A DNA stretch of 64,000 nucleotides from Phycisphaeraceae bacterium (GTDB lineage: Bacteria > Planctomycetota > Phycisphaerae > Phycisphaerales > UBA1924), in contig JAHBXE010000003.1 in NCBI GenBank assembly GCA_019636625.1, positions 1-64,000 on the forward strand. The letters run 5' to 3'. This document shows positions 1 through 64,000 of the stretch, piece after piece; positions within the stretch are counted from its first letter, which is position 1; the number at the start of each line of letters is the position of its first letter. A program made the translations under genes and the position numbers. The notes below the pieces were generated by a model that was not told the origin of the DNA, did no database searches, and saw nothing but the letters and a program-made list of their open reading frames with translations.

Positions 1-88
1 CGCCGGATGCACGTAAGGGCCCAACGCACCGAAGTTGCGAAGCCAACTTCGTTCCAAGTTTCGAGCGAGGAACCTATCTCAACCAAGT

Positions 89-116
89 AAGGGGCCCTCA
101 TTGGCGGGCCCCTTTT
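89..116 (+). terminator. Intrinsic terminator of a gene upstream of the window
   Basis: The arms 89-97 and 106-114 are complementary (AAGGGGCCC / GGGCCCCTT) around an 8-nt loop, and the second arm runs into TTTT. This is a rho-independent terminator reading left to right, so it most likely ends a plus-strand gene just outside the window. Bases 27-52 also contain a smaller inverted repeat (GAAGTTG/CAACTTC). From 117 to about 318 I see nothing I can support. Confidence 0.7.
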
Positions 117-318
117 GTATTCCATCGGAATCCCTCCGGGACTCTCGACCTGCCGCGCAGCCCTTCCGCGGCCTGATAACTCAACGTTCTTGTCCGGATT
201 GGGACGCGAATGTCCTAAAGCCTCACGAACGTCTGTAGCAAGGCAGCAGGCCCGAACCGGATCCACGACCGGGTCGCGCCCGGCCCACGCCGCGGCAGAC
301 CAAACCGTCCTTTTCCAA

Positions 319-347
319 TTGCGTAAACCAGCAAATCCGGGTATCTT
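319..347 (+). promoter_or_regulatory. Putative sigma-70 type promoter of the first dockerin gene
   Basis: TTGCGT at 319-324 and TATCTT at 342-347 are 17 bp apart, in a locally AT-richer stretch about 60 bp upstream of the ATG at 408. The match is by eye only. Confidence 0.4.
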
Positions 348-407
348 GTGATCGATTCTCGTCGCCCGGCGTCGCCGGGTCGGTTTCATCAAAGAAGGAG
401 GAAACTC

Positions 408-2243
408 ATGCGTCGTCGCTTGCCATCGAGAACCCTGTTGACCGTCGCGATCGCGGGCCTGCCTCTTCCGGCACTCGCCCAGTCCATCAGCACATTGCCA
501 CCCAATAACGGATCAGGTGGGGTGTTCCTCCAGCTGACTCCGACGGGCAGCAACCTGACCGTCGAATCGTTCGCGACCTACTTCTCGTCAGTAGCTGGCA
601 CACCAGTCAGCGTGGAAGTCTGGGTGCGCCCCGGCGCGTACGCGGGTTTCACCGCCAGTAACGTGGGCTGGACGCTCAGCGAGACCGTCGTCGGCACAAG
701 CGCCGGCACCACAACACTCAGCAGCACCATCAATCTTGCCAACCCGATTGCTATCCCCGCTGGCGGGCCGACGTCGATTTACCTGCACGCCATCACCGCC
801 GGCGGCGGAATCCGGTATCAGGGCACGGGCACCACGGCCACCACGACCTTCTCGAATGCTGATGTCACGCTGTTTTCCGATATCTCCCGCACGGGCGCTG
901 TGTCCTTCGGCGGCACGCAGTTCACGCCGCGCGCGTTCTCCGGAACCATCAACTACTCAATCGGCGGCATCACCGGCCGCTGCTGCCGCACGGACGGGAC
1001 GTGCGTTGTAACCTCGGCCGCGAACTGTGCCAACCAAGGCGGCACCTACGGCGGCGACGGAACAAACTGCTCACCCAACCCCTGTCCGCAACCGCCCTCC
1101 GGGGCCTGCTGCTTCGAGGCCGGCACGTGCAGCGTGCTGACGGCGGCCAACTGCGCGGCCCAGGGCGGGACCTACTCGGGCGATGGCACCGCCTGCGCGT
1201 CGGCCAACTGCCCGCAGCCCGGGGCCTGCTGCCTGCCCGACGGCTCGTGCGTGATCCTGACGAGCGCCAAGTGCACCGCCGCAACCACGGGCGGCACCTA
1301 CCGTGGCGACGGGACCACCTGCGGTGCGGTCAGCCCGCGCTGCTGGTCGTCGTCCACGCTCTGGAAGAACGGCCCGCTCAGCACCGGGGCCACGGCCCAG
1401 AGCGGCCTCGCCGCTCCCTCGGGCGCGACTTGGTCCGAAGTGTCCAACAACACCGGGCAGACAACGGTGGCCAACACCACCGCCGGGTATAGCGCATTGG
1501 CGCCTATCCGCAACGCCGACAACTTCACCATCACCGATGCCGGCGGCTGGCAAGTCGACAAGGTCATCCTCCCGACCTACCAGACCGGTTCGACCACCGT
1601 CCCGACCATCACCGGCGCCACGCTCCAGATCTGGAACGGTCGCCCCGGCGATGCGGGCTCATCCGTCGTCTTCGGCGACACCGTCACCAACCGCATGTCC
1701 TCGGTCGTCTTCAGCGACATCTACCGCTGTTTCAACTCGATCGTTCCGCCTACGTGCGGCGGCGCGGCCACCGTGCCGGACACCACACGTCCCATCATGC
1801 TCGCCGAGCTTGATGTGAACACCGTGCTGCCCCCGGGCACCTACTGGCTCGACTGGTCGCTCTCCGGCTCGCTCGCTTCCGGCCCGTGGTCGCCCCCAAC
1901 CACGATCCGCGGCCTACGCGCGGCCTCGCTCGCCAACAACGGCCGCCAGTTCAACGCCGCGTGGGTGGACACGGCTGACGCGGGCCAAGGATGCACCCCC
2001 ACCGCGGTGATCCAGGACTTCGCCTTCGAGATCCGTGGCTCCGCACTCGGCGGCGGCTGCTACGCCAACTGCGACCAGAGCACGGGCACCCCGCTGCTCA
2101 CCGCCAATGACTTCCAGTGCTTCCTCAACAAGTACGCGGCGAACGACACGTACGCCAACTGCGACGGCTCCACCGGCACGCCCCTGCTCACGGCCAACGA
2201 CTTCCAGTGCTTCCTCAACAAGTTCGCCGCCGGCTGCACCTGA
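408..2243 (+). CDS. Secreted GC-type dockerin protein with Cys-rich repeats
   Basis: A 611-residue exported protein. The ATG at 408 is chosen because an AAGGAGG ribosome binding site lies at 394-400 and it opens a clean signal peptide (MRRR..., hydrophobic core, cleavage near ALAQ). An N-terminal region of about 180 residues has no recognised domain. It is followed by three Cys-rich repeats of about 40 residues (pattern CCxxDGTC ... GGTYxGDGTxC ... CPQP), a second beta-rich region, and two dockerin-like units at the C terminus (NCDxSTGTPLLTANDFQCFLN, twice), the last ending in GCT. GC-type dockerin units are known in planctomycetes as C-terminal modules of exported proteins; their partner is not defined here. 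The gene has its own promoter and terminator and is paralogous to the next gene. The substrate or role is unknown. Confidence 0.9.
   Translation: MRRRLPSRTLLTVAIAGLPLPALAQSISTLPPNNGSGGVFLQLTPTGSNLTVESFATYFSSVAGTPVSVEVWVRPGAYAGFTASNVGWTLSETVVGTSAGTTTLSSTINLANPIAIPAGGPTSIYLHAITAGGGIRYQGTGTTATTTFSNADVTLFSDISRTGAVSFGGTQFTPRAFSGTINYSIGGITGRCCRTDGTCVVTSAANCANQGGTYGGDGTNCSPNPCPQPPSGACCFEAGTCSVLTAANCAAQGGTYSGDGTACASANCPQPGACCLPDGSCVILTSAKCTAATTGGTYRGDGTTCGAVSPRCWSSSTLWKNGPLSTGATAQSGLAAPSGATWSEVSNNTGQTTVANTTAGYSALAPIRNADNFTITDAGGWQVDKVILPTYQTGSTTVPTITGATLQIWNGRPGDAGSSVVFGDTVTNRMSSVVFSDIYRCFNSIVPPTCGGAATVPDTTRPIMLAELDVNTVLPPGTYWLDWSLSGSLASGPWSPPTTIRGLRAASLANNGRQFNAAWVDTADAGQGCTPTAVIQDFAFEIRGSALGGGCYANCDQSTGTPLLTANDFQCFLNKYAANDTYANCDGSTGTPLLTANDFQCFLNKFAAGCT
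2058..2243 (+). repeat. Dockerin-coding repeat, copy 1 (copy 2 at 4149-4334)
   Basis: These 186 bp encode both dockerin units and the stop codon, and match 4149-4334 almost base for base, much more closely than the rest of the two proteins match each other. Either recent duplication or gene conversion has kept the 3' ends alike. Confidence 0.85.
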
Positions 2244-2275
2244 TCTACGCCTCGAAAACCAGACACTCCCCCCCA

Positions 2276-2309
2276 GCGGGCCTCGTATCGAGGCCCGCCT
2301 TTGCTTTTT
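2276..2309 (+). terminator. Intrinsic terminator
   Basis: A perfect 10-bp stem (2276-2285 with 2289-2298, loop TAT) is followed by CTTTGCTTTTT. It lies 33 bp after the stop codon of the first dockerin gene. The stem sequence resembles that of the terminator at 4362-4397. Confidence 0.85.
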
Positions 2310-2355
2310 GCTGATTATCGACCCCGCCACAAGCTCGGCCCCGTGCAAGTTTCTG

Positions 2356-2383
2356 TTGACACCCGTGCCCCCGCGAGTAACTT
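2356..2383 (+). promoter_or_regulatory. Putative sigma-70 type promoter of the second dockerin gene
   Basis: A consensus TTGACA box at 2356-2361 is followed after 16 bp by TAACTT at 2378-2383, about 80 bp before the ATG at 2466 and downstream of a terminator. The second dockerin gene is therefore probably transcribed independently. Confidence 0.5.
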
Positions 2384-2465
2384 GGAGTGTCACTTCGCCG
2401 TTCGCTGCATGGGCACGGGCTGATGCAACTCGCGGCCTTTTCTCGTTCACACAGGAGTTCATTCA

Positions 2466-4334
2466 ATGCAGGCATCCCGTCTCTCCATGGCCGCCTTGCT
2501 CGTCCTCGCGTCCGGCGCGGCCGCCCAGGTCGTTCCCCCGGCCTATTCCGCCGCGCCCGGCACGGGCACCTTTCTCGGCCCGCTCGCCAACGCGCAGCGC
2601 ACGTACCAGTGGCTCATCCGCGCGGACCAGTTGACCGCCTTGGTCGGGACCGATCTCACCGGCATTCGCTACCGCCTTCCGGCCAACGCGACAACGTCCT
2701 ATCCCGCATCCCAGACAACGTATAACTCGTACGACATCCGACTGAGCGACTGCGTTGACCCCGCCAACCGGAGCCTGACCTTCGCGCTCAACGTGGTCGG
2801 GTCGCAGACCCTCGTCCGGTCCGGTCCGCTGGTGATCCCGGCCAACTCGTACACCGTCGGCTCATCCCCGAACGCCTTTGGTCCCGCCATCCTCTTTGAT
2901 CAGCCCTATACCTACACGGGCGGCAACCTGCTGGTTGAGCTTCGCCAGAACGGACCGGGCTCGACCTCGCAGTCGAACGATGCCATTATCACATCGACCC
3001 CGGGCTACGCCACCGAGTTCTCGGCCTGCTGGACGGGCAACTACACGGGCGCGAGCGGCAGCCAGGGCAACTTCGTGATCCTCGACTTCGTCACAACCGG
3101 CAGCTCCACCACGGGCCGCTGCTGCCTCGGCGCGCCGGTTTACAACTGCATCATCACTTCGGAATCCGTCTGCACCGCCCAAGGCGGAACCTACGGCGGC
3201 GACGGCTCGACCTGCGCGAGCAGCCCGTGCGTCGTCCCTTCCGGCGCTTGCTGTTTCGCGGACGGTTCATGCCAGGTGCTCACCCCGTTCGTCTGCGGAA
3301 CCCAGGGCGGAACCTACAGCGGTGACGGCATAACCTGCGCCGCAGCCAACTGCCCTCAGCCCGGCGCCTGCTGCCTCCCCAATTTCGTCTGCAACATTCA
3401 GCAGCAGGCGGCGTGCGTCGCGGCGGGCGGGACGTTCCAAGGTCCCTCCACCGCCTGTGGATCCTGCCCGCAGATTCCCGCCGGGAGCGTTGCCATCCTG
3501 GCCGCCACGGCGGCCGCGGACGTGAACGATGTCCAGGCGAAGTTGGTGGGGACGGGGCTGTTCCCGGCCGTGGTCACGCGCATTCTGACGTCCCCGGCGC
3601 CGACGCCAACGCTCGCCGAACTCCAGCAGTTCGATGCGGTTCTCGTCTGGTCTAACCTCAGCTTCACAAGCGGCGATGCGATGGGTAATGTGCTTGCCGA
3701 TTACGTGGACGCCGGCGGCGGCGTGGTCAACGCGATCTTCGTCATCACCACCACCACGGCCAACCGATTCCTCGGTGGGCGGTGGGACTCCACCTACCAG
3801 ATCGTCCCCCAGCAGGGCGGCACCACAACAACCGGTGTCCAGACCCTGGGCAACATCGCGATCCCCGGTCACCCCATCATGACGGGCGTCAACACCCTCC
3901 AGGGCGGAAACACAACAACATCTCGCCCGACAACAACGGCGCTTACGCCGCACGGCGTGCTGGTCGCTCAATGGACCGACGGCAAGACACTCGTCGCCGT
4001 CAGCAATACCCTTCCAAACCGCGTTGACTTGGGCATGTACCCGCCCTCAACGACCGCCAACTCCACCGGCTGGGTCCCGACGACCGATGGCGCCAGGCTG
4101 ATGGCCAACGCCCTGCTCTACGCAGGCGGCAACCTGACTCCACCCGGTTGCTACGCCAACTGCGACCAGAGCACCGGCACCCCGCTGCTCACCGCCAACG
4201 ACTTCCAGTGCTTCCTCAACAAGTTTGCCGCCAACGACACCTACGCCAACTGCGACGGCTCCACGGGCAACCCCCTGCTCACGGCCAACGACTTCCAGTG
4301 CTTCCTCAACAAGTTCGCCGCCGGCTGCACCTGA
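2466..4334 (+). CDS. Secreted GC-type dockerin protein with Cys-rich repeats (paralogue)
   Basis: A 622-residue exported protein with a signal peptide cleaved near AAAQ around residue 21. Its order matches the previous gene in outline: an N-terminal beta-rich region, three Cys-rich repeats (GRCC/GACC ... GGTYxGDGxxC) at about residues 215-340, a region near 340-560 that resembles an alpha/beta fold (SVAILAATAAADVNDVQ ... FDAVLVWSN), and two dockerin units ending GCT. The middle domain differs from that of the upstream paralogue, so the two share the Cys-rich and dockerin modules but carry different functional parts. The last 186 bp are nearly identical to those of the upstream gene. An AGGAG motif lies just before the ATG. 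Function unknown; surface or extracellular location is inferred from the modules. Confidence 0.9.
   Translation: MQASRLSMAALLVLASGAAAQVVPPAYSAAPGTGTFLGPLANAQRTYQWLIRADQLTALVGTDLTGIRYRLPANATTSYPASQTTYNSYDIRLSDCVDPANRSLTFALNVVGSQTLVRSGPLVIPANSYTVGSSPNAFGPAILFDQPYTYTGGNLLVELRQNGPGSTSQSNDAIITSTPGYATEFSACWTGNYTGASGSQGNFVILDFVTTGSSTTGRCCLGAPVYNCIITSESVCTAQGGTYGGDGSTCASSPCVVPSGACCFADGSCQVLTPFVCGTQGGTYSGDGITCAAANCPQPGACCLPNFVCNIQQQAACVAAGGTFQGPSTACGSCPQIPAGSVAILAATAAADVNDVQAKLVGTGLFPAVVTRILTSPAPTPTLAELQQFDAVLVWSNLSFTSGDAMGNVLADYVDAGGGVVNAIFVITTTTANRFLGGRWDSTYQIVPQQGGTTTTGVQTLGNIAIPGHPIMTGVNTLQGGNTTTSRPTTTALTPHGVLVAQWTDGKTLVAVSNTLPNRVDLGMYPPSTTANSTGWVPTTDGARLMANALLYAGGNLTPPGCYANCDQSTGTPLLTANDFQCFLNKFAANDTYANCDGSTGNPLLTANDFQCFLNKFAAGCT
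4149..4334 (+). repeat. Dockerin-coding repeat, copy 2
   Basis: Near-identical partner of 2058-2243, in direct orientation. Recombination between the two copies would delete or swap the intervening gene. Confidence 0.85.
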
Positions 4335-4361
4335 GCCGCTTACCACCATCCACGCTCACCC

Positions 4362-4397
4362 GGGCGGGCCTCACATCGAGGCCCGCCCTTTGTTTTT
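4362..4397 (+). terminator. Intrinsic terminator
   Basis: A perfect 11-bp stem (4362-4372 with 4378-4388, loop ACATC) is followed by TTTGTTTTT, about 28 bp after the stop of the second dockerin gene. It separates that gene from sat. Confidence 0.85.
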
Positions 4398-4470
4398 CAC
4401 CCCGCCACGACCACTCCGGCATGCCCCGGCGCCAGTCCACCGTCTACCCTTGACGCCCCAAGGAGCCCCC

Positions 4471-5676
4471 ATGCACCCCACCAAGCACCTGATCTCCCCC
4501 CACGGCGGCCAACTCTCCGAAACCCTCGCGACCGACTCCAAACTCGACGCCCTCCGCCGCGAAGCCGCCACGCTCCCCAAGCTCACCCTTACGCCCAAGC
4601 AGTCCTGCGACCTCGAGATGATCACCATCGGGGCTTTTTCGCCCCTGAACGGCTTCATGGGCAGCGAGGACTTCGCCCGCGTCTGCCGCGAGATGAAGCT
4701 CGCTACGACTCATAACGGCCACCGCAACCTCGTCTGGCCCATCCCGATCCTCCTCTCCGTCAAGAAGGAACAGTCCCCCAAGGTCGGCTCGCGCCTCGCC
4801 CTGCACGCACCCAACGGAACGCTCCAAGCGGTCATGACCGTCAAGGAGGAGTTTCTCCACGACAAGAAACTCGAAGTCCCCAGCGTCTTCCGCACCGAGG
4901 ATCCCGCGCACCCCGGCGTCAAGGCTGTGATGGACGAGGGCGATGTCTGCCTCGCCGGTCCCGTCGAATCCGTCGCCGTCTGCACCGATCCAGACGGCCC
5001 CGAGGCGTTCTTGGACCATCGCCTCACCCCCAGGCAGGTGCGCGACGAGTTCCACAAGCGCGGGTGGAAGTCCGTCTGCGCCTTTCAGACGCGCAACCCC
5101 ATCCACCGCGCCCACGAGTACCTCTGCAAGGTCGCGCAGGAGATCGTCGACGGCCTGCTCATCCATCCCCTCGTCGGTGAGACCAAGCCCGGCGACATTC
5201 CCGCCGCCGTCCGCATGGAGTGCTACCAGGCCCTCATCAGCAAGTACTTCGTCCCCTCGCGCACCATGCTCTCGGTCATGCCCGCCGCGATGCGGTACGC
5301 CGGCCCGCGCGAGGCGATCCTGCACGCCATCGTCCGCAAGAACTACGGCTGCACCCACTTCATCGTCGGTCGCGACCACGCCGGCGTCGGAACGTATTAC
5401 GGCTCCTACGACGCCCAGAACATCTTCGACGAGATCGAGATGGATGAGAGCAAGGGCGGCCTGGGCATGACCATCTTCAAGTTCGAGCACACCCACTGGT
5501 CCAAGGCCGCCGGCGGCATGGTCTCCCCCAAGACCTTCCCCAAGATCGAGGGCGACGCCATCAGCCTCTCCGGCACGGCCGTCCGCGACATGCTCGCCCG
5601 CGGCGAGCGCCCCCCGGCGGAGTTCACCCGCCCCGAGGTTGCCGACGTCCTGATCAAGTGGGCCCGGGGTCAGTAG
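4471..5676 (+). CDS. sat: Sulfate adenylyltransferase (ATP sulfurylase)
   Basis: Forms adenosine 5'-phosphosulfate and pyrophosphate from ATP and sulfate, the first step of sulfate activation, in the cytoplasm. The 401-residue length fits the monofunctional ATP sulfurylase family with an N-terminal PUA-like domain and a nucleotidyltransferase core. The HxxH-type ATP motif is visible in QTRNPIHRAHEYL, and the downstream GRDHAGVGTYYG motif is intact. The ATG at 4471 follows an AAGGAG site at 4460-4465; an in-frame extension to 4225 would run back through the dockerin gene and its terminator and is rejected. No APS kinase, APS reductase or sulfate transporter lies next to it, so its use (assimilation or other) cannot be told from context. 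Confidence 0.95.
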   Translation: MHPTKHLISPHGGQLSETLATDSKLDALRREAATLPKLTLTPKQSCDLEMITIGAFSPLNGFMGSEDFARVCREMKLATTHNGHRNLVWPIPILLSVKKEQSPKVGSRLALHAPNGTLQAVMTVKEEFLHDKKLEVPSVFRTEDPAHPGVKAVMDEGDVCLAGPVESVAVCTDPDGPEAFLDHRLTPRQVRDEFHKRGWKSVCAFQTRNPIHRAHEYLCKVAQEIVDGLLIHPLVGETKPGDIPAAVRMECYQALISKYFVPSRTMLSVMPAAMRYAGPREAILHAIVRKNYGCTHFIVGRDHAGVGTYYGSYDAQNIFDEIEMDESKGGLGMTIFKFEHTHWSKAAGGMVSPKTFPKIEGDAISLSGTAVRDMLARGERPPAEFTRPEVADVLIKWARGQ

Positions 5677-5777
5677 CGGCACATGACCCGCTGAGGCGGC
5701 CCAGATCGTCCTCGCCCCTGATCCTTCTTCATGTGCATATGTGCCGCTGTGTTCATGTGCCGACGCGGCCCCCGCAC

Positions 5778-6704
5778 TCACCTCACCCGCAGGTACGCCG
5801 CGCTCGCAAAGTCCCCCTCGCTCTCGTACAGCCCGTCCCTGACCTTCGCCGGGTGGTAGTCCTTGAGAAGCCCCGCCAGCCTCGCGCTGTCCGTGTTGTT
5901 GAGCATCGCCAACGACGCCGCGATCTCGAACCGCTCGTTCCCGCACAGGAACGCCTGCAGCACCGTCGTCTCATGCGGAAAGAACAGCGCGAACTTCCAC
6001 AGCATCCGCGGGTGGTAGTCGTACGGGAACGAAATGTCATGGAAGTGCGCCCACGACCCTCGTGACAGCCGTGGCAACGCCTCCAGGATCACCCACGCCA
6101 CATCGCTCGCCGGCCGCAGCGCGTGCGTTGAATCAACGAACAGCAACCCGCCCTCCCCCACTCCCGCCAGCCGCTCCGGTGCCACGTACTGCGCCTTCTC
6201 CACAAGCAGCTTGATCTTCCCCTCCCGCTCCGCCCGGCGCAGCGACTCACCCGGAAACGGTTCAACGCACAGAACCTCCGGTGTGTACCCAGCTTCCTTC
6301 GCCGCACGCAGCATGACGAACGTCGACACCCCGCACCCCACCTGCACGATCCGCGGCGGCCTGTGCCGAACAACAAAGGCGTGCAGGAACGCCGCATCCC
6401 CCTGCCCGTAGCCCATCTCCCCGTGCTCGCGCACCGCTTCCGCGTGGACCCCTCCGCGCGACAGCCGCTCCGCCAGCGGCCGGCAGCACGACTCGACAAA
6501 CTCCCACTGCCCCTCCAGCGGCGCCCCGGCGATCCCCACCATCGAGTGACCCCGCCGCCACCTCGTCTCCCGGCGCAACTCCCGGAAGTCGGGAATGTCC
6601 GAATAAAAGTGGTTGGGGGTGATGTTCACGCCCACCCGCTGGCCGAGCTCAAAGCCCCGCTGCCACAGCTGCTTCATCAGGTTCCGTGCCGCGCGTCCGA
6701 TCAT
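5778..6704 (-). CDS. Class I SAM-dependent methyltransferase-like protein
   Basis: A 308-residue cytoplasmic protein. A Rossmann-type SAM-binding stretch is visible in the middle (RIVQVGCGVSTFVML, then an acidic end of strand two in CVEPFP), followed by FVDSTH and HFHDISFPYDYHPR, a pattern seen in methyltransferases that act on sugars or small molecules. The N-terminal 100 residues are basic and Trp-rich and not recognised. It is convergent with sat and stands alone, so the substrate is unknown. Confidence 0.65.
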   Translation of the reverse strand: MIGRAARNLMKQLWQRGFELGQRVGVNITPNHFYSDIPDFRELRRETRWRRGHSMVGIAGAPLEGQWEFVESCCRPLAERLSRGGVHAEAVREHGEMGYGQGDAAFLHAFVVRHRPPRIVQVGCGVSTFVMLRAAKEAGYTPEVLCVEPFPGESLRRAEREGKIKLLVEKAQYVAPERLAGVGEGGLLFVDSTHALRPASDVAWVILEALPRLSRGSWAHFHDISFPYDYHPRMLWKFALFFPHETTVLQAFLCGNERFEIAASLAMLNNTDSARLAGLLKDYHPAKVRDGLYESEGDFASAAYLRVR

Positions 6705-6902
6705 TCATCGCCATCCTAACCGCCCAGGGGCGGCAACCCTGGACCCGGGCGCTTCCCGGCCCCATCAGGGATTTGCCCCTCCCCTGCCCGAACAATCGTC
6801 CCATCCGGTGGCCGGCTTCCATCGAATTCCCTTGCCGGACTCCCCTTCCTGTGGCACGATAACCCCAGAGCCTTGCCACGCCCCTCTGGAGCTTCGCCCC
6901 GA

Positions 6903-9032
6903 ATGCCCACGCTCCCTTTCATCAAACCCGCGCTCATCGCGACCGCGCTCGCCTCACCCTCCGCCCTCGCCGGTGGCAGTTCCGAGCGCGTCCTGCTCAT
7001 CATCAACCCGTCCAGCGCCGAGTCCATGTACCTCGGCCACTATTACCAGTTCGCGCGCAAGATCCCCGCGCACAACGTGCTCTACCTCGATCCCGCCGCG
7101 ACCAACTACGCCTCCTTCGCGGGAGCCAACGGCAACATCGATGCCCTGCTCGGCACCCTCACCAACCGCTCCATCTCCAAGACCATCGACTACATCGTGC
7201 TGGCCTCGCCCGAATCCTTCTTCGTCAACGCCCCGGGCCTGGTCTCCGATGGCTGCTGGCCGGTCGCCCGCTTCTCCCAGACCTCCGTCTTCGCCAGCGC
7301 CTTTATCCGATCCAACATTCTCGCCGGGAATCTCTCGTCCCAGGAGTCCAACCGCTTCTTTGGCGTCTCTCCCACCTCGTTCAGCAGCACCACGTCGTAC
7401 CTCAGCGGCGCCCCCAGCGCTTCCTCCGCCGCCCGCCGCTACTTCATCGTCGCCTCCCTCGGCTACACCGGTCCACGCGGCAACACCGTCGGAGAAATCA
7501 CCTCCATGATCGACGCCGCCGTCGCGGCCGATGGCACCCGCCCCGCCGGCAAGTTCTACTTCATCAACACGACCGACCCCATCCGCAACGTCCGCTCTCC
7601 ACAGTTCTCCGCCGCCGTCTCTTCCCTCCCCGCCGGGCGTGCCGAGATCATCAACGGCATCATCCCCGACTTCCGCAACGACTGCCTCGGCGTCCTCACC
7701 GGTTGGCCCGATCCTCCCATTGACGGCGGCGCCTTCACCATCCTCCCCGGCGCCTTCTGCGATCACCTCACCAGCTACGCCGCCACCTTCGACGAGCCCG
7801 CCCAGACCAAGATGTCCAGCTGGATCCGCCGCGGCGCCGCCGCGACCTGCGGCACCGTTGAGGAGCCCTGCAACTACCTCGGCAAGTTCCCCACCGCCAA
7901 CCTCCACGTCCTCTCCTTCTCCGGCATGAGCCTCGGCGAAGCGTGGTTCCGCTCCATGCAGTTCTTCCCGTTCCAGATCCTCTTCACCGGCGACCCACTC
8001 ACCCGCGCCCACGCCACCATCCCCTCCGTCTCCGCCACGCTCCCCTCCACCCCCGTCACCCTCCCCTTCTCCTTCACCCCCACAGCCTCCACCACGCTCT
8101 CCGGCGCGGCCATCCAGTCCATCGAGCTCTACATCGACGGCGTCCTCCAATCCGCCAAGGCCCCCGGCGCTCCGTTCACGATCAACACCGCCGCCATCCC
8201 CGAAGGCCACCACGAGGTCCGCCTCCTCGCCTACGACAACACCGCCGTCCGCACCGTCGGATCCTGGGTCGGCTCCTTCACGTCCGCCGCCTACAACCGC
8301 CCCGTCACGCTCGATCTGCCCACCACCACGGGCACCATGACCACCCCCTTCACCGCCACGATCTCCACGTCCGGCACCGGCACCGTCCGCGAAGTCCGCC
8401 TCATCCACAACGGCCGCGTGCTCGCCGCCTCGACCTCCTCCCCCGCCACGCTCACCGTCTTCGGCCGCAACATCGGCCCCGGCAAGACCTCCGTGCAAGC
8501 CGAGGTCCTCTACACCGACGGTATCCGCTCTCGCAGCGAACCCATCCTCGTGGACATCGCCTTCACCGCCGGCACCATCTCCGGTCAGCCACCCATCGCC
8601 CACAGCTACACCAAGCGGATCCAGCGCGGCACCACCACGGTCGTCGAACTCCCCGCCACCTTCGACGACGCCCTCGCCAACACGACCTTCACCATCCTCG
8701 GGAATCCGGAGTTCGCCACCATGTCCACAGGCACCAAGGGCTACCGGGTGGTCACCTCCCTCCCCAACGCCTGCGGGCCCGACACCATCCTCTTCCGCGT
8801 CAACACCCCCTCCGGCCAGTCCAACACCGCCACCATCACCCTCATCCACGACTCCGGCCCCGCCTGCCCCGCCGACTTCGACGACAGCGGCGGTCTCACC
8901 GCCAACGACTTCCAGGCCTTCCTCAACGCCTACGCCGCCGCCTCCCTCCGCTGCGACATGAACGGCGACTGCAACCTCAACGCCGCCGACTTCCAGGGCT
9001 TCCTCAACGCCTACGCCCGCGGCTGCCCGTAA
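6903..9032 (+). CDS. TIGR03790 family secreted protein with GC-type dockerin
   Basis: A 709-residue exported protein. The ATG at 6903 opens a signal peptide (ALIATALASPSALAGG). Residues of about 25-390 match the TIGR03790 family (SERVLLIINPSSAES, YYQFARKIPAHNVLYL, and the late GMSLGEAWFRSM / GDPL region). Two Ig-like regions follow (SIELYIDGVLQSAKAPG, EVRLIHNGRVLAAS), then a two-unit dockerin (CPADFDDSGGLTANDFQAF ... DMNGDCNLNAADFQGF) ending GCP. Here the dockerin is of a plainer kind without the NCD Cys pair. The TIGR03790 family has no assigned activity. The gene stands alone between divergent and convergent neighbours. Confidence 0.85.
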   Translation: MPTLPFIKPALIATALASPSALAGGSSERVLLIINPSSAESMYLGHYYQFARKIPAHNVLYLDPAATNYASFAGANGNIDALLGTLTNRSISKTIDYIVLASPESFFVNAPGLVSDGCWPVARFSQTSVFASAFIRSNILAGNLSSQESNRFFGVSPTSFSSTTSYLSGAPSASSAARRYFIVASLGYTGPRGNTVGEITSMIDAAVAADGTRPAGKFYFINTTDPIRNVRSPQFSAAVSSLPAGRAEIINGIIPDFRNDCLGVLTGWPDPPIDGGAFTILPGAFCDHLTSYAATFDEPAQTKMSSWIRRGAAATCGTVEEPCNYLGKFPTANLHVLSFSGMSLGEAWFRSMQFFPFQILFTGDPLTRAHATIPSVSATLPSTPVTLPFSFTPTASTTLSGAAIQSIELYIDGVLQSAKAPGAPFTINTAAIPEGHHEVRLLAYDNTAVRTVGSWVGSFTSAAYNRPVTLDLPTTTGTMTTPFTATISTSGTGTVREVRLIHNGRVLAASTSSPATLTVFGRNIGPGKTSVQAEVLYTDGIRSRSEPILVDIAFTAGTISGQPPIAHSYTKRIQRGTTTVVELPATFDDALANTTFTILGNPEFATMSTGTKGYRVVTSLPNACGPDTILFRVNTPSGQSNTATITLIHDSGPACPADFDDSGGLTANDFQAFLNAYAAASLRCDMNGDCNLNAADFQGFLNAYARGCP

Positions 9033-9056
9033 CCCCAGCGCCCCCAACACCTGCCC

Positions 9057-9090
9057 TCGAAGCGCCAACGGCTGGGCGTCGGCGCTTCGA
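9057..9090. terminator. Hairpin between convergent genes, possible bidirectional terminator
   Basis: A perfect 10-bp stem (9057-9066 with 9081-9090) with a 14-nt loop sits between the convergent TIGR03790 gene and murG. There is no strong T tract on either side, so termination is inferred from position only. Confidence 0.45.
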
Positions 9091-9139
9091 CGTTCTCACT
9101 TCCACGTCAACCAGCCCCCACTCGACTTCTCACGCATTC

Positions 9140-10246
9140 TCAGGCCAGGACCTCCCTCACCCCTTCCGCCACCCGCCCCGCCCCGTCCGCCGGCCCCAAC
9201 CCTTTCAACTTCTCCTTCATCTTCTCCCTTTTCTCCGAATCCCCCATCAGTCCCGCCAGCGCCTCCACCGCCTCGGTGTTCAACCCTGCCTCCACCCGAT
9301 CCTTCACCACCACCGCGCCGCCCGCCTCCACCAGCCGCATCGCGTTCAACCGCTGATGCTCATCTTTGTGGTACGGGTTGGGCAGGAACAACGTCGGCAC
9401 GGTGTACGCCCAGGCGTCCGCCACGCCGCCCGCCCCCGCCCGGCTCACCGCCAGGTCCGCCGCGCTCCAGCACTCGCCCATGCGCTCGAAAAAGGCCCGC
9501 ACGATGCACCTCACGCCCGCCTCGCGGTAGGCCGCCTCCACCGGTCCCTCTTCCCCCCGTCCGCACTGGTGAATCACCTGCCACCCCTCAAAGACCTCCC
9601 GCCGCTCCTTCAGGGCACGGATCACCACCCGGTTCACCGAAACCGCCCCCTGGCTGCCACCCGTCACCAGCAGCGTCCTCACGCCCGGGTCAAGCCCCAG
9701 TCGCGCCCGGCACTCCCCCGCCGGGATCGTTGTCATCGCGCTCCGCCGCACGATCGGCGGCACGATGCGCCACGGCAGACCGGCGCTCGGCCCCACCACG
9801 GGCGCGGCGGAAAACAGCGCATCCGCCCGCCGCGCGACCAGGCGATTGGCCTTCCCCGGCACCGCATCCAGGTTGACCAGCACCACCGGCACGCCTTCCA
9901 CCCGCGCCGCCCGCGCGATCGGCGCCGCCACGAACCCACCCGTCGCGACCACCACCACCCGTCCCGACTTCTTCCCCTCCCGGATCAGCGCCCGGCCCGC
10001 CCGCACCGACGGCCCCCACGATCGCAGGAACCTCCACAACCCGCGCGGCCGCAACGCCACCGGCTTGGCCGGGACCACGCGGAACTCCACCCCCTCCCGC
10101 GTCAGCAGTTCCGAGTCCAACTTCCGGTCCGAGCACACAAAAACGCGCTGGTCGCCGCCACCGCTCCCGCCCCGGCCCATCTCCTCCGCGATCGCCAGCG
10201 CCGGGATGATGTGCCCACCCGAGCCTCCACCCGCGAAGATGATCAT
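9140..10246 (-). CDS. murG: UDP-GlcNAc:lipid I N-acetylglucosaminyltransferase MurG
   Basis: Adds GlcNAc to lipid I to make lipid II on the inner face of the cytoplasmic membrane. The 368-residue length is normal. The diagnostic N-terminal glycine loop GGGSGGHIIPALAIAEE starts at residue 6; TGGSQGAVSVN opens the second GT-B domain, and SRAGAGGVADAWA ... PNPYHKDEHQ is the donor-binding region. The ATG overlaps the ftsW stop as ATGA, so the pair is translationally coupled, the ftsW-murG order of classic division and cell-wall clusters. The rest of such a cluster is not in this window. A canonical peptidoglycan pathway is implied for this organism. Confidence 0.95.
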   Translation of the reverse strand: MIIFAGGGSGGHIIPALAIAEEMGRGGSGGGDQRVFVCSDRKLDSELLTREGVEFRVVPAKPVALRPRGLWRFLRSWGPSVRAGRALIREGKKSGRVVVVATGGFVAAPIARAARVEGVPVVLVNLDAVPGKANRLVARRADALFSAAPVVGPSAGLPWRIVPPIVRRSAMTTIPAGECRARLGLDPGVRTLLVTGGSQGAVSVNRVVIRALKERREVFEGWQVIHQCGRGEEGPVEAAYREAGVRCIVRAFFERMGECWSAADLAVSRAGAGGVADAWAYTVPTLFLPNPYHKDEHQRLNAMRLVEAGGAVVVKDRVEAGLNTEAVEALAGLMGDSEKREKMKEKLKGLGPADGAGRVAEGVREVLA

Positions 10247-11541
10247 GTCCCCGCCAGCACCGGCGCGCCCGCCGGCGCCGCCTCGACTTCAACCAGCGGC
10301 CCCCCGCCGTGTTCTCCTGCTTCTTCCGCGGCCGCTTCCTCAACCTCCGGGTCCATCGCGATCAGCAACCCGATCGAGGCCGCCGTCAGGATCCACCCCG
10401 TCCCGCCCGAACTCACCAGCGGCAGCGCGATTCCCTTGGTGGGCCCAAGCCCTGTCACCACCGCCAGGTTGATCAGCGCCTGCAGCCCGATCGTCGTCAG
10501 CACGCCCAGGCCAAACAGCTTGAGCACCGGCGCCTGCTGCCGCCGCACGATCGTCAACCCCGACCACAGCAGCACGATGAACACCCCGATGACCCCCACC
10601 GCCCCGACGATCCCGAGTTCCTCGCAGATGATCGCGAACAGGAAGTCCGTCGTGTCCTCCGGCAGGTACCCGTACTTCTGCAGCCCGAACCCCAGCCCCC
10701 GGCCCGTTCCCTCGCCGCCGGACACCGCCACCATCGACTGGATCATGTGGTACCCCGCACCCCGCGGCTGCACGTACGGATCGAAGAACGTCTCGATCCG
10801 CGTCAGGCGGTACGGGTTCGCCACGATCAACGCCACCACCCCCGCCGCCATCGCCGGGATGAAGAGCGCAAACTGCCACCACCGCGCCCCCGCCGCGAGC
10901 AGCACCGCGCTCCCCGCGCACACCACCAGCACGCCCGTCCCCAGGTCCTGGTGCGCGATCACACCCCCCACCGCCGCCACCGCGAGCAGACCGGGCACCA
11001 ACCCCTTCCAGAACTTCCTCATCGCCACGGCACGCCACGCCCCGTAGACCGCCAGCACCACGATCAACCCCCACTTGGCAAACTCGCTGGGCTGGATCGT
11101 CAACCCCGAGAGGCCCGGCACCGCGATCCATCGGCGCGAGTTGTTCACCGTATGGCTCAACCCCGGCACATACGCCGTCGCCACGATCCCCACCAGTACC
11201 AACGTCCCCACCCCCAACGCCGCCAGCCCGATTCCCCCCCGACCCGACCTTGCTCCGCCCACCCCCACCGCCCTCATACCGGCGAACCACCGATCCAGCG
11301 GCAACATCGCCATCGAGCACATCGCCAGCACCGCCAGCGCCATGTACAACCCCGGCTTCGACAGCACCACCTGCGCCACCGCCTCCCCCACCGACCCCGG
11401 CCCCGCCACGCGAGCCCCGCTCGCCGCGCCCGCGGCGGGCGAAACCGGCTTCACCTCCATGCCCGCCGACCCCACCATCACCACGCCCAGAGTCAAAAGC
11501 CCCAGCGCGCAGAGAAACACCACATGTCCCGTCCGGATCAT
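10243..11541 (-). CDS. ftsW: Lipid II polymerase FtsW (SEDS family)
   Basis: A 432-residue polytopic membrane protein that polymerises peptidoglycan at the septum with a class B PBP. SEDS landmarks are present: NNSRRWI, QPSEFAKWG, the DLGTG loop, the long motif containing QKYGYLPEDTTDF and EELG, and GPTKGIALPLVSSGG near the C terminus. The start at 11541 is preferred because it opens directly into the first membrane segment and has a GAGGGA site upstream; an in-frame start at 11646 would add a charged tail. Between the first two membrane segments there is an unusually long Ala/Pro/Gly-rich loop. It is followed by murG with a 4-nt overlap. Confidence 0.92.
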   Translation of the reverse strand: MIRTGHVVFLCALGLLTLGVVMVGSAGMEVKPVSPAAGAASGARVAGPGSVGEAVAQVVLSKPGLYMALAVLAMCSMAMLPLDRWFAGMRAVGVGGARSGRGGIGLAALGVGTLVLVGIVATAYVPGLSHTVNNSRRWIAVPGLSGLTIQPSEFAKWGLIVVLAVYGAWRAVAMRKFWKGLVPGLLAVAAVGGVIAHQDLGTGVLVVCAGSAVLLAAGARWWQFALFIPAMAAGVVALIVANPYRLTRIETFFDPYVQPRGAGYHMIQSMVAVSGGEGTGRGLGFGLQKYGYLPEDTTDFLFAIICEELGIVGAVGVIGVFIVLLWSGLTIVRRQQAPVLKLFGLGVLTTIGLQALINLAVVTGLGPTKGIALPLVSSGGTGWILTAASIGLLIAMDPEVEEAAAEEAGEHGGGPLVEVEAAPAGAPVLAGT

Positions 11542-11699
11542 CTTCCCTCTATCGGGAAGTCCGCTCCCAAAGCTCGAATCCCTCCCCCCCGACGCCCGTG
11601 CCTTGGAAGTGCCGGCGGCTCGGTGGCGGTACTTCGATGCACCCACCCCGCCACCAGAAGGCCAACCGCGTTCTACGCGATCCAGGGTGCTCCCCAGCC

Positions 11700-12767
11700 C
11701 TATTCACACCCTTCTGCGAACCGGTTCAAGAAACACTGGAAGTCGTTGGCCGTCAGGCTCGGCGTGCCCGTGGAGCCGTCACAGTTCGCGTAGCTCTCGC
11801 CGGCGGCGAACTTGTTGAGGAAACACTGGAAGTCGTTGGCGGTCAGAAGGGAGCCGGTGGTGCTGTTGTCGCAGTTGGCGTAGCAGGGTTGGATGGCGTA
11901 GCCAAACTCCGGTCCCATTGAAACATACGAGAACCGACCGCTCGGAACGTTGAACACGCTCGGGTGATGCGGCCCCCATACCACGATAGCACCGTCGTCC
12001 CGGATCGCTCCAAAGTAACCGCTTGAACTTTGACTGAGTTGAGTGAATCTCCCCGGGGGCGCAGGATAGTTCTGTGCGTTGCATCCGCCAAACGTGACGG
12101 CTGTACCATCCATTCTGAGGGCCGCGGATGGACAGATGAAGTGAACCGTCATGAACTCGCCCGGGATCACCGGAAGCGGTGGCCCCCATGTGACCAGAGT
12201 TCCATCCGACCGGATGGCACCAATGGCACCACCGCCACCGACGTGGACTGAGCGATACGACCCAGCAGGAGCGGGGTTCTGAGTTCCCCAGACATGCACT
12301 GTTCCATCAGCACGCACTCCGGCGCTGAGCCGGTACCCCGCGGAGATCTGAACGAACGTTCCGGGAGGCGTGGTCCCTTCTCCGAAGAGGCTGAGTCCCC
12401 ATGAGACTGCCACACCGTCCGACCGGAGCGCCACACTGTGGTCCAGGCCGCAGGCGATCTGAGTAAATGTGCCGGGTTGCGGCGTTGACTGGCCCGAGAA
12501 GTTCGCACCCCAGCCCGCCATCGTGCCGTCTGCACGGAGGGCAAGTCCGTGGGCACTTCCTGTTGCGATCTTTGAGTACACGCCGGGCGGCGGCGCCATG
12601 TTGGCAGGGGCCGCCTGCGTGTTGCCCCACCAAATGATGCGGCCGGGCGCACCAACTTCCTGAGCGTTCGCAACGGCTGACACGACGAACAAAGCCGCCG
12701 GTCCTGCGTGGAAACAGGACCGGCGGAACAGAACGTTAGTCCATGATGATGATGACATTGTGAGCAT
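11700..12767 (-). CDS. Secreted RCC1-like beta-propeller protein with GC-type dockerin
   Basis: A 355-residue exported protein. The signal peptide carries an Arg pair, the hydrophobic stretch AALFVVSAVA and an ANAQ cleavage site. The body has RCC1-type repeats (ALRADGTMAGWG, ALRSDGVAVSWG, VRADGTVHVWG, IRSDGTLVTWG), which fold as a beta-propeller. The last 65 residues are two dockerin units (NCDNSTTGSLLTANDFQCF, NCDGSTGTPSLTANDFQCF). The ATG at 12767 overlaps the 3' end of the upstream propeller gene by 32 bp; an ATG at 12758 is also possible, and neither has a strong ribosome binding site. A 12-bp hairpin lies inside the signal-peptide codons. Ligand unknown. Confidence 0.8.
   Translation of the reverse strand: MLTMSSSSWTNVLFRRSCFHAGPAALFVVSAVANAQEVGAPGRIIWWGNTQAAPANMAPPPGVYSKIATGSAHGLALRADGTMAGWGANFSGQSTPQPGTFTQIACGLDHSVALRSDGVAVSWGLSLFGEGTTPPGTFVQISAGYRLSAGVRADGTVHVWGTQNPAPAGSYRSVHVGGGGAIGAIRSDGTLVTWGPPLPVIPGEFMTVHFICPSAALRMDGTAVTFGGCNAQNYPAPPGRFTQLSQSSSGYFGAIRDDGAIVVWGPHHPSVFNVPSGRFSYVSMGPEFGYAIQPCYANCDNSTTGSLLTANDFQCFLNKFAAGESYANCDGSTGTPSLTANDFQCFLNRFAEGCE
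12695..12726 (-). terminator. Terminator-like hairpin overlapping the start of the downstream gene
   Basis: The arms 12695-12706 and 12715-12726 pair perfectly over 12 bp around an 8-nt loop. On the minus strand it begins 10 nt after the stop of the dockerin-less propeller gene and is followed by CTTTGTT, like the terminators of the other dockerin genes. It also lies within the first codons of the next gene, so it could act as an attenuator between the two. Confidence 0.6.
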
Positions 12768-13772
12768 TGCTGTGACCCGTTCCGATGGAAAGGACTGTTG
12801 CCTCACTTAGAAAACTCGGGACTGTATTTGGATAGTCGAACACTACGGTTCCACCTCCAAGAGCGCACGGCCCACCCCATGCCACAACTCGCCCTTGTGT
12901 TGTTCGACCAAGCGCATGGTGGTATCCGGCGTCGACCGATGCCGGGGACGTCTCATCGTCGGGCTGGAAAGTGCTGGGCGGAGCCATCGTGTTCTGCTGC
13001 GCTGGATTGCAGCCGGTACACCCCCACCACTCAACCGATCGATCCGAGCGAATGGCGTAGCTTGTGTAGTGCCCCGCGCCGATTGCAATGAAGTGTGTTT
13101 CTCCTGGGAACGACGGAAGTACCCCCTGGGTCGTGCAAGACTGGTAGTTCACCGCACCCCAAACGCGTACGGAGCCGTTCGCCTTGAGGCCGATCCCGTG
13201 ATGTCCACCCGCGTCGATTGCCACGTAGGGACTGAACCCTGGCGCGTTGGCATCGTTGTCCGGAATCAGGTGTTGCTGCTCCCAGTTGCGCCCCCAATGC
13301 GCGATCGTCCCGTTTGATCGGAGTGCAAGGCTGAACGCTTCACCCGCAGCGATTGCGGTGTAGGTATGCTCGCCGGTGTCGCCCTGAGTTCCTTGCCCTA
13401 AGTCCCCGCCGGCGTCGGGATCTCCGCCTCCCCACGCATAGACGTTACCAACCGCATCGAGAGCGAGACCGTGGTCATACCCCGCGGATACGTCCACAAA
13501 TATGTTGCCGGACGGAACGTCACCGCGCCCGTGGTACGTTGAACCCCAGTGAATGATCTGTCCTTGAGCGTTGATCCCCAAAGTGAATCTATGTCCCGCC
13601 GAAACTTTGACAAACTTATGGCCCGCCGGTGGCGTGCATTCACCTGCAAAATCCCAACCCCAACAGATCGCGGTCCCGGCGGGTCGTGCCGCACTACTCG
13701 AAGCGCACATCAGCACCGCGCCAACCAACGCCCCCCCCCCCCAAACAATCTGCGAGCAAAGGACTTGAACAT
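12736..13772 (-). CDS. Secreted RCC1-like propeller protein, signal peptide out of frame at a poly-G run
   Basis: The mature part, about 320 residues, is made of RCC1-type repeats (GTAICWGWDFAGEC, INAQGQIIHWG, LDAVGNVYAWGGG, LRSNGTIAHWG, IRSDRSVEWWG) and ends in IIIMD without a dockerin. As assembled the frame is open only from a TTG at 13728. An ATG at 13772, with a GGAGA site upstream, encodes MFKSFARRLFGGGG and then runs out of frame at 12 consecutive G (13731-13742). With 13 G it would continue into ALVGAVLMCASSSAARPAG, giving a complete signal peptide. So the gene is either phase-variable, wrongly assembled by one base, or degraded. The overlapping next gene encodes a dockerin-bearing relative. 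Confidence 0.75.
13731..13742 (-). repeat. Poly-G run of 12 inside a signal-peptide coding region
   Basis: Twelve C on the plus strand read as twelve G in the gene. The run encodes the glycines after RRLF and is one G short of keeping the signal peptide in frame with the mature protein. Such runs are hotspots for slipped-strand change in cells and for length errors in sequencing. Confidence 0.8.
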
Positions 13773-14052
13773 ATCAGTTCTCCATCGTGTCTCAACACCT
13801 TCCCGAAGGACCCGCACGGGTCCGAGAATCGGGAAGTCGAACGATGGCATACCACAGGGCACACCCTGAGTCTACTGCAAATCCGAAAGAATGCAAGAAA
13901 AACCGACCTTCCGCGCCGATCTGTGGCTCCCTCCGTCGCGACATCCACGGATTCGCGCGGGCCGATGACCACCGTACCACTCTGCTGCCCTGCTCCCGGT
14001 CGGCCCTTCGCCCCGTACCTCCCCCGCGTTCCCATCCGCCTCTTCCCCCCCC

Positions 14053-15795
14053 CTACCTCACCACCTTCAATCTCACCCGCCCGTCCTCCTCCACCGGCCT
14101 GGCCACCAGGTCGTACCCATCCGCCCCCACCACCTCGCACTTCACCAGTTCCCCCGGCGCCAGCGCCTCCCGCGACTGCACGAACGTCACCGAGTCGATC
14201 ATCGGCGCCTGCGCCCTGGTCCGCCCGCGGTACAACTTCCCGCCCCTGCCCACCCCCGCCGTCGCCCGACCCGCCGATCGCGTCGTCTCATCGATCAGCA
14301 CATCCACCTTCTTCCCCACCATCCCCTCGTTCCGCGCGAACACGATCTTCTGCTGCAGGGCCATGATTTCGCCGCGCCGGCGCGCCTTGACCTCCGGCGG
14401 CACGGCCAGTTTCGCATCGCCCTCCATCGTCCCCGCCGGCGTTCCCTCCTCCTTCGAGTACTCGAACACCCCCAGCGCCTCGAAGTTCATCTCCTCCACG
14501 AATGCGAGCAGCCGCTTGTGGTCGTCCTCGGTCTCCCCCGGGAACCCGGAGATGAACGTGGTCCGCACCGCCATCCCCGGCACCCGCTCCCGCAAACGCC
14601 GGATCACCCGCCCCTGCTGCGCGCTGGTCACGTTCCGCCGCATCGCCTCCAGCACACGGTCCGAGGCGTGCTGCAGCGGCATGTCGATGTACGGCACCAC
14701 GAATCCCTCGGCGCACAGTTCGGCGAACGCATCGATCATCGCATCCGAGAAGTTCGACGGGTACGCGTACATCAGCCGCACCCACCCGCCGCCCCCCTCG
14801 CTCCTGACCGCCTCCGAAACCGCCCTCAACATCCCCGGCATGTCCTGGGTGGCACGCCGCTCCTTGGTGGCTTGCTGCTTCTTGGTGGCACGCCTCTCCG
14901 AGGCGTGCGCCAAGTCCTGCCCGCCTCGGACAGACACAGCGCCAAGATCATCCCCGTAACTCGTCGTATCCTGCCCGATCAGGTTCAGTTCAAACGCCCC
15001 ATCCCGCACCAGTTCCCGCGCCTCGCCCACGATCCGGTCCAGCGGCTTCGACCTCATCTTCCCCCGGATCGACGGGATCGTGCAGAACGCACAGTTCTGG
15101 TTGCACCCCTCCGAAACCCTCAGGTACGCATAGTGCCGCGGCGTCAACCGCAGCCTCGCCCCATCATCCTCGAAGTACCCGATCCCCCGCCCATCCTTCC
15201 CATTGACCGTCAGCCCCACCGTGTCCCGCCCGCGCGCCTTGGCCGCTTGGAGCGCATTGCCCGCAATCCAGTACTTCGGCACCTCCTGGTGGTCCGCCTC
15301 TCCGAGGCGGGATTCTCTCTCCTTGCCACCCACCCCCCGCGCCGGCCCCCGCACCGCCTCCACAATCCGGTCCCGGTCGAACACGCCGATCATCGCATCA
15401 ATCCCGGGCGCCCACTCCAGCATCTTCGCCCGGTGCCGCTGCACCAAACACCCCGCCACGATCACCCGCTTGACGCTCCCGGATTCCTTCGCCGCGATCG
15501 CTTCCTTGATCACCCCCAGCGATTCATCCTTCGACGCCTCCAGGAACCCGCACGTGTTCACCACCACCGCATCCGCCCCATCGAACGACCCATCCCCCGA
15601 ATACGACAACGGCTGGATCCCACCCTCCGCCAGCAGGCCCAGCATCTTCTCCGAATCCACCAGGTTCTTGGGGCAGCCCAGACTGACAAACGAGACCGTC
15701 TGAATCGCAGACGACCCGTCCGATGCCCCTTCAGGCGCCGACTTTTTCCGGTTCTTCGCCAAGCGGACGATCGTAGGAGTCGCCCCGACCCCCAC
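14053..15795 (-). CDS. rimO: Ribosomal protein S12 methylthiotransferase RimO, with two insertions
   Basis: A radical-SAM enzyme that adds a methylthio group to an aspartate of ribosomal protein S12. The N-terminal cluster cysteines are at about residues 41 (SLGCPKN), 82 (NTCGF) and 116 (AGCL). The radical-SAM motif is CNQNCAFC at 231-238, followed by IPSIRGKMRSKP, which favours RimO over MiaB. A TRAM-like region ends the protein. At 580 residues it is about 130 longer than usual. The extra length is an N-terminal extension from a GTG start with no clear binding site, a segment near 150-205, and a low-complexity stretch near 285-325 (SERRATKKQQATKERRATQ). Both internal insertions contain a TCC-loop hairpin repeat at the DNA level. 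Confidence 0.88.
   Translation of the reverse strand: MGVGATPTIVRLAKNRKKSAPEGASDGSSAIQTVSFVSLGCPKNLVDSEKMLGLLAEGGIQPLSYSGDGSFDGADAVVVNTCGFLEASKDESLGVIKEAIAAKESGSVKRVIVAGCLVQRHRAKMLEWAPGIDAMIGVFDRDRIVEAVRGPARGVGGKERESRLGEADHQEVPKYWIAGNALQAAKARGRDTVGLTVNGKDGRGIGYFEDDGARLRLTPRHYAYLRVSEGCNQNCAFCTIPSIRGKMRSKPLDRIVGEARELVRDGAFELNLIGQDTTSYGDDLGAVSVRGGQDLAHASERRATKKQQATKERRATQDMPGMLRAVSEAVRSEGGGGWVRLMYAYPSNFSDAMIDAFAELCAEGFVVPYIDMPLQHASDRVLEAMRRNVTSAQQGRVIRRLRERVPGMAVRTTFISGFPGETEDDHKRLLAFVEEMNFEALGVFEYSKEEGTPAGTMEGDAKLAVPPEVKARRRGEIMALQQKIVFARNEGMVGKKVDVLIDETTRSAGRATAGVGRGGKLYRGRTRAQAPMIDSVTFVQSREALAPGELVKCEVVGADGYDLVARPVEEDGRVRLKVVR
14842..14914. repeat. Tandem micro-repeat with TCC-loop hairpin inside rimO
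   Basis: Three roughly 18-bp units of the form TKGGTGGCACGCCNCTCC run from about 14845, the last opening a perfect 9-bp hairpin (stem 14888-14896 with 14900-14908, loop TCC at 14897-14899) that extends outward through CTTGG/CCAAG. It is read through in frame and encodes the ATK-rich insertion of RimO. Confidence 0.75.
15294..15310. repeat. TCC-loop hairpin inside rimO
   Basis: A perfect 7-bp stem (15294-15300 with 15304-15310) around the loop TCC, encoding part of the second RimO insertion. It has the same design as the repeats at 14888-14908, 36741-36757, 44979-44999 and 47262-47280. Confidence 0.65.
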
Positions 15796-16026
15796 GCCCG
15801 CCCGTCAAGACGCCGGTGCGTCAGAGCCCCGGGCCTCTCCGCCCCCGTTGCGGGCTGGTCACGGCTCCCAGGCATGGATCTGCACGCCGGTGTCCATCCT
15901 CCCCCAACGTCCGGCACCCGCGAAACGGGTGCACGAAAGCAATCGACCATCAGTCGGCCATCAAAGGTGGCATTCCTCGGCTCAAGATGCGCCAACCCAT
16001 CTCCCCCTCGCCTTGCGCACCTTGAC

Positions 16027-16503
16027 TCACCCCGCCGCGCCCTTCCCCGCCACCATGTCCGGGCTCATCCCCGCCATCGGGTAGTACCGCGTCAACGCCT
16101 CCCCCAGCGCCCGCGGCTCGGCCATCACAAAGTAGCACTGCGCCCGGATCTTCCACCCCGCAAACCGCAGGGCCCGCACCAGGTAGTGCTCCGTCGTGCA
16201 CACCATCAACTCCGATCCGTCGAACCGGATCGGCAGCATCCGGAACTGCCATGCCTGCCGCCGGTCGATCAGCGCCAGCACCTCCGGGTCCACATCCTCC
16301 GCCCGCGGGTCCACCTGCCTGGCCATCCCCGCGTACTGCTCCGCCCACGCCGACTCGATCACGGCCTCGCGAACACGGAACAGTTTCTCCGCCAGCTCAC
16401 CGAACGGCCGGCCCGTCAGCCGCTGGTAATCCAAGATCGAATCCCGCTGCGCCGGCGTGATCACGCCCCGCTTCACCAGCACATCACCAAGTCGAATCGT
16501 CAT
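16027..16503 (-). CDS. Stand-alone MshEN (type II secretion ATPase N-terminal) domain protein
   Basis: A 158-residue cytoplasmic protein. The ATG at 16503 is taken because RLGDVLVKRGVITPAQ follows at once, the opening of the MshEN/GspE N-terminal domain; an in-frame start at 16530 adds only a glycine-rich tail. The pattern RLG-x5-G-x2-TxxQ...Q is close to the cyclic-di-GMP-binding consensus described for MshEN domains. There is no ATPase domain, so this is not a secretion motor. A c-di-GMP sensor or an adaptor is possible, by inference only. It lies between rimO and clpS on the same strand. Confidence 0.65.
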   Translation of the reverse strand: MTIRLGDVLVKRGVITPAQRDSILDYQRLTGRPFGELAEKLFRVREAVIESAWAEQYAGMARQVDPRAEDVDPEVLALIDRRQAWQFRMLPIRFDGSELMVCTTEHYLVRALRFAGWKIRAQCYFVMAEPRALGEALTRYYPMAGMSPDMVAGKGAAG

Positions 16504-16639
16504 TCCTGCCCCCTCTCGTCCGCCCTCCATCGGCCCATCCCCCGCCCGCCCTCCACCGGCCGACCCCGCGCGCGGTCAAGCCGCGCGGCCTGCACAGGTC
16601 GCGTCGGCTATCGGCGGTCGTCCGCGCTCGTTATGGGCC

Positions 16640-16948
16640 TTATTCCGCCGGCTCGATCGACACGTTGAGCCGCTTGGTCCGGAACTGCTCGACGTACAGC
16701 TCCGCCCGCTCCCGGTGCGTCGTCAGCAGCAACGCCGCCCCCGTCTTGTGCGCCTCGAGCATCGCGTGCGTCGCAACGTGCGGGTTGAGCGGCGTCAGGT
16801 CGCAGATCGTCTCCACGACATACAGCATGTCGTTGACGTCATCGTTGTGCAGGATCACCTTGAACGGCGGAAGCCGGTCCATCGCCGGTTCGGCCTGCCG
16901 TGACTCGGTCCCTTGAGCAACAGACAGCGGGTCCTTGATGTCACTCAT
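16640..16948 (-). CDS. clpS: ATP-dependent Clp protease adaptor ClpS
   Basis: A 102-residue adaptor that delivers N-degron substrates to ClpAP in the cytoplasm. The core is recognisable from PPFKVILHNDDVNDMLYVV and the ALLLTTHRERAELYVEQF helix, ending in a beta-strand typical of the family. The ATG at 16948 (MSDIKDP) is preferred to one at 16978, which adds a basic tail absent from the family. The flexible N terminus is acidic and polar as usual. clpA is not in the window. Confidence 0.92.
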   Translation of the reverse strand: MSDIKDPLSVAQGTESRQAEPAMDRLPPFKVILHNDDVNDMLYVVETICDLTPLNPHVATHAMLEAHKTGAALLLTTHRERAELYVEQFRTKRLNVSIEPAE

Positions 16949-17261
16949 CTCTGCGAGCCTCCACGGGCGGCCCCGCACAGGGCCGCCCTCACCGCCTCAA
17001 TAGTTCCCCCCTCCCCGCCCGGAATCGACCCCCACCCCCCTTTCTCCCGCTCTCTTTCCCCTCTTTCCCGGCTTCTCATGCGTTCTGAATGAAATTCCCT
17101 AAGAATCTGAAACCGTCGCCCGCCGCGCGGGTATAACTCCTGTAGACCATCCGGCGCGAGTTCTCCGCATCGGTTTCCCCCACGGCATCTCTCTCCTCCA
17201 GCGACCCGCCGAGCCACACAGCCCGCGGGTCGCCCTTTGGCCGCGCCGGTATGCTCCACCC
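16949..17261. other. Divergent intergenic region, 313 bp
   Basis: Lies between the divergently read clpS and the gene at 17262. It holds a long pyrimidine-rich stretch (about 17035-17080, mostly C and T) and then mixed sequence. No convincing promoter, RNA gene or ORF was seen. Confidence 0.5.
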
Positions 17262-17684
17262 GTGGACCTCTCCCGCCTCATCCTCATCGTCACCGGCGCC
17301 CACCTCCACGCCGAGGCCGCCCACCGCCCCCTGGCCTATTCCCTCCAGCGGGCCATGCTCGAACGCCTCGGGCGCCGCGGCACCGCCGTGGTCTGTTCCG
17401 ACATCTGGTACATGAACAACGACCAGCTCCGCGGGTGCCCCACGGTCAGCCTCGGCGGCCCCGCCCTCAACGCCCTCTCCGCCTTCCTGGCCGACAAGCT
17501 CCCCTCCGCCTTCGTTGTCGATGGCCGGATCCTCATCCAGGCCGACCCGGACTTCGACGACCCGATCGCCTGCTGCTGGGGCGCCGACGACGCCGGCACG
17601 GCCGCCGCGGTCGATGCGTTCAAGGATCGCTACCTGGACGCCTTCCTCATCGCCGCGACGCGCACCTGGCCCGCGTCGAGCTGA
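17262..17684 (+). CDS. Hypothetical protein
   Basis: A 140-residue protein from a GTG at 17262 (VDLSRLILIVTGAHLHAEAAHRP), with no clear ribosome binding site. It looks cytoplasmic and alpha/beta: a hydrophobic first strand, GRRGTAVVCSDIWYMNN, a Gly-rich turn VSLGGPALNAL, and an acidic segment DPDFDDPIACCWGADDAGTAAAVDAFKD. I do not recognise the family with certainty. It is convergent with mnmE, 5 bp from its stop. Codon use is like its neighbours. Confidence 0.6.
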   Translation: MDLSRLILIVTGAHLHAEAAHRPLAYSLQRAMLERLGRRGTAVVCSDIWYMNNDQLRGCPTVSLGGPALNALSAFLADKLPSAFVVDGRILIQADPDFDDPIACCWGADDAGTAAAVDAFKDRYLDAFLIAATRTWPASS

Positions 17685-17689
17685 ACCGC

Positions 17690-19000
17690 TCACTTCCCGA
17701 TGCAGAACGTCGCGAAGATCCTCCCGATCACATCGTCGGGGCTGATCCGCCCGGTCACTTCGCCCAGCGCATCCAGCGCCTGGCGCAACGAACTCGCCGC
17801 GAGCTCCGCCTCCGCGGCGCACGCCTCCCGCAAGCGCAGCGCGGCCTCGCGCAGGGCCCGGGCGTGACGGGGGATCACCTCCGCGCTTCCCGTCGCCGCC
17901 GACGCCGACTCGGCGATCGCGCGGCGCAGCACGCCAAGATTCCAGCCGTCCAGCGCACACACGGGCACGGCCTGCCCGATCGCGTCTTCGCCCGGCTGGT
18001 CCGCCTTGGTCCGCACGCGTATCACCACGCCGCGCGTCGCCAGCACCGGGAACCGCCCCGCCGGGTCGCAGTGCAGCACAGCATCGGCCGACGCGATGGC
18101 ACCCGCCGCGGCGTCCTGCGCCATCGCGCCGATCACCCCGCTTGCTCCACCCGCCGCTTCTTCATCAAGGCCTGCCAGATCGACCAGCATCACCTTGCCC
18201 GCCCCGGGCAGGTCGCGCGACAAGTCCAGTTCCTCTTCGATCGCGTCCCGCGTCGTCCCTGCGATGGGGGAGACTACCGCCCGCTCCCGACCCAGAAGCG
18301 CGTTGAACAGGGTCGACTTGCCCGCGTTGGGCGCCCCCGCCAGCACGACCCGCGGCAGGCTACGCGCCGCTTCCACACCCTCGCGTCCGCCCAGCCTCGC
18401 CTCGATCGCCGCGGCCACCTTGCCCGCCCTCGCCCCCAGCGCTTCCTTCGAAATCGCGACCACATCTTCCTGATCCGTGAAGTCGATCCCCGCCTCGACC
18501 AGCGCCAGCAGGGTGGCTACCTCCTCGGTCCACGCGCGGTACCGCACCCCCGCAGCCCCCGAGAGCACATCCCTCGCGGCCCGGAGCTGCTCATCGCTGA
18601 CCGCGGCAATGGTCGCCGCGACGCCCTCGGCCTCGTCCAGCGAGCGCTTGCCGTTCAGATACGCCCGGGCGGTGAACTCCCCCGGCGTGGCGGATCGAAC
18701 CCCCTCGAGGCGGAGCATGGTCGAGATGACCCGCTCCACCAGGTACGGGTTGCCGGGGAGGAGCAGTTCCGCCGCATCCTCCCCCGTGTACGAGCGCGGA
18801 CCCCGGTACACGATGGCCAGGACCGGCAGCGACTGCGACGGCGCCAACCTCACCCTGGCCACTTTCAGCCCGGGGGACGGTTCCACTCCACACACCTGCG
18901 CAAGCACCGTGCCGACGGCCGGGCCGGACAGGCGCACGATCGCCCTCGCCGACCACCCCGGCGCGGAGGCCATCGCCACGATCGTGTCACCCGTGGGCAT
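17690..19000 (-). CDS. mnmE: tRNA uridine-5-carboxymethylaminomethyl modification GTPase MnmE
   Basis: With MnmG it modifies the wobble uridine of certain tRNAs. The 436-residue protein has the N-terminal tetrahydrofolate-binding domain ([23 protein letters not shown]), helical domain, and an inserted G domain with P-loop [24 protein letters not shown] and TKAD. The C terminus is FCIGK, the family's Cys signature. It follows yidC on the same strand after a 64-bp gap, a widely conserved gene order. The MnmG partner is not in the window. Confidence 0.95.
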
Positions 19001-19064
19001 GGCCTATTGAAGACCGCTCCCCGTGGCGCGGCCCTTCCGCCCGTGTCCTTTCCGCGCCGCCCGC

Positions 19065-21308
19065 TCACACCCGCTTGCGCGGCAACGGCTTGCCCCTGGC
19101 CTTGAGCATCTGCTTCTGCCGCTCTTCGGCCAGTTGCTGCAGCCTCGCGAAGAAGCCCCCCGGCTTGGGCCCGCCGCCGCCCTTGCCCGGCGGGGTCTTG
19201 GGCTTGAGCAGGTCGTACTTGTCGATGTGCTTGCGGATGTACCGGCTCTCGAGGATGCCCAGCGTCGAGTTCACGATGAAGTAGAGCGCCAGGCCCGACG
19301 GCGCGTTGTACATCATCAGCGGGAACATAACCACCAGCATCCACTTCATCATCACCTGCTGCTGCTTCTGCTCCGGCGTCAGGGCCGTCGTCGGGGGCGG
19401 GGTCAGGTACTTCTGCTGGACGTAGAACACCGCGCCGAGGATCAGCGGCAGGATGTTGATCGAGCTGATCGGCCCGAGCAGGCCCGAGATCAGCGGGATA
19501 TGGAAGTCGCGATGGAAGTAATAGAACCGGTCCGGCTGCGCCAGGTCCCCCAGGAACCACCCGAGGAACTTGGGATGCCCGGGCACGATGGACTGGAACA
19601 CGCCGAAGAACGCCCCTTGGTGCCGCAGCTCGAACGCGAAGTACAGCGTCGCGTACAGCGCGATCCACACCGGCGTCTGCATCAGCATCGGGATGCACCC
19701 CAGCGCACCGGTGGGGCTCACGCCCTCCTCGCGCCAGAGCTTGGCCATCTCCTCCCGCATCTTCTTCGGGTCGTCCTTGTACTTCTCCTGGATCTGCTTC
19801 TGCTTGGGCGCCATGCCCTGCATCTGCTTCCCGAATCGCTGCAGCCGGATCTGCGACCACTTCGTCACCGGGTGCAGGATCGTCCGCACGATCAGCACCA
19901 GCACCATGATCGACAGCGCCCAGTCGAACACCACGTACTCGTGCAGGAACAGCAGCAGCCCCAGCAGCCAGCCCGTCAGGAACGAGAACGTGCACGGGCC
20001 GCACATGCCACCGAAGTTGTACAGCACCAAACCCGAAAGGCCGACCGGACCCGCCGCGGCGTCCTTGCGGATCCGCGGACGCTCCATCGGCCCGGCGTAG
20101 ACGCCCACCGACACATCCGCCGCGGCGCCAGGCGTCAGACGCTGAGCCGCGCTGGTGGTGCGCATGATCTGCAGCGGGTCGTACTTTCCTTCCGCGTTCC
20201 ACCGCTGGAGCAGCACACGGTCCACGGTGTCCGCCGTGTGGAACACCTTGGCGTCCGGCCCCGCGCCCGCGTCCACCAGCGGGAGCATCGCCACGCCGAA
20301 GTAGCGGTTCGACACGCCCAGCCACACCAGCCGCAGCCGGTCGGACGTCGCCCTGGGATTGGGCCACACCGTCCGCACTTCATCGTACAGACCGTTCGGG
20401 CCGGCCTTGCCCAGCACGCTGGAGCGCGCGTACTGGAACTCGTCCGATAGCACCGTCGGGTCGCCCTTCTGGATCTCCGGCGGGAACAGGTAGCCGAAGC
20501 GCACGCGGCGCTTATCGCCGCCGTAGCCCGCGGCGTCGTCCTTCAGGTCCGCGGGGCCGAACTGCTGCCATCGGATGGACAGCGGCGCGCCCGTCACGTT
20601 GGTCACCTTCTGGCTCAGCCGGACGGTAAACGACCCCGGCGTCAGCGTGTACGCCCGCTCCACCCGGGCGATCCGCTCCCCCGCGCCGTTCACGATGATC
20701 GCCTCGAAAACGCCGGGTGATACCTGACGCCACACGCTCTGCGGCCGCCCGTCCTGCCCGACCGAGAAAAGCAGGTCCACCATCCGACCCTCGATCTCGA
20801 GCCCGAGGACGGCCAGCGGGGTCACCGTTTCGGGGAACGAACCGGGAGAGGGGTTGGTGTACGTCTGCTCGGCCTGGATGACGATGTGCTGCTTCTTCTC
20901 GATCGTCTCGAAGTGCCGTGTCAACGCGATGGACTTCACCCCCGCGCCGAGCGTGGAGAACTCCACCATCGCCTCGTACGGGCTGTCCTTGTCCAGCGAG
21001 CCGATGGGCGTGAACGTTGCATCGGGCACGGCCTGCGCCCGTAGGCCCTCGAGCGAAACCGTCACAACCTGGGCCGGTTGTTCCGGCGTTGCCGACTGGG
21101 TTGTCGTCTGATTCGCGCCGGCCGCCGGGGTCGGTGTGGCAGGGGCGGTCGTGGCGGGCGCGGTGGCCGCCGGTGCGGTCGGGGTAGGACGGGGTGGCGT
21201 GCCGTGCCGCCCCGTGTTCTTCATGACGGCGATGACAATGCCGACACCAATGGCCAGAACGCCAAGGGGCACCAGCAGACGCAGCAGACGATTGGGTTCT
21301 TGGGGCAT
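19065..21308 (-). CDS. yidC: Membrane protein insertase YidC
   Basis: Inserts and folds inner-membrane proteins with or without SecYEG. The 747-residue protein has an N-terminal membrane anchor at residues 7-25, a Thr/Ala/Pro-rich linker, a large periplasmic P1 domain (about 70-420), and the conserved insertase core with membrane segments from about residue 430 (SFLTGWLLGLLLFLHEYV, then TPVWIALYATLYFAFELR). The cytoplasmic loop between segments carries KQMQGMAPKQKQIQEKYKDD, typical of the family. It is longer than most YidC proteins, mainly through the P1 domain and linker. The basic C-terminal tail (KPLPRKRV) fits ribosome contact. No strong ribosome binding site precedes the ATG. rpmH and rnpA are not adjacent. 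Confidence 0.95.
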   Translation of the reverse strand: MPQEPNRLLRLLVPLGVLAIGVGIVIAVMKNTGRHGTPPRPTPTAPAATAPATTAPATPTPAAGANQTTTQSATPEQPAQVVTVSLEGLRAQAVPDATFTPIGSLDKDSPYEAMVEFSTLGAGVKSIALTRHFETIEKKQHIVIQAEQTYTNPSPGSFPETVTPLAVLGLEIEGRMVDLLFSVGQDGRPQSVWRQVSPGVFEAIIVNGAGERIARVERAYTLTPGSFTVRLSQKVTNVTGAPLSIRWQQFGPADLKDDAAGYGGDKRRVRFGYLFPPEIQKGDPTVLSDEFQYARSSVLGKAGPNGLYDEVRTVWPNPRATSDRLRLVWLGVSNRYFGVAMLPLVDAGAGPDAKVFHTADTVDRVLLQRWNAEGKYDPLQIMRTTSAAQRLTPGAAADVSVGVYAGPMERPRIRKDAAAGPVGLSGLVLYNFGGMCGPCTFSFLTGWLLGLLLFLHEYVVFDWALSIMVLVLIVRTILHPVTKWSQIRLQRFGKQMQGMAPKQKQIQEKYKDDPKKMREEMAKLWREEGVSPTGALGCIPMLMQTPVWIALYATLYFAFELRHQGAFFGVFQSIVPGHPKFLGWFLGDLAQPDRFYYFHRDFHIPLISGLLGPISSINILPLILGAVFYVQQKYLTPPPTTALTPEQKQQQVMMKWMLVVMFPLMMYNAPSGLALYFIVNSTLGILESRYIRKHIDKYDLLKPKTPPGKGGGGPKPGGFFARLQQLAEERQKQMLKARGKPLPRKRV

Positions 21309-21429
21309 GGGGAGGGCGGAAGGATAGGGGACGACTCCCCGTCATTCCGGGTGCTTGTCAGGGCGCGGCGGAAACGTCCGCCGATTGTTCGGTGCCGCCA
21401 GACCATGCTTGCATCCGTGACCGGAGAGC

Positions 21430-22803
21430 CTACTCCGCCCGCCCTTCGCCCACGGCCTCCTCGGGGCGCGGCTCGGTAACGGTCACTTCGGGCTCCGCCG
21501 CGCGGGATTCGAGTCGGACGCGACCGACCCGGGTCGGCTCCGCCTCGACGATGTGAATCACTGCATCGCCGATGGTGACCGTCTCGCCGACGGCCGGGAT
21601 CCGCCCCAGCGTCGTCACGATCAAACCGCCGACCGTGTCGTAGTCCTCCCCCTCCGGCAGCGTGACACCGATGGACCGCAGCTCGTCATTGGCCTGGTCG
21701 ATGTACGCCCGCGCCTCGATCTCCGCCGATCGCGCGGCCTGGTTCACGGCGATCTCCGGCGCATCGTCCTCCTTGATCTCGTACTCGTCCTGGATCTCAC
21801 CGAAGACTTCCTCGACGATGTCCTCGAGCGTGACCAGGCCGCTCGTGCCGCCGTACTCATCCGCCACCATCGCGATGTGGACCTTCTTGTCCACCAGCTC
21901 CGCCAGCAGTTCGCGGATCGTCTTGGTCTCCGGCACGAACAGCGCGGGACGGAGGATGCTCTTGAGTTCGAAAGGCTTGCCCGCCCCGCGCGTGCCGTCG
22001 CCGGCCAGCCATCGCATCAGGTCCTTGATGTAGAACATCCCCACGACCTGGTCCATGCTCCCGTCGTACACCGGGATCCGGCTGTGCCGCGACGACTTGA
22101 TGAACTTCGTCACCTCGCCCAGATTGTTGGTCAGTTGAAGCGCCTCGACTTCCGTGCGCGGCGTCATGATCTGCTCCACCGTCGTGCCGCGAAGGCTGAC
22201 CACGGCCTCGATCATGTCCCGCTCGGTCTTGTCAAACTGGCCCTCGTGCTGGGCCTCTTCCACGACGGACATCAGCTCGGCCTGGATCTCCTCGCCCTGC
22301 GTGGCCGGCCCCTTGCCCGCCAGGCGCCGCACGATTTCGTCAAAGAACCGGACCACGCTCCGCAGCGGCATCTGCCCGATGTAGCACGCGCGGATCAGCC
22401 ACGACCACCGGTACGCCGTGCCCTCCGCCGCGTACGTCGCGACGCTGTGCGGCACAACCAGCCCGAACACCCAGATCAGGATCGACGCCCCCGCCACGCC
22501 GATCACGACATCCCAGACCTGCGGCGTGCCGTGCCCGTCCACCGACGCGACCCAGATCACCGACGCGACCGCCGTGATCATGTTGCACACGATCCGCGGC
22601 AGGGCCACCGCCGTCGCGTGCCCGCTGACATCGTCCAGGATCTTCTCCACGTGCCGGCGGGCCGAAGCCTTCCCGCGCGCCGCGGCCAGTTCCTCCAGCC
22701 CGGAGCGCGACATCTCCTGCAGCGAAAAGAACAACGCCGCCAACACGCCGCCCAAGGCCAGCATCGCAATCGCGATCCAGAACAGGGCCGTCGCCGGGAT
22801 CAC
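21430..22803 (-). CDS. CorC/HlyC family protein with DUF21 and CBS domains
   Basis: A 457-residue membrane protein. The N-terminal third carries hydrophobic segments of the DUF21 (CNNM) transmembrane domain. A CBS pair follows (EQIMTPRTEVEAL; RIPVYDGSMDQVVGMFYIKDLM; VADEYGGTSGLVTLEDIVEEVFGEI), then a CorC_HlyC domain (DYDTVGGLIVTTLGRIPAVGE) and an acidic tail. Family members are linked to divalent cation transport, mainly Mg2+ or Co2+ efflux; the substrate here is not shown. Its GTG start overlaps the ybeY stop as GTGA, so translation is coupled. The ybeY-corC order is widespread. Confidence 0.9.
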   Translation of the reverse strand: MIPATALFWIAIAMLALGGVLAALFFSLQEMSRSGLEELAAARGKASARRHVEKILDDVSGHATAVALPRIVCNMITAVASVIWVASVDGHGTPQVWDVVIGVAGASILIWVFGLVVPHSVATYAAEGTAYRWSWLIRACYIGQMPLRSVVRFFDEIVRRLAGKGPATQGEEIQAELMSVVEEAQHEGQFDKTERDMIEAVVSLRGTTVEQIMTPRTEVEALQLTNNLGEVTKFIKSSRHSRIPVYDGSMDQVVGMFYIKDLMRWLAGDGTRGAGKPFELKSILRPALFVPETKTIRELLAELVDKKVHIAMVADEYGGTSGLVTLEDIVEEVFGEIQDEYEIKEDDAPEIAVNQAARSAEIEARAYIDQANDELRSIGVTLPEGEDYDTVGGLIVTTLGRIPAVGETVTIGDAVIHIVEAEPTRVGRVRLESRAAEPEVTVTEPRPEEAVGEGRAE

Positions 22804-23297
22804 CCTTCACCCCCCCGCGACGCCGCGAACGTGGCCCCCACCCCCAGGGATTCCAGGATCCGATCCTCCTCCGCGTGCATCCGCGCCGCCGCGGCCGGGT
22901 CGTGGTCGTCGTGCCCCAGGCAGTGCAGAACGCCGTGAACGATGTACAGCAGCAACTCCCGCTCGACGCCGTGCCCCCGGGCCGCAGCCTGGCGCCGGGC
23001 CTCATCGATGCAAACAAGAATGTCCACATCCAGTCCCGAATGGCCAGGCTCGGCCAGGTCGAACGTCAGGACGTCCGTCGTGCCCTCGACGCCGGCAAAC
23101 CCGCTGTGGGCCGCGGCCATGGCCTCATCCCCCACCACCCGAACCCGAACCTCACCGGTCGCCCCAAGCCCCGCGATGGCCCTCCGGGCGTGATCCTCGA
23201 TCCAACGTCGTGCAGGCTCCGCCAGCGTCCCGCCCTCGGAACCTACTTCGACGGCGATAGCCGACCCGCTCGGAATGTTGGATCCCCTGCTGTTCAC
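22800..23297 (-). CDS. ybeY: Endoribonuclease YbeY
   Basis: A zinc-dependent RNase needed for 16S rRNA 3'-end maturation and ribosome quality control. The zinc motif HGVLHCLGHDDHD near residue 125 gives the three metal-binding histidines of the HGxLHxxGxDH family signature. TDVLTFDLAEP matches the conserved central strand. The 165-residue length is normal; the start is GTG at 23297. The gene is first in a ybeY-corC pair that faces a long divergent intergenic region. Confidence 0.93.
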   Translation of the reverse strand: MNSRGSNIPSGSAIAVEVGSEGGTLAEPARRWIEDHARRAIAGLGATGEVRVRVVGDEAMAAAHSGFAGVEGTTDVLTFDLAEPGHSGLDVDILVCIDEARRQAAARGHGVERELLLYIVHGVLHCLGHDDHDPAAAARMHAEEDRILESLGVGATFAASRGGEG

Positions 23298-23856
23298 CGG
23301 CGCAGTTTACGGCCACCCGGCGCGCCCGCCAAGGCGATCGGTGCCCATGGCCTGTGGAACCCACGTAGAACCCCCGATAACTGGTCCCGACCCCATGAAC
23401 CCTCCCCTGCGGGCCCAAGCCAACTCTCTCCCCCCCCCTCCCAACCCCCAACCCCCCGGGGCCTCCTTCCGACAAGAACCCCCGGCCGGTCCCCTTGTGT
23501 CTCGGCCGGGGGCGGTGCCGCGGGACGGTTGGGCTCGTGCCTTCCCGAGCCGCCCCGGGCGATGGACTCGGTCCCGGGCGCATCGGATGGGGTTGGGCAT
23601 CCGGGCCGGCGGGACCGAGGTTGTCCGCGCGGCGAACGTCCACCCTTTTTCAGGCGCTCGCCGCGTCGTTTTCTGGGTGTCGAGACCTTATCACCGGGGG
23701 AGAACACGCACCCGGGCCGGGGAACATCAACCGGCGCCATCCTGTCCGATCGACCCGCGGGGCCGGTTGCAGGAATTCCTGAATTCTCGCTGACGCGGTC
23801 TGAACATGGCGGCGCGGGCAGGCCGGTATGCTGCGCATCGGTCACGGAGAACCGCC
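23298..23856. other. Divergent intergenic region, 559 bp, with a strong hairpin
   Basis: This is the longest gene-free stretch. It contains a run of 9 C at 23430-23438 in a C-rich track, a perfect 10-bp hairpin (23479-23488 with 23503-23512, 14-nt loop), and an overlapping GAATTC palindrome near 23775. The hairpin has no T tract. The open frames here lack conserved features or codon signal, so I call no gene. It must hold the promoters of ybeY and of the gene at 23857. Confidence 0.5.
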
Positions 23857-24807
23857 ATGGAACACGTTTCACGCCGCGACGCCATCAAGTCCACGGGTTT
23901 GCTCGCCGCGGCGGCGGCGATGGGAACCTGGTCGTCACCCGCGCGAGCTCGCCCGGTGCGAACCCGCTCGGTTCGCGTCGCGCACCTGACGGACCTGCAC
24001 ATCCAGCCCGAACGCCGCGCGGATTCCGGTGTGGCGGCCTGCCTGCGTCACGTGCAGGAACACAAGGATGCGCCGGAGCTGCTGCTGCTGGGCGGGGACC
24101 TGATCATGGATGCCTTCGAGGCCGATGATGCGCGCACCAGGACGCAGTGGGACCTGTTCACGCGGACGTTTGAGAATGAATGCCGCATCCGGACCGAGCC
24201 GTGCCTGGGCAACCACGACATCTGGGGGATCAACAAGTCCAAGAGCCGTACCACCGGGAACGAGCCGGGGTGGGGCAAGAAGCGCGCGATGGACCTGCTC
24301 CGGATGGAACGGCCGTACCGCAGTTTCGACTTCGGTGGGTGGCACTTTGTCGTTCTCGACAGCGTGACGCCCCAGGGCAACGCGTACATCGGGAAACTCG
24401 ACAATGAACAGTGGGAATGGCTGGAGGGCGACCTGGCCGGGACCCGGCTGCCCGTGGCCGTGCTCTCTCATATCCCGATTCTCGCGGCGACGCAGCTCGT
24501 CATTCAGCCGAACAAGGACAGCAAGAAGCGAGAGATCAGCGATTCGCTCATGATGACCGATGCCCCACGCTTCGTGGAAACCTTCGCCAAGCACCCGCAC
24601 GTGAAGCTCTGCCTCTCCGGCCACATCCACCAGATCGACCGCGTGGAGTTCCAGGGCGTGACGTACCTGTGCAACGGCGCGGTCAGCGGTAACTGGTGGA
24701 AGGGCCGCTACAAGATGTGCGATGAGGGGTACGCGATGCTCGACTTGCACGCCGACGGCACATTCGAGAGCTCGTACGTGAAGTACGGGTGGAAGGCGGA
24801 GGAATAG
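23857..24807 (+). CDS. Tat-exported calcineurin-like metallophosphoesterase
   Basis: A 316-residue protein. The ATG at 23857 follows a GGAGA site and opens a twin-arginine signal peptide (SRRDAIKSTGLLAAAAA). The metallophosphoesterase motifs appear in order: LTDLHI, GGDLIMD, GNHD, LSHIPI and GHIHQ, giving the usual two-metal site. Tat export implies a folded, metal-loaded enzyme outside the cytoplasm. Likely substrates are phosphomonoesters, diesters or nucleotides; the exact one cannot be told. Its stop is 4 bp from that of the convergent phosphatase gene. An in-frame upstream start at 23806 would hide the Tat signal. Confidence 0.88.
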   Translation: MEHVSRRDAIKSTGLLAAAAAMGTWSSPARARPVRTRSVRVAHLTDLHIQPERRADSGVAACLRHVQEHKDAPELLLLGGDLIMDAFEADDARTRTQWDLFTRTFENECRIRTEPCLGNHDIWGINKSKSRTTGNEPGWGKKRAMDLLRMERPYRSFDFGGWHFVVLDSVTPQGNAYIGKLDNEQWEWLEGDLAGTRLPVAVLSHIPILAATQLVIQPNKDSKKREISDSLMMTDAPRFVETFAKHPHVKLCLSGHIHQIDRVEFQGVTYLCNGAVSGNWWKGRYKMCDEGYAMLDLHADGTFESSYVKYGWKAEE

Positions 24808-24811
24808 GCCG

Positions 24812-25726
24812 TCAGTTCCGCCTATCCCGGTACGCCGCGTGGCACTCCTTGCACGAAGCGGCGACAAGCTTCCATTTGGATTCAAGCTGATCCCTCGGCT
24901 CGCCGCGGATCAATCCATCTTCCAGCGCGGATGTTCTGGCAATCGCATCGGCCAGCCGCGCGGCGTACTCCGGGCCCTTGGCCTGAGACCTTGGGTCCTC
25001 CCCGCTGAAACGCAACTGGTCCGCCAGTCGGCCCGCCTCGGCGGCGGGCACGAGGTCGGGGTGGTCCTTGGGAACTGTCCATCCCGCGGCGCGGATCTCC
25101 TGCAAGTGCTCGTAGGCGTAGTCGATCTCCACCATCGCCGCGACCACCCCCGTCGGCTTTCGCACCGATGGGAACTCGTTGCTTGCCGCGTTCAAGGCGG
25201 ACACCGGGACCACGACCGCCTCTTCCACGCACTGGAACAGACCGGCGTAGCTCGGGGATGTCCCGGCATCCCTCATGAACACCACCCCTTCCGCCGGTGT
25301 GACCAGGCCCAGCGTCACCGCCGCGGCGGCCGTGGCGGCGGGTGAGCGATGCTTGCCGTGGTGGCAGTGGATGTAGACGGGCCCGGGGAGGTCGCGAATG
25401 GCCCGGGCGATTTCGAGCTTCTGCTGCTCGGGCACATCCGAGTACGTAATCGGGATGTGCACGTACCGCATGCCACGGGCTTCGGCCCTTGCCACGTCGG
25501 GCGTCGCCCCGTCCACGGAAATGATCGTCTTGACACCCATGGCCTTGAGTTCGTCAAAGGCGGCATCCCCGGCGGGCACGCCGCCGCTGATGAGGGAGCC
25601 GAGGGTGTGCACGTTCGGGAGAGGCACCTTTGCCGCCTTGGGAGAGGACGTCTCCGCGTGCTTCTGGACACACGCCACGAGAGAGACACTGGCGGCAAGG
25701 GCGAACATCGCGAGACGCGGCTTCAC
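24812..25726 (-). CDS. Lipoprotein: tyrosine-phosphatase-like domain plus C-terminal heme c motif
   Basis: A 304-residue exported protein. A lipobox ends at Cys19 (SLVAC). Residues of about 36-200 are a PTP/DSP-like domain, with the active-site loop HCHHGKHRS (Cys121, Arg127) and upstream IISVDGATP. The C-terminal region (about 205-304) is helical and ends SCKECHAAYRDR, a CxxCH heme-attachment motif placed as in cytochrome c'/c556 proteins. A phosphatase domain joined to a heme domain on one lipoprotein is unusual. The start is GTG, backed by a GGAGGT site. It lies downstream of the oppB-like gene on the same strand, separated by 86 bp. Partner and substrate are unknown. Confidence 0.8.
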   Translation of the reverse strand: MKPRLAMFALAASVSLVACVQKHAETSSPKAAKVPLPNVHTLGSLISGGVPAGDAAFDELKAMGVKTIISVDGATPDVARAEARGMRYVHIPITYSDVPEQQKLEIARAIRDLPGPVYIHCHHGKHRSPAATAAAAVTLGLVTPAEGVVFMRDAGTSPSYAGLFQCVEEAVVVPVSALNAASNEFPSVRKPTGVVAAMVEIDYAYEHLQEIRAAGWTVPKDHPDLVPAAEAGRLADQLRFSGEDPRSQAKGPEYAARLADAIARTSALEDGLIRGEPRDQLESKWKLVAASCKECHAAYRDRRN

Positions 25727-25812
25727 GGGAACCTCCGGACCTCACTGTACCGAACGATCTGGGTTGCGTTGCAAGCCCCGGTGAACTTCCGCCGTGCATC
25801 CGCGAACGACCG

Positions 25813-26814
25813 TTACTCAATCCTCGGATCAACCCACCGGTACAGGACATCCACGAGCAGGTTGAACACCACCAGCATCGTGGAGAAGATCAGCACGACT
25901 CCGATGATCAGGAACAGGTCCTTGTTTTGGACGGCGTTGACAAAGTGCTGGCCCAGGCCGGGGACGGTGAACACGCGCTCAACCACGAACGAGCCCGTCA
26001 TCGCCAGCGCCGTCGCCGGCCCGAGGTAACTGAGCACGGGCAGGAAGGCGTTCTTCAGGGCGTGCTTGAGCAGGACGCGGGACTCGGCAAGCCCCTTGGC
26101 GCGCGCGGTCCGGATGAAGTCCGCCCCCATGACCTCGATCATCCCCATCCGCGTGAGGCGAGCGATGTACGCCGCGAACGGCAGGGAAAGCGTGACCGCC
26201 GGCAGCACGGCGCTCATGGGCTCCCACTTGGCGACGGGGAAGATGGCGAGCCAGACGCCAAAGACCAGCAGCAGCGCCGTCCCGATCACGAAGCTCGGCA
26301 GGCTGATGCCGATCAAGGCCAGGCCGAGCGTGGCGTAGTCCGCGATGGAACCCGGCTTGACCGCCCCCACGACCCCCGCCGTCAGCCCCACGACCAGGGC
26401 GATGAGGATCGCCACGCCGCCCAGCGTCACCGACACGGGCAGCGACGTCGCGATGATCTCGTTCACCCGCCGATCCCGGTACTGCAACGAGGGGCCAAGG
26501 TCGAACACCCGGCGCTCCGGGGCCGCCACCCCCGCCTGCTCCGCCGCAACTCTTGCCCGGCGCGCGGAACCGTCGAGGGATTCCCTGGCCCAGCGCACGC
26601 CCGAGGCGCTGTCGAGGTACGACAAGTAGAAGCCCCAGAAACTGTCCAACTTGTACTGCGCCTCCATCGCCTTCTGAATCTCCGGCGGCGGGCGCCGGCC
26701 CTCATGATCGAGGGGATTGCCCGGCACGGCCCATGCCAGCGCCAGCGTGATGGTGTAGATCACCAGCACGATCAGGGGCAGTTGGAGCAGGCGTCGAAAG
26801 ATGAGGGCGGACAT
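25813..26814 (-). CDS. ABC transporter permease, DppB/OppB family
   Basis: A 333-residue membrane protein of the peptide/nickel importer permease family. The first membrane segment is at residues 10-30, there is an extended periplasmic part (about 35-110) and five more segments. The EAA-like cytoplasmic loop is visible (DFIRTARAKGLAESRVLLKHALKNA) and LPSFVIGTALLLVFG is typical. It lies 3 bp after the binding-protein gene and is surely co-transcribed with it. The second permease (OppC) and the ATPases are not nearby. Confidence 0.9.
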   Translation of the reverse strand: MSALIFRRLLQLPLIVLVIYTITLALAWAVPGNPLDHEGRRPPPEIQKAMEAQYKLDSFWGFYLSYLDSASGVRWARESLDGSARRARVAAEQAGVAAPERRVFDLGPSLQYRDRRVNEIIATSLPVSVTLGGVAILIALVVGLTAGVVGAVKPGSIADYATLGLALIGISLPSFVIGTALLLVFGVWLAIFPVAKWEPMSAVLPAVTLSLPFAAYIARLTRMGMIEVMGADFIRTARAKGLAESRVLLKHALKNAFLPVLSYLGPATALAMTGSFVVERVFTVPGLGQHFVNAVQNKDLFLIIGVVLIFSTMLVVFNLLVDVLYRWVDPRIE

Positions 26815-26817
26815 GCG

Positions 26818-28707
26818 CTACTTGTCCCTCCCTCTGGGCGGCATCACCACGGGTTCATCCCGGCCCTTGCCATCGCCGAAGACGTCGCACCGGTAGAGCG
26901 TCTGCTCCTGCCTCGGGTGGCTGCTGATGCCCGTCAGGCGGTGCGGATCGAACAGGTACACCTGGCGGTAGTGGAAGATCGGCGCCATGGGGAACTCCTC
27001 CTCCATCAGCAACCGTTCGCACTCCTCGAGGATTCGCATCCGCCTCTCTTCATCCAGCTCCGCCGCCGCGGCGTCCAGCATTGCATCGTACCGCGGGTTC
27101 GAATACTTGCGGTCGTTGTTGCCATCGCCGGTTCGCGAGATGTTGAGGAACGTGGTCGGGTCGCCGTAGTCCCCGAACCATCCGGCGCGGCCGGTCATGA
27201 ACTTCCCGGTCTTGAGGTCGTCCCGGAAGACCTTGATCTCCTTCTGCAGGAGGAGCACCGAGACGCCCAGCTCCCGCTCCCACACCTTTCCGACGGCCTG
27301 GGCGATCAGGTCGTGCCCCCCGTCCTTGTTGAACAGGATCTCGATCGTCGGCAACCCCTTGCCGCCGGGGTAGCCCGCTTCCGCCAGCAGCCTCCTCGCC
27401 GCCTCCGGGTCAAATGGCACACCCTTGGGTGGTGTGTATCCGGGGATCGAATCCGGCGGAATCAGTGAGCGGGCTTCCGGCTCGCCCCGGCGGCGCACCT
27501 GCTCGGCGATGGCGGCCCGGTCGATGCACATGGCGAAGGCCTTGCGGACCTTGGCGTCCCGGAACGGGTTGAGCCGACCGTCTCCCAGCCGTTCCTGGCA
27601 GTTGAAGTTGTAGAAGTACGTCCCGAAGGCGGGGAAGTTGCTGATCCGGTTGCGGGGGTCCGGCGGCAGGCGTCGGTCGATCTCCACCGGGTCCAGCCCC
27701 TGCGCCTGGAGCGACCGGTACTCCGCCCCGTGCTCCTCGTAGAACTGCGCCTTCTCCGCCAGCATCTCCGAGATGTACGGGACGGTGACATCGCTCACCC
27801 AATCCACCGCCCCCGTCCGGAAGGCCAGCACCTGCGCGTTGGGGTCGTCCACGGTCGGGATCGCCAGCGTGTCGTAGTTCAGCAGCGACTGGTCCCAGTA
27901 GTGCTCGTTTCGCGACAGTCGCATGTCCCGCTTGAAGCGCCACACGTCGAGTTTCAGGGGTCCGTTGCTCACGATCCGCGGCGGCTTGGTCCAGTCGTGC
28001 TCCGTCGAGAGACGTCCCGTTGCGGGATCGATGCGCTCGTACGCCGCGACCTGCCTGGAGTAGACGGGGTAGAACGGCGGCATGGTGCAGAGCCCGAGGA
28101 AGTAGGGCGTGGGGCTCTCCAGCTCAATGACGAGTGTTCCTTCCGGCCCCGCCCGCATGGCGACGAGTTCCTCGAACTTGGCCTTGGTCTGCTCCCACAG
28201 CGCCTCGGCCGCCCTCCGTCGGGCCTCCCCGTTCAGGTCCTTTCTGGCGGCGAAGGCCGCGATGGCGGCCTCGCGCCAGTCGTAGAACGCACGGCCACCC
28301 TTGACCAGGTGGAACTGCTGGGTGTAATCGCCCGCGAGGTCCGGCAGCATCCCCCGGCGCCAGGCGTAGACGACATCGTGGACCGTCACCGGCTCGCCGT
28401 TGGACCACTTCGCGTTGTCTCGCAGGTGGAACGTGTACGTCCGTTTGTCCGGGGAGACTTCCCATCGCTCGGCCAGCGCGGGGACGATGCGGAACTCCCA
28501 CGTGAACGTGTCGTTCTTGACCAGGCCTTCAAAGAGCAGCCGCGCCACGCGGAGGTCCTGCATCCACGAGAGCGTCTGCAGGTCCAGCGAGGTCACATCC
28601 CCCCGGTTGATGATCGAAATGTCAGCTTTGGGCAGCGGCCGGTCCCACAGCACCGTCACCGCGACCAGGGTCGCCAGCAGCACGAACGGCGCGACAAGCC
28701 GCATCAT
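26818..28707 (-). CDS. ABC transporter substrate-binding protein, peptide type (SBP_bac_5)
   Basis: A 629-residue exported protein with an uncleaved-looking N-terminal hydrophobic segment (APFVLLATLVAVTVLW). It has the OppA/DppA layout: DVTSLDLQT, VPALAERWEVSPDKRTYTFHLRD, WSNGEPVTVHDVVYAW, and RKAFAMCIDR, with late GRAGWFGDYGDPTTFL. Such proteins usually bind oligopeptides; the ligand here is not certain. It is the first gene of a two-gene unit with the OppB-like permease. Confidence 0.9.
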   Translation of the reverse strand: MMRLVAPFVLLATLVAVTVLWDRPLPKADISIINRGDVTSLDLQTLSWMQDLRVARLLFEGLVKNDTFTWEFRIVPALAERWEVSPDKRTYTFHLRDNAKWSNGEPVTVHDVVYAWRRGMLPDLAGDYTQQFHLVKGGRAFYDWREAAIAAFAARKDLNGEARRRAAEALWEQTKAKFEELVAMRAGPEGTLVIELESPTPYFLGLCTMPPFYPVYSRQVAAYERIDPATGRLSTEHDWTKPPRIVSNGPLKLDVWRFKRDMRLSRNEHYWDQSLLNYDTLAIPTVDDPNAQVLAFRTGAVDWVSDVTVPYISEMLAEKAQFYEEHGAEYRSLQAQGLDPVEIDRRLPPDPRNRISNFPAFGTYFYNFNCQERLGDGRLNPFRDAKVRKAFAMCIDRAAIAEQVRRRGEPEARSLIPPDSIPGYTPPKGVPFDPEAARRLLAEAGYPGGKGLPTIEILFNKDGGHDLIAQAVGKVWERELGVSVLLLQKEIKVFRDDLKTGKFMTGRAGWFGDYGDPTTFLNISRTGDGNNDRKYSNPRYDAMLDAAAAELDEERRMRILEECERLLMEEEFPMAPIFHYRQVYLFDPHRLTGISSHPRQEQTLYRCDVFGDGKGRDEPVVMPPRGRDK

Positions 28708-28732
28708 ACCGGAGCATAGCCGCCGCGACGCT

Positions 28733-29821
28733 TCACTTGCAGGTCAGGAACGGATCTGTCAGGCCGAATGGCGCCGCACGCAGCGGCGAGATCAGCTTCG
28801 GCACGTTCCGGATGAACATGTTGTCGTTGGCCGCGACGGCCTTCGAGTAGTCGTCCGCCAGTTTCTGCGGCTCGACCGCGGCGTTCATCCGCTGGCAGGC
28901 GAGGATGATCGTGGTCTCGGAAAGGTTCACGATCTGCGTTGCCGTTTCGCGGTCGGTGGCGCTGGGCATCGTCCCGGCCCGCAACTGGCAGAAAGCCCAC
29001 GTGAGCAGGTGGCCGCTCAGCGCGGCGCTGTCCTTCACGCTCTCGGTACCCAGGGCCAGGCGGATGTCCCCCAGCCCGTTTCGCGAGGCTTCCGCCGCCC
29101 GCAGCAGCGTCAACTGCACCGCCGGGGGCGTGACCTTCTGCGCGAACTGGCCGGCCACCGCGCCGATCGAGCTCGCCAGCGTCCGCACCGCCAAGACCTG
29201 CGCCGCCCCGACTTTCACCGTCCGCGCCGTGATCAACGCCCGCACCGCGGCGTCCATCACTTCCGGAGGGTTCGCGCCGTCCGACGCCACCCGCCCCAAA
29301 CGCTCCACCAGTTGCTCCACCCGCGGCGCCGGAATGGCCGGGCTCCGGTTGGCCAGCGCCATCATCGTCCTGTCGATCCCGTTCACAGCGGCGAACCGCA
29401 CCGCGACCTTGGAATCCCCGAGCTTCTCCTCGAGCAACACCGACGCGTCGGATGTCGCCGTCTCCGCCGCCACTCGCAGCGCATTGACCACGACGACATC
29501 CTGCGGATGCCCCATCAGCTTCCGCAGTTCCGGCACCGCCGCATCGCTGAACGCCTGGCGGAAGGCCACGGAGACTTGCAGGTCCTTCAGGGGCGTCAGG
29601 AGTTCATCCCTCGCCCGCTTCATGACCGCCGCGTCCGGATCGGCCAGTTTCTCCACTCGCTCCTTCGCCCAAGGCCCAAGGTTGCGGACCTCGTCTGGGT
29701 TCAGCACGGTCCGCCGGATCGTCTCGACGGAAATCTGGCCCTGCGCGACCACAACCGCGGCGGGAGCGACGACGGACAGAGCGCCCGCCAGCAGCATGGT
29801 CACAGTGAATCGTCGCCTCAT
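28733..29821 (-). CDS. Hypothetical secreted alpha-helical protein
   Basis: A 362-residue exported protein. The ATG at 29821 opens a good signal peptide (MRRRFTVTMLLAGALS ... VVVAQ); a start at 29857 would precede it with extra residues. The rest is a run of short amphipathic helices with HEAT-like spacing (DAAVPELRKLMGHPQDVVVVNALRVAAE; VLLEEKLGDSKVAVRFAAVNGID). I do not recognise a family. It lies 25 bp upstream of the oppA-like gene on the same strand, so it may be co-transcribed. Confidence 0.75.
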   Translation of the reverse strand: MRRRFTVTMLLAGALSVVAPAAVVVAQGQISVETIRRTVLNPDEVRNLGPWAKERVEKLADPDAAVMKRARDELLTPLKDLQVSVAFRQAFSDAAVPELRKLMGHPQDVVVVNALRVAAETATSDASVLLEEKLGDSKVAVRFAAVNGIDRTMMALANRSPAIPAPRVEQLVERLGRVASDGANPPEVMDAAVRALITARTVKVGAAQVLAVRTLASSIGAVAGQFAQKVTPPAVQLTLLRAAEASRNGLGDIRLALGTESVKDSAALSGHLLTWAFCQLRAGTMPSATDRETATQIVNLSETTIILACQRMNAAVEPQKLADDYSKAVAANDNMFIRNVPKLISPLRAAPFGLTDPFLTCK

Positions 29822-30007
29822 TGATTCCCTATCCGAGAGTGTCCGTACAGACCTCAAACCATCCGCGGCCTCCGCCGCATCCTCCGCCGTCCGTGCGGTT
29901 CACATCACCATACCCTGTTTCAGGGAGGGGAAAGCTACCAATGCGGGTCCCACGGGTCAACTCACCGGACTCCGTTCGGGTGCCGGTTTCCTCCGGTTCC
30001 ACCCCTC

Positions 30008-31018
30008 TCAATACACCTCGAGGAAGACCCGGCGCGTCGGCTTGACCTCCTTATGCAGCATCCGCCGCTCCCATCCCGCGACGTTCGCCAGTGCCGCGGC
30101 GTCGGCGTGGACATATTGCTCGAGCGCCGAGGGCGATAGCCGCCGGGCCATCTCCTGCAGAATCCCCAGTTCCATCCCCGCCAAGCCGCAGATGTACACC
30201 AGCGTCCGCTCACCCTCCAGGAGCGGCACGAACAGGTCCGCGTTGGTCCCCACGCGGTTCTGCACGTACAGAGGGCCATGCCCATCCCGCTGCTTCTCGC
30301 GGCTGATGGCTGTCAGGTACGTAAAGCGGGGATGCCTCGCGGCCATTTCCAGGAATGCCTGGTCGTACAGAAGGTCCGTGGCGTACGCAGCGCCCATGAC
30401 CAGAACAATCCGCCCCCCTCCGGTCCCTCCACCGCCCACCCCCGCCGCCTCCCCGGCACCGCCCTTCCCCCCTCCCACCGGATTGGCCAGCAGCTCCATC
30501 AGCATCCCGCGGAACGGAGCGATGCCCGTTCCCGTCGCGAAGAAGATGTAGTCGTGGTTCCCCGCGTCGGCCGGGAGCACGAACCGCTTGCCGCTCGGCC
30601 CCGTCAGTTGAATGCGGTCCCCCGGCTTCAAGTCGCACAAGTAGTTGGACGCCACGCCGAGGAACAGCTTCCCGGTCTCCCAGTGCTCATCGATCGTCCG
30701 CTTGACCGTCGTGGCGACGACCTTCCCCTGGCCGTCCTCTCCTGCGGAGGGCGATGCGATCGAATACAGCCGGAGCTTGTGAGGCCTGCCCTTCTCATCC
30801 ACCCCGGGAGGCAGCACGCCGAAGCTCTGCCCGGCGCGGAAATTCCCCTCCAGCTTTGTTCCCGACACGTCAAAGGCCACGTGCCGGACGAAGTGCGCGG
30901 CCTTCTTGGATGCGGTGCACCGCTCGTTGGACACGCACACACCGACCGCCGGCTCCGCGGGCGTGTGGAGGTGCATCTGGACCTGCGTCAGCGCAATCTC
31001 GGTGGAACCTGTGGCCAT
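30008..31018 (-). CDS. Plant-type ferredoxin-NADP(+) reductase
   Basis: A flavoenzyme passing electrons between ferredoxin or flavodoxin and NADP(H) in the cytoplasm. The 336-residue protein shows RLYSIAS (FAD contact), YLCDLKPGD, GPSGKRFVLP, the GTGIAPFRGM pyridine-nucleotide motif and a C-terminal FLEVY, where the final Tyr would stack on the flavin as in plant-type reductases. Between helix and strand near residues 185-205 there is a glycine-rich insertion (VGGGKGGAGEAAG) not expected in the family. The gene stands alone among secreted proteins of unknown role. Confidence 0.88.
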   Translation of the reverse strand: MATGSTEIALTQVQMHLHTPAEPAVGVCVSNERCTASKKAAHFVRHVAFDVSGTKLEGNFRAGQSFGVLPPGVDEKGRPHKLRLYSIASPSAGEDGQGKVVATTVKRTIDEHWETGKLFLGVASNYLCDLKPGDRIQLTGPSGKRFVLPADAGNHDYIFFATGTGIAPFRGMLMELLANPVGGGKGGAGEAAGVGGGGTGGGRIVLVMGAAYATDLLYDQAFLEMAARHPRFTYLTAISREKQRDGHGPLYVQNRVGTNADLFVPLLEGERTLVYICGLAGMELGILQEMARRLSPSALEQYVHADAAALANVAGWERRMLHKEVKPTRRVFLEVY

Positions 31019-31054
31019 CGGGCGTAACTTCCGCGTCGGGGCAATCCGTGCTCT

Positions 31055-33028
31055 TTATCCGCCGCCGGGCCCCATTCCCCCCATCCCGCCACCCATCAAT
31101 CCCTGCATCCTCTGCCCGAATGCCATCATCAGCTGCTCGAACGATTGGAACTTGCCGGCTTCGACGTCCCGCGTCAGTGCTTCCACCGCGCTGGTCATTC
31201 CCGCCATCATGCCGCCCATCGGGCCGACCTGGGCCATCACCGGGGACATATCGATCAGCCACTTGCCATCCCGCAGATGTAGGGTCATCGGTGCGCCGCC
31301 CGGCACGCTCGCCGTCGCGGTGTCGCCGCTGACCTGCACGGGAATGTCGGCGGCGCTGGCCACCTGTTCAAGGCCCATGCCGCCGTCCATAGCGCCCATG
31401 CCTCCCATGCCGCCACCCATCCTCGACGCGAACTCGGTGAAGGTCTGTCCGAACTTGGCCTTGCAGGCCTCGTCGAACCGCTTCCACTTCGGCGCCAAGC
31501 CGAGCACCGCACGCAGCGTCTGCCGCTCCGCGTCGGAACCGGTCATGAACAGGTCCATCACCGGGTCGAAGTCGCCCGACTTCTGCGCATCGATCAAGGC
31601 CTGGAGCGTTGCCTGCGGCGTGCCGGTCTCCGTGGCGACGCCCGCGGCAACCTCGCCGGCGCCCGGATCCGCCGGCGCTTCCGCTTCGCGGACCGAGATC
31701 ATTTCTCCATCCCCGCCCGCCAGTTTCACGAGGTCGCGCAGCTTCCGAGTGATCTTGTCAACCTGCTTGCTCGCCTCGCCCCCGGCACCGGACGAGTTGT
31801 ACGCCTCGCTCGCTTCCTTGTAGGCCTCGAACGCGGCGTCCAGGGTTTCCTTCATCGCCGCCTTCGTTTCCGCCAGGCGGGACTTGATCGCGTCCGCTTC
31901 CGGCAGCGGTGGCGACGCCTGCGACAGCAGCTCCAGCACGCTTGCGTAGCCCAACATGCCGCGTGCGGAGGCCATCTTCACGTCCCCCAGCGCCTGGCGA
32001 GCCGCCCCCACCGCCATCGAGGCGCTCCCCTTCATCTCGCCCACGGCGCGCCGGGCGCTCTCCGCCGCGCTGGTGAAGCGCTTGGACGCTTCTTCCGCCG
32101 CCTCGGCCAGTTCGCCCGTGCGCACCGCGTGCACCGAGGCCAGCAGCGTCCGGATCTCTTCCGCCGACTTGGCGGCATCGGCCCGCAGGGCCGCGGCCCG
32201 CTGCTTGAGCTCGCGGTCCCGGTTCAGGACCCCTTCCCGCTCCTTGCCCAGCAGCTCCTTCTGCTTGTTCAACCGTTCGATGGTGTTCTGGATTTCCGCG
32301 ACGCGAGGCTCGATGGCCTTCGCCTGCGCCTCGAGGTCCGCCGCATCCTTGTCGAGCGCATCGGCCTCGCGCGAGATCCGGGTCGCCTCGATCAGCGTCT
32401 GCTCGCCCTGGGTGGCCGTCTGGTTCGCCATCTGTTGCTTGAGCGAACCCGCCTGCTGGCGCTTGGCGCGCGACTCATCCAGCTTCACCCTCGCGCGGCC
32501 GCGAAGATCCGCGACCTTCTTCTCCACTTCTGCCTTCGCTGCGCGTGCCTGCTCCGTCTCCGCGGTCTTTTCCTGCGTCTGCCGGTCCAGCGTGGCCAGG
32601 TCGGCCGATGGGCTGTATCCCGCGGCGGCCAGCGCCCCCGCGCTCTGCGACAGGTACTGCGCCAGCGCGCCGCGCACCGACGACAGCTTCAGCAGGACAT
32701 CCCCCTCGAGCTCGACCATTCGCGTCGCGTGCGGCTCGCCAAGCCCCGTGTGCGCCTGCGCGATCATCACCGCCGCCGAGGCCGACTGGGTCGGCGTGGG
32801 CTTGTCCAGCCCCTGCAGCGTGCTGATCACTTCCGTGAGCGCCCGGGACTTCTTCTCCCCCGCCGTCACCGTCGTCCCGTAGGGCGCCAGCGACGTCAGC
32901 TTCACCTGCGCCTCGCGGAGCTTCTCCCCCGCTGGATCCTCCCGTTCACACCCCGCGGGACCGAGACCCAACGCCAGCCCCGCCGCCACCGCCAGCGCAC
33001 CACAACGTCCGTTCCAAGCCTTCCTCAT
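31055..33028 (-). CDS. Large coiled-coil lipoprotein, function unknown
   Basis: A 657-residue exported protein with a lipobox ending at about Cys28 (LGPAGCERE). Residues of about 130-310 form a long Ala/Glu/Arg/Gln-rich coiled coil (EQARAAKAEVEKKVADLRGRAR..., EIQNTIERLNKQKELLGKERE). A helical middle follows, then a region near 490-620 that may be an Ntf2-like domain (VSGDTATASVPGGAPMTLHLRDGKWLIDMS), and a Met/Gly-rich tail (MGGGMGGMGPGGG). No enzymatic motif was seen. A role in envelope organisation is possible by inference. Confidence 0.75.
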   Translation of the reverse strand: MRKAWNGRCGALAVAAGLALGLGPAGCEREDPAGEKLREAQVKLTSLAPYGTTVTAGEKKSRALTEVISTLQGLDKPTPTQSASAAVMIAQAHTGLGEPHATRMVELEGDVLLKLSSVRGALAQYLSQSAGALAAAGYSPSADLATLDRQTQEKTAETEQARAAKAEVEKKVADLRGRARVKLDESRAKRQQAGSLKQQMANQTATQGEQTLIEATRISREADALDKDAADLEAQAKAIEPRVAEIQNTIERLNKQKELLGKEREGVLNRDRELKQRAAALRADAAKSAEEIRTLLASVHAVRTGELAEAAEEASKRFTSAAESARRAVGEMKGSASMAVGAARQALGDVKMASARGMLGYASVLELLSQASPPLPEADAIKSRLAETKAAMKETLDAAFEAYKEASEAYNSSGAGGEASKQVDKITRKLRDLVKLAGGDGEMISVREAEAPADPGAGEVAAGVATETGTPQATLQALIDAQKSGDFDPVMDLFMTGSDAERQTLRAVLGLAPKWKRFDEACKAKFGQTFTEFASRMGGGMGGMGAMDGGMGLEQVASAADIPVQVSGDTATASVPGGAPMTLHLRDGKWLIDMSPVMAQVGPMGGMMAGMTSAVEALTRDVEAGKFQSFEQLMMAFGQRMQGLMGGGMGGMGPGGG

Positions 33029-33081
33029 ACGTCACGCGCTCCCAGTCTGTCGCCACCCACCATCCGCCAGTTTAGCACCCC

Positions 33082-34413
33082 CTACCGCGGGACGGGGGGG
33101 GCCTTCGGGTCCACCGGCACCGCTTCCGGGCCCGGCGGTGTGTACACCACCGGGTACTCCGGGCGAGGCCGGTACATCGACTTGATCCACTCCACCGCAT
33201 CCTGGAACCGGGTGTCCGACTCCTGCCGGAACGCCGGCCGGAACAGGTCCGAGTTCCCCTGCATCCCCGGGACCTCCGGGTGCTTCACCGAAGAACGCTC
33301 TCTCGCCAACGCCATTTGCAGCAGCACCGACTTGGCCGGCTCTTCGTAGTTGATGAGCGGACGCCCATCGCGCAGCCGGTACCGGTCCAGGATCAGGAAG
33401 TTCGTGTACACCGTCGCGTCCGATCCCTTCTTGTCGGTCGCCAGCATCAGCCGTCCCGCCTCGCTTCCCCCGTGGCACCTCGTCGTGGCGCACGCGTTGA
33501 TCAGCCACGCGCCGTGCACGCGGTCGCGGAACAACTTCATCGAGCGCGGCGAGTCGATCACCCGGACCCGCTCGTAGAACTCTCGCGCCTGCATCCGGAA
33601 CATCAGGTCCAACAGGCGCGCCGGGCTCCACCCGTACAGCGCTTCGCGCCCCTCCTTCGTGCGCGGCATCAGCGGATCGTTCTCGTACGCCGCGATGAAC
33701 GCCTTGATCGTCTCCCGATCGACGAACATCCGCGGCGGGTCGGACAGGTCCACCTCGTACACCTTGATGACGTTGATGTCCCGCTCGGAGAGGAGCGGGA
33801 AGTTGTCGATTTTCTTGCCGGAATCAGAGGCTTTCGACGGAGGCGGCCGCGTTCCCTGCCCGGCCCTGCGCGCCAGTTCCCGTTGCGACTCGAGGATGAC
33901 CTTAAGTTCCAGGGCCTGCGGGTGGTCGGGCTGCACCGCCAGGGCTCGCTCGACCTCGTCCAGCCCTTCATCCCACATCGCCTTGGTCCGCAGCCATTGC
34001 GCCAGGCGCAGCAGGCTCTCCACATCGGTCGGCTCGATCGCCTCCCGCATCTGCCGGTAGCGCTCGTACGCCGAGGGCACCACCTGAACTCGCTCGATCT
34101 GGCTTGACCGCAGGCGCGTCTCGATCCCGGCGATCCGCAGCACGATCCCCGATTCATCTCTCGACACCAGCTCGCCGGCGTAGCGCTGGCCATCCCGCAA
34201 GGTCACCACCACTTCATGCGGACCAGACTTGGCGTCGGTGGCAGGGGTGGAAGGGGGGGGCTCCTCCAATGGCTGGCTCTTGGGCGCGGCAGGCGTTTCT
34301 GTCGCCGGCTTCTCCGTCAGCGGTTCACCACCATCCTGCGCCACCACGAAACCGCACGCCGACAGCCACAGCGCCATCCCGGCGATCACGCTCTGTTTCC
34401 TCGATTGGCCCAT
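33082..34413 (-). CDS. Secreted protein with TPR-like region and an unusual CxxxxCH motif
   Basis: A 443-residue exported protein starting at the ATG at 34413 (MGQSRKQSVIAGMALWLSACG); the open frame runs on to 34650 but that part is low-complexity and would overlap the next gene. A Pro-rich linker follows the signal, then a small beta domain (VVVTLRDGQRYAGELVSRD), a TPR-like helix pair (DVESLLRLAQWLRTKAMWDEGLDEVERAL), and a C-terminal domain with NACATTRCHGG (Cys308, Cys313, His314). CxxxxCH is a rare heme c spacing; CxxCH is the norm. Whether heme is bound is unproven. Its stop is 53 bp from the start of the coiled-coil lipoprotein. Confidence 0.75.
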   Translation of the reverse strand: MGQSRKQSVIAGMALWLSACGFVVAQDGGEPLTEKPATETPAAPKSQPLEEPPPSTPATDAKSGPHEVVVTLRDGQRYAGELVSRDESGIVLRIAGIETRLRSSQIERVQVVPSAYERYRQMREAIEPTDVESLLRLAQWLRTKAMWDEGLDEVERALAVQPDHPQALELKVILESQRELARRAGQGTRPPPSKASDSGKKIDNFPLLSERDINVIKVYEVDLSDPPRMFVDRETIKAFIAAYENDPLMPRTKEGREALYGWSPARLLDLMFRMQAREFYERVRVIDSPRSMKLFRDRVHGAWLINACATTRCHGGSEAGRLMLATDKKGSDATVYTNFLILDRYRLRDGRPLINYEEPAKSVLLQMALARERSSVKHPEVPGMQGNSDLFRPAFRQESDTRFQDAVEWIKSMYRPRPEYPVVYTPPGPEAVPVDPKAPPVPR

Positions 34414-34561
34414 CGGCTGGTGTCTCAAGTCGCGTTCTCGGGAGGGAGAGACCTGGAACGGGGAACGGGGGCAGGGGGGAGGGGAAGGGGGATCAGAATA
34501 CACGTTCTGACGCCGGCCGCCACGGGGCGGTTCCGGTTGGCCCATTCCTACCAGTATCCCC
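34414..34561. other. Purine-rich intergenic stretch
   Basis: 148 bp between the S9 peptidase stop and the start of the next gene on the same strand. Bases 34440-34500 are almost all G and A on the plus strand. No promoter or terminator could be called. Confidence 0.4.
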
Positions 34562-36862
34562 TCACTTCGCCGGCGCGGCCGCCGGGGTTCCGGCCAAACC
34601 GGGCACACCCTCGGCTCCCGCCCGGATTTCCGCGGAAGAATCTCGGACAACCCCGCCCAAGTCCTCGCACCGCCCGCCCAGTTGCCGGCTCAGGAACGCT
34701 TCGGCGATGCCCCAGAAAGCGACCCGGTTCTCCGGGCGAAGGAACCCGTGGCCTTCATCAGGAAACACGACGTAGGTCACGGGGATCTGCCGGGCCTTCA
34801 TCGCCGCGACGATCTGGTCCGACTCCGCCAGTTTCACCCTCGGGTCGTTGGCTCCGTGCCCGATCAGCAGCGGCTTGCGGATCCGGTCCACGAGCTTCAA
34901 GGGTGATCGAGAAAGGAGGAACTCCCGTCCCTCGGGGGTGGACACGTCCCCGACGCGCGTCCGCCACATGGCCATCCCGGGCTTCCAGTATTCGGGGATC
35001 GATTCGAGCAGCGTGACCAGGTTCGACGGCCCCACCACCGACACCCCGCACGCGAACACATCCGGCGTGAAGGTCAGCCCGACGAGCGCGGCGTATCCGC
35101 CGTAACTCCCCCCGACGATCGCCACCTTCTCCCGGTCCGCAACGCCCGTCCTCACCGCCCAGTCCACTGCATCAATGAGGTCGTCATGCATCTTCCCGGC
35201 CCACTCGCCGCGGGAGGCGTTGAGGTACATCTTCCCGAAACCGGTGGAGCCGCGGAAGTTGACGGAGAGCACGGCGTAGCCGCGGTTGGCGAAGAGCTGG
35301 TGGAACGCGTTGTACCCCCATTCATCGCGGGCCCACGGCCCTCCGTGCACGAGGAGCACCATCGGAAGAGGCGTGCTCCCTTCGTCGGTGCCCACGGGCC
35401 GAGTCAGGTAGCTCACCATTTCCAGCCCGTCGCGCGTCGTGATCCGCACGGGCTTCATCATCGCCAGTTCCACATCTTTCAGCGCCGGCCTGTCCCAGAA
35501 CAGGAACTCGGTCGCACGCTCTTCGCCGCCTCTCCGGTACAGGTAGTACCCGCTCGGTCCGTTGTCCGACCGCAGCAGGACCAGCCACGTCCGGTCATCC
35601 CGCGACCGCGACACGACCTCCACATCCCCGCGCCCGAGCCCGGCCAGCGCGACAAAGTCCGCCCGTACCGACTCGTCCAGGATCACCCAGTCCGCCCGCT
35701 CCCGGTTGAAGCAGGCCGCCTGCACACGCCTGGTTTCCGGGTGCACGAGGATGTTCGCCAGGTCCGCCGCTTCGCTCGAAGCCAGCACCCGCTTCTCCCC
35801 CGTCGCCACCACGACCTCGCACAGCGCGGCGGTGTCCCGGTCGCGGCTGTCCTGCACGTACATCACGGTGTTGTCCGCGGTGAACCCGACCGGGCCCGTC
35901 GTCATGGCATCGTCGGGGCCCAGCGTCACGGCAACGGTCCACGCGCCCGGCCCCGCGTCCGCCGCCTTGCCGGGCTCACGGACCGCTCGCTCCGACGGCG
36001 CCAGCCAGACCTGCCCCCCATCATCCGTGAACGCGATCGCGTACCGCACGTTCAGCATGTGGTCCGCGACCCACTCCACCGTGTTCTCCGGCGCTTCGGC
36101 GATCCGCTCGATCGCGCCGGAGGTGATGTCCACGCGGAACAGGTCGTGCAGGCGCGGGTCGCGGTTGTTCACCGCCACCAGCGCTGTCGTCGGCCGGGCC
36201 GGGCTCAGGGCCACCAGGCGTGCGCTCGGCCGCAGCGGCGCCCCGCCACGCCCCACAAGGGGCCGCCCGTCCGGGCCCGGGATCTCCGTGAAGGGGGTCA
36301 GGTCGATGGTCGCCCCGGTCCACAGGGATGTGCTGTAGACGTGCCAGTTTTCATCCCCGTCCTGATCTTGCAGGTACAGGATGTGCGCCCCCGTGTGGGC
36401 CCACTGGTACTGCCGGATCCCCCGCGTTGCATCCCGCGTGACCGCACGCGCCGCCCCGAGGTTCCCCACCGGCGCCACCCACACGTTCAACGCCCCGTCG
36501 CCCCCCACCCCACCCACCCCTCCCACCCCTCCCGCTGGGCTCTTCGCGCCCTTCTCGTCCCCTGCTTTCCCGATCCCCGGCGCCAGGTACGCCACCGTCG
36601 ACCCATCCGGGCTCAGCATCGCCCGCGCCCGCTCGGGATTCCCGAACAGCAACGCCCGGGGAATCAGCGCCGCCCCAGACCTCGCTTGGGCAGGACCGTT
36701 CTGGGTGAAGCCGCTTTCGGTGGAGCCGTCTTGGGTGGAGCCACCGCTCCGCGGTGGCGGCTCTCCCCCCCTTGCCTCGGTCCGCGCACCTTCCCCCCGC
36801 ACCCCCGCGCAGACCATTCCCGCGGCCGCCGCCGCGATCAGCATTTGGCCCAACTTCTTCAC
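34562..36862 (-). CDS. Secreted S9 family (prolyl oligopeptidase) peptidase
   Basis: A 766-residue exported serine peptidase. The signal peptide starts at a GTG (VKKLGQMLIAAAAAGMVCA). A beta-propeller region covers about residues 60-500. The alpha/beta-hydrolase domain has the oxyanion motif LLVHGGPW, NFRGSTGFGK, the nucleophile GGSYGGYA, an acid in HGANDPRVK and the catalytic His in FPDEGHGF. This layout fits dipeptidyl or acylaminoacyl peptidases that cut short peptides. Residues of about 25-60 are a low-complexity insertion (SGGSTQDGSTESGFTQNG) whose DNA holds a TCC-loop hairpin, and another repeat VGGVGGVGG follows near 105. Confidence 0.9.
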   Translation of the reverse strand: MKKLGQMLIAAAAAGMVCAGVRGEGARTEARGGEPPPRSGGSTQDGSTESGFTQNGPAQARSGAALIPRALLFGNPERARAMLSPDGSTVAYLAPGIGKAGDEKGAKSPAGGVGGVGGVGGDGALNVWVAPVGNLGAARAVTRDATRGIRQYQWAHTGAHILYLQDQDGDENWHVYSTSLWTGATIDLTPFTEIPGPDGRPLVGRGGAPLRPSARLVALSPARPTTALVAVNNRDPRLHDLFRVDITSGAIERIAEAPENTVEWVADHMLNVRYAIAFTDDGGQVWLAPSERAVREPGKAADAGPGAWTVAVTLGPDDAMTTGPVGFTADNTVMYVQDSRDRDTAALCEVVVATGEKRVLASSEAADLANILVHPETRRVQAACFNRERADWVILDESVRADFVALAGLGRGDVEVVSRSRDDRTWLVLLRSDNGPSGYYLYRRGGEERATEFLFWDRPALKDVELAMMKPVRITTRDGLEMVSYLTRPVGTDEGSTPLPMVLLVHGGPWARDEWGYNAFHQLFANRGYAVLSVNFRGSTGFGKMYLNASRGEWAGKMHDDLIDAVDWAVRTGVADREKVAIVGGSYGGYAALVGLTFTPDVFACGVSVVGPSNLVTLLESIPEYWKPGMAMWRTRVGDVSTPEGREFLLSRSPLKLVDRIRKPLLIGHGANDPRVKLAESDQIVAAMKARQIPVTYVVFPDEGHGFLRPENRVAFWGIAEAFLSRQLGGRCEDLGGVVRDSSAEIRAGAEGVPGLAGTPAAAPAK
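36733..36757. repeat. GGGTGG-flanked TCC-loop hairpin inside the S9 peptidase gene
   Basis: GGGTGG at 36733-36738 is followed by a perfect 7-bp stem (36741-36747 with 36751-36757) around TCC. Two degenerate GGTGNAGCCG units precede it. The whole track is in frame in the peptidase N-terminal linker. Confidence 0.7.
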
Positions 36863-36984
36863 AGCCGGCCGACTCCCAGAGCCACCACCCTCGGATGAGT
36901 GTACCGGCCGCTCCCGTCATCGTTGCCGCTGTCTTCTGCTTTCTCTTCGATCGAAGGCTCAGGGTTTGCCTCAACCAGACTCGC

Positions 36985-38082
36985 TCACACCTCGAGCACA
37001 GCCCCCGCCACCAGCCCGGAAGCCCCATCGGACAATCGCCCCCGCCGCGCGATCAGCGACAGCACATCCACCTCGCCGCGAGCCAGCACGCCGACCGCAT
37101 CCGCGATCGATCCGCACCGGGCCCCGACCACCTCCACCTCCCCCGACGCCACCATCCCCAGGTCCACGCCCTCGCCCCACACCCAGCCGCCCTCGCTCCC
37201 CGAGGGCCGCATTTCGCTCCGCATGACCACCTTGCCCCGTGGGCGCACCAGGCCCAGCGCCAGGCCCAGGCCCGCCGCCGTTCCCGTGCAATCCACCACC
37301 ACATCCTGGTCCTGCCGACGGCCCACTTCCGCCGCATGCCGGTGCTTCACGCCCCATTTTTCGCACAGGCCGAACCGCTCCGGCCTGACGCCCAGCAAGC
37401 GCACCGAGGCGTTCATCCGCGCCAGCACCTGCGCGCAGAGCAACGCATCGATGCCATCGCCGAGGACGGTGACGTAGGTCTTGCCCTCCACCCGCACCAC
37501 CTGCCCGGTGTGCACGGCGCCCGCCAGCGGCTCGGCGAACACGGCGCGGTCGTCGTCCACCTCACGCGGCACCTCGCACAGGTTCCGCAGCGGCAGTTTG
37601 AACCGCTCCGCAAAGCAGCCGTCCCACCCGTTCACCCCCAGCACGCGGCGTGCCCGGCAGTGCGCTCCCAGCCCCGCGCGGCACAGGTCGCACCGGCTGC
37701 AGACGATGTTGATCGACCCCACCACGCGCTTGCCCACCCAGCGCTTGCGCTGCTCCTTGTCCGCCCCTTCGCCCAGGTCCTCGACAACGCCGACAAATCT
37801 GTGCCCGAGCGTGAGCAAGCCCCCCGCTTCCCGGGGCACGGGCTTCCAGCCTGTTCCATGGTCCCGCGCCTCCCCCCGCTGCCCGGGCGTTCCGGCCGCG
37901 CCGCTCGCCGTGGACGGCCCCGGGGCCGACCCACCGTGCTTCGCGCCGTGGGCCACCATCGCGTCAAAGGCCGAGACACCCATGCGGACGGGGCGCACCA
38001 CCGCCTCCCCCGGACCGGGGATCGGATCCTCCGCCCGCGGGTCCACCACAGCCCGCGCCCCATCAAACCGGATCGCCCGCAT
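36985..38082 (-). CDS. Zinc-binding alcohol dehydrogenase family (MDR) oxidoreductase
   Basis: A 365-residue medium-chain dehydrogenase/reductase. GHRFVGVVEDLGEG is the catalytic-domain signature, CSRCDLCRAGLGAHC supplies the structural-zinc cysteines, and VLGDGIDALLCAQVLARMNASVRLLGV is the Rossmann nucleotide site. The ATG at 38082 is chosen from the family N terminus (MRAIRFDGARAVV); the open frame extends to 38253 with no homology. Residues of about 50-85 form an insertion replacing the usual catalytic Cys loop (AKHGGSAPGPSTASG ... GTGWKPVPREAGG), so activity on the usual substrates is uncertain. A run of 10 G ends 8 nt upstream of the ATG and merges with the GGAG ribosome binding site. 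Confidence 0.82.
   Translation of the reverse strand: MRAIRFDGARAVVDPRAEDPIPGPGEAVVRPVRMGVSAFDAMVAHGAKHGGSAPGPSTASGAAGTPGQRGEARDHGTGWKPVPREAGGLLTLGHRFVGVVEDLGEGADKEQRKRWVGKRVVGSINIVCSRCDLCRAGLGAHCRARRVLGVNGWDGCFAERFKLPLRNLCEVPREVDDDRAVFAEPLAGAVHTGQVVRVEGKTYVTVLGDGIDALLCAQVLARMNASVRLLGVRPERFGLCEKWGVKHRHAAEVGRRQDQDVVVDCTGTAAGLGLALGLVRPRGKVVMRSEMRPSGSEGGWVWGEGVDLGMVASGEVEVVGARCGSIADAVGVLARGEVDVLSLIARRGRLSDGASGLVAGAVLEV
37835..37857. repeat. Palindromic element encoding GTGWKPVP inside the dehydrogenase gene
   Basis: A near-perfect 10-bp stem (37835-37844 with 37848-37857; one G-T pair and one mismatch) around the loop TCC. In the minus frame it reads GTGWKPVP. The loop and arm design match the other TCC-loop hairpins of the window. 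Confidence 0.6.
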
Positions 38083-38089
38083 GCACGCT

Positions 38090-38099
38090 CCCCCCCCCC
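38090..38099 (-). repeat. Poly-G run of 10 at a ribosome binding site
   Basis: Ten C on the plus strand are ten G at positions -8 to -17 of the dehydrogenase start codon. The run continues into AG to form GGGAG, so changes in run length would alter the sequence around the Shine-Dalgarno site but not the protein. Confidence 0.7.
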
Positions 38100-38273
38100 A
38101 CCCACATCCACCCCGAGACCCGTTGCCCGCGCGCAGAGTCTCCCTCTCCTGTATCGAAACCACGCCCGGACCGGTTCCCGCATGCCTCCACGCACCATGT
38201 TCACCGATGCCGGCGGCGACGTGTATGACGCCTGTGCCGCCTCTTGGCGTCATCCCTCGTCCCGGCGGGGAGC

Positions 38274-38299
38274 GCCGCCGCGGAGCGTCGGCTCCACCC
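38274..38299. repeat. GGA-loop hairpin with CCACCC flank (reverse orientation of the family)
   Basis: The arms 38274-38281 and 38285-38292 pair with one mismatch around GGA, and CCACCC follows at 38294-38299. Read on the minus strand this is GGGTGG, then a stem with a TCC loop. It lies 30 bp after the stop of the dockerin propeller gene and may act as its terminator. Confidence 0.6.
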
Positions 38300-38322
38300 T
38301 TGAAACCGCCGCGTTGCCGGTC

Positions 38323-39669
38323 TTATCGCCCGCACCCCTGCGCGTACTTGGCCAGGAAGCACTGGAAGTCCGCGGCGTTGATCACGCTGTCCACGTTGCA
38401 GTTCGCGTACGGGTCCCGCGAGGCGTACCGGTTGATGAAACACATGAAGTCGTTGGCGGTCAGGGTCGGCGACACGCTGGACCCATCGCAGTTCACGTAG
38501 CAGTTCGGGCACCCCACCCACCGCGCAAGATCGGGCGATGTCCCGCCGCCCACGTTGACGAAAGAGCCGCCGATGAACAGCGACCGGCGGCCGTCCGGCT
38601 CATGGAGCACGGCCATCTGTTCCACATACGCCCCGCTCCCCCACCCCGGGCTTGACCACTGGGTCCCGTTCCACCGCGCGATGTTGCGCACCGGCACACC
38701 CCCGGCCAGCGAGAACGCGCCACCGAAGTAGATCGCCGGGCCTGTGCCGTCGTCGAAGACTTCCATGGATAGCACGCCGATGAATCCGCTCGGGTTGCTC
38801 AAACCGCCGCCCACGCTCGACCAAGTTGTGCCGTTCCAGCGCGCGATGCACTCCGGCCACAGGCCCGGGCCGGAGCCCCAGCCCATGATGAGGTAGATGG
38901 CCGGCCCCGAACCATCGTCGAACACTTTCATCGGGCCGCCGCGCCGTCCGTACAACTCCGTACCTACCGCCGTCCACATCCCGTTGCGGTACATGGCGAA
39001 GCCGGGCGCGGGAATGCCGTTGATGTGGTGGAAGTCTCCAGTCGCATAGAGCCCCGGGCCTGAACCGTCGTCGTAGACACACAGGGAAGGGGCAAACAGA
39101 CCATCGGTACGCGCGATGACCTCCCACTGCGATCCGCGCCAGATGAGAATCTTGGCGTTCTGGTCGCCAACGGCGGGCGCATGGCCGTAGGTCTTCGTTC
39201 CATCCCCGAGGTCCGCCGACAACACCGGGCGTTCGGTGTTGTTGCAGAACGCGGGCGAAGTCGGTACCCAACTCTCACCGGTCCATTCGCACATGCTGAG
39301 GAGAGACACAGGGGAGCCTGGGTCCAGGCGGGTGGCGAACAGCGATGGCTGACCAGTCAAATTCAAGACCCGGAGTTCTCGGGCGCGGTCTCCCAGACCG
39401 ACACTGATGTTCTCCCACACGCCTCGTCTCCACCGCCACGCCGGTGGGACGCCGTTGCCCGAGGGAGATACGACGTAAACAGCCACTCCGAATCCATCGT
39501 CAAATGCCGCCATGTCGCTGGGCGTCATGAGCGGTGCCAAGCTGCCGATAGAGGCACGTTCCCAGTACGGCTGGCAGAATTGGGCACAGAGCTGGCGATG
39601 ACCCCAAAGTATGGCAAATGCCGTCAGGGCGCCGGTCCACAACTTGTCACGCCGCCTTGTACTCGCCAT
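38323..39669 (-). CDS. Secreted propeller-like protein with GC-type dockerin
   Basis: A 448-residue exported protein; signal peptide with RRR n-region and cleavage near LCAQ. The body is a repeat of about 45 residues built on VFDDGSGPAIY...G, IARWNGTxWSSxGxG, seen from about residue 50 to 375, which suggests a beta-propeller. The C terminus has two dockerin units (NCDGSSVSPTLTANDFMCFIN, NCNVDSVINAADFQCFLAK) ending GCGR. It lies downstream of a dockerin-less propeller gene with a strong hairpin in the 84-bp gap. Ligand and partner unknown. Confidence 0.83.
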   Translation of the reverse strand: MASTRRRDKLWTGALTAFAILWGHRQLCAQFCQPYWERASIGSLAPLMTPSDMAAFDDGFGVAVYVVSPSGNGVPPAWRWRRGVWENISVGLGDRARELRVLNLTGQPSLFATRLDPGSPVSLLSMCEWTGESWVPTSPAFCNNTERPVLSADLGDGTKTYGHAPAVGDQNAKILIWRGSQWEVIARTDGLFAPSLCVYDDGSGPGLYATGDFHHINGIPAPGFAMYRNGMWTAVGTELYGRRGGPMKVFDDGSGPAIYLIMGWGSGPGLWPECIARWNGTTWSSVGGGLSNPSGFIGVLSMEVFDDGTGPAIYFGGAFSLAGGVPVRNIARWNGTQWSSPGWGSGAYVEQMAVLHEPDGRRSLFIGGSFVNVGGGTSPDLARWVGCPNCYVNCDGSSVSPTLTANDFMCFINRYASRDPYANCNVDSVINAADFQCFLAKYAQGCGR

Positions 39670-39700
39670 CCTCAGTTTCCTCGTCGCTCTGACAGGCGGG

Positions 39701-39725
39701 GTGGGCGCCGGAAGCCGGCGCCCAC
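39701..39725 (-). terminator. Strong hairpin between the two propeller genes
   Basis: A perfect 11-bp GC-rich stem (39701-39711 with 39715-39725) around a 3-nt loop, 28 nt downstream of the stop of the dockerin-less propeller gene and 31 nt before the next start. There is no T tract on the minus strand, so it may be an mRNA stability or attenuation element instead of a plain terminator. It matches in position the hairpin at 12695-12726. Confidence 0.5.
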
Positions 39726-39753
39726 CTCGCGACCAACGGACGCCAGGGTTCTG

Positions 39754-41390
39754 TCAAGGAGTAGTGTCGTTATACTTGTGCGAGTAGAAGTCATCGCCAG
39801 TGTCGAAGGAGTACGACGTTCCGACAACCACAACCTTTCGCTGGGTCGCGGGTTGAAGCAGGAACATGGCAGCGGGCTCGTCATCGCCGATTGAACCCGC
39901 GAAATCCTTGCGAATAGTGTTTGCGATTGGATAGGGCGAACCCTCCAAGTCAATCGACTTGTACATCAACGTCCGCCAATCCTTGTTCCCGGACGCATTG
40001 GTCACAAACCCCGCCACGTACACCCGCCAGTCCGCAAGGTCCGCTCCCGGTCGCATCACCACCGCCTTCCCGATCGCAAAGGGCGGATCGGCGGGCTCCT
40101 CGCTCTCCACCGCGTACCACCGCAGGTCCGGTGCGTTTGAGCCGATCCCCGAGTACAGCAACGTCAGCATGTCCGTCCGCCCCTGGCCCGCGGGCCGCTC
40201 GACGTACCCCGTGACGGCGATCATCGCCGGGTCCGTCGGCCCGGACTTCACAACCGACATCGCGTTCAGGACACACTCCCGGCTTGTCCCGCCGGGCAGA
40301 GAGAACAGCCGCAGCCAATCGCCGCCGGGATTGCCGGAGAGGTCCATCCGCATCACCATCGCTTTGCCCGCGCCCGAGCCCCCCTGCCAGTGCGTGCCGG
40401 CCACGTACAGCCCGAGTCCGTCCACTTCCAGGTCCATGGCGCTCGCCCTCACCCGCGCTCCGTTGGCCGGCGAGTAGGTCGCATCACCCAGATGCGCCGC
40501 GTTGGAGATCTTCGTCACTCGGCCACGGATCTTCCATTGTCCCGTTGCCGGGTTGTGGAACGAACCCGCGATGAACAGGCAATCCCCGTACACTCCCGCT
40601 TGAGCGATGCGCACGCCCACGGGCTCGCCGGTGAAACCCGGTTCCGTCAAGCGAAGCGTGTGCGGCGGGATCGCCATTTCCCCGGTCATTCGATCAAGCA
40701 CGAGCGGCTGAATCGAGAAGGTTCCGTCCGTGTTCTGCGATATTCCCGTCACGACAACGTACGCGGCGTTCGCGTCGATATGCGTGGCCTCGTCGACCAT
40801 GGGCAGAATCGTGTCATCCGGCTGGTAGTCGAACTCCTTGACCCAGATGGGACCCTCCACACGGTTCGGCGACCACGGCACTTTCCGTCTGAGGTCCTTG
40901 GCATACCCCAGAATGAAGTAGTTCCGGTTGGTGAGCGACCCGGGCTTGCTCCCGCAGACGAACACCGCGGGCTCATCGTTGTCAATCGGCTGGGCCGTCT
41001 CTATGCACTTGATCGCGAAGGGAATGTGCGGTCCCCGCCCTGTGGTCACATCAAACCACGTGGCCTGGTACGGCAACATGTCGCCGTCGATGCACTCCGT
41101 CGATGGATTGTTCGAACTGAGGTACGTGGTGATCTGGACGAACACCTCATCGGCGTACGGATTGGTAGGCCCCAGAACGTACACGATGTCGTCCCCCAAT
41201 CCGTTGTTGTACCCGCTCACGCCGACATCCACGGCTCGATCGGGCTTGGGCACAAACGCTCCCGTCCACCGCCGGCCCTCCGGTAACCAGTTCTCCACCA
41301 GTTGAGCCTGGGCTGGACGCTCAACACCCGAACCCCCCCCCCGAACAACATGGCGACAGTCGCCGCTTTCACAAACCATTTCCGTTTCAT
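39754..41390 (-). CDS. Secreted beta-propeller protein, signal peptide out of frame at a poly-G run
   Basis: The mature part, about 525 residues from QAQLVENWLPE, has repeats of the SBBP/delta-60 kind (LYVAGTHWQGGSGAG, IAVTGYVERPAG, VYVAGFVTNASGNKDWRTLMYK, VVVVGTSYSFDTGDDFYSHKYN) and no dockerin. As assembled the mature frame stays open upstream only into an implausible Cys/His-rich leader from 41547. An ATG at 41390 in another frame encodes MKRKWFVKAATVAMLFGGG, a good signal peptide start, and then leaves the frame at 10 consecutive G. With 11 G it would run into GSGVERPAQAQ and cleave at AQA-Q. The same design is seen at 12736-13772. Confidence 0.75.
41333..41342 (-). repeat. Poly-G run of 10 inside a signal-peptide coding region
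   Basis: Ten C on the plus strand, ten G in the gene, directly after codons for AMLF. One more G (or two fewer) joins the signal peptide to the mature propeller frame. Confidence 0.8.
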
Positions 41391-41575
41391 GGTGCGCTCC
41401 AAAGACCCCCCAGATTCCCAGGAATCCGAAGGCGCACGGCGCACCTTCCGGATATTCCCTTCGGGAGGCGAGACGGATGCACCTCGTGTGACAGAAAATG
41501 GCGCGTTCGATGCAAAAATGTGCAGTTTCATGCACCGCACAGCGCATCCCCCCCGACTGCCTGCTTGTCCCCTCC

Positions 41576-42403
41576 CTACCGCGGCATTCCCGCGGGGGGG
41601 CCCGGACGCTCGTTGGGGGGCTTGGGCACCAGCGGGATGTACTCGTACACCCGCTGCCGCCGCGAGTAGGCGGGGTAGGTGTACAACTGCCGCCCCGCGA
41701 AGGGGTCCTCCGCGCTGCTCTCCCACGCCTGCCACAGGACCCGGTCGATGCCGAAGTCCTGCCCGGTGAGCGTCCGCAGGGAGGCCTGCGCCGCCCGGTT
41801 CACCGCCAAGTCCGAGTCGTCCAGCGCCGCGATCAGCGCCCGCAGCACGCGGTGCTCCGCGTATTGGCCCAGGGCCGTTGCCGCCTCCGCGCGGATGTGT
41901 GCCTCCGGCTCGGCCTCCACCGTCCGCGTCTGCACGTCCGGCTCCCGCACCGCGGCGATCAGCGGGGCCACGGCGTCCTCGTGGTGCAGCCGCTGCAGCG
42001 ATCGGGCCGCCTCCGCCCGCACCAGCGGGTTGGCGTCCGCCAGCGAGGGCACGATCATCGCCACGTGCCGCGGCTCACCGTGGTTGGCCAGGCCGCGGAT
42101 CGCCGCCGACCGAACCATCGGGTCGGCATCCCGGATGTTTGTCTCGAAGAGACGGATGTACACGGGCTCGCTGGCGAAGTCCTGGTTCGCCAGGCCAAGT
42201 GTCCCGAGGTACCGCTCGTTCGCATCGTACGGGTTGGTCGCCATCTGCGCCTGTTCCAGCGGCGTCGAACCCTGCTCCATCAGCGCCTCGGTCAGCGTCG
42301 CTGCCCCGGGCCGGAGGTTCAACTGACACCCCCCCGCCACTGTCGCCAGTGCCGTCCACCCCATCGCCCGAGCCCACACCATGGCGCGAACGCGCGACCT
42401 CAT
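41576..42403 (-). CDS. HEAT-repeat lipoprotein
   Basis: A 275-residue exported protein with a lipobox at about Cys26 (LATVAGGCQLN). The ATG at 42403 follows an AAGGGGG site and is 12 bp from the stop of the preceding gene. Residues of about 75-215 form HEAT-type helical repeats (DPMVRSAAIRGLANHG; NPLVRAEAARSLQRLHHEDAV; EAHIRAEAATALGQYAEHRV; DLAVNRAAQASLRTLTG). A Pro-rich, basic tail follows. It is probably a protein-binding scaffold on the envelope; the partner is unknown. Confidence 0.82.
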   Translation of the reverse strand: MRSRVRAMVWARAMGWTALATVAGGCQLNLRPGAATLTEALMEQGSTPLEQAQMATNPYDANERYLGTLGLANQDFASEPVYIRLFETNIRDADPMVRSAAIRGLANHGEPRHVAMIVPSLADANPLVRAEAARSLQRLHHEDAVAPLIAAVREPDVQTRTVEAEPEAHIRAEAATALGQYAEHRVLRALIAALDDSDLAVNRAAQASLRTLTGQDFGIDRVLWQAWESSAEDPFAGRQLYTYPAYSRRQRVYEYIPLVPKPPNERPGPPAGMPR

Positions 42404-42414
42404 CCCACCCCCTT

Positions 42415-43101
42415 TCAGAACGGCACCGCCGCCCGCCCCTCCCGCACCGCCAGCGGCGGCGAGAGGATCTCGTTCGCGATGATCGCCCGGCGCCATTCCT
42501 CCGGCGTTGACGGAACCCCCACCACCACCGGGCTCATCACCCGGCGCGACGCCTCCGCCTGTTCGGGCACCAGACGTTGCGTCACCGGTTCCTCCTCCAC
42601 CACCACCGGTCTCACCGCGGGTTTCTTCGCCGACGTCGGGCGGGACGTTTGGGCCCTGGCTGTCTGCCGCGGCGCTGTCGCACGAGGCGGCGAGAGGTCG
42701 TTGCCCCGCTGCAGCGCTTCCTGGGTCTGGATCTTCGGGCGCGCCGTTGGCTGCGGCCGTGCCGTCGGGCGCGGCACGGTCGGGCCCGCCGATCCGGGGA
42801 TGGTCCGGGGGACCTGCCCCTGCTGACGCAACTGCGCCCGACGGCGGAGTTCGGCCAACTGCGCCTCGCGCCTGGCGGCGATTTCCGCCCGCCGCTGGTC
42901 CTCCTCGCTGACCATCACCGGCGGCACGAAGACTTCGCCGGGATCCCGCCCGGTACGGAGCATCTCCCGCTTGCGCTCCTCGAGCAGGTCGCGCGCCTTC
43001 TTCTTCTCCGCCTGCTCCTTGAGCTGCCGGTACACCCAGCTGATCACGCTGAAGCCGACGAAGATGATCAGGATGACAAGATGGACCCAGTTTCCTTGCA
43101 C
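42415..43101 (-). CDS. Membrane-anchored protein with charged coiled-coil and Pro/Arg-rich tail
   Basis: A 228-residue protein. Residues 5-23 are one membrane segment (WVHLVILIIFVGFSVISWVY), followed by a charged helix (QLKEQAEKKKARDLLEERKREMLR), a second charged helix (QRRAEIAARREAQLAELRRRAQL) and a disordered Pro/Thr/Arg-rich region. I do not recognise a family. It sits between an ABC ATPase and a HEAT lipoprotein on the same strand with 9-bp and 12-bp gaps, so the three are likely one operon. Confidence 0.75.
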   Translation of the reverse strand: MQGNWVHLVILIIFVGFSVISWVYRQLKEQAEKKKARDLLEERKREMLRTGRDPGEVFVPPVMVSEEDQRRAEIAARREAQLAELRRRAQLRQQGQVPRTIPGSAGPTVPRPTARPQPTARPKIQTQEALQRGNDLSPPRATAPRQTARAQTSRPTSAKKPAVRPVVVEEEPVTQRLVPEQAEASRRVMSPVVVGVPSTPEEWRRAIIANEILSPPLAVREGRAAVPF

Positions 43102-43110
43102 GGCTCTATC

Positions 43111-43905
43111 CTAGTTCCCCGCCGCTCCCAGCACACGCTCGGCCACCAGCGCTCCCCCACCCCCCCGGGCAAATCGCACCCCGAACACCCCGTCCAGCAC
43201 CTCCGGTCGCAGCACCTGCGCCGCCTCTCCCGCCGCGGCCAGACGTCCATCCCGCCCCAAGACCACGGCCTCATCGCAGAACCTGGCCGCCATGGGCAGG
43301 TCGTGCATCACCACCACCACCGTCGCTCCGGGCGAACCGCCCCCGCCGGCCGCGTCGCGCAGAATCGTCATCGCCTCCAGCGTGTGGGCCGGGTCGAGCG
43401 CGCTGGCCGGTTCATCCGCCAGCAGCACGGGAACCCCCGCCGCGTGGCCCAGTTGCACCAGGCAGCGCGCCAGCACGGCCTTCTGCTGCTGCCCTGCGCT
43501 GAGTGAGTCGAACGGCTCGTGGGCCCTGTCCGCCAGACCTACCCGTGAGAGGGCTGCGCGAACTTCGTCCTGCCCCGCGCCGCCACGCGCCAGGCCTCCC
43601 ATGGCCACGCACTCGCGGAGCGAAAACCCGAACGCGGGGGATGTTCGCTGCGGGATGTAAGCGATCCGCTTGGCTCGCTCCGCCGCCTTCATGCCCGCCA
43701 CAGCGCGCCCATCCAACTCGACGGCTCCCCCGCCTTCCTCCGGGCGCAGCACGCCCAGAAGCAGTCGCAGCAGCGTGGACTTCCCCGCGCCGTTGGGCCC
43801 GATCACCGCCGTGACCTTCCCCTCCGCAAACCGCCACGACACGCCGCCCAGCACGCGCCGCCCGGCACGGTACCCGAATCGCAACTCCTTGGCTTCCAGC
43901 GGCAT
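43111..43905 (-). CDS. ABC transporter ATP-binding protein, FecE/BtuD-like
   Basis: A 264-residue ATPase. Walker A is GPNGAGKST, the Q-loop region reads YIPQRT, the signature is SLSAGQQQKAVLAR (LSAGQ), Walker B is VLLADEP and the H-loop is VVMHDL. The overall pattern, including LGRDGRLAAAGEAAQVLRPEVLDGVFGV at the C terminus, is that of ATPases for iron-siderophore, heme or cobalamin uptake. No permease or binding protein is adjacent; the next genes are a membrane-anchored protein and a HEAT lipoprotein, so the partner must be elsewhere or is new. Confidence 0.88.
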   Translation of the reverse strand: MPLEAKELRFGYRAGRRVLGGVSWRFAEGKVTAVIGPNGAGKSTLLRLLLGVLRPEEGGGAVELDGRAVAGMKAAERAKRIAYIPQRTSPAFGFSLRECVAMGGLARGGAGQDEVRAALSRVGLADRAHEPFDSLSAGQQQKAVLARCLVQLGHAAGVPVLLADEPASALDPAHTLEAMTILRDAAGGGGSPGATVVVVMHDLPMAARFCDEAVVLGRDGRLAAAGEAAQVLRPEVLDGVFGVRFARGGGGALVAERVLGAAGN

Positions 43906-43952
43906 CCCGCCATCCTACTCGGACGCTGGTGGTCCTTCCTATTAATACAGCC

Positions 43953-44930
43953 ATGACACAGACCATCGCCGTCACCGGTGCATCGGGTTTCGTCGGCCGC
44001 GCTTTGGTGGCCGAGCTTCTCCAGCGCGGCTACTCCGTCCGCGGCCTGGTTCGCTCGCGGGACAAGGCCGCCAGGGCGCTCCCCTCGTCGCCCGACCTGC
44101 GACTGATCGAGGCCGACATCCTCGATCCGACGGGGCTCGCCGGTCTGGTCGCCGGCGTCCATGCCGTGATCAACACGGTCGGCATCATCCGCGAGGCCGC
44201 GGGCCAGACCTTCCGCAAGATCCACGTTGACGCGAATCGCCACCTCATCGCCGCGGCACGCGAGGCGGGGGTCCGTCGGTTCATTCTGATATCGGCGCTC
44301 GGCGTCACACCCGAGGGCAAGGCCGAGTACCAGCGGACCAAGTACGAGGGCGAACAACTGCTCCGCAAGTCGGACCTGGACTGGACCATCCTCCGCCCCG
44401 GGCTCATCCACGGCCAGCACTCATCGTTCTTCCAGATGGCCAAGGGGTGGTGCTCCGGCGCCAAGCAGCCATGGTTCTTCCTGCCGTACTTCTCCCGCGG
44501 GCGGCTCTCGGATGAGAACGTCCCCGGCGCCGCCATCTACCGCGAACCGGCGAGCATCCAGCCCATTGCTGTTGAAGATGTGGCGTGGGCCGCGGCGGAG
44601 TGTCTGGCGAGGAACGACTCCATCGGCGAGGTGTACAACCTCACGGGGCCGGAGACGCTGACCTGGCCCGAGCTGCTCAACTTCATGTGCGAGACCATTC
44701 CCGGTTCGAACACCGCTCTGAATCCGCTGGGCATCCCCTCGGAACTGGCCGCGATGAAGGCCAAGATCGCCAAGGCGGTCGGGCTGGGCAAGCTGCTGCC
44801 CTTCGATGAGGGCATGGCCATCATGGGCGCGCTGGATTCGGTCGCGGGCCACGACAAGGCCAAGGCCCACCTCGGCTTCTCGCCCCGCGCTTTCCGGGAC
44901 ACGTTCAAGACCTACGCCGACAAGATCTGA
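43953..44930 (+). CDS. NAD(P)-binding SDR-type protein, complex I NDUFA9-like
   Basis: A 325-residue protein of the extended atypical SDR kind. The Rossmann motif is TGASGFVGRALVAELLQRG at residues 6-24, with INTVGIIRE, an ISALGV strand, and YxxxK present as YQRTK. This set is typical of NDUFA9-like and nucleoside-diphosphate-sugar epimerase-related proteins. Being soluble and alone, it is more likely an oxidoreductase or a quinone/NAD-binding regulator than a complex I part. The ATG at 43953 is used because it starts directly before the Rossmann strand. It is divergent from the ABC ATPase. Confidence 0.82.
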   Translation: MTQTIAVTGASGFVGRALVAELLQRGYSVRGLVRSRDKAARALPSSPDLRLIEADILDPTGLAGLVAGVHAVINTVGIIREAAGQTFRKIHVDANRHLIAAAREAGVRRFILISALGVTPEGKAEYQRTKYEGEQLLRKSDLDWTILRPGLIHGQHSSFFQMAKGWCSGAKQPWFFLPYFSRGRLSDENVPGAAIYREPASIQPIAVEDVAWAAAECLARNDSIGEVYNLTGPETLTWPELLNFMCETIPGSNTALNPLGIPSELAAMKAKIAKAVGLGKLLPFDEGMAIMGALDSVAGHDKAKAHLGFSPRAFRDTFKTYADKI

Positions 44931-44941
44931 CGCTGTTGCTC

Positions 44942-45066
44942 GGATGAGCACACCACTCCGCAGCGTGCTTCCGGGTGGACACACCGCTCCGCGGTGTGTG
45001 CCTGGGTGATGACACCGCTCCGCGGCGTGTTCTTGGATGAGCACACCGCCCCTCGGTGCGCGATGG
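44942..45066 (+). repeat. Array of four ~31-bp units, each with a TCC-loop hairpin
   Basis: Units begin near 44942, 44972, 45003 and 45035 and follow the plan YGGRTGRNS-ACACCGC-TCC-GCGGTGT. Unit 2 has a perfect 9-bp stem (44979-44987 with 44991-44999) and is preceded by GGGTGG; unit 3 has one mismatch; units 1 and 4 are eroded. The array starts 11 bp after the stop of the NDUFA9-like gene and lies within the 351-bp gap before the next gene. The rest of the gap holds nothing I can call. Confidence 0.8.
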
Positions 45067-45281
45067 TCCCCCTGAACCATGAAACCCTGACCCACACCAC
45101 CCGCTCGATCCTCCCAAGCGTTCGCCGCGTCCCATAAGCCGTTGTTCGGATCTCAACTTTGCCCGCCATCGGATCGACGTACACCCGGGTGGTTCCGTGC
45201 GCTCGGGGCGGGGGTGGTGGCTGCTCCCCCCGCGTGTTTCGGTCCTGTCCCGGTTTGCGCTCCATCAACGAGGGGAGAAGC

Positions 45282-46205
45282 ATGGCCAAGGAAAAGAAGA
45301 TCAACGAACTCCCCGGCATCTCGCCCGCCGCGGTGATGGGCCTGAACCGATCCGGGATCGTCACGGTCAACGACCTGGTCGCGGCGGAGTTCGACAAGGT
45401 CGCCTACCTGCTCGAGGATTACAACGAGGCGACGCGTCTGGTGACGGAGGCACGCCGGATCGTGGAGCACCAGCCCTCCCGGCGAGGACGAAACGGTCAC
45501 ACCGCCAGCAATGCCCCCCCACCCCCGCCGGAGATCCCGGCGCCCCTGGCTCAGAAAGTTGTGGATACCAACCCGGCCGTCAGCCCCGATGGCCGCGCGG
45601 ATACCCGGGCCGACGGGCGGCAGGACACCCGGTTCAACGACCCGACCCGCTTTGCGCGCCCGCAGCTCCTGCGGATCCCCGCGCCGCCGCCCGCCGATTC
45701 GCCGCTCCAGCACGCCATGTCGATCGCGATGCGAGGCCTGACGCTCGGGGACAACGGCGGGCATGACGAGTCCCGGGCCGTGATCGCCCGCCGCCTGTCC
45801 GTCGCGGGGCTCCTGCTCCGTTACGGCGCCTCGACGCACGATGTGATTGCCGCGCTCATCCTCGAGCCCGCCGAGTCGGGCCAGGTCAGCGCCGAGGAAG
45901 TCGCGCAGCGCTTCGGACCCAAGGTTGAACGGACGCTCGAAGAGTGCGCCAGCCTCCGCGCCGTCCCCATGCTCCCTTCGGGCAAACTGCCCCGGTACTA
46001 CCTCGACATGGCCCGGTCGGCGCCGCTCTCCGCCCGGCGCGTCTGCGCCGCGTTCCTGCCCTACATCGCCGAGGGCCAGACCGCCGGCGTCAGTGCCGCG
46101 GCCTACGCCCGCCTGCTCTGCGAAGCCCTCGAGGTCGGCGGCCACGATGAACTCATCGCCGCCTGCCGCAGCGCGATGGAAGGCGGCGTGCGCGCCGCGG
46201 CATGA
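45282..46205 (+). CDS. Hypothetical protein with HhH motif and degenerate HD-like domain
   Basis: A 307-residue cytoplasmic protein. The ATG at 45282 follows an AGGGGAG site; earlier in-frame starts are rejected. Residues 5-60 hold a helix-hairpin-helix motif (INELPGISPAAVMGLNRSGIVTVNDLVAA). A Pro-rich linker (about 75-135) follows. Residues of about 155-300 resemble the helical HD region of RelA/SpoT proteins (RLSVAGLLLRYGASTHDVIAALIL ... AEEVAQRFGPKVERTLEECASL), but the HD metal pair is not evident, so hydrolase activity is doubtful. It may bind DNA or protein through HhH. Function unknown. Confidence 0.75.
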   Translation: MAKEKKINELPGISPAAVMGLNRSGIVTVNDLVAAEFDKVAYLLEDYNEATRLVTEARRIVEHQPSRRGRNGHTASNAPPPPPEIPAPLAQKVVDTNPAVSPDGRADTRADGRQDTRFNDPTRFARPQLLRIPAPPPADSPLQHAMSIAMRGLTLGDNGGHDESRAVIARRLSVAGLLLRYGASTHDVIAALILEPAESGQVSAEEVAQRFGPKVERTLEECASLRAVPMLPSGKLPRYYLDMARSAPLSARRVCAAFLPYIAEGQTAGVSAAAYARLLCEALEVGGHDELIAACRSAMEGGVRAAA

Positions 46206-46389
46206 GTTGGTGGCGCACCGGGAGCACGGGCAAGCGGGGCGTCGAAGGCAGTGGTCGCCCACAACGCCACAGGCATTGATCGGAGTCCGGAGACTGCGAC
46301 GAGAGTCGCCCTGACCCCTCGGCCCCCCTCCAAGCCCGACGGCACACCCTCTTGAACACACGCCTTGACCGTGCCCCCTACGCTTCGCG

Positions 46390-48957
46390 ATGCTCCGCTA
46401 CCGATCGCGTCTTCTCAGCCATCTTCAGCACGACTCCTACACGCCGCGGAAACTCGATGACCTGGCCCGGGAACTCGGCATCGACGATGTCGAGGACTTC
46501 CGCTCCGCGATGCGGGAGATGGAGGAGGAGGGGCTGATCGAGATCGGGGCTTCGGGGCACGTGAAACTGCCCTCGGTCGGGGCGCAGGGCGGCGAGGTCG
46601 AAGGCGTGTTCAAGAAGAACCCGAAGGGGTTCGGGTTTGTCAAGACGGACGACCCGTTGCACGAGGGCGACCTGTTCATCCCGCCGGACTCGACGGGCGG
46701 GGCGCTGTCCGGGGACCGGGTGCGGGTGCGCGTCCGGCGCGAGAAGGCACGCGGGAACACCGGGGGCTTTGGCGCGGGCGGGCGCTCGCCGTACGTGGGC
46801 GAGGTGCTGGAGATCCTGCAGCGCAAGCGGGCGAACTTCACGGGTGAACTCCGCCGGCAGGGGCAGAACTGGATGGTCTTCCCGGACGGACGGGAACTGC
46901 ACCAACCCATTATCGTGCGTGATCCGCAGGCCAAGAACGCCAAGGCGGGGGACAAGGTGGTCATCGAACTCCTGGAGTACCCGGAGGCCGGGGCGTTCGG
47001 GACAGAGATGCTGGGCGAGGGCGTGATCGTCCGGGTGCTGGGGCAGAGCGGCGAGCCGGATGTCGAGACGCAGGCGGTGATCGCGGCGTTCGGGCTGCCG
47101 GGGGAGTTCCCGGAGGAGTGCATCGAGCAGGCGCGGGATGTGAACGGGCGGTTCGAGGCGGAGGTGAAGGCGCTGCTGGGGACCAAGCGCGACGGCGATG
47201 GGCATCTGCGCCTGGGGGAGTTGGGGGAGGCTGGGGGGGCGGGGGGGGCGGGGGGAGAGAACTCACCGCGGAGCGGTGAGGCCACCCGGGAGTTGGCGCG
47301 GCTGGATCTGACGGAGGAGTTCATCCTCACGATCGACCCGCCGGATGCGAAGGACTACGACGACGCGATCAGCCTCAAGCGGACGCGCGAGGGGTGGGAA
47401 CTGGGCGTTCACATTGCGGATGTGGCGCACTTCATCGAACGGGGGAGCCCGCTGGACGAGGAGGCGAAGGAGCGGGGGAACAGCGTGTACCTGCCGCGCC
47501 TGGTGATCCCGATGCTGCCGGAGATCCTGTCCAACGGGATCTGTTCGCTGCAGGAGGGCGTGCCGAGGTTCTGCAAGAGCTCGTTCATGGTGTACGACAA
47601 GGATGGGAACATCCGGGGCGAAGGGGTGGCGAGCACGCTCATCAAGAGCGCCAAGCGGCTGACATACCTCGAAGCGCAGGCGCTGATCGACGGGAACCGC
47701 GAGGAAGCCAAGCGGCACGCGAAGACCGAGCCGAACTACACCGATGAACTGGTGAGCACCCTGCGGGAGATGGACCGACTGGCCAAGGCGATCCGAGGCC
47801 GGCGGGAGCGGCAGGGCATGATCTCGCTGGAACTGCCGGAGGTGGTGCTGATCTACGACGAGGATGGACGGGTGGTGGACGCGGAGCGCGAGGACGATGC
47901 GTTCACGCACACGCTGATCGAGATGTTCATGGTGGAGGCGAACGAGGTGCTGGCCCGCCTGTTCGAGAAGGTGAACGTGCCGCTGCTGCGCCGGGTCCAC
48001 CCGGAGCCGACACCGGGAGATGTGGATGAACTCCGCAAGGCGGCGCGGGTGGCGGGGTACATGATCCCGGCGAACCCGGACCGGGAGCAGTTGCAGGCGC
48101 TGCTCAATGCAACGCGGGGCACGCCGGCGGCGCGGGCGGTGCACATGGCGGTGCTGCGGACGCTGACCAAGGCGGAGTATTCCCCGGCGATGATCGGGCA
48201 CTTCGCGCTCGCGTCGGAGGCCTACGCGCACTTCACCAGCCCGATCCGGCGGTACGCGGACCTGACGGTGCACCGGGCGCTGGCGGAGTACCTGCGGCTG
48301 ACGGACAACGGCAGAAGGCGACCCCGGGATGATCGCGATCTCAAGGAGCTCGGCCGGAAACTGCGGGAGAGCGACGCCTGCCCGGCGGAAGACGAACTGG
48401 TTCAGATCGGGCGTCACATCACCGTGACCGAAGAGAACGCGGAGGATGCGGAGCGCCAACTCCGGCAGTTCCTCGTGCTGCAACTGCTCGAGAAGCACAT
48501 CGGGGAGAGTTTCAAGGGTGTGGTGACCGGCGTATCGGGGCGCGGCGTGTTCGTGCAGATCGACAAGTTCCTGGCGGATGGGATCATCAAGATTTCCGAC
48601 CTGCCGGGGGATGTCACGCGCGCGAACCAACGCCCGAACTACCGGGTCGATCAGCGGACCGGGGCGCTGGTGGATCAGGCGTCCGGGCGGTCGTTCAACA
48701 TGGGGGACACGGTCACGGTGAAGATCGCGCAGGTGGACCTGGCCCGGCGGCAGATGGACCTCGTGCTCGATGATGCTGCTTCTCGCGCGGCGGGAAAGGC
48801 GAAGAAGCCCATGGAGCTCAAGGGCGGTTTCGCGGGCGGGATGTCGCCCGGCGGCGGGACCGGATTCAAGGGCATGACGGGGGAGCAGCGCCGGAGCCGG
48901 AAGAGCAAGTCCCGCGACCGAAACAAGAAGCAGCACCGGCGCGACAAGGGACGGTAG
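46390..48957 (+). CDS. rnr: Ribonuclease R
   Basis: A 3'-5' exoribonuclease of the RNB family that degrades structured RNA. The 855-residue protein has an N-terminal winged helix (RKLDDLARELGIDDVEDFRSAM), cold-shock domains (GVFKKNPKGFGFVKTDD), the RNB catalytic domain with DPPDAKDYDDAISL holding the metal-binding aspartates, the SEAYAHFTSPIRRYADLTVHR motif, an S1 domain (GVVTGVSGRGVFVQIDKF) and a basic tail (KSKSRDRNKKQHRRDKGR). Residues of about 275-300 are a Gly/Ala-rich insertion (EAGGAGGAGG) from runs of G plus a GGA-loop hairpin. Its stop is one base from that of the convergent HlyD gene. Confidence 0.94.
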   Translation: MLRYRSRLLSHLQHDSYTPRKLDDLARELGIDDVEDFRSAMREMEEEGLIEIGASGHVKLPSVGAQGGEVEGVFKKNPKGFGFVKTDDPLHEGDLFIPPDSTGGALSGDRVRVRVRREKARGNTGGFGAGGRSPYVGEVLEILQRKRANFTGELRRQGQNWMVFPDGRELHQPIIVRDPQAKNAKAGDKVVIELLEYPEAGAFGTEMLGEGVIVRVLGQSGEPDVETQAVIAAFGLPGEFPEECIEQARDVNGRFEAEVKALLGTKRDGDGHLRLGELGEAGGAGGAGGENSPRSGEATRELARLDLTEEFILTIDPPDAKDYDDAISLKRTREGWELGVHIADVAHFIERGSPLDEEAKERGNSVYLPRLVIPMLPEILSNGICSLQEGVPRFCKSSFMVYDKDGNIRGEGVASTLIKSAKRLTYLEAQALIDGNREEAKRHAKTEPNYTDELVSTLREMDRLAKAIRGRRERQGMISLELPEVVLIYDEDGRVVDAEREDDAFTHTLIEMFMVEANEVLARLFEKVNVPLLRRVHPEPTPGDVDELRKAARVAGYMIPANPDREQLQALLNATRGTPAARAVHMAVLRTLTKAEYSPAMIGHFALASEAYAHFTSPIRRYADLTVHRALAEYLRLTDNGRRRPRDDRDLKELGRKLRESDACPAEDELVQIGRHITVTEENAEDAERQLRQFLVLQLLEKHIGESFKGVVTGVSGRGVFVQIDKFLADGIIKISDLPGDVTRANQRPNYRVDQRTGALVDQASGRSFNMGDTVTVKIAQVDLARRQMDLVLDDAASRAAGKAKKPMELKGGFAGGMSPGGGTGFKGMTGEQRRSRKSKSRDRNKKQHRRDKGR
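47262..47287. repeat. GGA-loop hairpin with CCACCC flank inside rnr
   Basis: A perfect 8-bp stem (47262-47269 with 47273-47280) around GGA, then CCACCC at 47282-47287. On the minus strand this is GGGTGG plus a TCC-loop hairpin, the same element as at 36733-36757 in opposite orientation. It is in frame and follows three G-runs of 7, 8 and 6. Confidence 0.75.
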
Positions 48958-48958
48958 G

Positions 48959-50155
48959 TCACGGCCGTCGCGGTGCGATCCGCACACCGTCGCGGACTTT
49001 GTCCCCCGGATAGGCGACGACGGTGTCACCGGGTTCGAGACCTGAGAGCACCTGAGCCTCATCGGCGTTCCGGCGGCCCAGGGCGACTTCCCGGGTCACA
49101 GCGCGGCCACGGTCGGCAAGGAAGACCGCCCAGGATTTCTGCGTGCGGAAGAGCGCGGAGGTTGGCACTTTGATGGTGTCGGGAGACTCCCAGGTAACGA
49201 TGCGCGCCTCGACGCGGTAGCCGTCGCCGAGGGTGGGCCGGGCTTCGGGGGCATCGTCGAGGTCGATGATGACGTTGACGCGTTGCTCCTCGACGCCGAG
49301 AGCGGAGAACTTGGTAAAGGCCGCGGGCTCGACCAGACGGACGTGGCCGGAGAGGGGCGCTTCCCCGCCCCAGTGCTCGATGGAGACCTGGGCGCCGGGC
49401 CGGATGGCGACCGCATCGGTGGAGAGAACATCGATGACGAGCTCGAGGTCCGTGGGATCGCCGACTTCGATGAGCGGAGAACCGGCGGTGACGACGGCCG
49501 CGCTCTCTTGGATGACACGCAGAACCCGACCCGAGACAGGGGCGGTGATATCGAACCGGACGGAAGCCTGGCTGGGCTCTCCGGAGGAATGGAGAAGGGC
49601 GGCGCGGGCCTGCTCGAGCTCGAAACTGGCGATGTCGCGGTCGAAGCCGACGGCGCGGAGTTCTTCCCGGCGGATGACGTCCTCCGCGAGGGCCCGTTGC
49701 AGTTCCTGGGTGGACCCGGCACCCTTGGCGGTGGCCTCGCGGAGGCGGGCCAGCTCACTCTGGGCCAGCTCCTGCGCGGCGGCGGCACGGCGAACGGCGG
49801 CGCCGGCGCGTTCGAGTGCGGCCTCGGCGGCTCGGACGCGGGCGGTGGCCTCGGCGAGGGCTCGTGGGTCCAGGAGCGATGGATCCATGGGATCGATGGT
49901 GGCGAGTATGGTCTGGCCGGCGGTCACGGCGTCGCCCTCGCGGAGCGTGACGCGCGAGAGGCGGCCCGCCAGCGGCGCTGAAACGATGTAGCGCTCCTTG
50001 AGGCGTGTCTTTCCATCTTCATCAACCGTGGTCCGCAGCGGACCACGCTCGACGCGGGCGAGATCGACCGGGACGGACGCGGGCCACAAGGCATACGTGA
50101 GTGCGGCGACGGCGCCGAGCAGAAAGAGAATGAGGACGAGGTGTCGGGTTCGCAC
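48959..50155 (-). CDS. HlyD-family periplasmic adaptor of an ABC exporter
   Basis: A 398-residue membrane-fusion protein. Residues 6-24 are the N-terminal anchor. A lipoyl/barrel-sandwich half (YIVSAPLAGRLSRVTLREGDAV) is followed by a coiled-coil hairpin (about 85-190), the second lipoyl half (DITAPVSGRVLRVIQ) and beta-barrel domains to the C terminus. It is third in a unit with the LolD-like ATPase and FtsX-like permease, an arrangement like DevBCA or MacAB exporters. Glycolipid, lipoprotein or drug export is possible; the cargo is not shown. An outer-membrane channel is not adjacent. Confidence 0.9.
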   Translation of the reverse strand: MRTRHLVLILFLLGAVAALTYALWPASVPVDLARVERGPLRTTVDEDGKTRLKERYIVSAPLAGRLSRVTLREGDAVTAGQTILATIDPMDPSLLDPRALAEATARVRAAEAALERAGAAVRRAAAAQELAQSELARLREATAKGAGSTQELQRALAEDVIRREELRAVGFDRDIASFELEQARAALLHSSGEPSQASVRFDITAPVSGRVLRVIQESAAVVTAGSPLIEVGDPTDLELVIDVLSTDAVAIRPGAQVSIEHWGGEAPLSGHVRLVEPAAFTKFSALGVEEQRVNVIIDLDDAPEARPTLGDGYRVEARIVTWESPDTIKVPTSALFRTQKSWAVFLADRGRAVTREVALGRRNADEAQVLSGLEPGDTVVAYPGDKVRDGVRIAPRRP

Positions 50156-50159
50156 GCCT

Positions 50160-52526
50160 TTATCCTTCGCTCTTGAGGACCTCGACGAGGTTGAGGGTGC
50201 TGACGCCGCGGCGGACGATCAGGCCGGAAATGGCGGCAGCGGAGCACACGACGATGATTGCATAGGCAAACGTACTGGCGTTGATCAGCGCGGGGATGCG
50301 GTGTGTCTCGGTCTGAAGGGCGGAAGCGGCGTAGAGGGTGAGCAATCGCCCAAGGACGAGGCCGATGGGGATGGCGACGATGGTTAGCACGGCAAGCTCG
50401 CCGAGGAGAATGGCGGAGACTTCGGCGCGTCGGAACCCGAGGATGCGGAGCGTGGCGAACTCGTGCGCGCGTTCGGCGAGGGCGATTCGGGCGCTGTTGA
50501 ACATGACGCCGAAGGCGATGGTCGATGCGAAGATCAGGTTGAAGACCCGCATGATCAGGATGTTCTTGGCAAAGGTGTCTCGGAACGTGTCGAGGGCGGC
50601 CCGCTTGACGGTCACGCCGGCGACGGCGGGGACTTCCTTCAGGGAGGCGTAAAGGCGGGCGGCGGCGGATGGGTCGACTTTCAGGAACGCGCCGGAAATA
50701 ACAGGGCCCTCCTGCATGAGGGCGTTGAGTGCGCGGCGGTCCATGTAGGCCGCGGTGCCGACGTAGGTGGTCACAATGTCGGTAACGGTGAGATCCACCA
50801 CGGGCCGCTGCCCTTCAAGGACCTCGACACGGACGCGGTCGCCGCGTTTGACGCGGAGAAGTTCGGCGAGCGAATCGGTCAGAAGGAGGCCCGACTCGGG
50901 CATGTGGACCGGGCGACCGGACGTCGTGAGCACGCGGCTGAGCGCGGGCTGGGGATCAAGGGCGGTAATGACCTCGCGGCGTTCGATCGGGCCGGCGCGA
51001 AATCGAACGGGAACGGCGCGGAAAAACTCGGCGCTGACCACTCCCGGCAGGGACGCGAGCGCGGCGGCGGCGCGGGGTGCGGCCGGTTCGACGAGCGTGA
51101 CCGTGGCGTCCTGGCGCTGGAGCCGATCAAACTGAAAGTCCACGACCTCGTTGACGGCGCCGTGGGAGTACGAGCCGAGAATGAGGACGGCCAGGGCGAG
51201 TGACATGCCCAGGGCGGTCATCGCGGCGCGGAGGGGTTGGCGCTCCAGGTGCCGGAGAATCATGCGCCCGGCGGGAGAGAGAAGCCGCTGGACCCGGAGT
51301 CGTTCGATGGTGGTGGAGCGGTAGTCGGGGGGCGTTTCCGGGCGCATGGCCTGGGCCGGCGGCAGAGCGGCGGCCCGGCGGATTGTCAGGAGGGTTCCGG
51401 CGACGGCGGCGCCCACGCCGACGGAGAGGGCAAGGGCGATCGCGGACCGGCTGAGCGTGAACTCAAAGACCGGGAATCGAAAGAAGCGGATGTAGAGTTC
51501 GGTCACCAGGAGTCCCATGCGCCAGCCGAGGAGGACGCCGAGCACGCCGCCGAGGAGGGAGACCACGACGACCATCGAGAGGTAGTGACCGGCGATCTGA
51601 AGGGATGAATAGCCAAACGCTCGGAGGGCGGCGATCTGGATGCGCTGGGTGCGGATCAGTCGGGCGAACACGATATTGAGGATAAAGGCGGAGGCGGAGA
51701 GGAAGACCGTGGGAGGAATGACGGCCATGCCTCTGAGCTGGGCCAGTTCATCGCTGACGTATTGATGCGAAGTCTGGTCCTTTCGGGCGTAGGCGCCGGT
51801 TCCGCCGTAGGGCTCGGTGAGGGTATCGAGACGACGGAGCACATCCGGGACCGATGCGCCGGGACCGAGGGAGAGTGCGATGTTGTTGAAGGCGCCGTCG
51901 AGGTTGAAGGCGGGGGCGAGTTGGCGGTGGTTCATCCAGAAGACGCCGAAGCGCAGATCATCGGGCAGGAAGCTGCCCGGCTGGATCTGGTAGATGTACT
52001 CGGGCGAGAGCCCGACGCCAACGATGGTGAGGGTCTGCAGGCGGCCGTTGATCACGGCGCTGAGGGTCTGGCCAAGAGAAAAACCGTGGGCGTCGGCAAA
52101 GGCCTCGCTCGCGACGACTTCTCCCGGGTGGAGGGGGTCGGGGAACCGGCCGCGGCGGAGGTGGACTTCGCACAGTCCGAAGGGCGGGGCATCGGGGATG
52201 GAGATCAGGCGACCGTTGGCGGGCTCGTTGAGCCCGGTAACGTCAAGGGAAACATCGACGACGATGCGGGCGGCAACGCGGGACACGCCCGGGATCTGGG
52301 CGATGCGGTCCTTCAGCGAAGCGGGGGCTCGCTTGACGTGGGTGAAGACATCGGGGAAGCGGTAGCGTTCGTAATAGGTGTCGCGGGCCCGTTCCAGCGA
52401 ACGGAGCGTGGAGAGGGACATGGTGAGCGCGCCGACGCCAACGGCCATGACCATCGCCGCGGCGAAGAGCTGGGGCCAGAGACGGCCGAGCTCGCGGACG
52501 AGCTTTCGGTCGAGGGCGCTTACCAC
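50160..52526 (-). CDS. ABC exporter permease with two FtsX domains
   Basis: A 788-residue permease. A first membrane segment near 18-38 is followed by a large extracytoplasmic domain, an FtsX triplet (about 270-390), a second extracytoplasmic domain and a second FtsX triplet near the C terminus ([35 protein letters not shown]). The double-FtsX layout is that of LolCE/DevC-type long permeases. The GTG start overlaps the 3' end of the ATPase gene by 7 bp, so the two are coupled; the HlyD gene starts 5 bp downstream. Confidence 0.9.
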
Positions 52527-53266
52527 GAGAGGGATCCCGGGCTGGCCTTGTGTGCATTGGCGACGATGGACGCGATGCGTCCATTGGAGAGAGAAATGAC
52601 ACGGTCGGCGATAGAGGCGATGACCGCGTTGTGGGTGATGATGGCGGTGAGGGTTCCGAGCTCCCGGTTGGCGCGTACGAGCGCTTCGAGCACGAGGATG
52701 CCGGTGGAAGCGTCGAGCGCCCCCGTGGGCTCGTCGCAGAGAAGAACATCCGGCCGCTTGGCGATGGCGCGGGCGATGGCGACCCGCTGCTGCTCACCAC
52801 CGGAGAGCTGGGAGGGAAAGTGGTCCGCGCGATCGGCCAGCCCGACGAGGGCAAGGGCGTCGCGAGGGCTCATCGGATGGCGAGAGATCTCCGTGACGAG
52901 GGCCACGTTCTCGGCGGCGGTGAGGCTGGGGATCAGGTTGTAGAACTGAAACACGAAACCGACGTGCTCGCGGCGGTAACGGGTGAGGGCGGCGTCGTCC
53001 GCCGCAGAAAGGTCGTGGTCGAGATAGCTGACGGAACCGGAGGTGGGCGTGTCCAGGCCGCCGAGGATGTTGAGGAGAGTGGACTTGCCGCTGCCGGAAG
53101 GGCCGAGGAGGACGACAAGTTCGCCGGCGCGGAGCGAGAGTGACACGCCGCGAAGGGCGTGCACGGCGACATCGCCCATCCGGTAGGTCTTGGTGAGATC
53201 ACGGACGTCAAAGACAAGAACGTCTCGGGCGGGTGGAGCCGGGGATTTCGCGGGAGAATGGGTCAC
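52520..53266 (-). CDS. ABC exporter ATP-binding protein, LolD/MacB type
   Basis: A 248-residue ATPase. Walker A is [10 protein letters not shown]-loop [18 protein letters not shown], signature [15 protein letters not shown], Walker [13 protein letters not shown], and the H-loop HN in [15 protein letters not shown] and EPTGALD are typical of the LolD/MacB group. A GTG at 53266 is proposed; the frame also stays open to a TTG at 53323. It begins a three-gene unit (ATPase, FtsX permease, HlyD adaptor). The unit is divergent from guaB with little room between. Confidence 0.9.
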
Positions 53267-53305
53267 GCGTGCGCCTGCGGAATGGTACCGGAATGCCACG
53301 GGACC

Positions 53306-53340
53306 TTGACCCGGGGTGTCCAACCCCTAAAACTATCCAA
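53306..53340 (+). promoter_or_regulatory. Putative guaB promoter, possibly giving a leaderless mRNA
   Basis: TTGACC at 53306-53311 and a weak TAAAAC at 53328-53333 (16 bp apart) would place the transcription start at or next to the guaB ATG at 53340. No Shine-Dalgarno sequence precedes that ATG, which fits a leaderless message. Confidence 0.35.
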
Positions 53341-54926
53341 TGGCCACCATGACACGAACGGTTCCTTCGGTATCCCCCGGTGCGGGGCACGCTTCAGCAG
53401 CCGCGGGGGCGGAGCCCGGCGCGGGCAAGATCGTGGCCGACGGGATTACCTTTGACGATGTGCTGATCCTGCCGCGGCGGAGCGCCGTGATGCCGGCGGA
53501 GGCGGAGACGGGAGCGCGGCTGACGCGGAACATCCGTCTGAAGATCCCGCTGGTGTCGGCGCCGATGGACACGGTGACGGAATCGGCGCTGGCGATCGCC
53601 CTGGCGCAGGAGGGCGGGATCGGGATCATCCACAAGAACATGCCGGTGGAGAACCAGGCGCGGGAAGTGGCGAAGGTGAAGCGGTCGGCGAACGGGATCA
53701 TCTCCGACCCGATCACGCTGGGACCGACGGACACGGTGGGCCGGGCGCGCGAGCTGATGCGGCAGCACAACGTGTCGGGCTTCCCGGTGACGGACGACGG
53801 CTCGACGATCCTGCGGAGCAAGGGGAAGGTGCTCGGGATCCTGACGCGGCGCGATCTCAAGTTCGTGGAGGACATGCAGACGCCGGTGTCGCAGGTGATG
53901 ACGAGCCGGAACCTGATCACGGCGCCGGCGGGGACAACGCTCGAGCAGGCCGAGAGCATCCTCAACAAGAACAAGGTGGAGAAGCTGCTCCTCGTGGATC
54001 CGGCCGGGAATCTGGCGGGCCTGATCACGATGCGGGACATCGAGCGGCTGAGCCAGTTCCCCAAGGCCTGCACGGATGCGCGCGGTCGGTTGATCTGCGG
54101 CGCGGCGGTCGGGGTCGATCAGTACGAACGGGCCCAGGCGCTGATCGAGGCGGGCGTGGATGTGATCGTGGTGGACACCGCGCACGGGCACAGCGAGAAC
54201 GTGCTGCGGACCGTGCGGACGATCAAGAGCCGCTTCACGATCGAAGTGATCGCGGGGAACATCGCGACCGTGGAGGGCGCCAAGGACCTGATCGAGGCGG
54301 GGGCGGACGCGGTCAAGGTGGGGATCGGGCCCGGCTCGATCTGCACAACCAGGATCGTCACCGGCGTCGGCGTGCCGCAGATCACGGCGGTGTTCAACGC
54401 CGTCGCGGGGCGGGATTCGGTGGATCCCACGGTGCCGGTGATCGCCGATGGCGGGGCGCGGCATTCCGGGGACATCGCCAAGGCCATCGTCGCGGGGGCG
54501 GACTGCGTGATGATGGGGTCCCTGTTTGCAGGCCTCGATGAATCGCCGGGGGAGATGGTGATCAGCCACGGGCGGCGGTACAAGAGCTATCGCGGCATGG
54601 GGAGCGAGGGGGCGATGAACGCCGGCTCGGCGGACCGGTACCGGCAGGCGGACAAGCTGGTGGACGGAAAGCAGGTGATGAAGTTCGTGCCCGAGGGTGT
54701 GGAGGGACTGGTGCCGTACCGGGGCCCGCTGGCGGAGTTCGTGTACCAAATGGTGGGTGGACTCAAGAGCAGCATGGGGTACTGCGGGTGCCGGACGCTG
54801 GAGGAGTACAAGCGCGAGGCCCGCTTCTGCCGCATCACCAGCGCGAGCATGGCGGAAAGCCACCCGCACAACATCCGGATCACGAAAGAGAGCCCGAACT
54901 ACACGGTGGAGCAGGCGGGGGAGTAA
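53340..54926 (+). CDS. guaB: Inosine-5'-monophosphate dehydrogenase
   Basis: Oxidises IMP to XMP with NAD+, the committed step to GMP, in the cytoplasm. The 528-residue protein has TFDDVLILP near the start of the core, [10 protein letters not shown], two CBS domains inserted at about residues 120-240, the [19 protein letters not shown] loop with the catalytic Cys, [13 protein letters not shown], and the [10 protein letters not shown] flap motif. The first 30 residues are an Ala/Gly/Pro-rich extension, so a start further in, near [10 protein letters not shown], cannot be excluded. It is divergent from the exporter unit. Confidence 0.95.
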
Positions 54927-54956
54927 TCCGTTCATCGCGATCGAACTGCAGAAATA

Positions 54957-55071
54957 GCCGCGGATGACGCAGATGGGCGCGGATTCCAGGGACGAGCCTT
55001 CCCGGTGCTTTGCTGTGCTCGCCGATTGGTGACAGATTCTCTCATCTGCGCTCGTGTGCACCATCTGCGGC
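54957..55071. repeat. 115-bp intergenic element with imperfect terminal inverted repeats
   Basis: The left arm (54957-54985; GCCGCGGATGACGCAGATG start) is largely the reverse complement of the right arm (55041-55071, ending CCATCTGCGGC), and each arm carries repeated CGCAGAT/ATCTGCG blocks. It lies between guaB and the small gene at 55123. No ORF of note. It looks like a REP or MITE-type element; its copy number elsewhere is unknown. Confidence 0.6.
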
Positions 55072-55122
55072 GTGCTCTTTCTTCGGCGTTCGAGATGAAG
55101 CCGGAGGCTCTACGATTCTCCG

Positions 55123-55347
55123 ATGTCCCAACAGACCTGGATCATCCTCATCGCCATCGTCGTGATGCTCACGATCGGGGTGCTGGCCGCGCTCATCTGG
55201 TGGCATATGGCGGATGTGCTGTATCCGGGGACGGACAAGAAGACGGGGCAGCGGATTTTCCGGAAGAAGAGCGGGCGAACGGTGGACCCGAACGCGGTCG
55301 TGGTGAAAGGGTTCGAGGAGTCGAGGCCGCCGGGAGAATCGACGTGA
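55123..55347 (+). CDS. Small single-span membrane protein
   Basis: A 74-residue protein with one membrane segment at residues 6-28 (WIILIAIVVMLTIGVLAALIWW) and a polar, positively charged tail (PGTDKKTGQRIFRKKSGR), so the C terminus is probably cytoplasmic. I do not recognise a family. It precedes truA on the same strand by 55 bp. Confidence 0.65.
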   Translation: MSQQTWIILIAIVVMLTIGVLAALIWWHMADVLYPGTDKKTGQRIFRKKSGRTVDPNAVVVKGFEESRPPGEST

Positions 55348-55402
55348 CGCCCCGCTGGAACATCGCGCCCGGCCCCCAGTCCCTTCGCTCGTGGCGCGGG
55401 TG

Positions 55403-56326
55403 ATGAGGTACAAGCTGACCATCGCGTACGACGGGACGGACTTCTGCGGGTGGCAGAAGCAGGAGCCGCCGGCGGGCAGTGACGTGGCGGCGGAGAAGGT
55501 GCTGATCGGCGGGGGTGGCGAACGGGTGCAGGGTGGAGGCGTGCGGAGAGAAGAAGGCGATGCGCCCGCCGCGGATCGGCAGGGCACCCAAGAGCGGATC
55601 ACGCTCCGCACCGTGCAGGAAGTGGTCGAGCGGGCGGTACGGGAGGTGGTGCGGGAGCCGGTGGATGTGCTGGGCGCGAGCCGGACGGATGCGGGGGTTC
55701 ATGCACGCGGGCAGGTGGCAGCCTTTACGTGCTCCGACCTTGCCTGGCCGGCGGAGCGGGGAGCCGGGCCGCTGCTTCGAGCGGTGAACTCGCGGTTGCC
55801 TGAAGATGTACTGCTCACCGCGGCGGAGGCGGTGGCGGAGTCGTTCAACCCGATCTCGGATTGCACGGGCAAGGGGTATTCGTACACGCTGCACGTATCG
55901 CCGCACCGAGCACTCTGGGATCGACGATTCGTGCACCATGTATGGACGCCGCTGGATGTAGAGCGCATGAACCAGGCCGCGGCGAGGATCGTGGGCGAGC
56001 ACGACTTCGCGGCGTTCGCGGCGGCGGGGCATGGGAGGCTGAGCACGGTGCGGAGAGTGTTTGAGTGTCGAGTGGTGGAGGAGAGCGAGTCAGCGAGACC
56101 GCGAGACAGCGAAACAGCGAAGAGGTTGAGGATTGAGGTTTCGGGGAACGGTTTTTTGTGGAACATGGTGCGGATCATCGCGGGGACTTTGGTGGAGGTT
56201 GGGCGAGGAAGGATGACGCCGGAGGGTGTAACGGCGGCGATCGAGAGCCGGGACCGGCGGAAGGCAGGACCGACCTTGCCGCCGACGGGACTTTGCCTGG
56301 AGTGGGTGAGGTATGACGGCCTCTAG
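55403..56326 (+). CDS. truA: tRNA pseudouridine(38-40) synthase TruA, with insertion
   Basis: Converts uridines 38-40 of the tRNA anticodon arm to pseudouridine. MRYKLTIAYDGTDFCGWQKQ is the family N terminus and ASRTDAGVHARGQVAAF holds the catalytic Asp. EGHDFAAFAAAGHG appears as EHDFAAFAAAGHG, and FLWNMVRIIAGTLVEVGRG is the conserved end. Between GWQKQ and TVQEVVE the family normally has a few residues; here there are about 45, Gly- and Arg-rich (LIGGGGERVQGGGVRREE). A GTG at 55391 is an alternative start. Ordinary length apart from the insertion. Confidence 0.92.
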   Translation: MRYKLTIAYDGTDFCGWQKQEPPAGSDVAAEKVLIGGGGERVQGGGVRREEGDAPAADRQGTQERITLRTVQEVVERAVREVVREPVDVLGASRTDAGVHARGQVAAFTCSDLAWPAERGAGPLLRAVNSRLPEDVLLTAAEAVAESFNPISDCTGKGYSYTLHVSPHRALWDRRFVHHVWTPLDVERMNQAAARIVGEHDFAAFAAAGHGRLSTVRRVFECRVVEESESARPRDSETAKRLRIEVSGNGFLWNMVRIIAGTLVEVGRGRMTPEGVTAAIESRDRRKAGPTLPPTGLCLEWVRYDGL

Positions 56327-56651
56327 AGACGCGGGATCGAAGGCGTTGGCCGCTGCAGTCGGGCTGCTCGTGTGGCTTTGTGTGCTGGTTGCGTTGTGTG
56401 CACTTCAGCCGCTGGTGTTTCCGCCGGCGCTCGATGACGGCGGGCGCGGAGCGCACGTGGAGGCGCTGTGGATGTTGCTTGGGTGGGTGCCTTGCAGGCT
56501 GGTCGGGGCGATGTGGCCCGGCAGAACTGGGCCGCTCGTTCGTCGGTTGGCGATTCGACGGGCGAACTCCGGCTGCAAGCACTCCTCGCGGCCGGCGGAT
56601 GTGTTGCCACGCGGGCGACGTCCGGAATGCGGTACGCTTTGGACACCGTGA
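56313..56651 (+). CDS. Small membrane protein coupled to the glycosyltransferase gene
   Basis: A 112-residue ORF overlapping the end of truA by 14 bp and ending TGA at 56649-56651, which overlaps the GTG at 56648 of the glycosyltransferase. It has one or two hydrophobic segments (ALAAAVGLLVWLCVLVALCAL; ALWMLLGWVPCRLVGAM) and a basic tail. Overlap at both ends argues for translation coupling and a real gene, but no family was recognised and the tail has biased composition. Confidence 0.5.
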   Translation: MTASRDAGSKALAAAVGLLVWLCVLVALCALQPLVFPPALDDGGRGAHVEALWMLLGWVPCRLVGAMWPGRTGPLVRRLAIRRANSGCKHSSRPADVLPRGRRPECGTLWTP

Positions 56652-57967
56652 GCCTGAAGATCCTCCATCTTTCAACCCGCCTGATCCTCGGCGGTTCGCA
56701 GGAAAACACGATCTTGTCGTGCGAGGGGCAGGCGCGGCGGGGGCACGAGGTGCATCTGGCGTTCGGGCCGATCTATGGGCCCGAGGGGTCGTTGCTCGAT
56801 CGCGTGCGGCGTTTCCGGACGAGCGATGGGAGGAAGATCGAGGCGTACGAGTTACCGAGCCTGGTGCGGGAGGTGAACCCGATCAAGGACCGGCGGGCGG
56901 CGGATGAACTGCGGGACCTGCTCGACGAGGTAAGGCCGGACATCATCCACACGCACAGCAGCAAGGCGGGGATCTTCGGGCGTGTGGTCGCGTGGAACGT
57001 GAATCGGACGCGGGAGCGCTCGGGCAAGGAAACGGGAAAGGCCGCGGGCACGAGAGAGAGCATCGGGATAGTCCACACGATCCACGGGCCGCCCTTCATG
57101 CCGATGCAGGGATCCTTGCCGCGGAAGGTCAAGACGTGGGTGGTGAATCGCGGCTACGTGGCCGCCGAGAGGTACGCCGCGAAGCGGTGTCACGTGATCG
57201 TCTCGGTGGCGGACGCGATGACGGATTTGTACCTGTCGAAGGGAATCGGGCGGCGGGAGCAGTACGTGACGGTGTATTCGGGGATGGAGACGGAGCGATT
57301 CCTGAACGCGGCGCCGGGGGAGGATCGTGCGTCGATGCGCCGGGCGCTCGGGTTTACCGATTCGGATGTCGTGGTGGGCACGGTGGCGCGCCTGGCGGAG
57401 CACAAGGGACACGATGATGTGCTTGATGCCATCGGGGCGGACATGCTGGCGCGGCGGAATCTGAAGTTGCTCTGGGTGGGGGATGGATGGTGGCGGGCGA
57501 AACTGGTTGAGCGGGCGCGGCGGGAGGGGTTCTCCGTGATGGAGATGGACAAGCAAGCAACGGTCGCGGGCTCGTCCGGGCAGATCGTGTTGACCGGCCT
57601 GGTGCCGTCGGAGCGGGTGCCGGCCTGCCTGCGGGCGATGGACATGCTGGTGCATCCGAGTTACCGCGAGGGCCTGCCGCGCACGGTGCCGCAGGCGCTG
57701 CTGTGCGGGGTGGCGCCGGTGGCGTACGACGTGGACGGAACGCGGGAAGCGTGCATCGAGGGCAAGACGGGGAAGTTGGTGCCCGTCGGAGATCGTGCGG
57801 CTTTGCGGGCGGCGGTGCTTGAACTGGCGGACTCGCCGGCGGAACGGGAGCGCCTGGCGAAGGCGGGGCGGGAACTCTGCCGCGTGCGGTTCGCGGCGGA
57901 GACAATGGTCGAAGAACTGGAACGGGTGTACGAACGAGCGCTGCGGGCGGCGCGGGGGCGGGCATGA
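56648..57967 (+). CDS. Glycosyltransferase family 4 (GT-B fold)
   Basis: A 439-residue cytoplasmic or membrane-associated glycosyltransferase. The N-terminal domain starts VSLKILHLSTRLILGGSQENT with the GG(S/A)xxN acceptor loop and contains IIHTHSSKAG and VHTIHGPPF. The C-terminal domain has VGTVARLAEHKGHDDVL, WVGDGWWRAKL and the donor-binding HPSYREGLPRTVPQALLCG with the EX7-type Glu, all GT4 features. A GTG at 56648 fits the GTGA coupling; an ATG at 56627 is an alternative. Role in polysaccharide or glycan synthesis is inferred. The next gene overlaps as ATGA. Confidence 0.88.
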   Translation: MSLKILHLSTRLILGGSQENTILSCEGQARRGHEVHLAFGPIYGPEGSLLDRVRRFRTSDGRKIEAYELPSLVREVNPIKDRRAADELRDLLDEVRPDIIHTHSSKAGIFGRVVAWNVNRTRERSGKETGKAAGTRESIGIVHTIHGPPFMPMQGSLPRKVKTWVVNRGYVAAERYAAKRCHVIVSVADAMTDLYLSKGIGRREQYVTVYSGMETERFLNAAPGEDRASMRRALGFTDSDVVVGTVARLAEHKGHDDVLDAIGADMLARRNLKLLWVGDGWWRAKLVERARREGFSVMEMDKQATVAGSSGQIVLTGLVPSERVPACLRAMDMLVHPSYREGLPRTVPQALLCGVAPVAYDVDGTREACIEGKTGKLVPVGDRAALRAAVLELADSPAERERLAKAGRELCRVRFAAETMVEELERVYERALRAARGRA

Positions 57968-60060
57968 AGCGATGGGCGGCCATGGTCTGGCTGGCGCTGG
58001 CCCTGCCGGCAGCGGGGCAGAGTCGGCCCTTGCTGGACCTGTCGGCCGCGCCCGGTGCGCCGGCGCCGGGCGCCGGCGCGTCGGCCCTGGCACTGGCGGA
58101 TGCACTCAAATCTGAATCAGAGAAGGTATGGGCGGCAGGGGAAGGCCGGGCCGGGGCGCGGGTGCGGATGGAGGTGCGCCTGCTGGCGCGGACGCTGCTG
58201 ACGACAGGGGAGGCGATGGGCCAAGCGGGTTCGGGGCGAGTGATGCTCGGGCGGACGATCGCGGCGGTGATGCCCGCGCTGGATGCCCTCGCCGCGACGG
58301 ATGATCCGGTTCTTCACGCGGCGGCCGGGGACATCGTGACGGCGCGCCGGGCGATCGAGAAAGGCGAGGGCGACACCGACCTGGCGGTTCGGGATGGGCT
58401 GGTGCTGCTGTCAAAAGTGGCGGGCGCGCCGGCCCCGGATGCGGGTGTTGGAGGATGGGTCGAGGACCGCCCGCCGGCGGGTTCCGTGCGTGATCGTTTG
58501 GAGGCATGGGCGGCCATGCCGGGCGTCACGCCCGAGGCGATCGAAGCGTTGCGCGCCCTGGAGGCCTCAGCCGATGAGGCCGCGGCGTTTCCGGCGCTCG
58601 CTTCGGGCCTGATGCGCATGCGGAGCATGGTGGCGGATGCGGCGGCGGCGTTGGAGAGCGCACCCGCATGGATGCAGGAACCGACGAGGCGGGTTCTCGG
58701 CGAGCAGTTTTCGAGGGGTGTGGTCGCCATCCTTCGCGGAGAGGACCGTGTGGCGGGGCTCGAACTGCTGACGCGGCTTGCGGCCGTGGCCGAGGTGGTC
58801 CGACTGGCGGACGCAATGGAAGGCGGCGCGGCGGGAAACCGGGTGCGCTCCGGCGTGGGCGCGGCGGTGTCGATTCCCATGTCCCGGTCCGATGCGCGAA
58901 CGATGGAGGCGGCGGGGGACCTGCTCCGCCTGGTGGCGGAACGGGGGCAATGGCCGGACGAGAAGCGGCTGATGCGGCAGGCACGCCCCCTGTACCGTGT
59001 GCTGCTGGCCGCGGCGAGGCAGACGGAGCAGCACCTGATGGCGGTTCTGCCGGAGGGGCTGCGCCGGCCCGAGGCGATGACGGACCCCGGCGTGCTCTCC
59101 GCGATCACGGCGCACCGGCGATCGGTGCAGGATGTCCGCGGGCTGCTGGCCGTGCAGGACGTCTGGGTCGCCCGGGGCGGGCGAGAAGGGAGCGAGCCGG
59201 TGCCGGACAAGCCGTGGCAAAGCGCGGCCAACCGGATGCTGAAACTGAGCCAGGAGTTGTCGGGCTCGCGGGCGGAGGCCAAGGAGTCGGCCATGGCGTC
59301 CTTGCGGACGCTGTTCGTGATGGTGGAGCGGTGCTGGACGATGCCGGGGGAGGACGACCTGCGACGTGAGGTGCGGGAGGGAGCCGGCCGACCCCCTGCG
59401 GAACGCACGGGTGTGTGGAACCGGACGACGGGCGGACGGGAGGCGGCGCTCCTGTCGGAGATCACGGACCGGCGCGCGGGCTGGTTGGCCGCTTGGGAGC
59501 GGAGCGCGGACGGGACGACGATGGGATCGGATGCAGCGAGGCTGGAGGCGCTGCGTTCGTTGATGCTGATTGTGCATCAGGCCGCGCCGGCGCTGGGGGA
59601 TGGCGGGGATGGGTACGACCGGTTGCAGGCGTGGCCGGGGTGGGAACTGTCGCGGGCCTCGCTGGCCGTGCTGGCGACGGGCCTCGAGGAGCAGACGGCG
59701 GACGCAGCGAGGCTTCTGCTGGCGGGGGACGCCGCCAAGGCGTCGGAGACCGTGGAGAAGGCGAGGCGGGATTACGCCGCGGTGCGGCTGGCGGGCGAGC
59801 TCTCGCGCGAAGCCACCCGCCGGGGGATTTCGGCGGAGCGAGATGCGGCGGGGGCGCTGCGGGAGTTGACGGCGGGCGGACCGGTGAAGGGGCGGAGTTG
59901 GATGGGCCGGGAGGTCGAGTGGCTGGACGATGTGTGCCGGTACGGCGAGGAAGTGGCGGCGCTGCGGAAGCTGGGGGCGAAGGACAAGGCGGATGCGGTG
60001 CAGCGGTTTGTGAATGGAAGGGCGGGGGAGGTGATGGAGAAGTTGGAGGGTGGCCGGTAG
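57964..60060 (+). CDS. Large secreted alpha-helical protein, function unknown
   Basis: A 698-residue exported protein; the signal peptide MKRWAAMVWLALALPAAGQ is clear. The rest is rich in Ala, Arg, Glu and Leu and predicted largely helical, with no Cys-rich or catalytic motif. No family recognised. Its ATG overlaps the glycosyltransferase stop (ATGA), so it is likely the last gene of an operon with truA and GT4. It may be an envelope scaffold; that is inference. Confidence 0.75.
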   Translation: MKRWAAMVWLALALPAAGQSRPLLDLSAAPGAPAPGAGASALALADALKSESEKVWAAGEGRAGARVRMEVRLLARTLLTTGEAMGQAGSGRVMLGRTIAAVMPALDALAATDDPVLHAAAGDIVTARRAIEKGEGDTDLAVRDGLVLLSKVAGAPAPDAGVGGWVEDRPPAGSVRDRLEAWAAMPGVTPEAIEALRALEASADEAAAFPALASGLMRMRSMVADAAAALESAPAWMQEPTRRVLGEQFSRGVVAILRGEDRVAGLELLTRLAAVAEVVRLADAMEGGAAGNRVRSGVGAAVSIPMSRSDARTMEAAGDLLRLVAERGQWPDEKRLMRQARPLYRVLLAAARQTEQHLMAVLPEGLRRPEAMTDPGVLSAITAHRRSVQDVRGLLAVQDVWVARGGREGSEPVPDKPWQSAANRMLKLSQELSGSRAEAKESAMASLRTLFVMVERCWTMPGEDDLRREVREGAGRPPAERTGVWNRTTGGREAALLSEITDRRAGWLAAWERSADGTTMGSDAARLEALRSLMLIVHQAAPALGDGGDGYDRLQAWPGWELSRASLAVLATGLEEQTADAARLLLAGDAAKASETVEKARRDYAAVRLAGELSREATRRGISAERDAAGALRELTAGGPVKGRSWMGREVEWLDDVCRYGEEVAALRKLGAKDKADAVQRFVNGRAGEVMEKLEGGR

Positions 60061-60075
60061 CGGGGGTCGAGAACG

Positions 60076-60843
60076 TTACCTCTTGAACAACTTTCCCAAC
60101 AGGCCTTTCTTCCTGACCAGCATGGCCTCCCAGCCGTCGTACTCGCCGCCGAGGGATGCGGCGAGGTCGGCGAGCGGCCCGATGATGGTGCTGATCTGGG
60201 GGTGATCGACGGCGTGGTCTCGTGCGGCGGTCACGAGCCATTGATCGTCGGAAGGCTCGACTTCAACCTTGAAGCCCTGTTGGGAGATCTGCTTAGCGAA
60301 TGAGTCGGCTGCTGCGCGGGCGGGGAAGTAGGCGTGATGCCGGACGTCTCGCTTGGGAGTGAGCGGATCGCCGTGCTGGCGGAGCGCATCGACGACGAGG
60401 GTGTCGAGAACGTACCGCTCTTCCGAGGGTGTGGGGAGGGCGCTCCGGTACTTGCTCCACTCGGAGTCGTTGTGATGCTCGACCCGAACGGTGTGCTTCG
60501 GAAATGCGCGCCCGGCGGCGACATCGATCGCCGAGCGGGACGCCGAGGGGCTGTAGATCAGGATCCGGGCTTCGCCGTGGTAGCGGAGGCGAGAGACGAA
60601 CTCGGCGTGAAGGTCCGCGGTCAGGTGCGTGGCGATGGCATCCCACGCATCGTCGATGCTGGCGGCGTCTTCATCCGTGCCCATGCCGGACTGATCTGGC
60701 TGGTTGAACTTCACCACGATGACGCTGGCCGAGGGACGGGAAGGATCGGGGCAAGGGCCTTGGTCGCGGTATCGCGTGTTGATCATGATCGCGCCGGGGC
60801 CGTGCTCGTATTGACGCATCATGGGAATCCAGGAATCATCCAC
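60076..60843 (-). CDS. DUF695 and RraB-like domain protein
   Basis: A 255-residue cytoplasmic protein. Residues 1-140 resemble DUF695 (MINTRYRD, AEFVSRLRYHGEARILIYSP, VRVEHHNDSEWSKYR). Residues of about 160-255 resemble RraB, the ribonuclease E inhibitor (RHHAYFPARAAADSFAKQISQQGFKVEVEPSDDQWLV, and GGEYDGWEA near the end). RraB binds RNase E in E. coli; whether a target exists here is unknown. It is last in a minus-strand run after trpS with a 26-bp gap. Confidence 0.72.
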   Translation of the reverse strand: MDDSWIPMMRQYEHGPGAIMINTRYRDQGPCPDPSRPSASVIVVKFNQPDQSGMGTDEDAASIDDAWDAIATHLTADLHAEFVSRLRYHGEARILIYSPSASRSAIDVAAGRAFPKHTVRVEHHNDSEWSKYRSALPTPSEERYVLDTLVVDALRQHGDPLTPKRDVRHHAYFPARAAADSFAKQISQQGFKVEVEPSDDQWLVTAARDHAVDHPQISTIIGPLADLAASLGGEYDGWEAMLVRKKGLLGKLFKR

Positions 60844-60869
60844 GGGCTGGCTCCTTGGGTTCGCGCCGG

Positions 60870-61952
60870 TCAGGAGTGTTGAGTGTCCTTGGCGAGCGAG
60901 CGCCGGCCGAAATCCAGCTTCATCGCCTTCTTGGCCAGGTGCAGCGTCTCCTCCGCGACCACGTTCGCTCGCCGCGTGCCGTCCTTGATGATGTCGATCA
61001 CGAGATCGTCCCCCCCGGGCTTCTCATACTCCGCCCTTCTCGAACGCATGGGTTCGAGCAGCGCGTTGATGTGCTCGGCGAGTTCCTGCTTGATGTGACC
61101 GTCGCCGATGTTGTCCCCCTCGGCGTAGCGGCGCTCGAGTTCCTTGACGCGGGCTTCATCGCGGATGAAGGCGCGGACGAAGGTAAAGAGCACGTTACTG
61201 GTGTCGCCCTTCTCGGTCGGCGATTGGCGACCCGTGGTGATCCTGCCGATCTTCTTCTGCACATCCTTGGGCGAATCGCTGAGCATGATCGCGTTGCCGA
61301 GGCTCTTGGACATCTTCTGTGTGCCGTCGATGCCGGGGAGGCGGCCGATGCGACCGATCTTGGCCTTGGGAATCGGGAAGACGCCGCCGGCTTTGACGTG
61401 GTCCTCGGGCACAACGCGGTTGCCCACGCCGCAGTAGAGCTGGTTGAACTTGAGCGCCACGTCGCGGCACATTTCGATGTGGGCTTCCTGGTCCTCGCCG
61501 ACGGGCACCAACTCGGGCCGGAAAGCAAGAATGTCCGCGCACTGGCCGACGGCGTACATCGGAAAGCCGAAGGAATACGTATCCCCCAAGCCCTTGGCAT
61601 CGATCTCGGTCTTGAGCGTCGGGTTGCGCATCACCTTGTTGAAGGGGATGAGCATCGCGAAGAACCACGTCAACTCGGCGATGGCGGGGACCTCGGTCTG
61701 CAGCACGATCGTGGACCGCTTCGGGTCGATCCCCGCGGCGAGCCAGTCCTTGACGATCTCGATGGTGTCCTGCCGGATCTCCGCGGGCTTGTCGGCACGC
61801 GTGGTGAACGCGTGCATGTTGGCGAGGAGGAAGTAGCAGTCGTACTCATCCTGCAGGGCGATGCGGTTCTCGAGCGAGCCGACGTAGTGGCCGAGATGAA
61901 GGCGGCCGGTTGGCGTGTCACCCGTCAGGATTCGAGGTTTCGCGGCGGTCAT
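60870..61952 (-). CDS. trpS: Tryptophanyl-tRNA synthetase
   Basis: Class I aminoacyl-tRNA synthetase charging tRNA-Trp. The 360-residue protein has the HIGH-type motif TGRLHLGHYVGS, the KMSKS loop in GTQKMSKSLGN, and GGDTYSFGFPMYAVGQ-like TYSFGFPMYAVGQ near the Trp pocket. The ATG at 61952 gives the family N terminus (MTAAKPRILTGDTP); an in-frame extension to 62066 is not conserved. It follows the zinc-ribbon protein gene by 10 bp and precedes the DUF695 gene. Confidence 0.95.
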   Translation of the reverse strand: MTAAKPRILTGDTPTGRLHLGHYVGSLENRIALQDEYDCYFLLANMHAFTTRADKPAEIRQDTIEIVKDWLAAGIDPKRSTIVLQTEVPAIAELTWFFAMLIPFNKVMRNPTLKTEIDAKGLGDTYSFGFPMYAVGQCADILAFRPELVPVGEDQEAHIEMCRDVALKFNQLYCGVGNRVVPEDHVKAGGVFPIPKAKIGRIGRLPGIDGTQKMSKSLGNAIMLSDSPKDVQKKIGRITTGRQSPTEKGDTSNVLFTFVRAFIRDEARVKELERRYAEGDNIGDGHIKQELAEHINALLEPMRSRRAEYEKPGGDDLVIDIIKDGTRRANVVAEETLHLAKKAMKLDFGRRSLAKDTQHS

Positions 61953-61962
61953 GGGGGCAAGT

Positions 61963-62877
61963 CTATGGGGTGGGAGGTGCGGTTGAAGGCGGCTCATCAG
62001 TCCGGACCGAGGGAGATGGCTGGATTGCGGTGATGAAAGGCTGCCCGCGGCGGGAGTGGGCCGCAAGGATGCGCTTGAGTCCGCGGCTTGTCGTCTGCAG
62101 AAGCATGGGCCAGGCGATGAACCAGGCCAGCATCGCGAGGCCGAGCGTGGTCACCATCACGTTGCGGACGGGGTTCGGAATGCCAAGAACGCCCGCGTAG
62201 TGAGCCCCGCAGAGGCCTCCGACCAGGCCGAGAACCGCCGCGCCGATCTGGAACACCGGGGCGACGGCGGCAAGCCGGGGCATGTTGGACACCTGGGCGA
62301 TGGCACGCACGTGCGCGAGGATGATGAGGTTTCGTGCGCACCAGGCGAGGCCGGCCATCATCGCGACGACCGTCAACCACTTCTCGCGAACGGGGGATGA
62401 TGCGGTCATGCTCATGCTCAAGATCACGACCATCCCCATGAAGCTCGCCGCGAACGCGATGGAAAGAACGTGTGCATACGGATTCAACGAGGTCGACCAC
62501 AATCTCTTGGCTGCCGGATGACCCATGAACTGGTACATCCCGATCCATGCCAGCACCGGCCCCGCCATTGAGGTCAACACAAAGCATGGGAGCGGATCCC
62601 AGTCTGGACTGCGGAGGGCCACGACCCAGAGGAGGATCACCGCATACACGCCCGGCCCGATGAAGGAAGCGAGAGTCAGCAGCGAAAGGCCGCGGCGGAG
62701 GCTCCGGATGAAGTCCACCCCTTCGAGCCAGAGGGAATCCCGCGATCGTGCCACGGGCGTGCCGCACTCCGGGCACACACCATCCAAGGAGCAGCGATCG
62801 AGGTCGTACGCGCAGCGGATGCAGGGGAGAGAGCCGGAAACGACCAGCTCGTGCGGGGGATGGTCGGCGGGCATCAC
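61963..62877 (-). CDS. Zinc-ribbon multi-span membrane protein
   Basis: A 304-residue protein. A four-Cys zinc ribbon lies at residues 19-41 (CIRCAYDL ... GVCPECGTPV), followed by about six hydrophobic segments (LSLLTLASFIGPGVYAVILLWV; VLSIAFAASFMGMVVILSM and others). This layout of N-terminal CxxCxYDL ribbon plus membrane domain occurs often in Phycisphaerae, with no assigned function. It is first in a run with trpS and the DUF695 gene. Confidence 0.78.
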   Translation of the reverse strand: MMPADHPPHELVVSGSLPCIRCAYDLDRCSLDGVCPECGTPVARSRDSLWLEGVDFIRSLRRGLSLLTLASFIGPGVYAVILLWVVALRSPDWDPLPCFVLTSMAGPVLAWIGMYQFMGHPAAKRLWSTSLNPYAHVLSIAFAASFMGMVVILSMSMTASSPVREKWLTVVAMMAGLAWCARNLIILAHVRAIAQVSNMPRLAAVAPVFQIGAAVLGLVGGLCGAHYAGVLGIPNPVRNVMVTTLGLAMLAWFIAWPMLLQTTSRGLKRILAAHSRRGQPFITAIQPSPSVRTDEPPSTAPPTP

Positions 62878-63065
62878 GGGTGCAGCCTAGCGGAGAACGC
62901 GGGTCATGGCCTCGCTCCAGAGCCCTTGGGCGAGGAACACCTCCCCCACATATTGCGGAGAAGGGATGTTTCCCCGATCTCTGGGCCGCGCCGGCACGGA
63001 ACAGATCGGGCAGGCACCGGGGCGGTATGCTTGGATGGAACGCAGCGTCGTTCCGGGAGGTGTGT

Positions 63066-63386
63066 ATGGTGGCGACCAAGGCTGATCTGCGTCGGGATCT
63101 GGATTCGATCAAGTCGGACATTGCCACGCTGCAGTCCGACCTTTCGGCCGCGCTCAAGGACTTGGTGTCCGTGAGCAAGAGCGAGGCGGGTGAAGTCAAG
63201 GACAGGCTGGAAACCCAGGTCCGCGAACGGCTGTCGAAACTGTCGGACAAGGCGGAGGACCTGGCGCAGCGGGGTCGTCGCGCCATGGAAGGGCTCGAGG
63301 GGGCCATCGAGGAAAAGCCGCTTCAATCGGTCGGGATCGCCCTGGGCATCGGCGTGCTCATCGGCGTGCTCCTGTCGCGAAAGTAA
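63066..63386 (+). CDS. ElaB/YqjD/DUF883-like membrane-anchored protein
   Basis: A 106-residue protein: a long charged amphipathic helix (RRDLDSIKSDIATLQSDLSAALKDL ... RLETQVRERLSKLSDKAEDLA), a short loop with EEKPLQSVGIA, and one C-terminal membrane segment (LGIGVLIGVLLSRK). ElaB/YqjD proteins are membrane-anchored ribosome-binding stress proteins in E. coli. The ATG at 63066 follows a GGGAGG site. It begins a three-gene unit with a holin-like protein. Confidence 0.8.
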   Translation: MVATKADLRRDLDSIKSDIATLQSDLSAALKDLVSVSKSEAGEVKDRLETQVRERLSKLSDKAEDLAQRGRRAMEGLEGAIEEKPLQSVGIALGIGVLIGVLLSRK

Positions 63387-63393
63387 GTGAGCC

Positions 63394-63693
63394 GTGAAAC
63401 CCATCGCGAACTTCATCATCAAACTCGCGGACCTTCTTGAAGCGGAGGGCCGGGCCCTGCGTCAGTCATCCGTCAGCGTCGGGCTGGCGATCGCCCTCGC
63501 GATCGGCGCCGCCTTGGTGGGCGTCGGCGGGCTCGGGATGGTCGCGTGGGGGATTTTCGAGGCGCTGCGGTCGGCGACCAATGTGATCGGCGCGGCGTTC
63601 ATCAGCGGCGTATTCCTGCTGATCTGTTCGGTCGTGCTGGTGGTCGTGGTGCTGAAGCTCGGGCGCGGCGGCTCCGGGAAGGGAAGCGAGTGA
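63394..63693 (+). CDS. Phage-holin-family (Holin-X/DUF1469-like) membrane protein
   Basis: A 99-residue protein from a GTG at 63394, with two membrane segments (LAIALAIGAALVGVGGLGMVAWGIFEAL; FISGVFLLICSVVLVVVVL) and a short basic tail. Such proteins commonly sit beside ElaB/YqjD genes in non-phage settings, so despite the family name no lysis role is implied. Its stop overlaps the next GTG as GTGA. Confidence 0.75.
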   Translation: MKPIANFIIKLADLLEAEGRALRQSSVSVGLAIALAIGAALVGVGGLGMVAWGIFEALRSATNVIGAAFISGVFLLICSVVLVVVVLKLGRGGSGKGSE

Positions 63694-63905
63694 AGCCGAC
63701 GGTCGCCCAGGCCAAGCGGTCCCTGCTGGAGGCGGTCCCGGAACCGGCGGACTTCGTGCCCGCGCGGCTCGAGTTTGTCCGCAAGCACCCGAAGGAAGCG
63801 ATGGCCGCCGCGGCGGTAATCGGGGCCGTCATCGGCCTTTCGCCGAGGCTGCGCCGAGCGGTGATCGATGTCGCGGTCGGGGTGGCGCGCGTGCTGCTCA
63901 GGTAG
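63690..63905 (+). CDS. Small protein of the YqjD-holin cluster
   Basis: A 71-residue protein from a GTG at 63690 overlapping the upstream stop. It has an amphipathic N-terminal helix and a hydrophobic segment near 37-50 (AMAAAAVIGAVIGL) followed by RLRR and an aliphatic helix. The order YqjD-like, holin-like, short third protein is typical of a conserved three-gene stress-membrane cluster. Confidence 0.65.
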   Translation: MKPTVAQAKRSLLEAVPEPADFVPARLEFVRKHPKEAMAAAAVIGAVIGLSPRLRRAVIDVAVGVARVLLR

Positions 63906-63914
63906 GCAACGCGG

Positions 63915-64000
63915 TTACTGTGTCTTCTCCTCGAACGTCGCGCCGTCGAGAACGTCAAAACTGATGAACTGCCCAGGCTGAAAGTCCGCCGCCTTCTGGC
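63915..64000 (-). CDS. 3' end of a protein-coding gene running off the window
   Basis: The minus strand is open from the window edge to a TAA at 63915-63917 and encodes a C-terminal stretch of 27 visible residues (KAADFQPGQFISFDVLDG, then ATFEEKTQ). It has normal composition for this genome, but the family cannot be told from so little. It is convergent with the small protein gene. Confidence 0.5.
   Translation of the reverse strand, partial: QKAADFQPGQFISFDVLDGATFEEKTQ

Follow-up and report, generated by a model that had tools for sequence, protein, structure and literature searches.

A recurrent pair of genes for secreted proteins, the first mostly frameshifted at a simple repeat within its signal-peptide codons and the second encoding a protein with a GC-type dockerin, was found twice in the window (the whole stretch of 64,000 nucleotides that was analysed, with which contig C23 opens in a 3.7 Mb genome of 41 contigs), at further loci of the same genome and in a Phycisphaerae genome of another genus. 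The layout is the same throughout, the position of the repeat is conserved in the two genera and the loci differ in their frame state. The arrangement seems to be genuine and to represent a hitherto unreported means of cell-surface variation, and each locus is quite probably a phase-variable surface-protein operon that is switched by slipped-strand changes in repeat length.

Two gene pairs in the window

In the first pair, gene A (12736..13772, minus strand) encodes a secreted RCC1-like protein without a dockerin. Its reading frame starts with an ATG at position 13772 (MFKSFARRLF) and then runs into a G12 tract (13731..13742, minus strand) within the signal-peptide codons, where it is frameshifted: the assembled frame reaches a stop after about 20 residues, and the body of 330 amino acids (12736-13728) lies in another frame. 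Tracts of 7, 10 or 13 G would be ON, so that the gene is OFF as assembled. The body was identified as RCC1 by PF13540 (E=2e-28) and PF25390 (E=2e-43), no dockerin domain was found in it, and it has four strong paralogues elsewhere in the genome, each with a tract just 5' of the mature part. Directly 3' of gene A follows gene B (11700..~12767, minus strand), which starts with an ATG at 12767 or 12758, overlapping the end of gene A, and encodes an RCC1-like protein with a C-terminal GC-type dockerin (11706..11858, minus strand; NF041540, 35.5 bits with a cut-off of 29). Both genes score above the curated cut-off of PF13540 for RCC1 repeats. These family matches and the off-frame G12 tract bear out the first-pass annotation, which had described an out-of-frame RCC1-like gene followed by a dockerin-bearing one.

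In the second pair, gene X (also A'; 39754..41390, minus strand) encodes a secreted repeat protein without a dockerin, which starts with an ATG at position 41390 and is frameshifted at a G10 tract (41333..41342, minus strand) within the signal-peptide codons, the body occupying 39754-41331; tract lengths of 5, 8 or 11 would be ON, and this gene is also OFF as assembled. Gene B' (38323..39669, minus strand) encodes a secreted repeat protein with a C-terminal GC-type dockerin at 38332-38466 (NF041540, 36.1 bits, cut-off 29). For gene X no Pfam match was obtained, the cut-offs of RCC1 and other propeller families not being reached, and neither PDB sequences nor a low-confidence single-sequence structure model (pLDDT 34) gave anything usable on its fold. 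By eye, a repeat of the form VxVTGxS..D..T..Y can be recognised in X, which is suggestive only, the motif count being inconsistent between members. The first-pass annotation had read 38323-41390 as a repetition of the first locus, with a poly-G propeller, an 11-bp hairpin and a dockerin propeller. The order of a poly-G gene, an intergenic hairpin and a dockerin gene holds, but the stem measures 12 bp, and the propeller is unproven for X since this gene has neither homology to A nor a Pfam match. No similarity between A and X was detected by sequence comparison, and what B and B' have in common is chiefly the dockerin, indicating that one layout is used by two unrelated families. Beside this locus, a further G10 run (38090-38099, minus strand) lies a few bases 5' of the ATG of another gene (MRAIRFDGARAVV...), in the ribosome-binding region, and is a possible further length-sensitive control site.

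Copies of the pair in this genome

Five A and six X loci with a poly-G tract in the signal-peptide region are present in this genome, one of each being situated at a contig end, and in 11/11 of them a dockerin gene is directly next. The A loci with a tract in or abutting the signal-peptide codons lie on C23, C3, C21 and C34, the fifth being split between the left end of C34 and the start of C7; the corresponding X loci lie on C23, C13 (twice), C34 and C41. The sixth X locus, at the start of C14, has the tract and, after it, a mature N-terminus. A tract of at least 9 G occupies the same place in the signal peptide in 5/5 A bodies and in 5/5 complete X genes, and a seventh X relative (C7:78086) carries an internal deletion and only a G6 run. 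The dockerins of these pairs belong to a large set, as about 147 matches to NF041540 were found in this genome.

The split A locus is broken at its tract, and the two contig ends disagree there by several bases. The contig ends of C1, C7, C9, C12-C16, C18, C21, C22, C25, C34 and C41 often lie in or near long runs of G or C (up to G65), and these assembly breaks suggest that further phase-variable loci may be hidden. At the left end of C13, the sequence encodes MKLVSQFYVFVAVAMMAGW and continues with G26. On C41 (69425-69445, minus strand; L121), G12 and G8 runs are placed in frame just past the signal peptide of an open frame of about 936 residues (MKQGKKTMAVLLAALVGTAMPGWAQEGGGG...).

The pair in related genomes

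In a profile search over 163 genomes of the family, X is present only in this genome, in G020 (Phycisphaerae MAG-56, JAEUIZ01, from another genus) and in G093, whose single X gene is truncated at the start of its contig and likewise has a dockerin gene next to it on the downstream side. Clear A genes are present only in this genome and in G020; the two further matches to A beyond G020 are not A loci. In G020, thirteen repeat-bearing loci were found. Eleven have poly-G in or near the signal peptide, namely four A genes (G8-G11), five X genes (G10-G14) and two RCC1-dockerin genes (G10-G11), and in the other two the signal peptide contains a tandem repeat of 8 nt. The latter are A genes without poly-G that carry arrays of CTCGCACT in 4.5 and 7.5 copies, both out of frame, and one copy fewer restores the signal peptide MKTSHSRTLAVSVMVAFAAIVGLGERARAQ.

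A dockerin gene is next in 13/13 repeat-bearing loci of G020 and thereby in 24/24 loci of the two genomes, by which a coincidental pairing of A or X with dockerin genes is rejected. The co-occurrence and order expected in the first-pass annotation are thus preserved in another genus, and the poly-G loci of G020 show that the tract is not peculiar to one assembly. The conserved layout is that of a switchable secreted protein followed by a dockerin protein, without the hairpin, which had been counted as part of it. Similarly, the description of the first gene as lacking a dockerin applies to A and X of this genome, but two poly-G genes of G020 bear a dockerin of their own. Moreover, a G11 tract in the signal-peptide-like start of a non-dockerin gene of G020 (C21:59972, L198) has no dockerin neighbour, the next protein ending in VGVVALAGAAALVRRRSRRGR, which renders the pairing rule imperfect across all poly-G genes. 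In two X genes of G020 (C41:61814, L220; C34:8060, L137), the frame is shifted a second time within the body, in one of them at a G7 run, reflecting perhaps decay or a second switch.

Repeat tracts, frame states and selection

The abundance of poly-G is no argument in itself: this genome contains 78 tracts of at least 9 G, with a range of 2 to 294 in ten relatives, and an origin of the tracts from GC content alone is rejected on their position and not on their total number, which is unremarkable. In a mechanical count, which misses some loci known by homology, 8/82 and 8/87 of the tracts of at least 9 G were found in strict signal-peptide context, compared to none of the C runs of that length and to 15/1088 (1.4%) and 3/836 (0.4%) of the G5 runs. 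At the A and X loci of the two genomes the place of the tract is kept while its length varies from 8 to 19 and all three frame states occur. In the poly-G and in the octamer loci alike, the repeat unit is not a multiple of three and lies within the coding sequence, so that repeat length sets the frame. That repeats of two kinds occur at a single functional position argues for slipped-strand phase variation, and the substitution of an octamer for poly-G at this position speaks most strongly against a peptide motif, an RNA element or an assembly error as the reason for the tract.

Scoring the frame of 21 poly-G loci, among them the X gene on C8 of G020 with its uncertain signal-peptide start, revealed one locus ON (an X copy), 14 with one G too many and six with one G short; both octamer loci are OFF as well. 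The 20/21 poly-G loci that are OFF exceed the two thirds expected under free random switching (p=0.004), and this excess, together with the offset shared by 14/21 loci, suggests that unbiased random switching may not be the only process at work. Candidates are a population that is mostly OFF or slippage during expression.

The second candidate corresponds to an alternative to phase variation that we consider unlikely: programmed slippage in transcription or translation would yield a fixed fraction of in-frame product whatever the DNA length, so that the proteins would be dosed and not switched. The prevalence of out-of-frame loci, most of them with one surplus G, fits this explanation, as does the observation that homopolymers of at least 8 promote transcriptional realignment (PMC3711429). 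However, neither a fixed tract nor a constant offset was found, as the offsets are spread over three states (14, 6 and 1) and the lengths over 8-19, transcriptional slippage leaves the two loci with the 8-nt repeat unexplained, and the G-tract precedents in first genes of surface operons operate by replication slippage (PMC9187656).

It is quite improbable that the assembly produced the frameshifts through errors in homopolymers and that the genes are constitutively ON. Homopolymer lengths in a metagenome assembly are consensus calls, and the frequent contig ends at poly-G, together with the disagreement between C34 and C7 at one tract, imply that long tracts are not reliably read. Against this, the tract is kept in its position across paralogues and genera; octamer arrays, which are not homopolymers, are likewise out of frame, and a long G run that persists in the signal-peptide codons of all members would constitute a mutable element even with some individual lengths misread. 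Finally, that A and X are decaying pseudogenes of dockerin proteins is hardly credible, for although most of them are out of frame, the X relative at C7:78086 combines an internal deletion with G6 and two X genes of G020 are internally frameshifted, the remaining genes retain intact bodies of 298-575 codons, one X copy is in frame and the A bodies show a dN/dS of about 0.1-0.3.

These ratios were obtained where dS is unsaturated (0.12 for the A genes of C3 and C21), and purifying selection acts on the A bodies despite the frameshift. Mismatch repair is lacking in some classic hypermutable phase-variable genera; mutS is present in this genome, a point that counts against phase variation, and a loss of mismatch repair is rejected.

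Gene junctions and hairpins

In most loci, gene B overlaps the stop of gene A or starts within about 15 nt of it. The arrangement makes a coupling of A and B at these junctions plausible, and gene B would then probably be switched together with A instead of being a constitutive partner.

Three perfect stems of at least 11 bp (loop 3-10) are present in the window, compared to a mean of 0.6 after shuffling, and two of them lie at the A/B and X/B' junctions. At the first locus, the 12-bp hairpin that had been placed between the genes is real (12695..12726, minus strand; perfect, loop of 8) and starts 9 nt after the stop of gene A, but it lies inside the signal-peptide codons of gene B; it also occurs in three paralogous loci. 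The stem of the second locus (39700..39726, minus strand; 12 bp, perfect, loop of 3) is situated in the gap between X and B'. The third stem (4362-4388, 11 bp) lies about 30 bp past the end of another dockerin gene and is perhaps a terminator. Within this genome, the A loci have a stem of 12-14 bp beginning 9 nt after the stop of A (41 nt on C7) and within the signal-peptide codons of B. Among three distinct sequences of these stems, three pairs are changed on both sides, which suggests selection on the A-locus stem, three sequences being few. Long perfect stems are found in 5/5 A loci and, in intergenic position, in 2/5 X loci of this genome and are absent from most loci of G020, and the hairpin is rejected as an obligatory part of the layout.

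Proposed mechanism

According to the proposed mechanism, which explains the loci most simply, slipped-strand mispairing in the poly-G tract, or in the octamer array of two G020 loci, would alter repeat length and thereby join or separate the two halves of the first protein's signal peptide. In the ON state a full signal peptide would be made and the propeller-like protein exported, while the OFF state would yield a peptide of about 20 residues. Since in most loci the start of the downstream gene coincides with the stop of the first gene or closely follows it, the OFF state should also depress the downstream gene, by lost translational coupling and transcriptional polarity. The GC-type dockerin of the B product would probably fix or sort this protein to the cell surface. 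With about eleven loci per cell switching independently, a combinatorial set of surface forms could result. We infer that switching is live, that B is co-switched and that the products are located at the surface; a physical binding of A to B, and phages, predators or adhesion as selective agent, are matters of speculation.

The whole picture, which we put forward tentatively as conceivable, would be a combinatorial surface system of Planctomycetota, in which about a dozen independent operons per cell, mostly OFF, each encode an exported variable propeller and a dockerin-anchored partner, B being gated by the frame of A via coupling and, in the A loci of this genome, via a conserved hairpin.

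Significance and comparison with known systems

Phase variation by simple repeats has been described chiefly in host-associated pathogens and commensals, and no report of phase variation in Planctomycetota was found in the open-access literature searched. If the interpretation as phase-variable operons is true, a multi-locus, Opa-like set in an uncultured member of the Phycisphaerae extends simple-repeat phase variation to Planctomycetota and offers an initial way into the function of the GC-type dockerin proteins, which are abundant and cohesin-orphan. The predictions of the system are concrete and can be tested with metagenome reads that are already in public archives.

Secreted planctomycete proteins carry dockerins (PMC6461901), a feature that the present loci have in common with the planctosome and the cellulosome, which are built on cohesin and dockerin. 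No match to the Pfam cohesin family PF00963 was found in this genome, which is 94% complete, and on present evidence the pairs do not form a cohesin-scaffold complex. The GC-type dockerin-anchored proteins of NF041540 share their domain with B and B'; this family is defined only as a domain, and the pairing with a phase-variable partner lies outside its definition.

In Bifidobacterium, the first gene of the pilus operons contains a G-tract that is out of frame in the reference and controls the downstream genes. The present loci resemble this sortase-pilus switch in that a surface operon opens with a poly-G gene; they differ from it in that the Bifidobacterium switch acts on sortase pili, belongs to Actinobacteria, comprises one or two loci, involves no dockerin and has a tract that the accessible part of the source does not describe as lying in a signal peptide (PMC9187656). 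A further likeness is that to the opa genes of Neisseria, where about 11 scattered paralogous loci contain CTCTT repeats in the leader-peptide codons and each of them is frame-switched (PMC3745409). However, the opa repeat is a pentamer and the opa loci are single genes for outer-membrane barrels, whereas the planctomycete loci use poly-G or an octamer and encode propeller-like proteins that are unrelated to these, every one of them accompanied in tandem by a protein with a dockerin tag.

Follow-up and report, generated by a model that had tools for sequence, protein, structure and literature searches.

A probable planctomycete lipoprotein joining a predicted dual-specificity phosphatase fold to a predicted class II cytochrome c domain

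In this study we describe a protein of 304 amino acids, encoded in the window (the whole stretch of DNA that was analysed, 64,000 nucleotides from a Phycisphaeraceae bacterium), which very probably combines a fold of the dual-specificity phosphatase (DSP) type with a class II cytochrome c domain carrying a bound heme. The complete reading, in which a lipid-anchored cysteine phosphatase is exposed in the envelope and functionally linked to a heme c with His/Met ligation, is a tentative one, with a chance that we place a little under even. To our knowledge both halves are of known kinds and the combination is not a known one. In the open-access literature searched, no description was found of a heme-bearing DSP or of this planctomycete architecture; each domain is known, and it is their arrangement for which that search gave no precedent.

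The gene, its N-terminus and the two motifs

The gene occupies positions 24812..25726 of the minus strand, with a GTG start codon and the stop codon at 24812-24814, while the plus strand of 24812-25726 is interrupted by a stop. A presumed Shine-Dalgarno sequence, GGAGG (25732..25736, minus strand), lies 5 nt upstream of the GTG. The apparent signal at the N-terminus ends in the lipobox L16-V17-A18-C19 (LVAC; 25670..25681, minus strand), in which Cys19 is the presumed lipid anchor. Read in this way, the 304-residue product is a probable exported lipoprotein, as an earlier note on this DNA had claimed. The lipobox is less general than the motifs described below, as it was recognized in 84/146 homologues (by a crude pattern, with start sites taken as found). 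In its own genome the gene is present in a single copy, with one further match at an E-value of 0.017.

The same note had placed HCHHGKHRS at residues 120-128 and CKECH at residues 292-296, and the translation of the minus-strand ORF confirms both (25343..25369 and 24839..24853, respectively, minus strand). The former is a putative P-loop with C121 as the nucleophile and R127 as its arginine, and the latter a heme c attachment motif with His296 as the presumed proximal ligand. When the mature protein was randomized 100,000 times, CxxCH arose in 0.13% of the shuffles and HCxxGxxR[STGA] in 0.02%. Chance co-occurrence of the two motifs was considered as well and is ruled out by their conservation in 73 homologues collected independently of the motifs.

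Conservation was followed in two sets of sequences. The first comprises 97 distinct sequences, including the window protein, with those identical over the last 150 residues merged; it was partly fetched with patterns containing the motifs. HC..G..R is present in all 97, CxxCH in 96/96 once the one sequence truncated at a contig end is set aside, and M198 in 97/97. The second, motif-independent set consists of 73 distinct homologues after merging, fetched without the motif patterns, 20 of which were chosen for divergence. Here C121, G124, R127, M198, C292, C295 and H296 are each kept in 73/73, H120 in 72/73, R300 in 71/73 and W216 in 65/73. C121 and R127 thereby form the CX5R P-loop of cysteine-based dual-specificity phosphatases in every member, and the loss of CxxCH in orthologues, named beforehand as the observation that would speak against the proposal, is not seen. 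In the divergent member L142 the loop is degenerate (TCETGRDRA), but its Cys and Arg are kept. A scan of GTDB genomes confirmed 167 of 212 candidate stretches as relatives, and 80 of the 167 were kept; its patterns include the motifs and it was therefore left unused for the motif counts.

The two predicted domains

The AlphaFold2 model of the whole chain is a confident two-domain one (pLDDT 94.4, pTM 0.87). It was built on an alignment of 58 rows, used also as the family profile and consisting of the window protein and 57 of 67 homologue loci, the 10 near duplicates or truncated loci being omitted. The first domain spans about residues 35-182 (25181..25624, minus strand) and is predicted to have a DSP/PTP fold, which agrees with the tyrosine-phosphatase-like domain of the earlier note. 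Within the model, residues 1 to 160 superimpose on human VHZ with a Z of 17.0 (rmsd 2.5 Å, 139 aligned), on SsoPTP with a Z of 16.7 (2.2 Å, 141 aligned) and on TpbA with a Z of 15.2 (3.0 Å, 147 aligned). TpbA is the best Foldseek match of the domain (6.9e-6), and two TpbA entries are the best solved relatives by sequence profile (E 5e-9 and 3e-8). Among Pfam families, the cut-off of PF22785 (Tc-R-P, DSP-PTPase) is passed narrowly (28.1 vs 27 bits), its name reflecting other members and not the function of the window protein. The window protein scores below the cut-offs of DSPc (PF00782; 16.2 vs 33.5 bits) and of PFA-DSP (PF03162; 11.3 vs 27 bits), the latter although the GKHR loop is common to both.

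In the profile alignment Asp105 of TpbA falls on residue 96 of the window protein (25439..25441, minus strand), the general-acid position, which is Ser here and varies among the 73 homologues (D 42, N 17, S 7, A 4, G 2). A conserved general-acid Asp in the WPD-equivalent loop is thus absent from this set. Such an absence does not exclude a phosphatase, because AtPFA-DSP1 works without a general acid: its Lys154, His155 and Arg156 are in contact with the phosphate, and none of its residues serves as a general acid (PMC9038691). The unconserved Asp could point to a substrate whose leaving group departs easily. Judged from the model and from its relatives, domain 1 is a putative phosphatase.

The variable general acid could also suit a thiol redox or sulfur-transfer enzyme built on the DSP fold, with Cys121 as a persulfide or in oxidized form and the heme as electron acceptor or donor. 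We consider this unlikely. It would be in line with the structural match of domain 1 to a DUF442 protein (Z 15.7), with PF04273 being matched by 25 of the 58 members at E<=0.01, with the peroxidase fusion described below and with weak matches to two sulfur-transferase models of NCBIfam, NF040641 (Blh) at 21.6 bits and TIGR01244 at 18.1 bits. These two scores, however, lie far below the respective cut-offs of 625 and 85.85 bits, the sequence profile of the domain is nearer to the phosphatase TpbA, and phosphatases without a general acid exist, AtPFA-DSP1 among them.

The second domain, residues 187-304 (24815..25168, minus strand), is predicted to be a class II cytochrome c. Modelled alone, it forms four helices (pLDDT 94.9), so that the C-terminal region has in prediction the four-helix cytochrome fold whose absence the earlier note had set as a refuter, and CxxCH lies near the C-terminus in 73/73 homologues, where this note had expected it from cytochrome c'-type proteins. 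By sequence profile the domain matches cytochrome c' at 3e-6 and b562 at 3e-3. PF01322 is matched by 56 of the 58 members at E<=0.1; against its cut-off of 26.5 bits the window protein reaches 19.1, and the homologues L106 and L047 exceed it with 29.1 and 29.3. Designed repeat proteins, the top PDB matches of the cytochrome profile, were dismissed as artefacts, as no single stretch passes alone. The top structural match is NaxLS (Z 13.2, rmsd 2.7 Å, 106 aligned), along with the cytochrome c' of Shewanella (Z 12.7, 2.5 Å, 104 aligned) and b562 (Z 11.8, 2.5 Å, 97 aligned); the best Foldseek E for this domain is just 0.26, and a Z of about 12-13 for a helical bundle can reflect the common arrangement alone. 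Because such values can mislead, the cytochrome assignment is carried by the sequence match and the position of CxxCH. The genome also encodes a protein for the assembly of cytochrome c (PF01578, E 2e-31).

Met198 (25133..25135, minus strand) is the presumed sixth heme ligand. In sequence alignment with the stand-alone class II cytochromes of the phylum helix A aligns unreliably, and for this reason the assignment rests on the end points of the superpositions (ranges only, internal gaps aside), in which model residues 6..114 lie on b562 1..106 and 5..118 on NaxLS 25..132. Met198, residue 12 of the model, then falls on residue 7 of b562 and residue 32 of NaxLS, and His296 near residue 102 of b562. 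Met7 and His102 are the axial ligands of b562, and the Cys at position 32 of NaxLS, Cys32 mutants of which are named in PDB titles, is an axial heme ligand too; against this stands one cytochrome c', that of R. molischianum, which has a Met at the same position without ligation. An invariant Met at the axial-ligand position favours a six-coordinate, electron-transferring heme, and on the model a His/Met heme appears likelier than an open, gas-binding c' heme.

This weakens the gas sensing suggested in the earlier note. In such a protein a five-coordinate cytochrome c' heme would bind NO or CO and gate the phosphatase. The class II cytochrome c fold and the cytochrome c' structures among the best matches agree with such a sensor, but with Met198 kept in all 73 homologues where b562 and NaxLS carry their sixth ligand we give it only a slim chance. 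As NaxLS, the closest fold match, is six-coordinate yet binds NO, gas binding by ligand displacement can still be envisaged. Redox coupling is favoured over gas sensing.

Distribution, fusions and gene neighbourhood

Of 101 related genomes, with the gene's own among them, 56 gave matches at E<=0.001. The 58-sequence profile matches 199 of 392 sampled Planctomycetota genomes, and in at least 131 of the 392 (a hand count among the matches listed) the match reaches profile position 267 or beyond and so spans both domains. Among the matches listed, 4 more Planctomycetota genomes have shorter ones, ending at 175-245, and the lower-scoring ones cover the DSP half only. Of 201 genomes from the phylum to which an Abditibacteriales MAG belongs, 27 match, 3 of them with the complete architecture including CxxCH, the remaining matches listed there being to the DSP half only. 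Two copies lie on plasmids of cultured species, one annotated 'dual specificity protein phosphatase' and the other 'hypothetical protein'; HCHHGKHRG and CxxCH are present in each.

On the sequences compared, the DSP-cytochrome pairing is retained phylum-wide with both sites invariant, a pattern difficult to account for unless the two are selected together. It also argues against uncoupled domains that are simply exported together, the cytochrome as an electron carrier and the phosphatase as a scavenger of phosphate. The existence of DSP-only relatives and the joining of transporters to the pair in two single cases would be compatible with such an arrangement, which nevertheless seems to us distinctly unlikely.

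Some records deserve separate mention. L165, L166 and L167, from the phylum of L105, are DSP-only relatives with apparent signal peptides and another loop, HCQHGADRTG. Typical family members occur in the MAG records L062, L079, L087 and L094, labelled Chitinophaga, Leptolyngbya, Limnohabitans and Kuenenia, respectively; the relatives of the L087 genome include genomes from the window's own order, and the four labels look wrong.

Beyond the protein's own features, a fusion offers the main clue to function. In 4 genomes of one genus an N-terminal, secreted glutathione peroxidase (PF00255, E 9e-38 to 8e-41) precedes the DSP and cytochrome domains in a triple-fusion chain (L020 1501-3033, minus strand; L022 832-2319, L025 748-2283 and L027 625-2331, plus strand); a fifth genome of the genus (L178) is without the peroxidase. 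A glutathione peroxidase in the same chain indicates thiol/peroxide chemistry.

Two further possible fusions are single cases, each read from DNA. In L172 (915-3272, plus strand) the DSP-cytochrome pair follows a Na+-dependent nucleoside transporter within a single open frame. In L175 (282-2273, minus strand) the frame of a sodium/calcium exchanger continues into a divergent DSP domain, with TCETGRDRA as its loop, and ends in a cytochrome-like part with CTRCH.

No conserved gene partner was found across the neighbourhood analyses (67-80 loci). When the flanking ORFs of 67 loci were clustered, no cluster had members from more than 7 loci; the one of that size was RND efflux, and those following it in size came mostly from close relatives. 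Five window neighbours searched against 80 homologue loci (tblastn, E<=1) gave no match, while the positive control worked. In the Pfam tally of immediate neighbours no family occurred in more than 3/80, the tally having taken 80 of 130 ORFs picked by codon-position GC, a crude picker, with short ORFs, likely shadow ORFs and near-duplicate loci omitted. The neighbours in the window, metallophosphoesterase and oligopeptide-type ABC transporter genes, are not kept beside the homologues. The metallophosphoesterase (23806-24807, plus strand) has a twin-arginine-like signal, and its gene ends 4 bases from the stop of the 24812-25726 gene on the opposite strand. On a plasmid of Planctomyces sp. SH-PL62 (L205 5852-8780) the homologue has a DUF3365 gene and genes for cytochrome c oxidase nearby; a coupling to cytochrome oxidase was considered and set aside, this being a single case.

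Proposed mechanism and comparison with known systems

In the mechanism that we propose, Cys121 would be the attacking nucleophile, and its phosphate target would be bound by Arg127 and by a loop that is strongly basic (His122, His123, Lys125, His126). A single heme would be bound to Cys292 and Cys295, most likely six-coordinate via His296 and Met198. Outside the cytoplasm the catalytic cysteine would be exposed to oxidants, and the heme may either pass electrons that keep or restore the reduced cysteine, or report the local redox state, whereby phosphatase activity would track how oxidized or reduced the envelope is. That the heme is loaded and has His/Met ligation, that the protein acts as a phosphatase, and that heme and active site are coupled are all points that we infer, the coupling being the least certain. 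A bolder version, unlikely if not strongly so, has Cys121 electronically wired to its own heme, with electrons from the envelope respiratory chain switching this cysteine between an oxidized resting and a reduced active form and the fused glutathione peroxidase feeding in peroxide signals in some species; the proteins would then make up an extracytoplasmic, redox-gated family throughout the Planctomycetota.

If heme and active site do communicate, the protein would contain an intrinsic way for a cysteine phosphatase to stay active, or to be switched, in an oxidizing compartment, and electron transport would be linked to dephosphorylation outside the cytoplasm. The DSP-cytochrome family is widespread and present in cultured species, among them Aquisphaera giovannonii (WP_148599161.1) and Rubripirellula obstinata, and can thus be tested directly.

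TpbA (PA3885) of Pseudomonas aeruginosa is a periplasmic phosphatase with Asp105 as the proposed general acid (PMC4409338). The window protein resembles it in being, by prediction, exported, in the HCxxG..R loop (HCKHGNNR in TpbA) and in having it as the best profile and Foldseek match. Unlike the window protein, TpbA has the general-acid Asp, no heme domain and other loop residues after the Gly. The C-x-x-G-K-H-R loop is instead common to the window protein and AtPFA-DSP1, where it comprises C150, K154, H155 and R156. The PFA-DSP phosphatases (AtPFA-DSP1, Siw14; inositol pyrophosphate phosphatases) match the fold with a Z of about 15-16 and, unlike the window protein, are without a cytochrome domain. 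They are intracellular eukaryotic enzymes.

With class II cytochromes c (c', c556) and b562 the second domain shares the predicted four-helix bundle, the C-terminal CxxCHxx(Y/F)R and a Met at the b562 ligand position. Those proteins are stand-alone carriers or gas binders, whereas here the cytochrome makes up the C-terminal half of a protein that resembles an enzyme. Nearest in structure, and from the same phylum, is NaxLS (Kusta0087/0088), which belongs to the anammox planctomycete Kuenenia, but it is a heterodimer of small cytochromes with a Cys at the axial position (residue 32) and no phosphatase domain.
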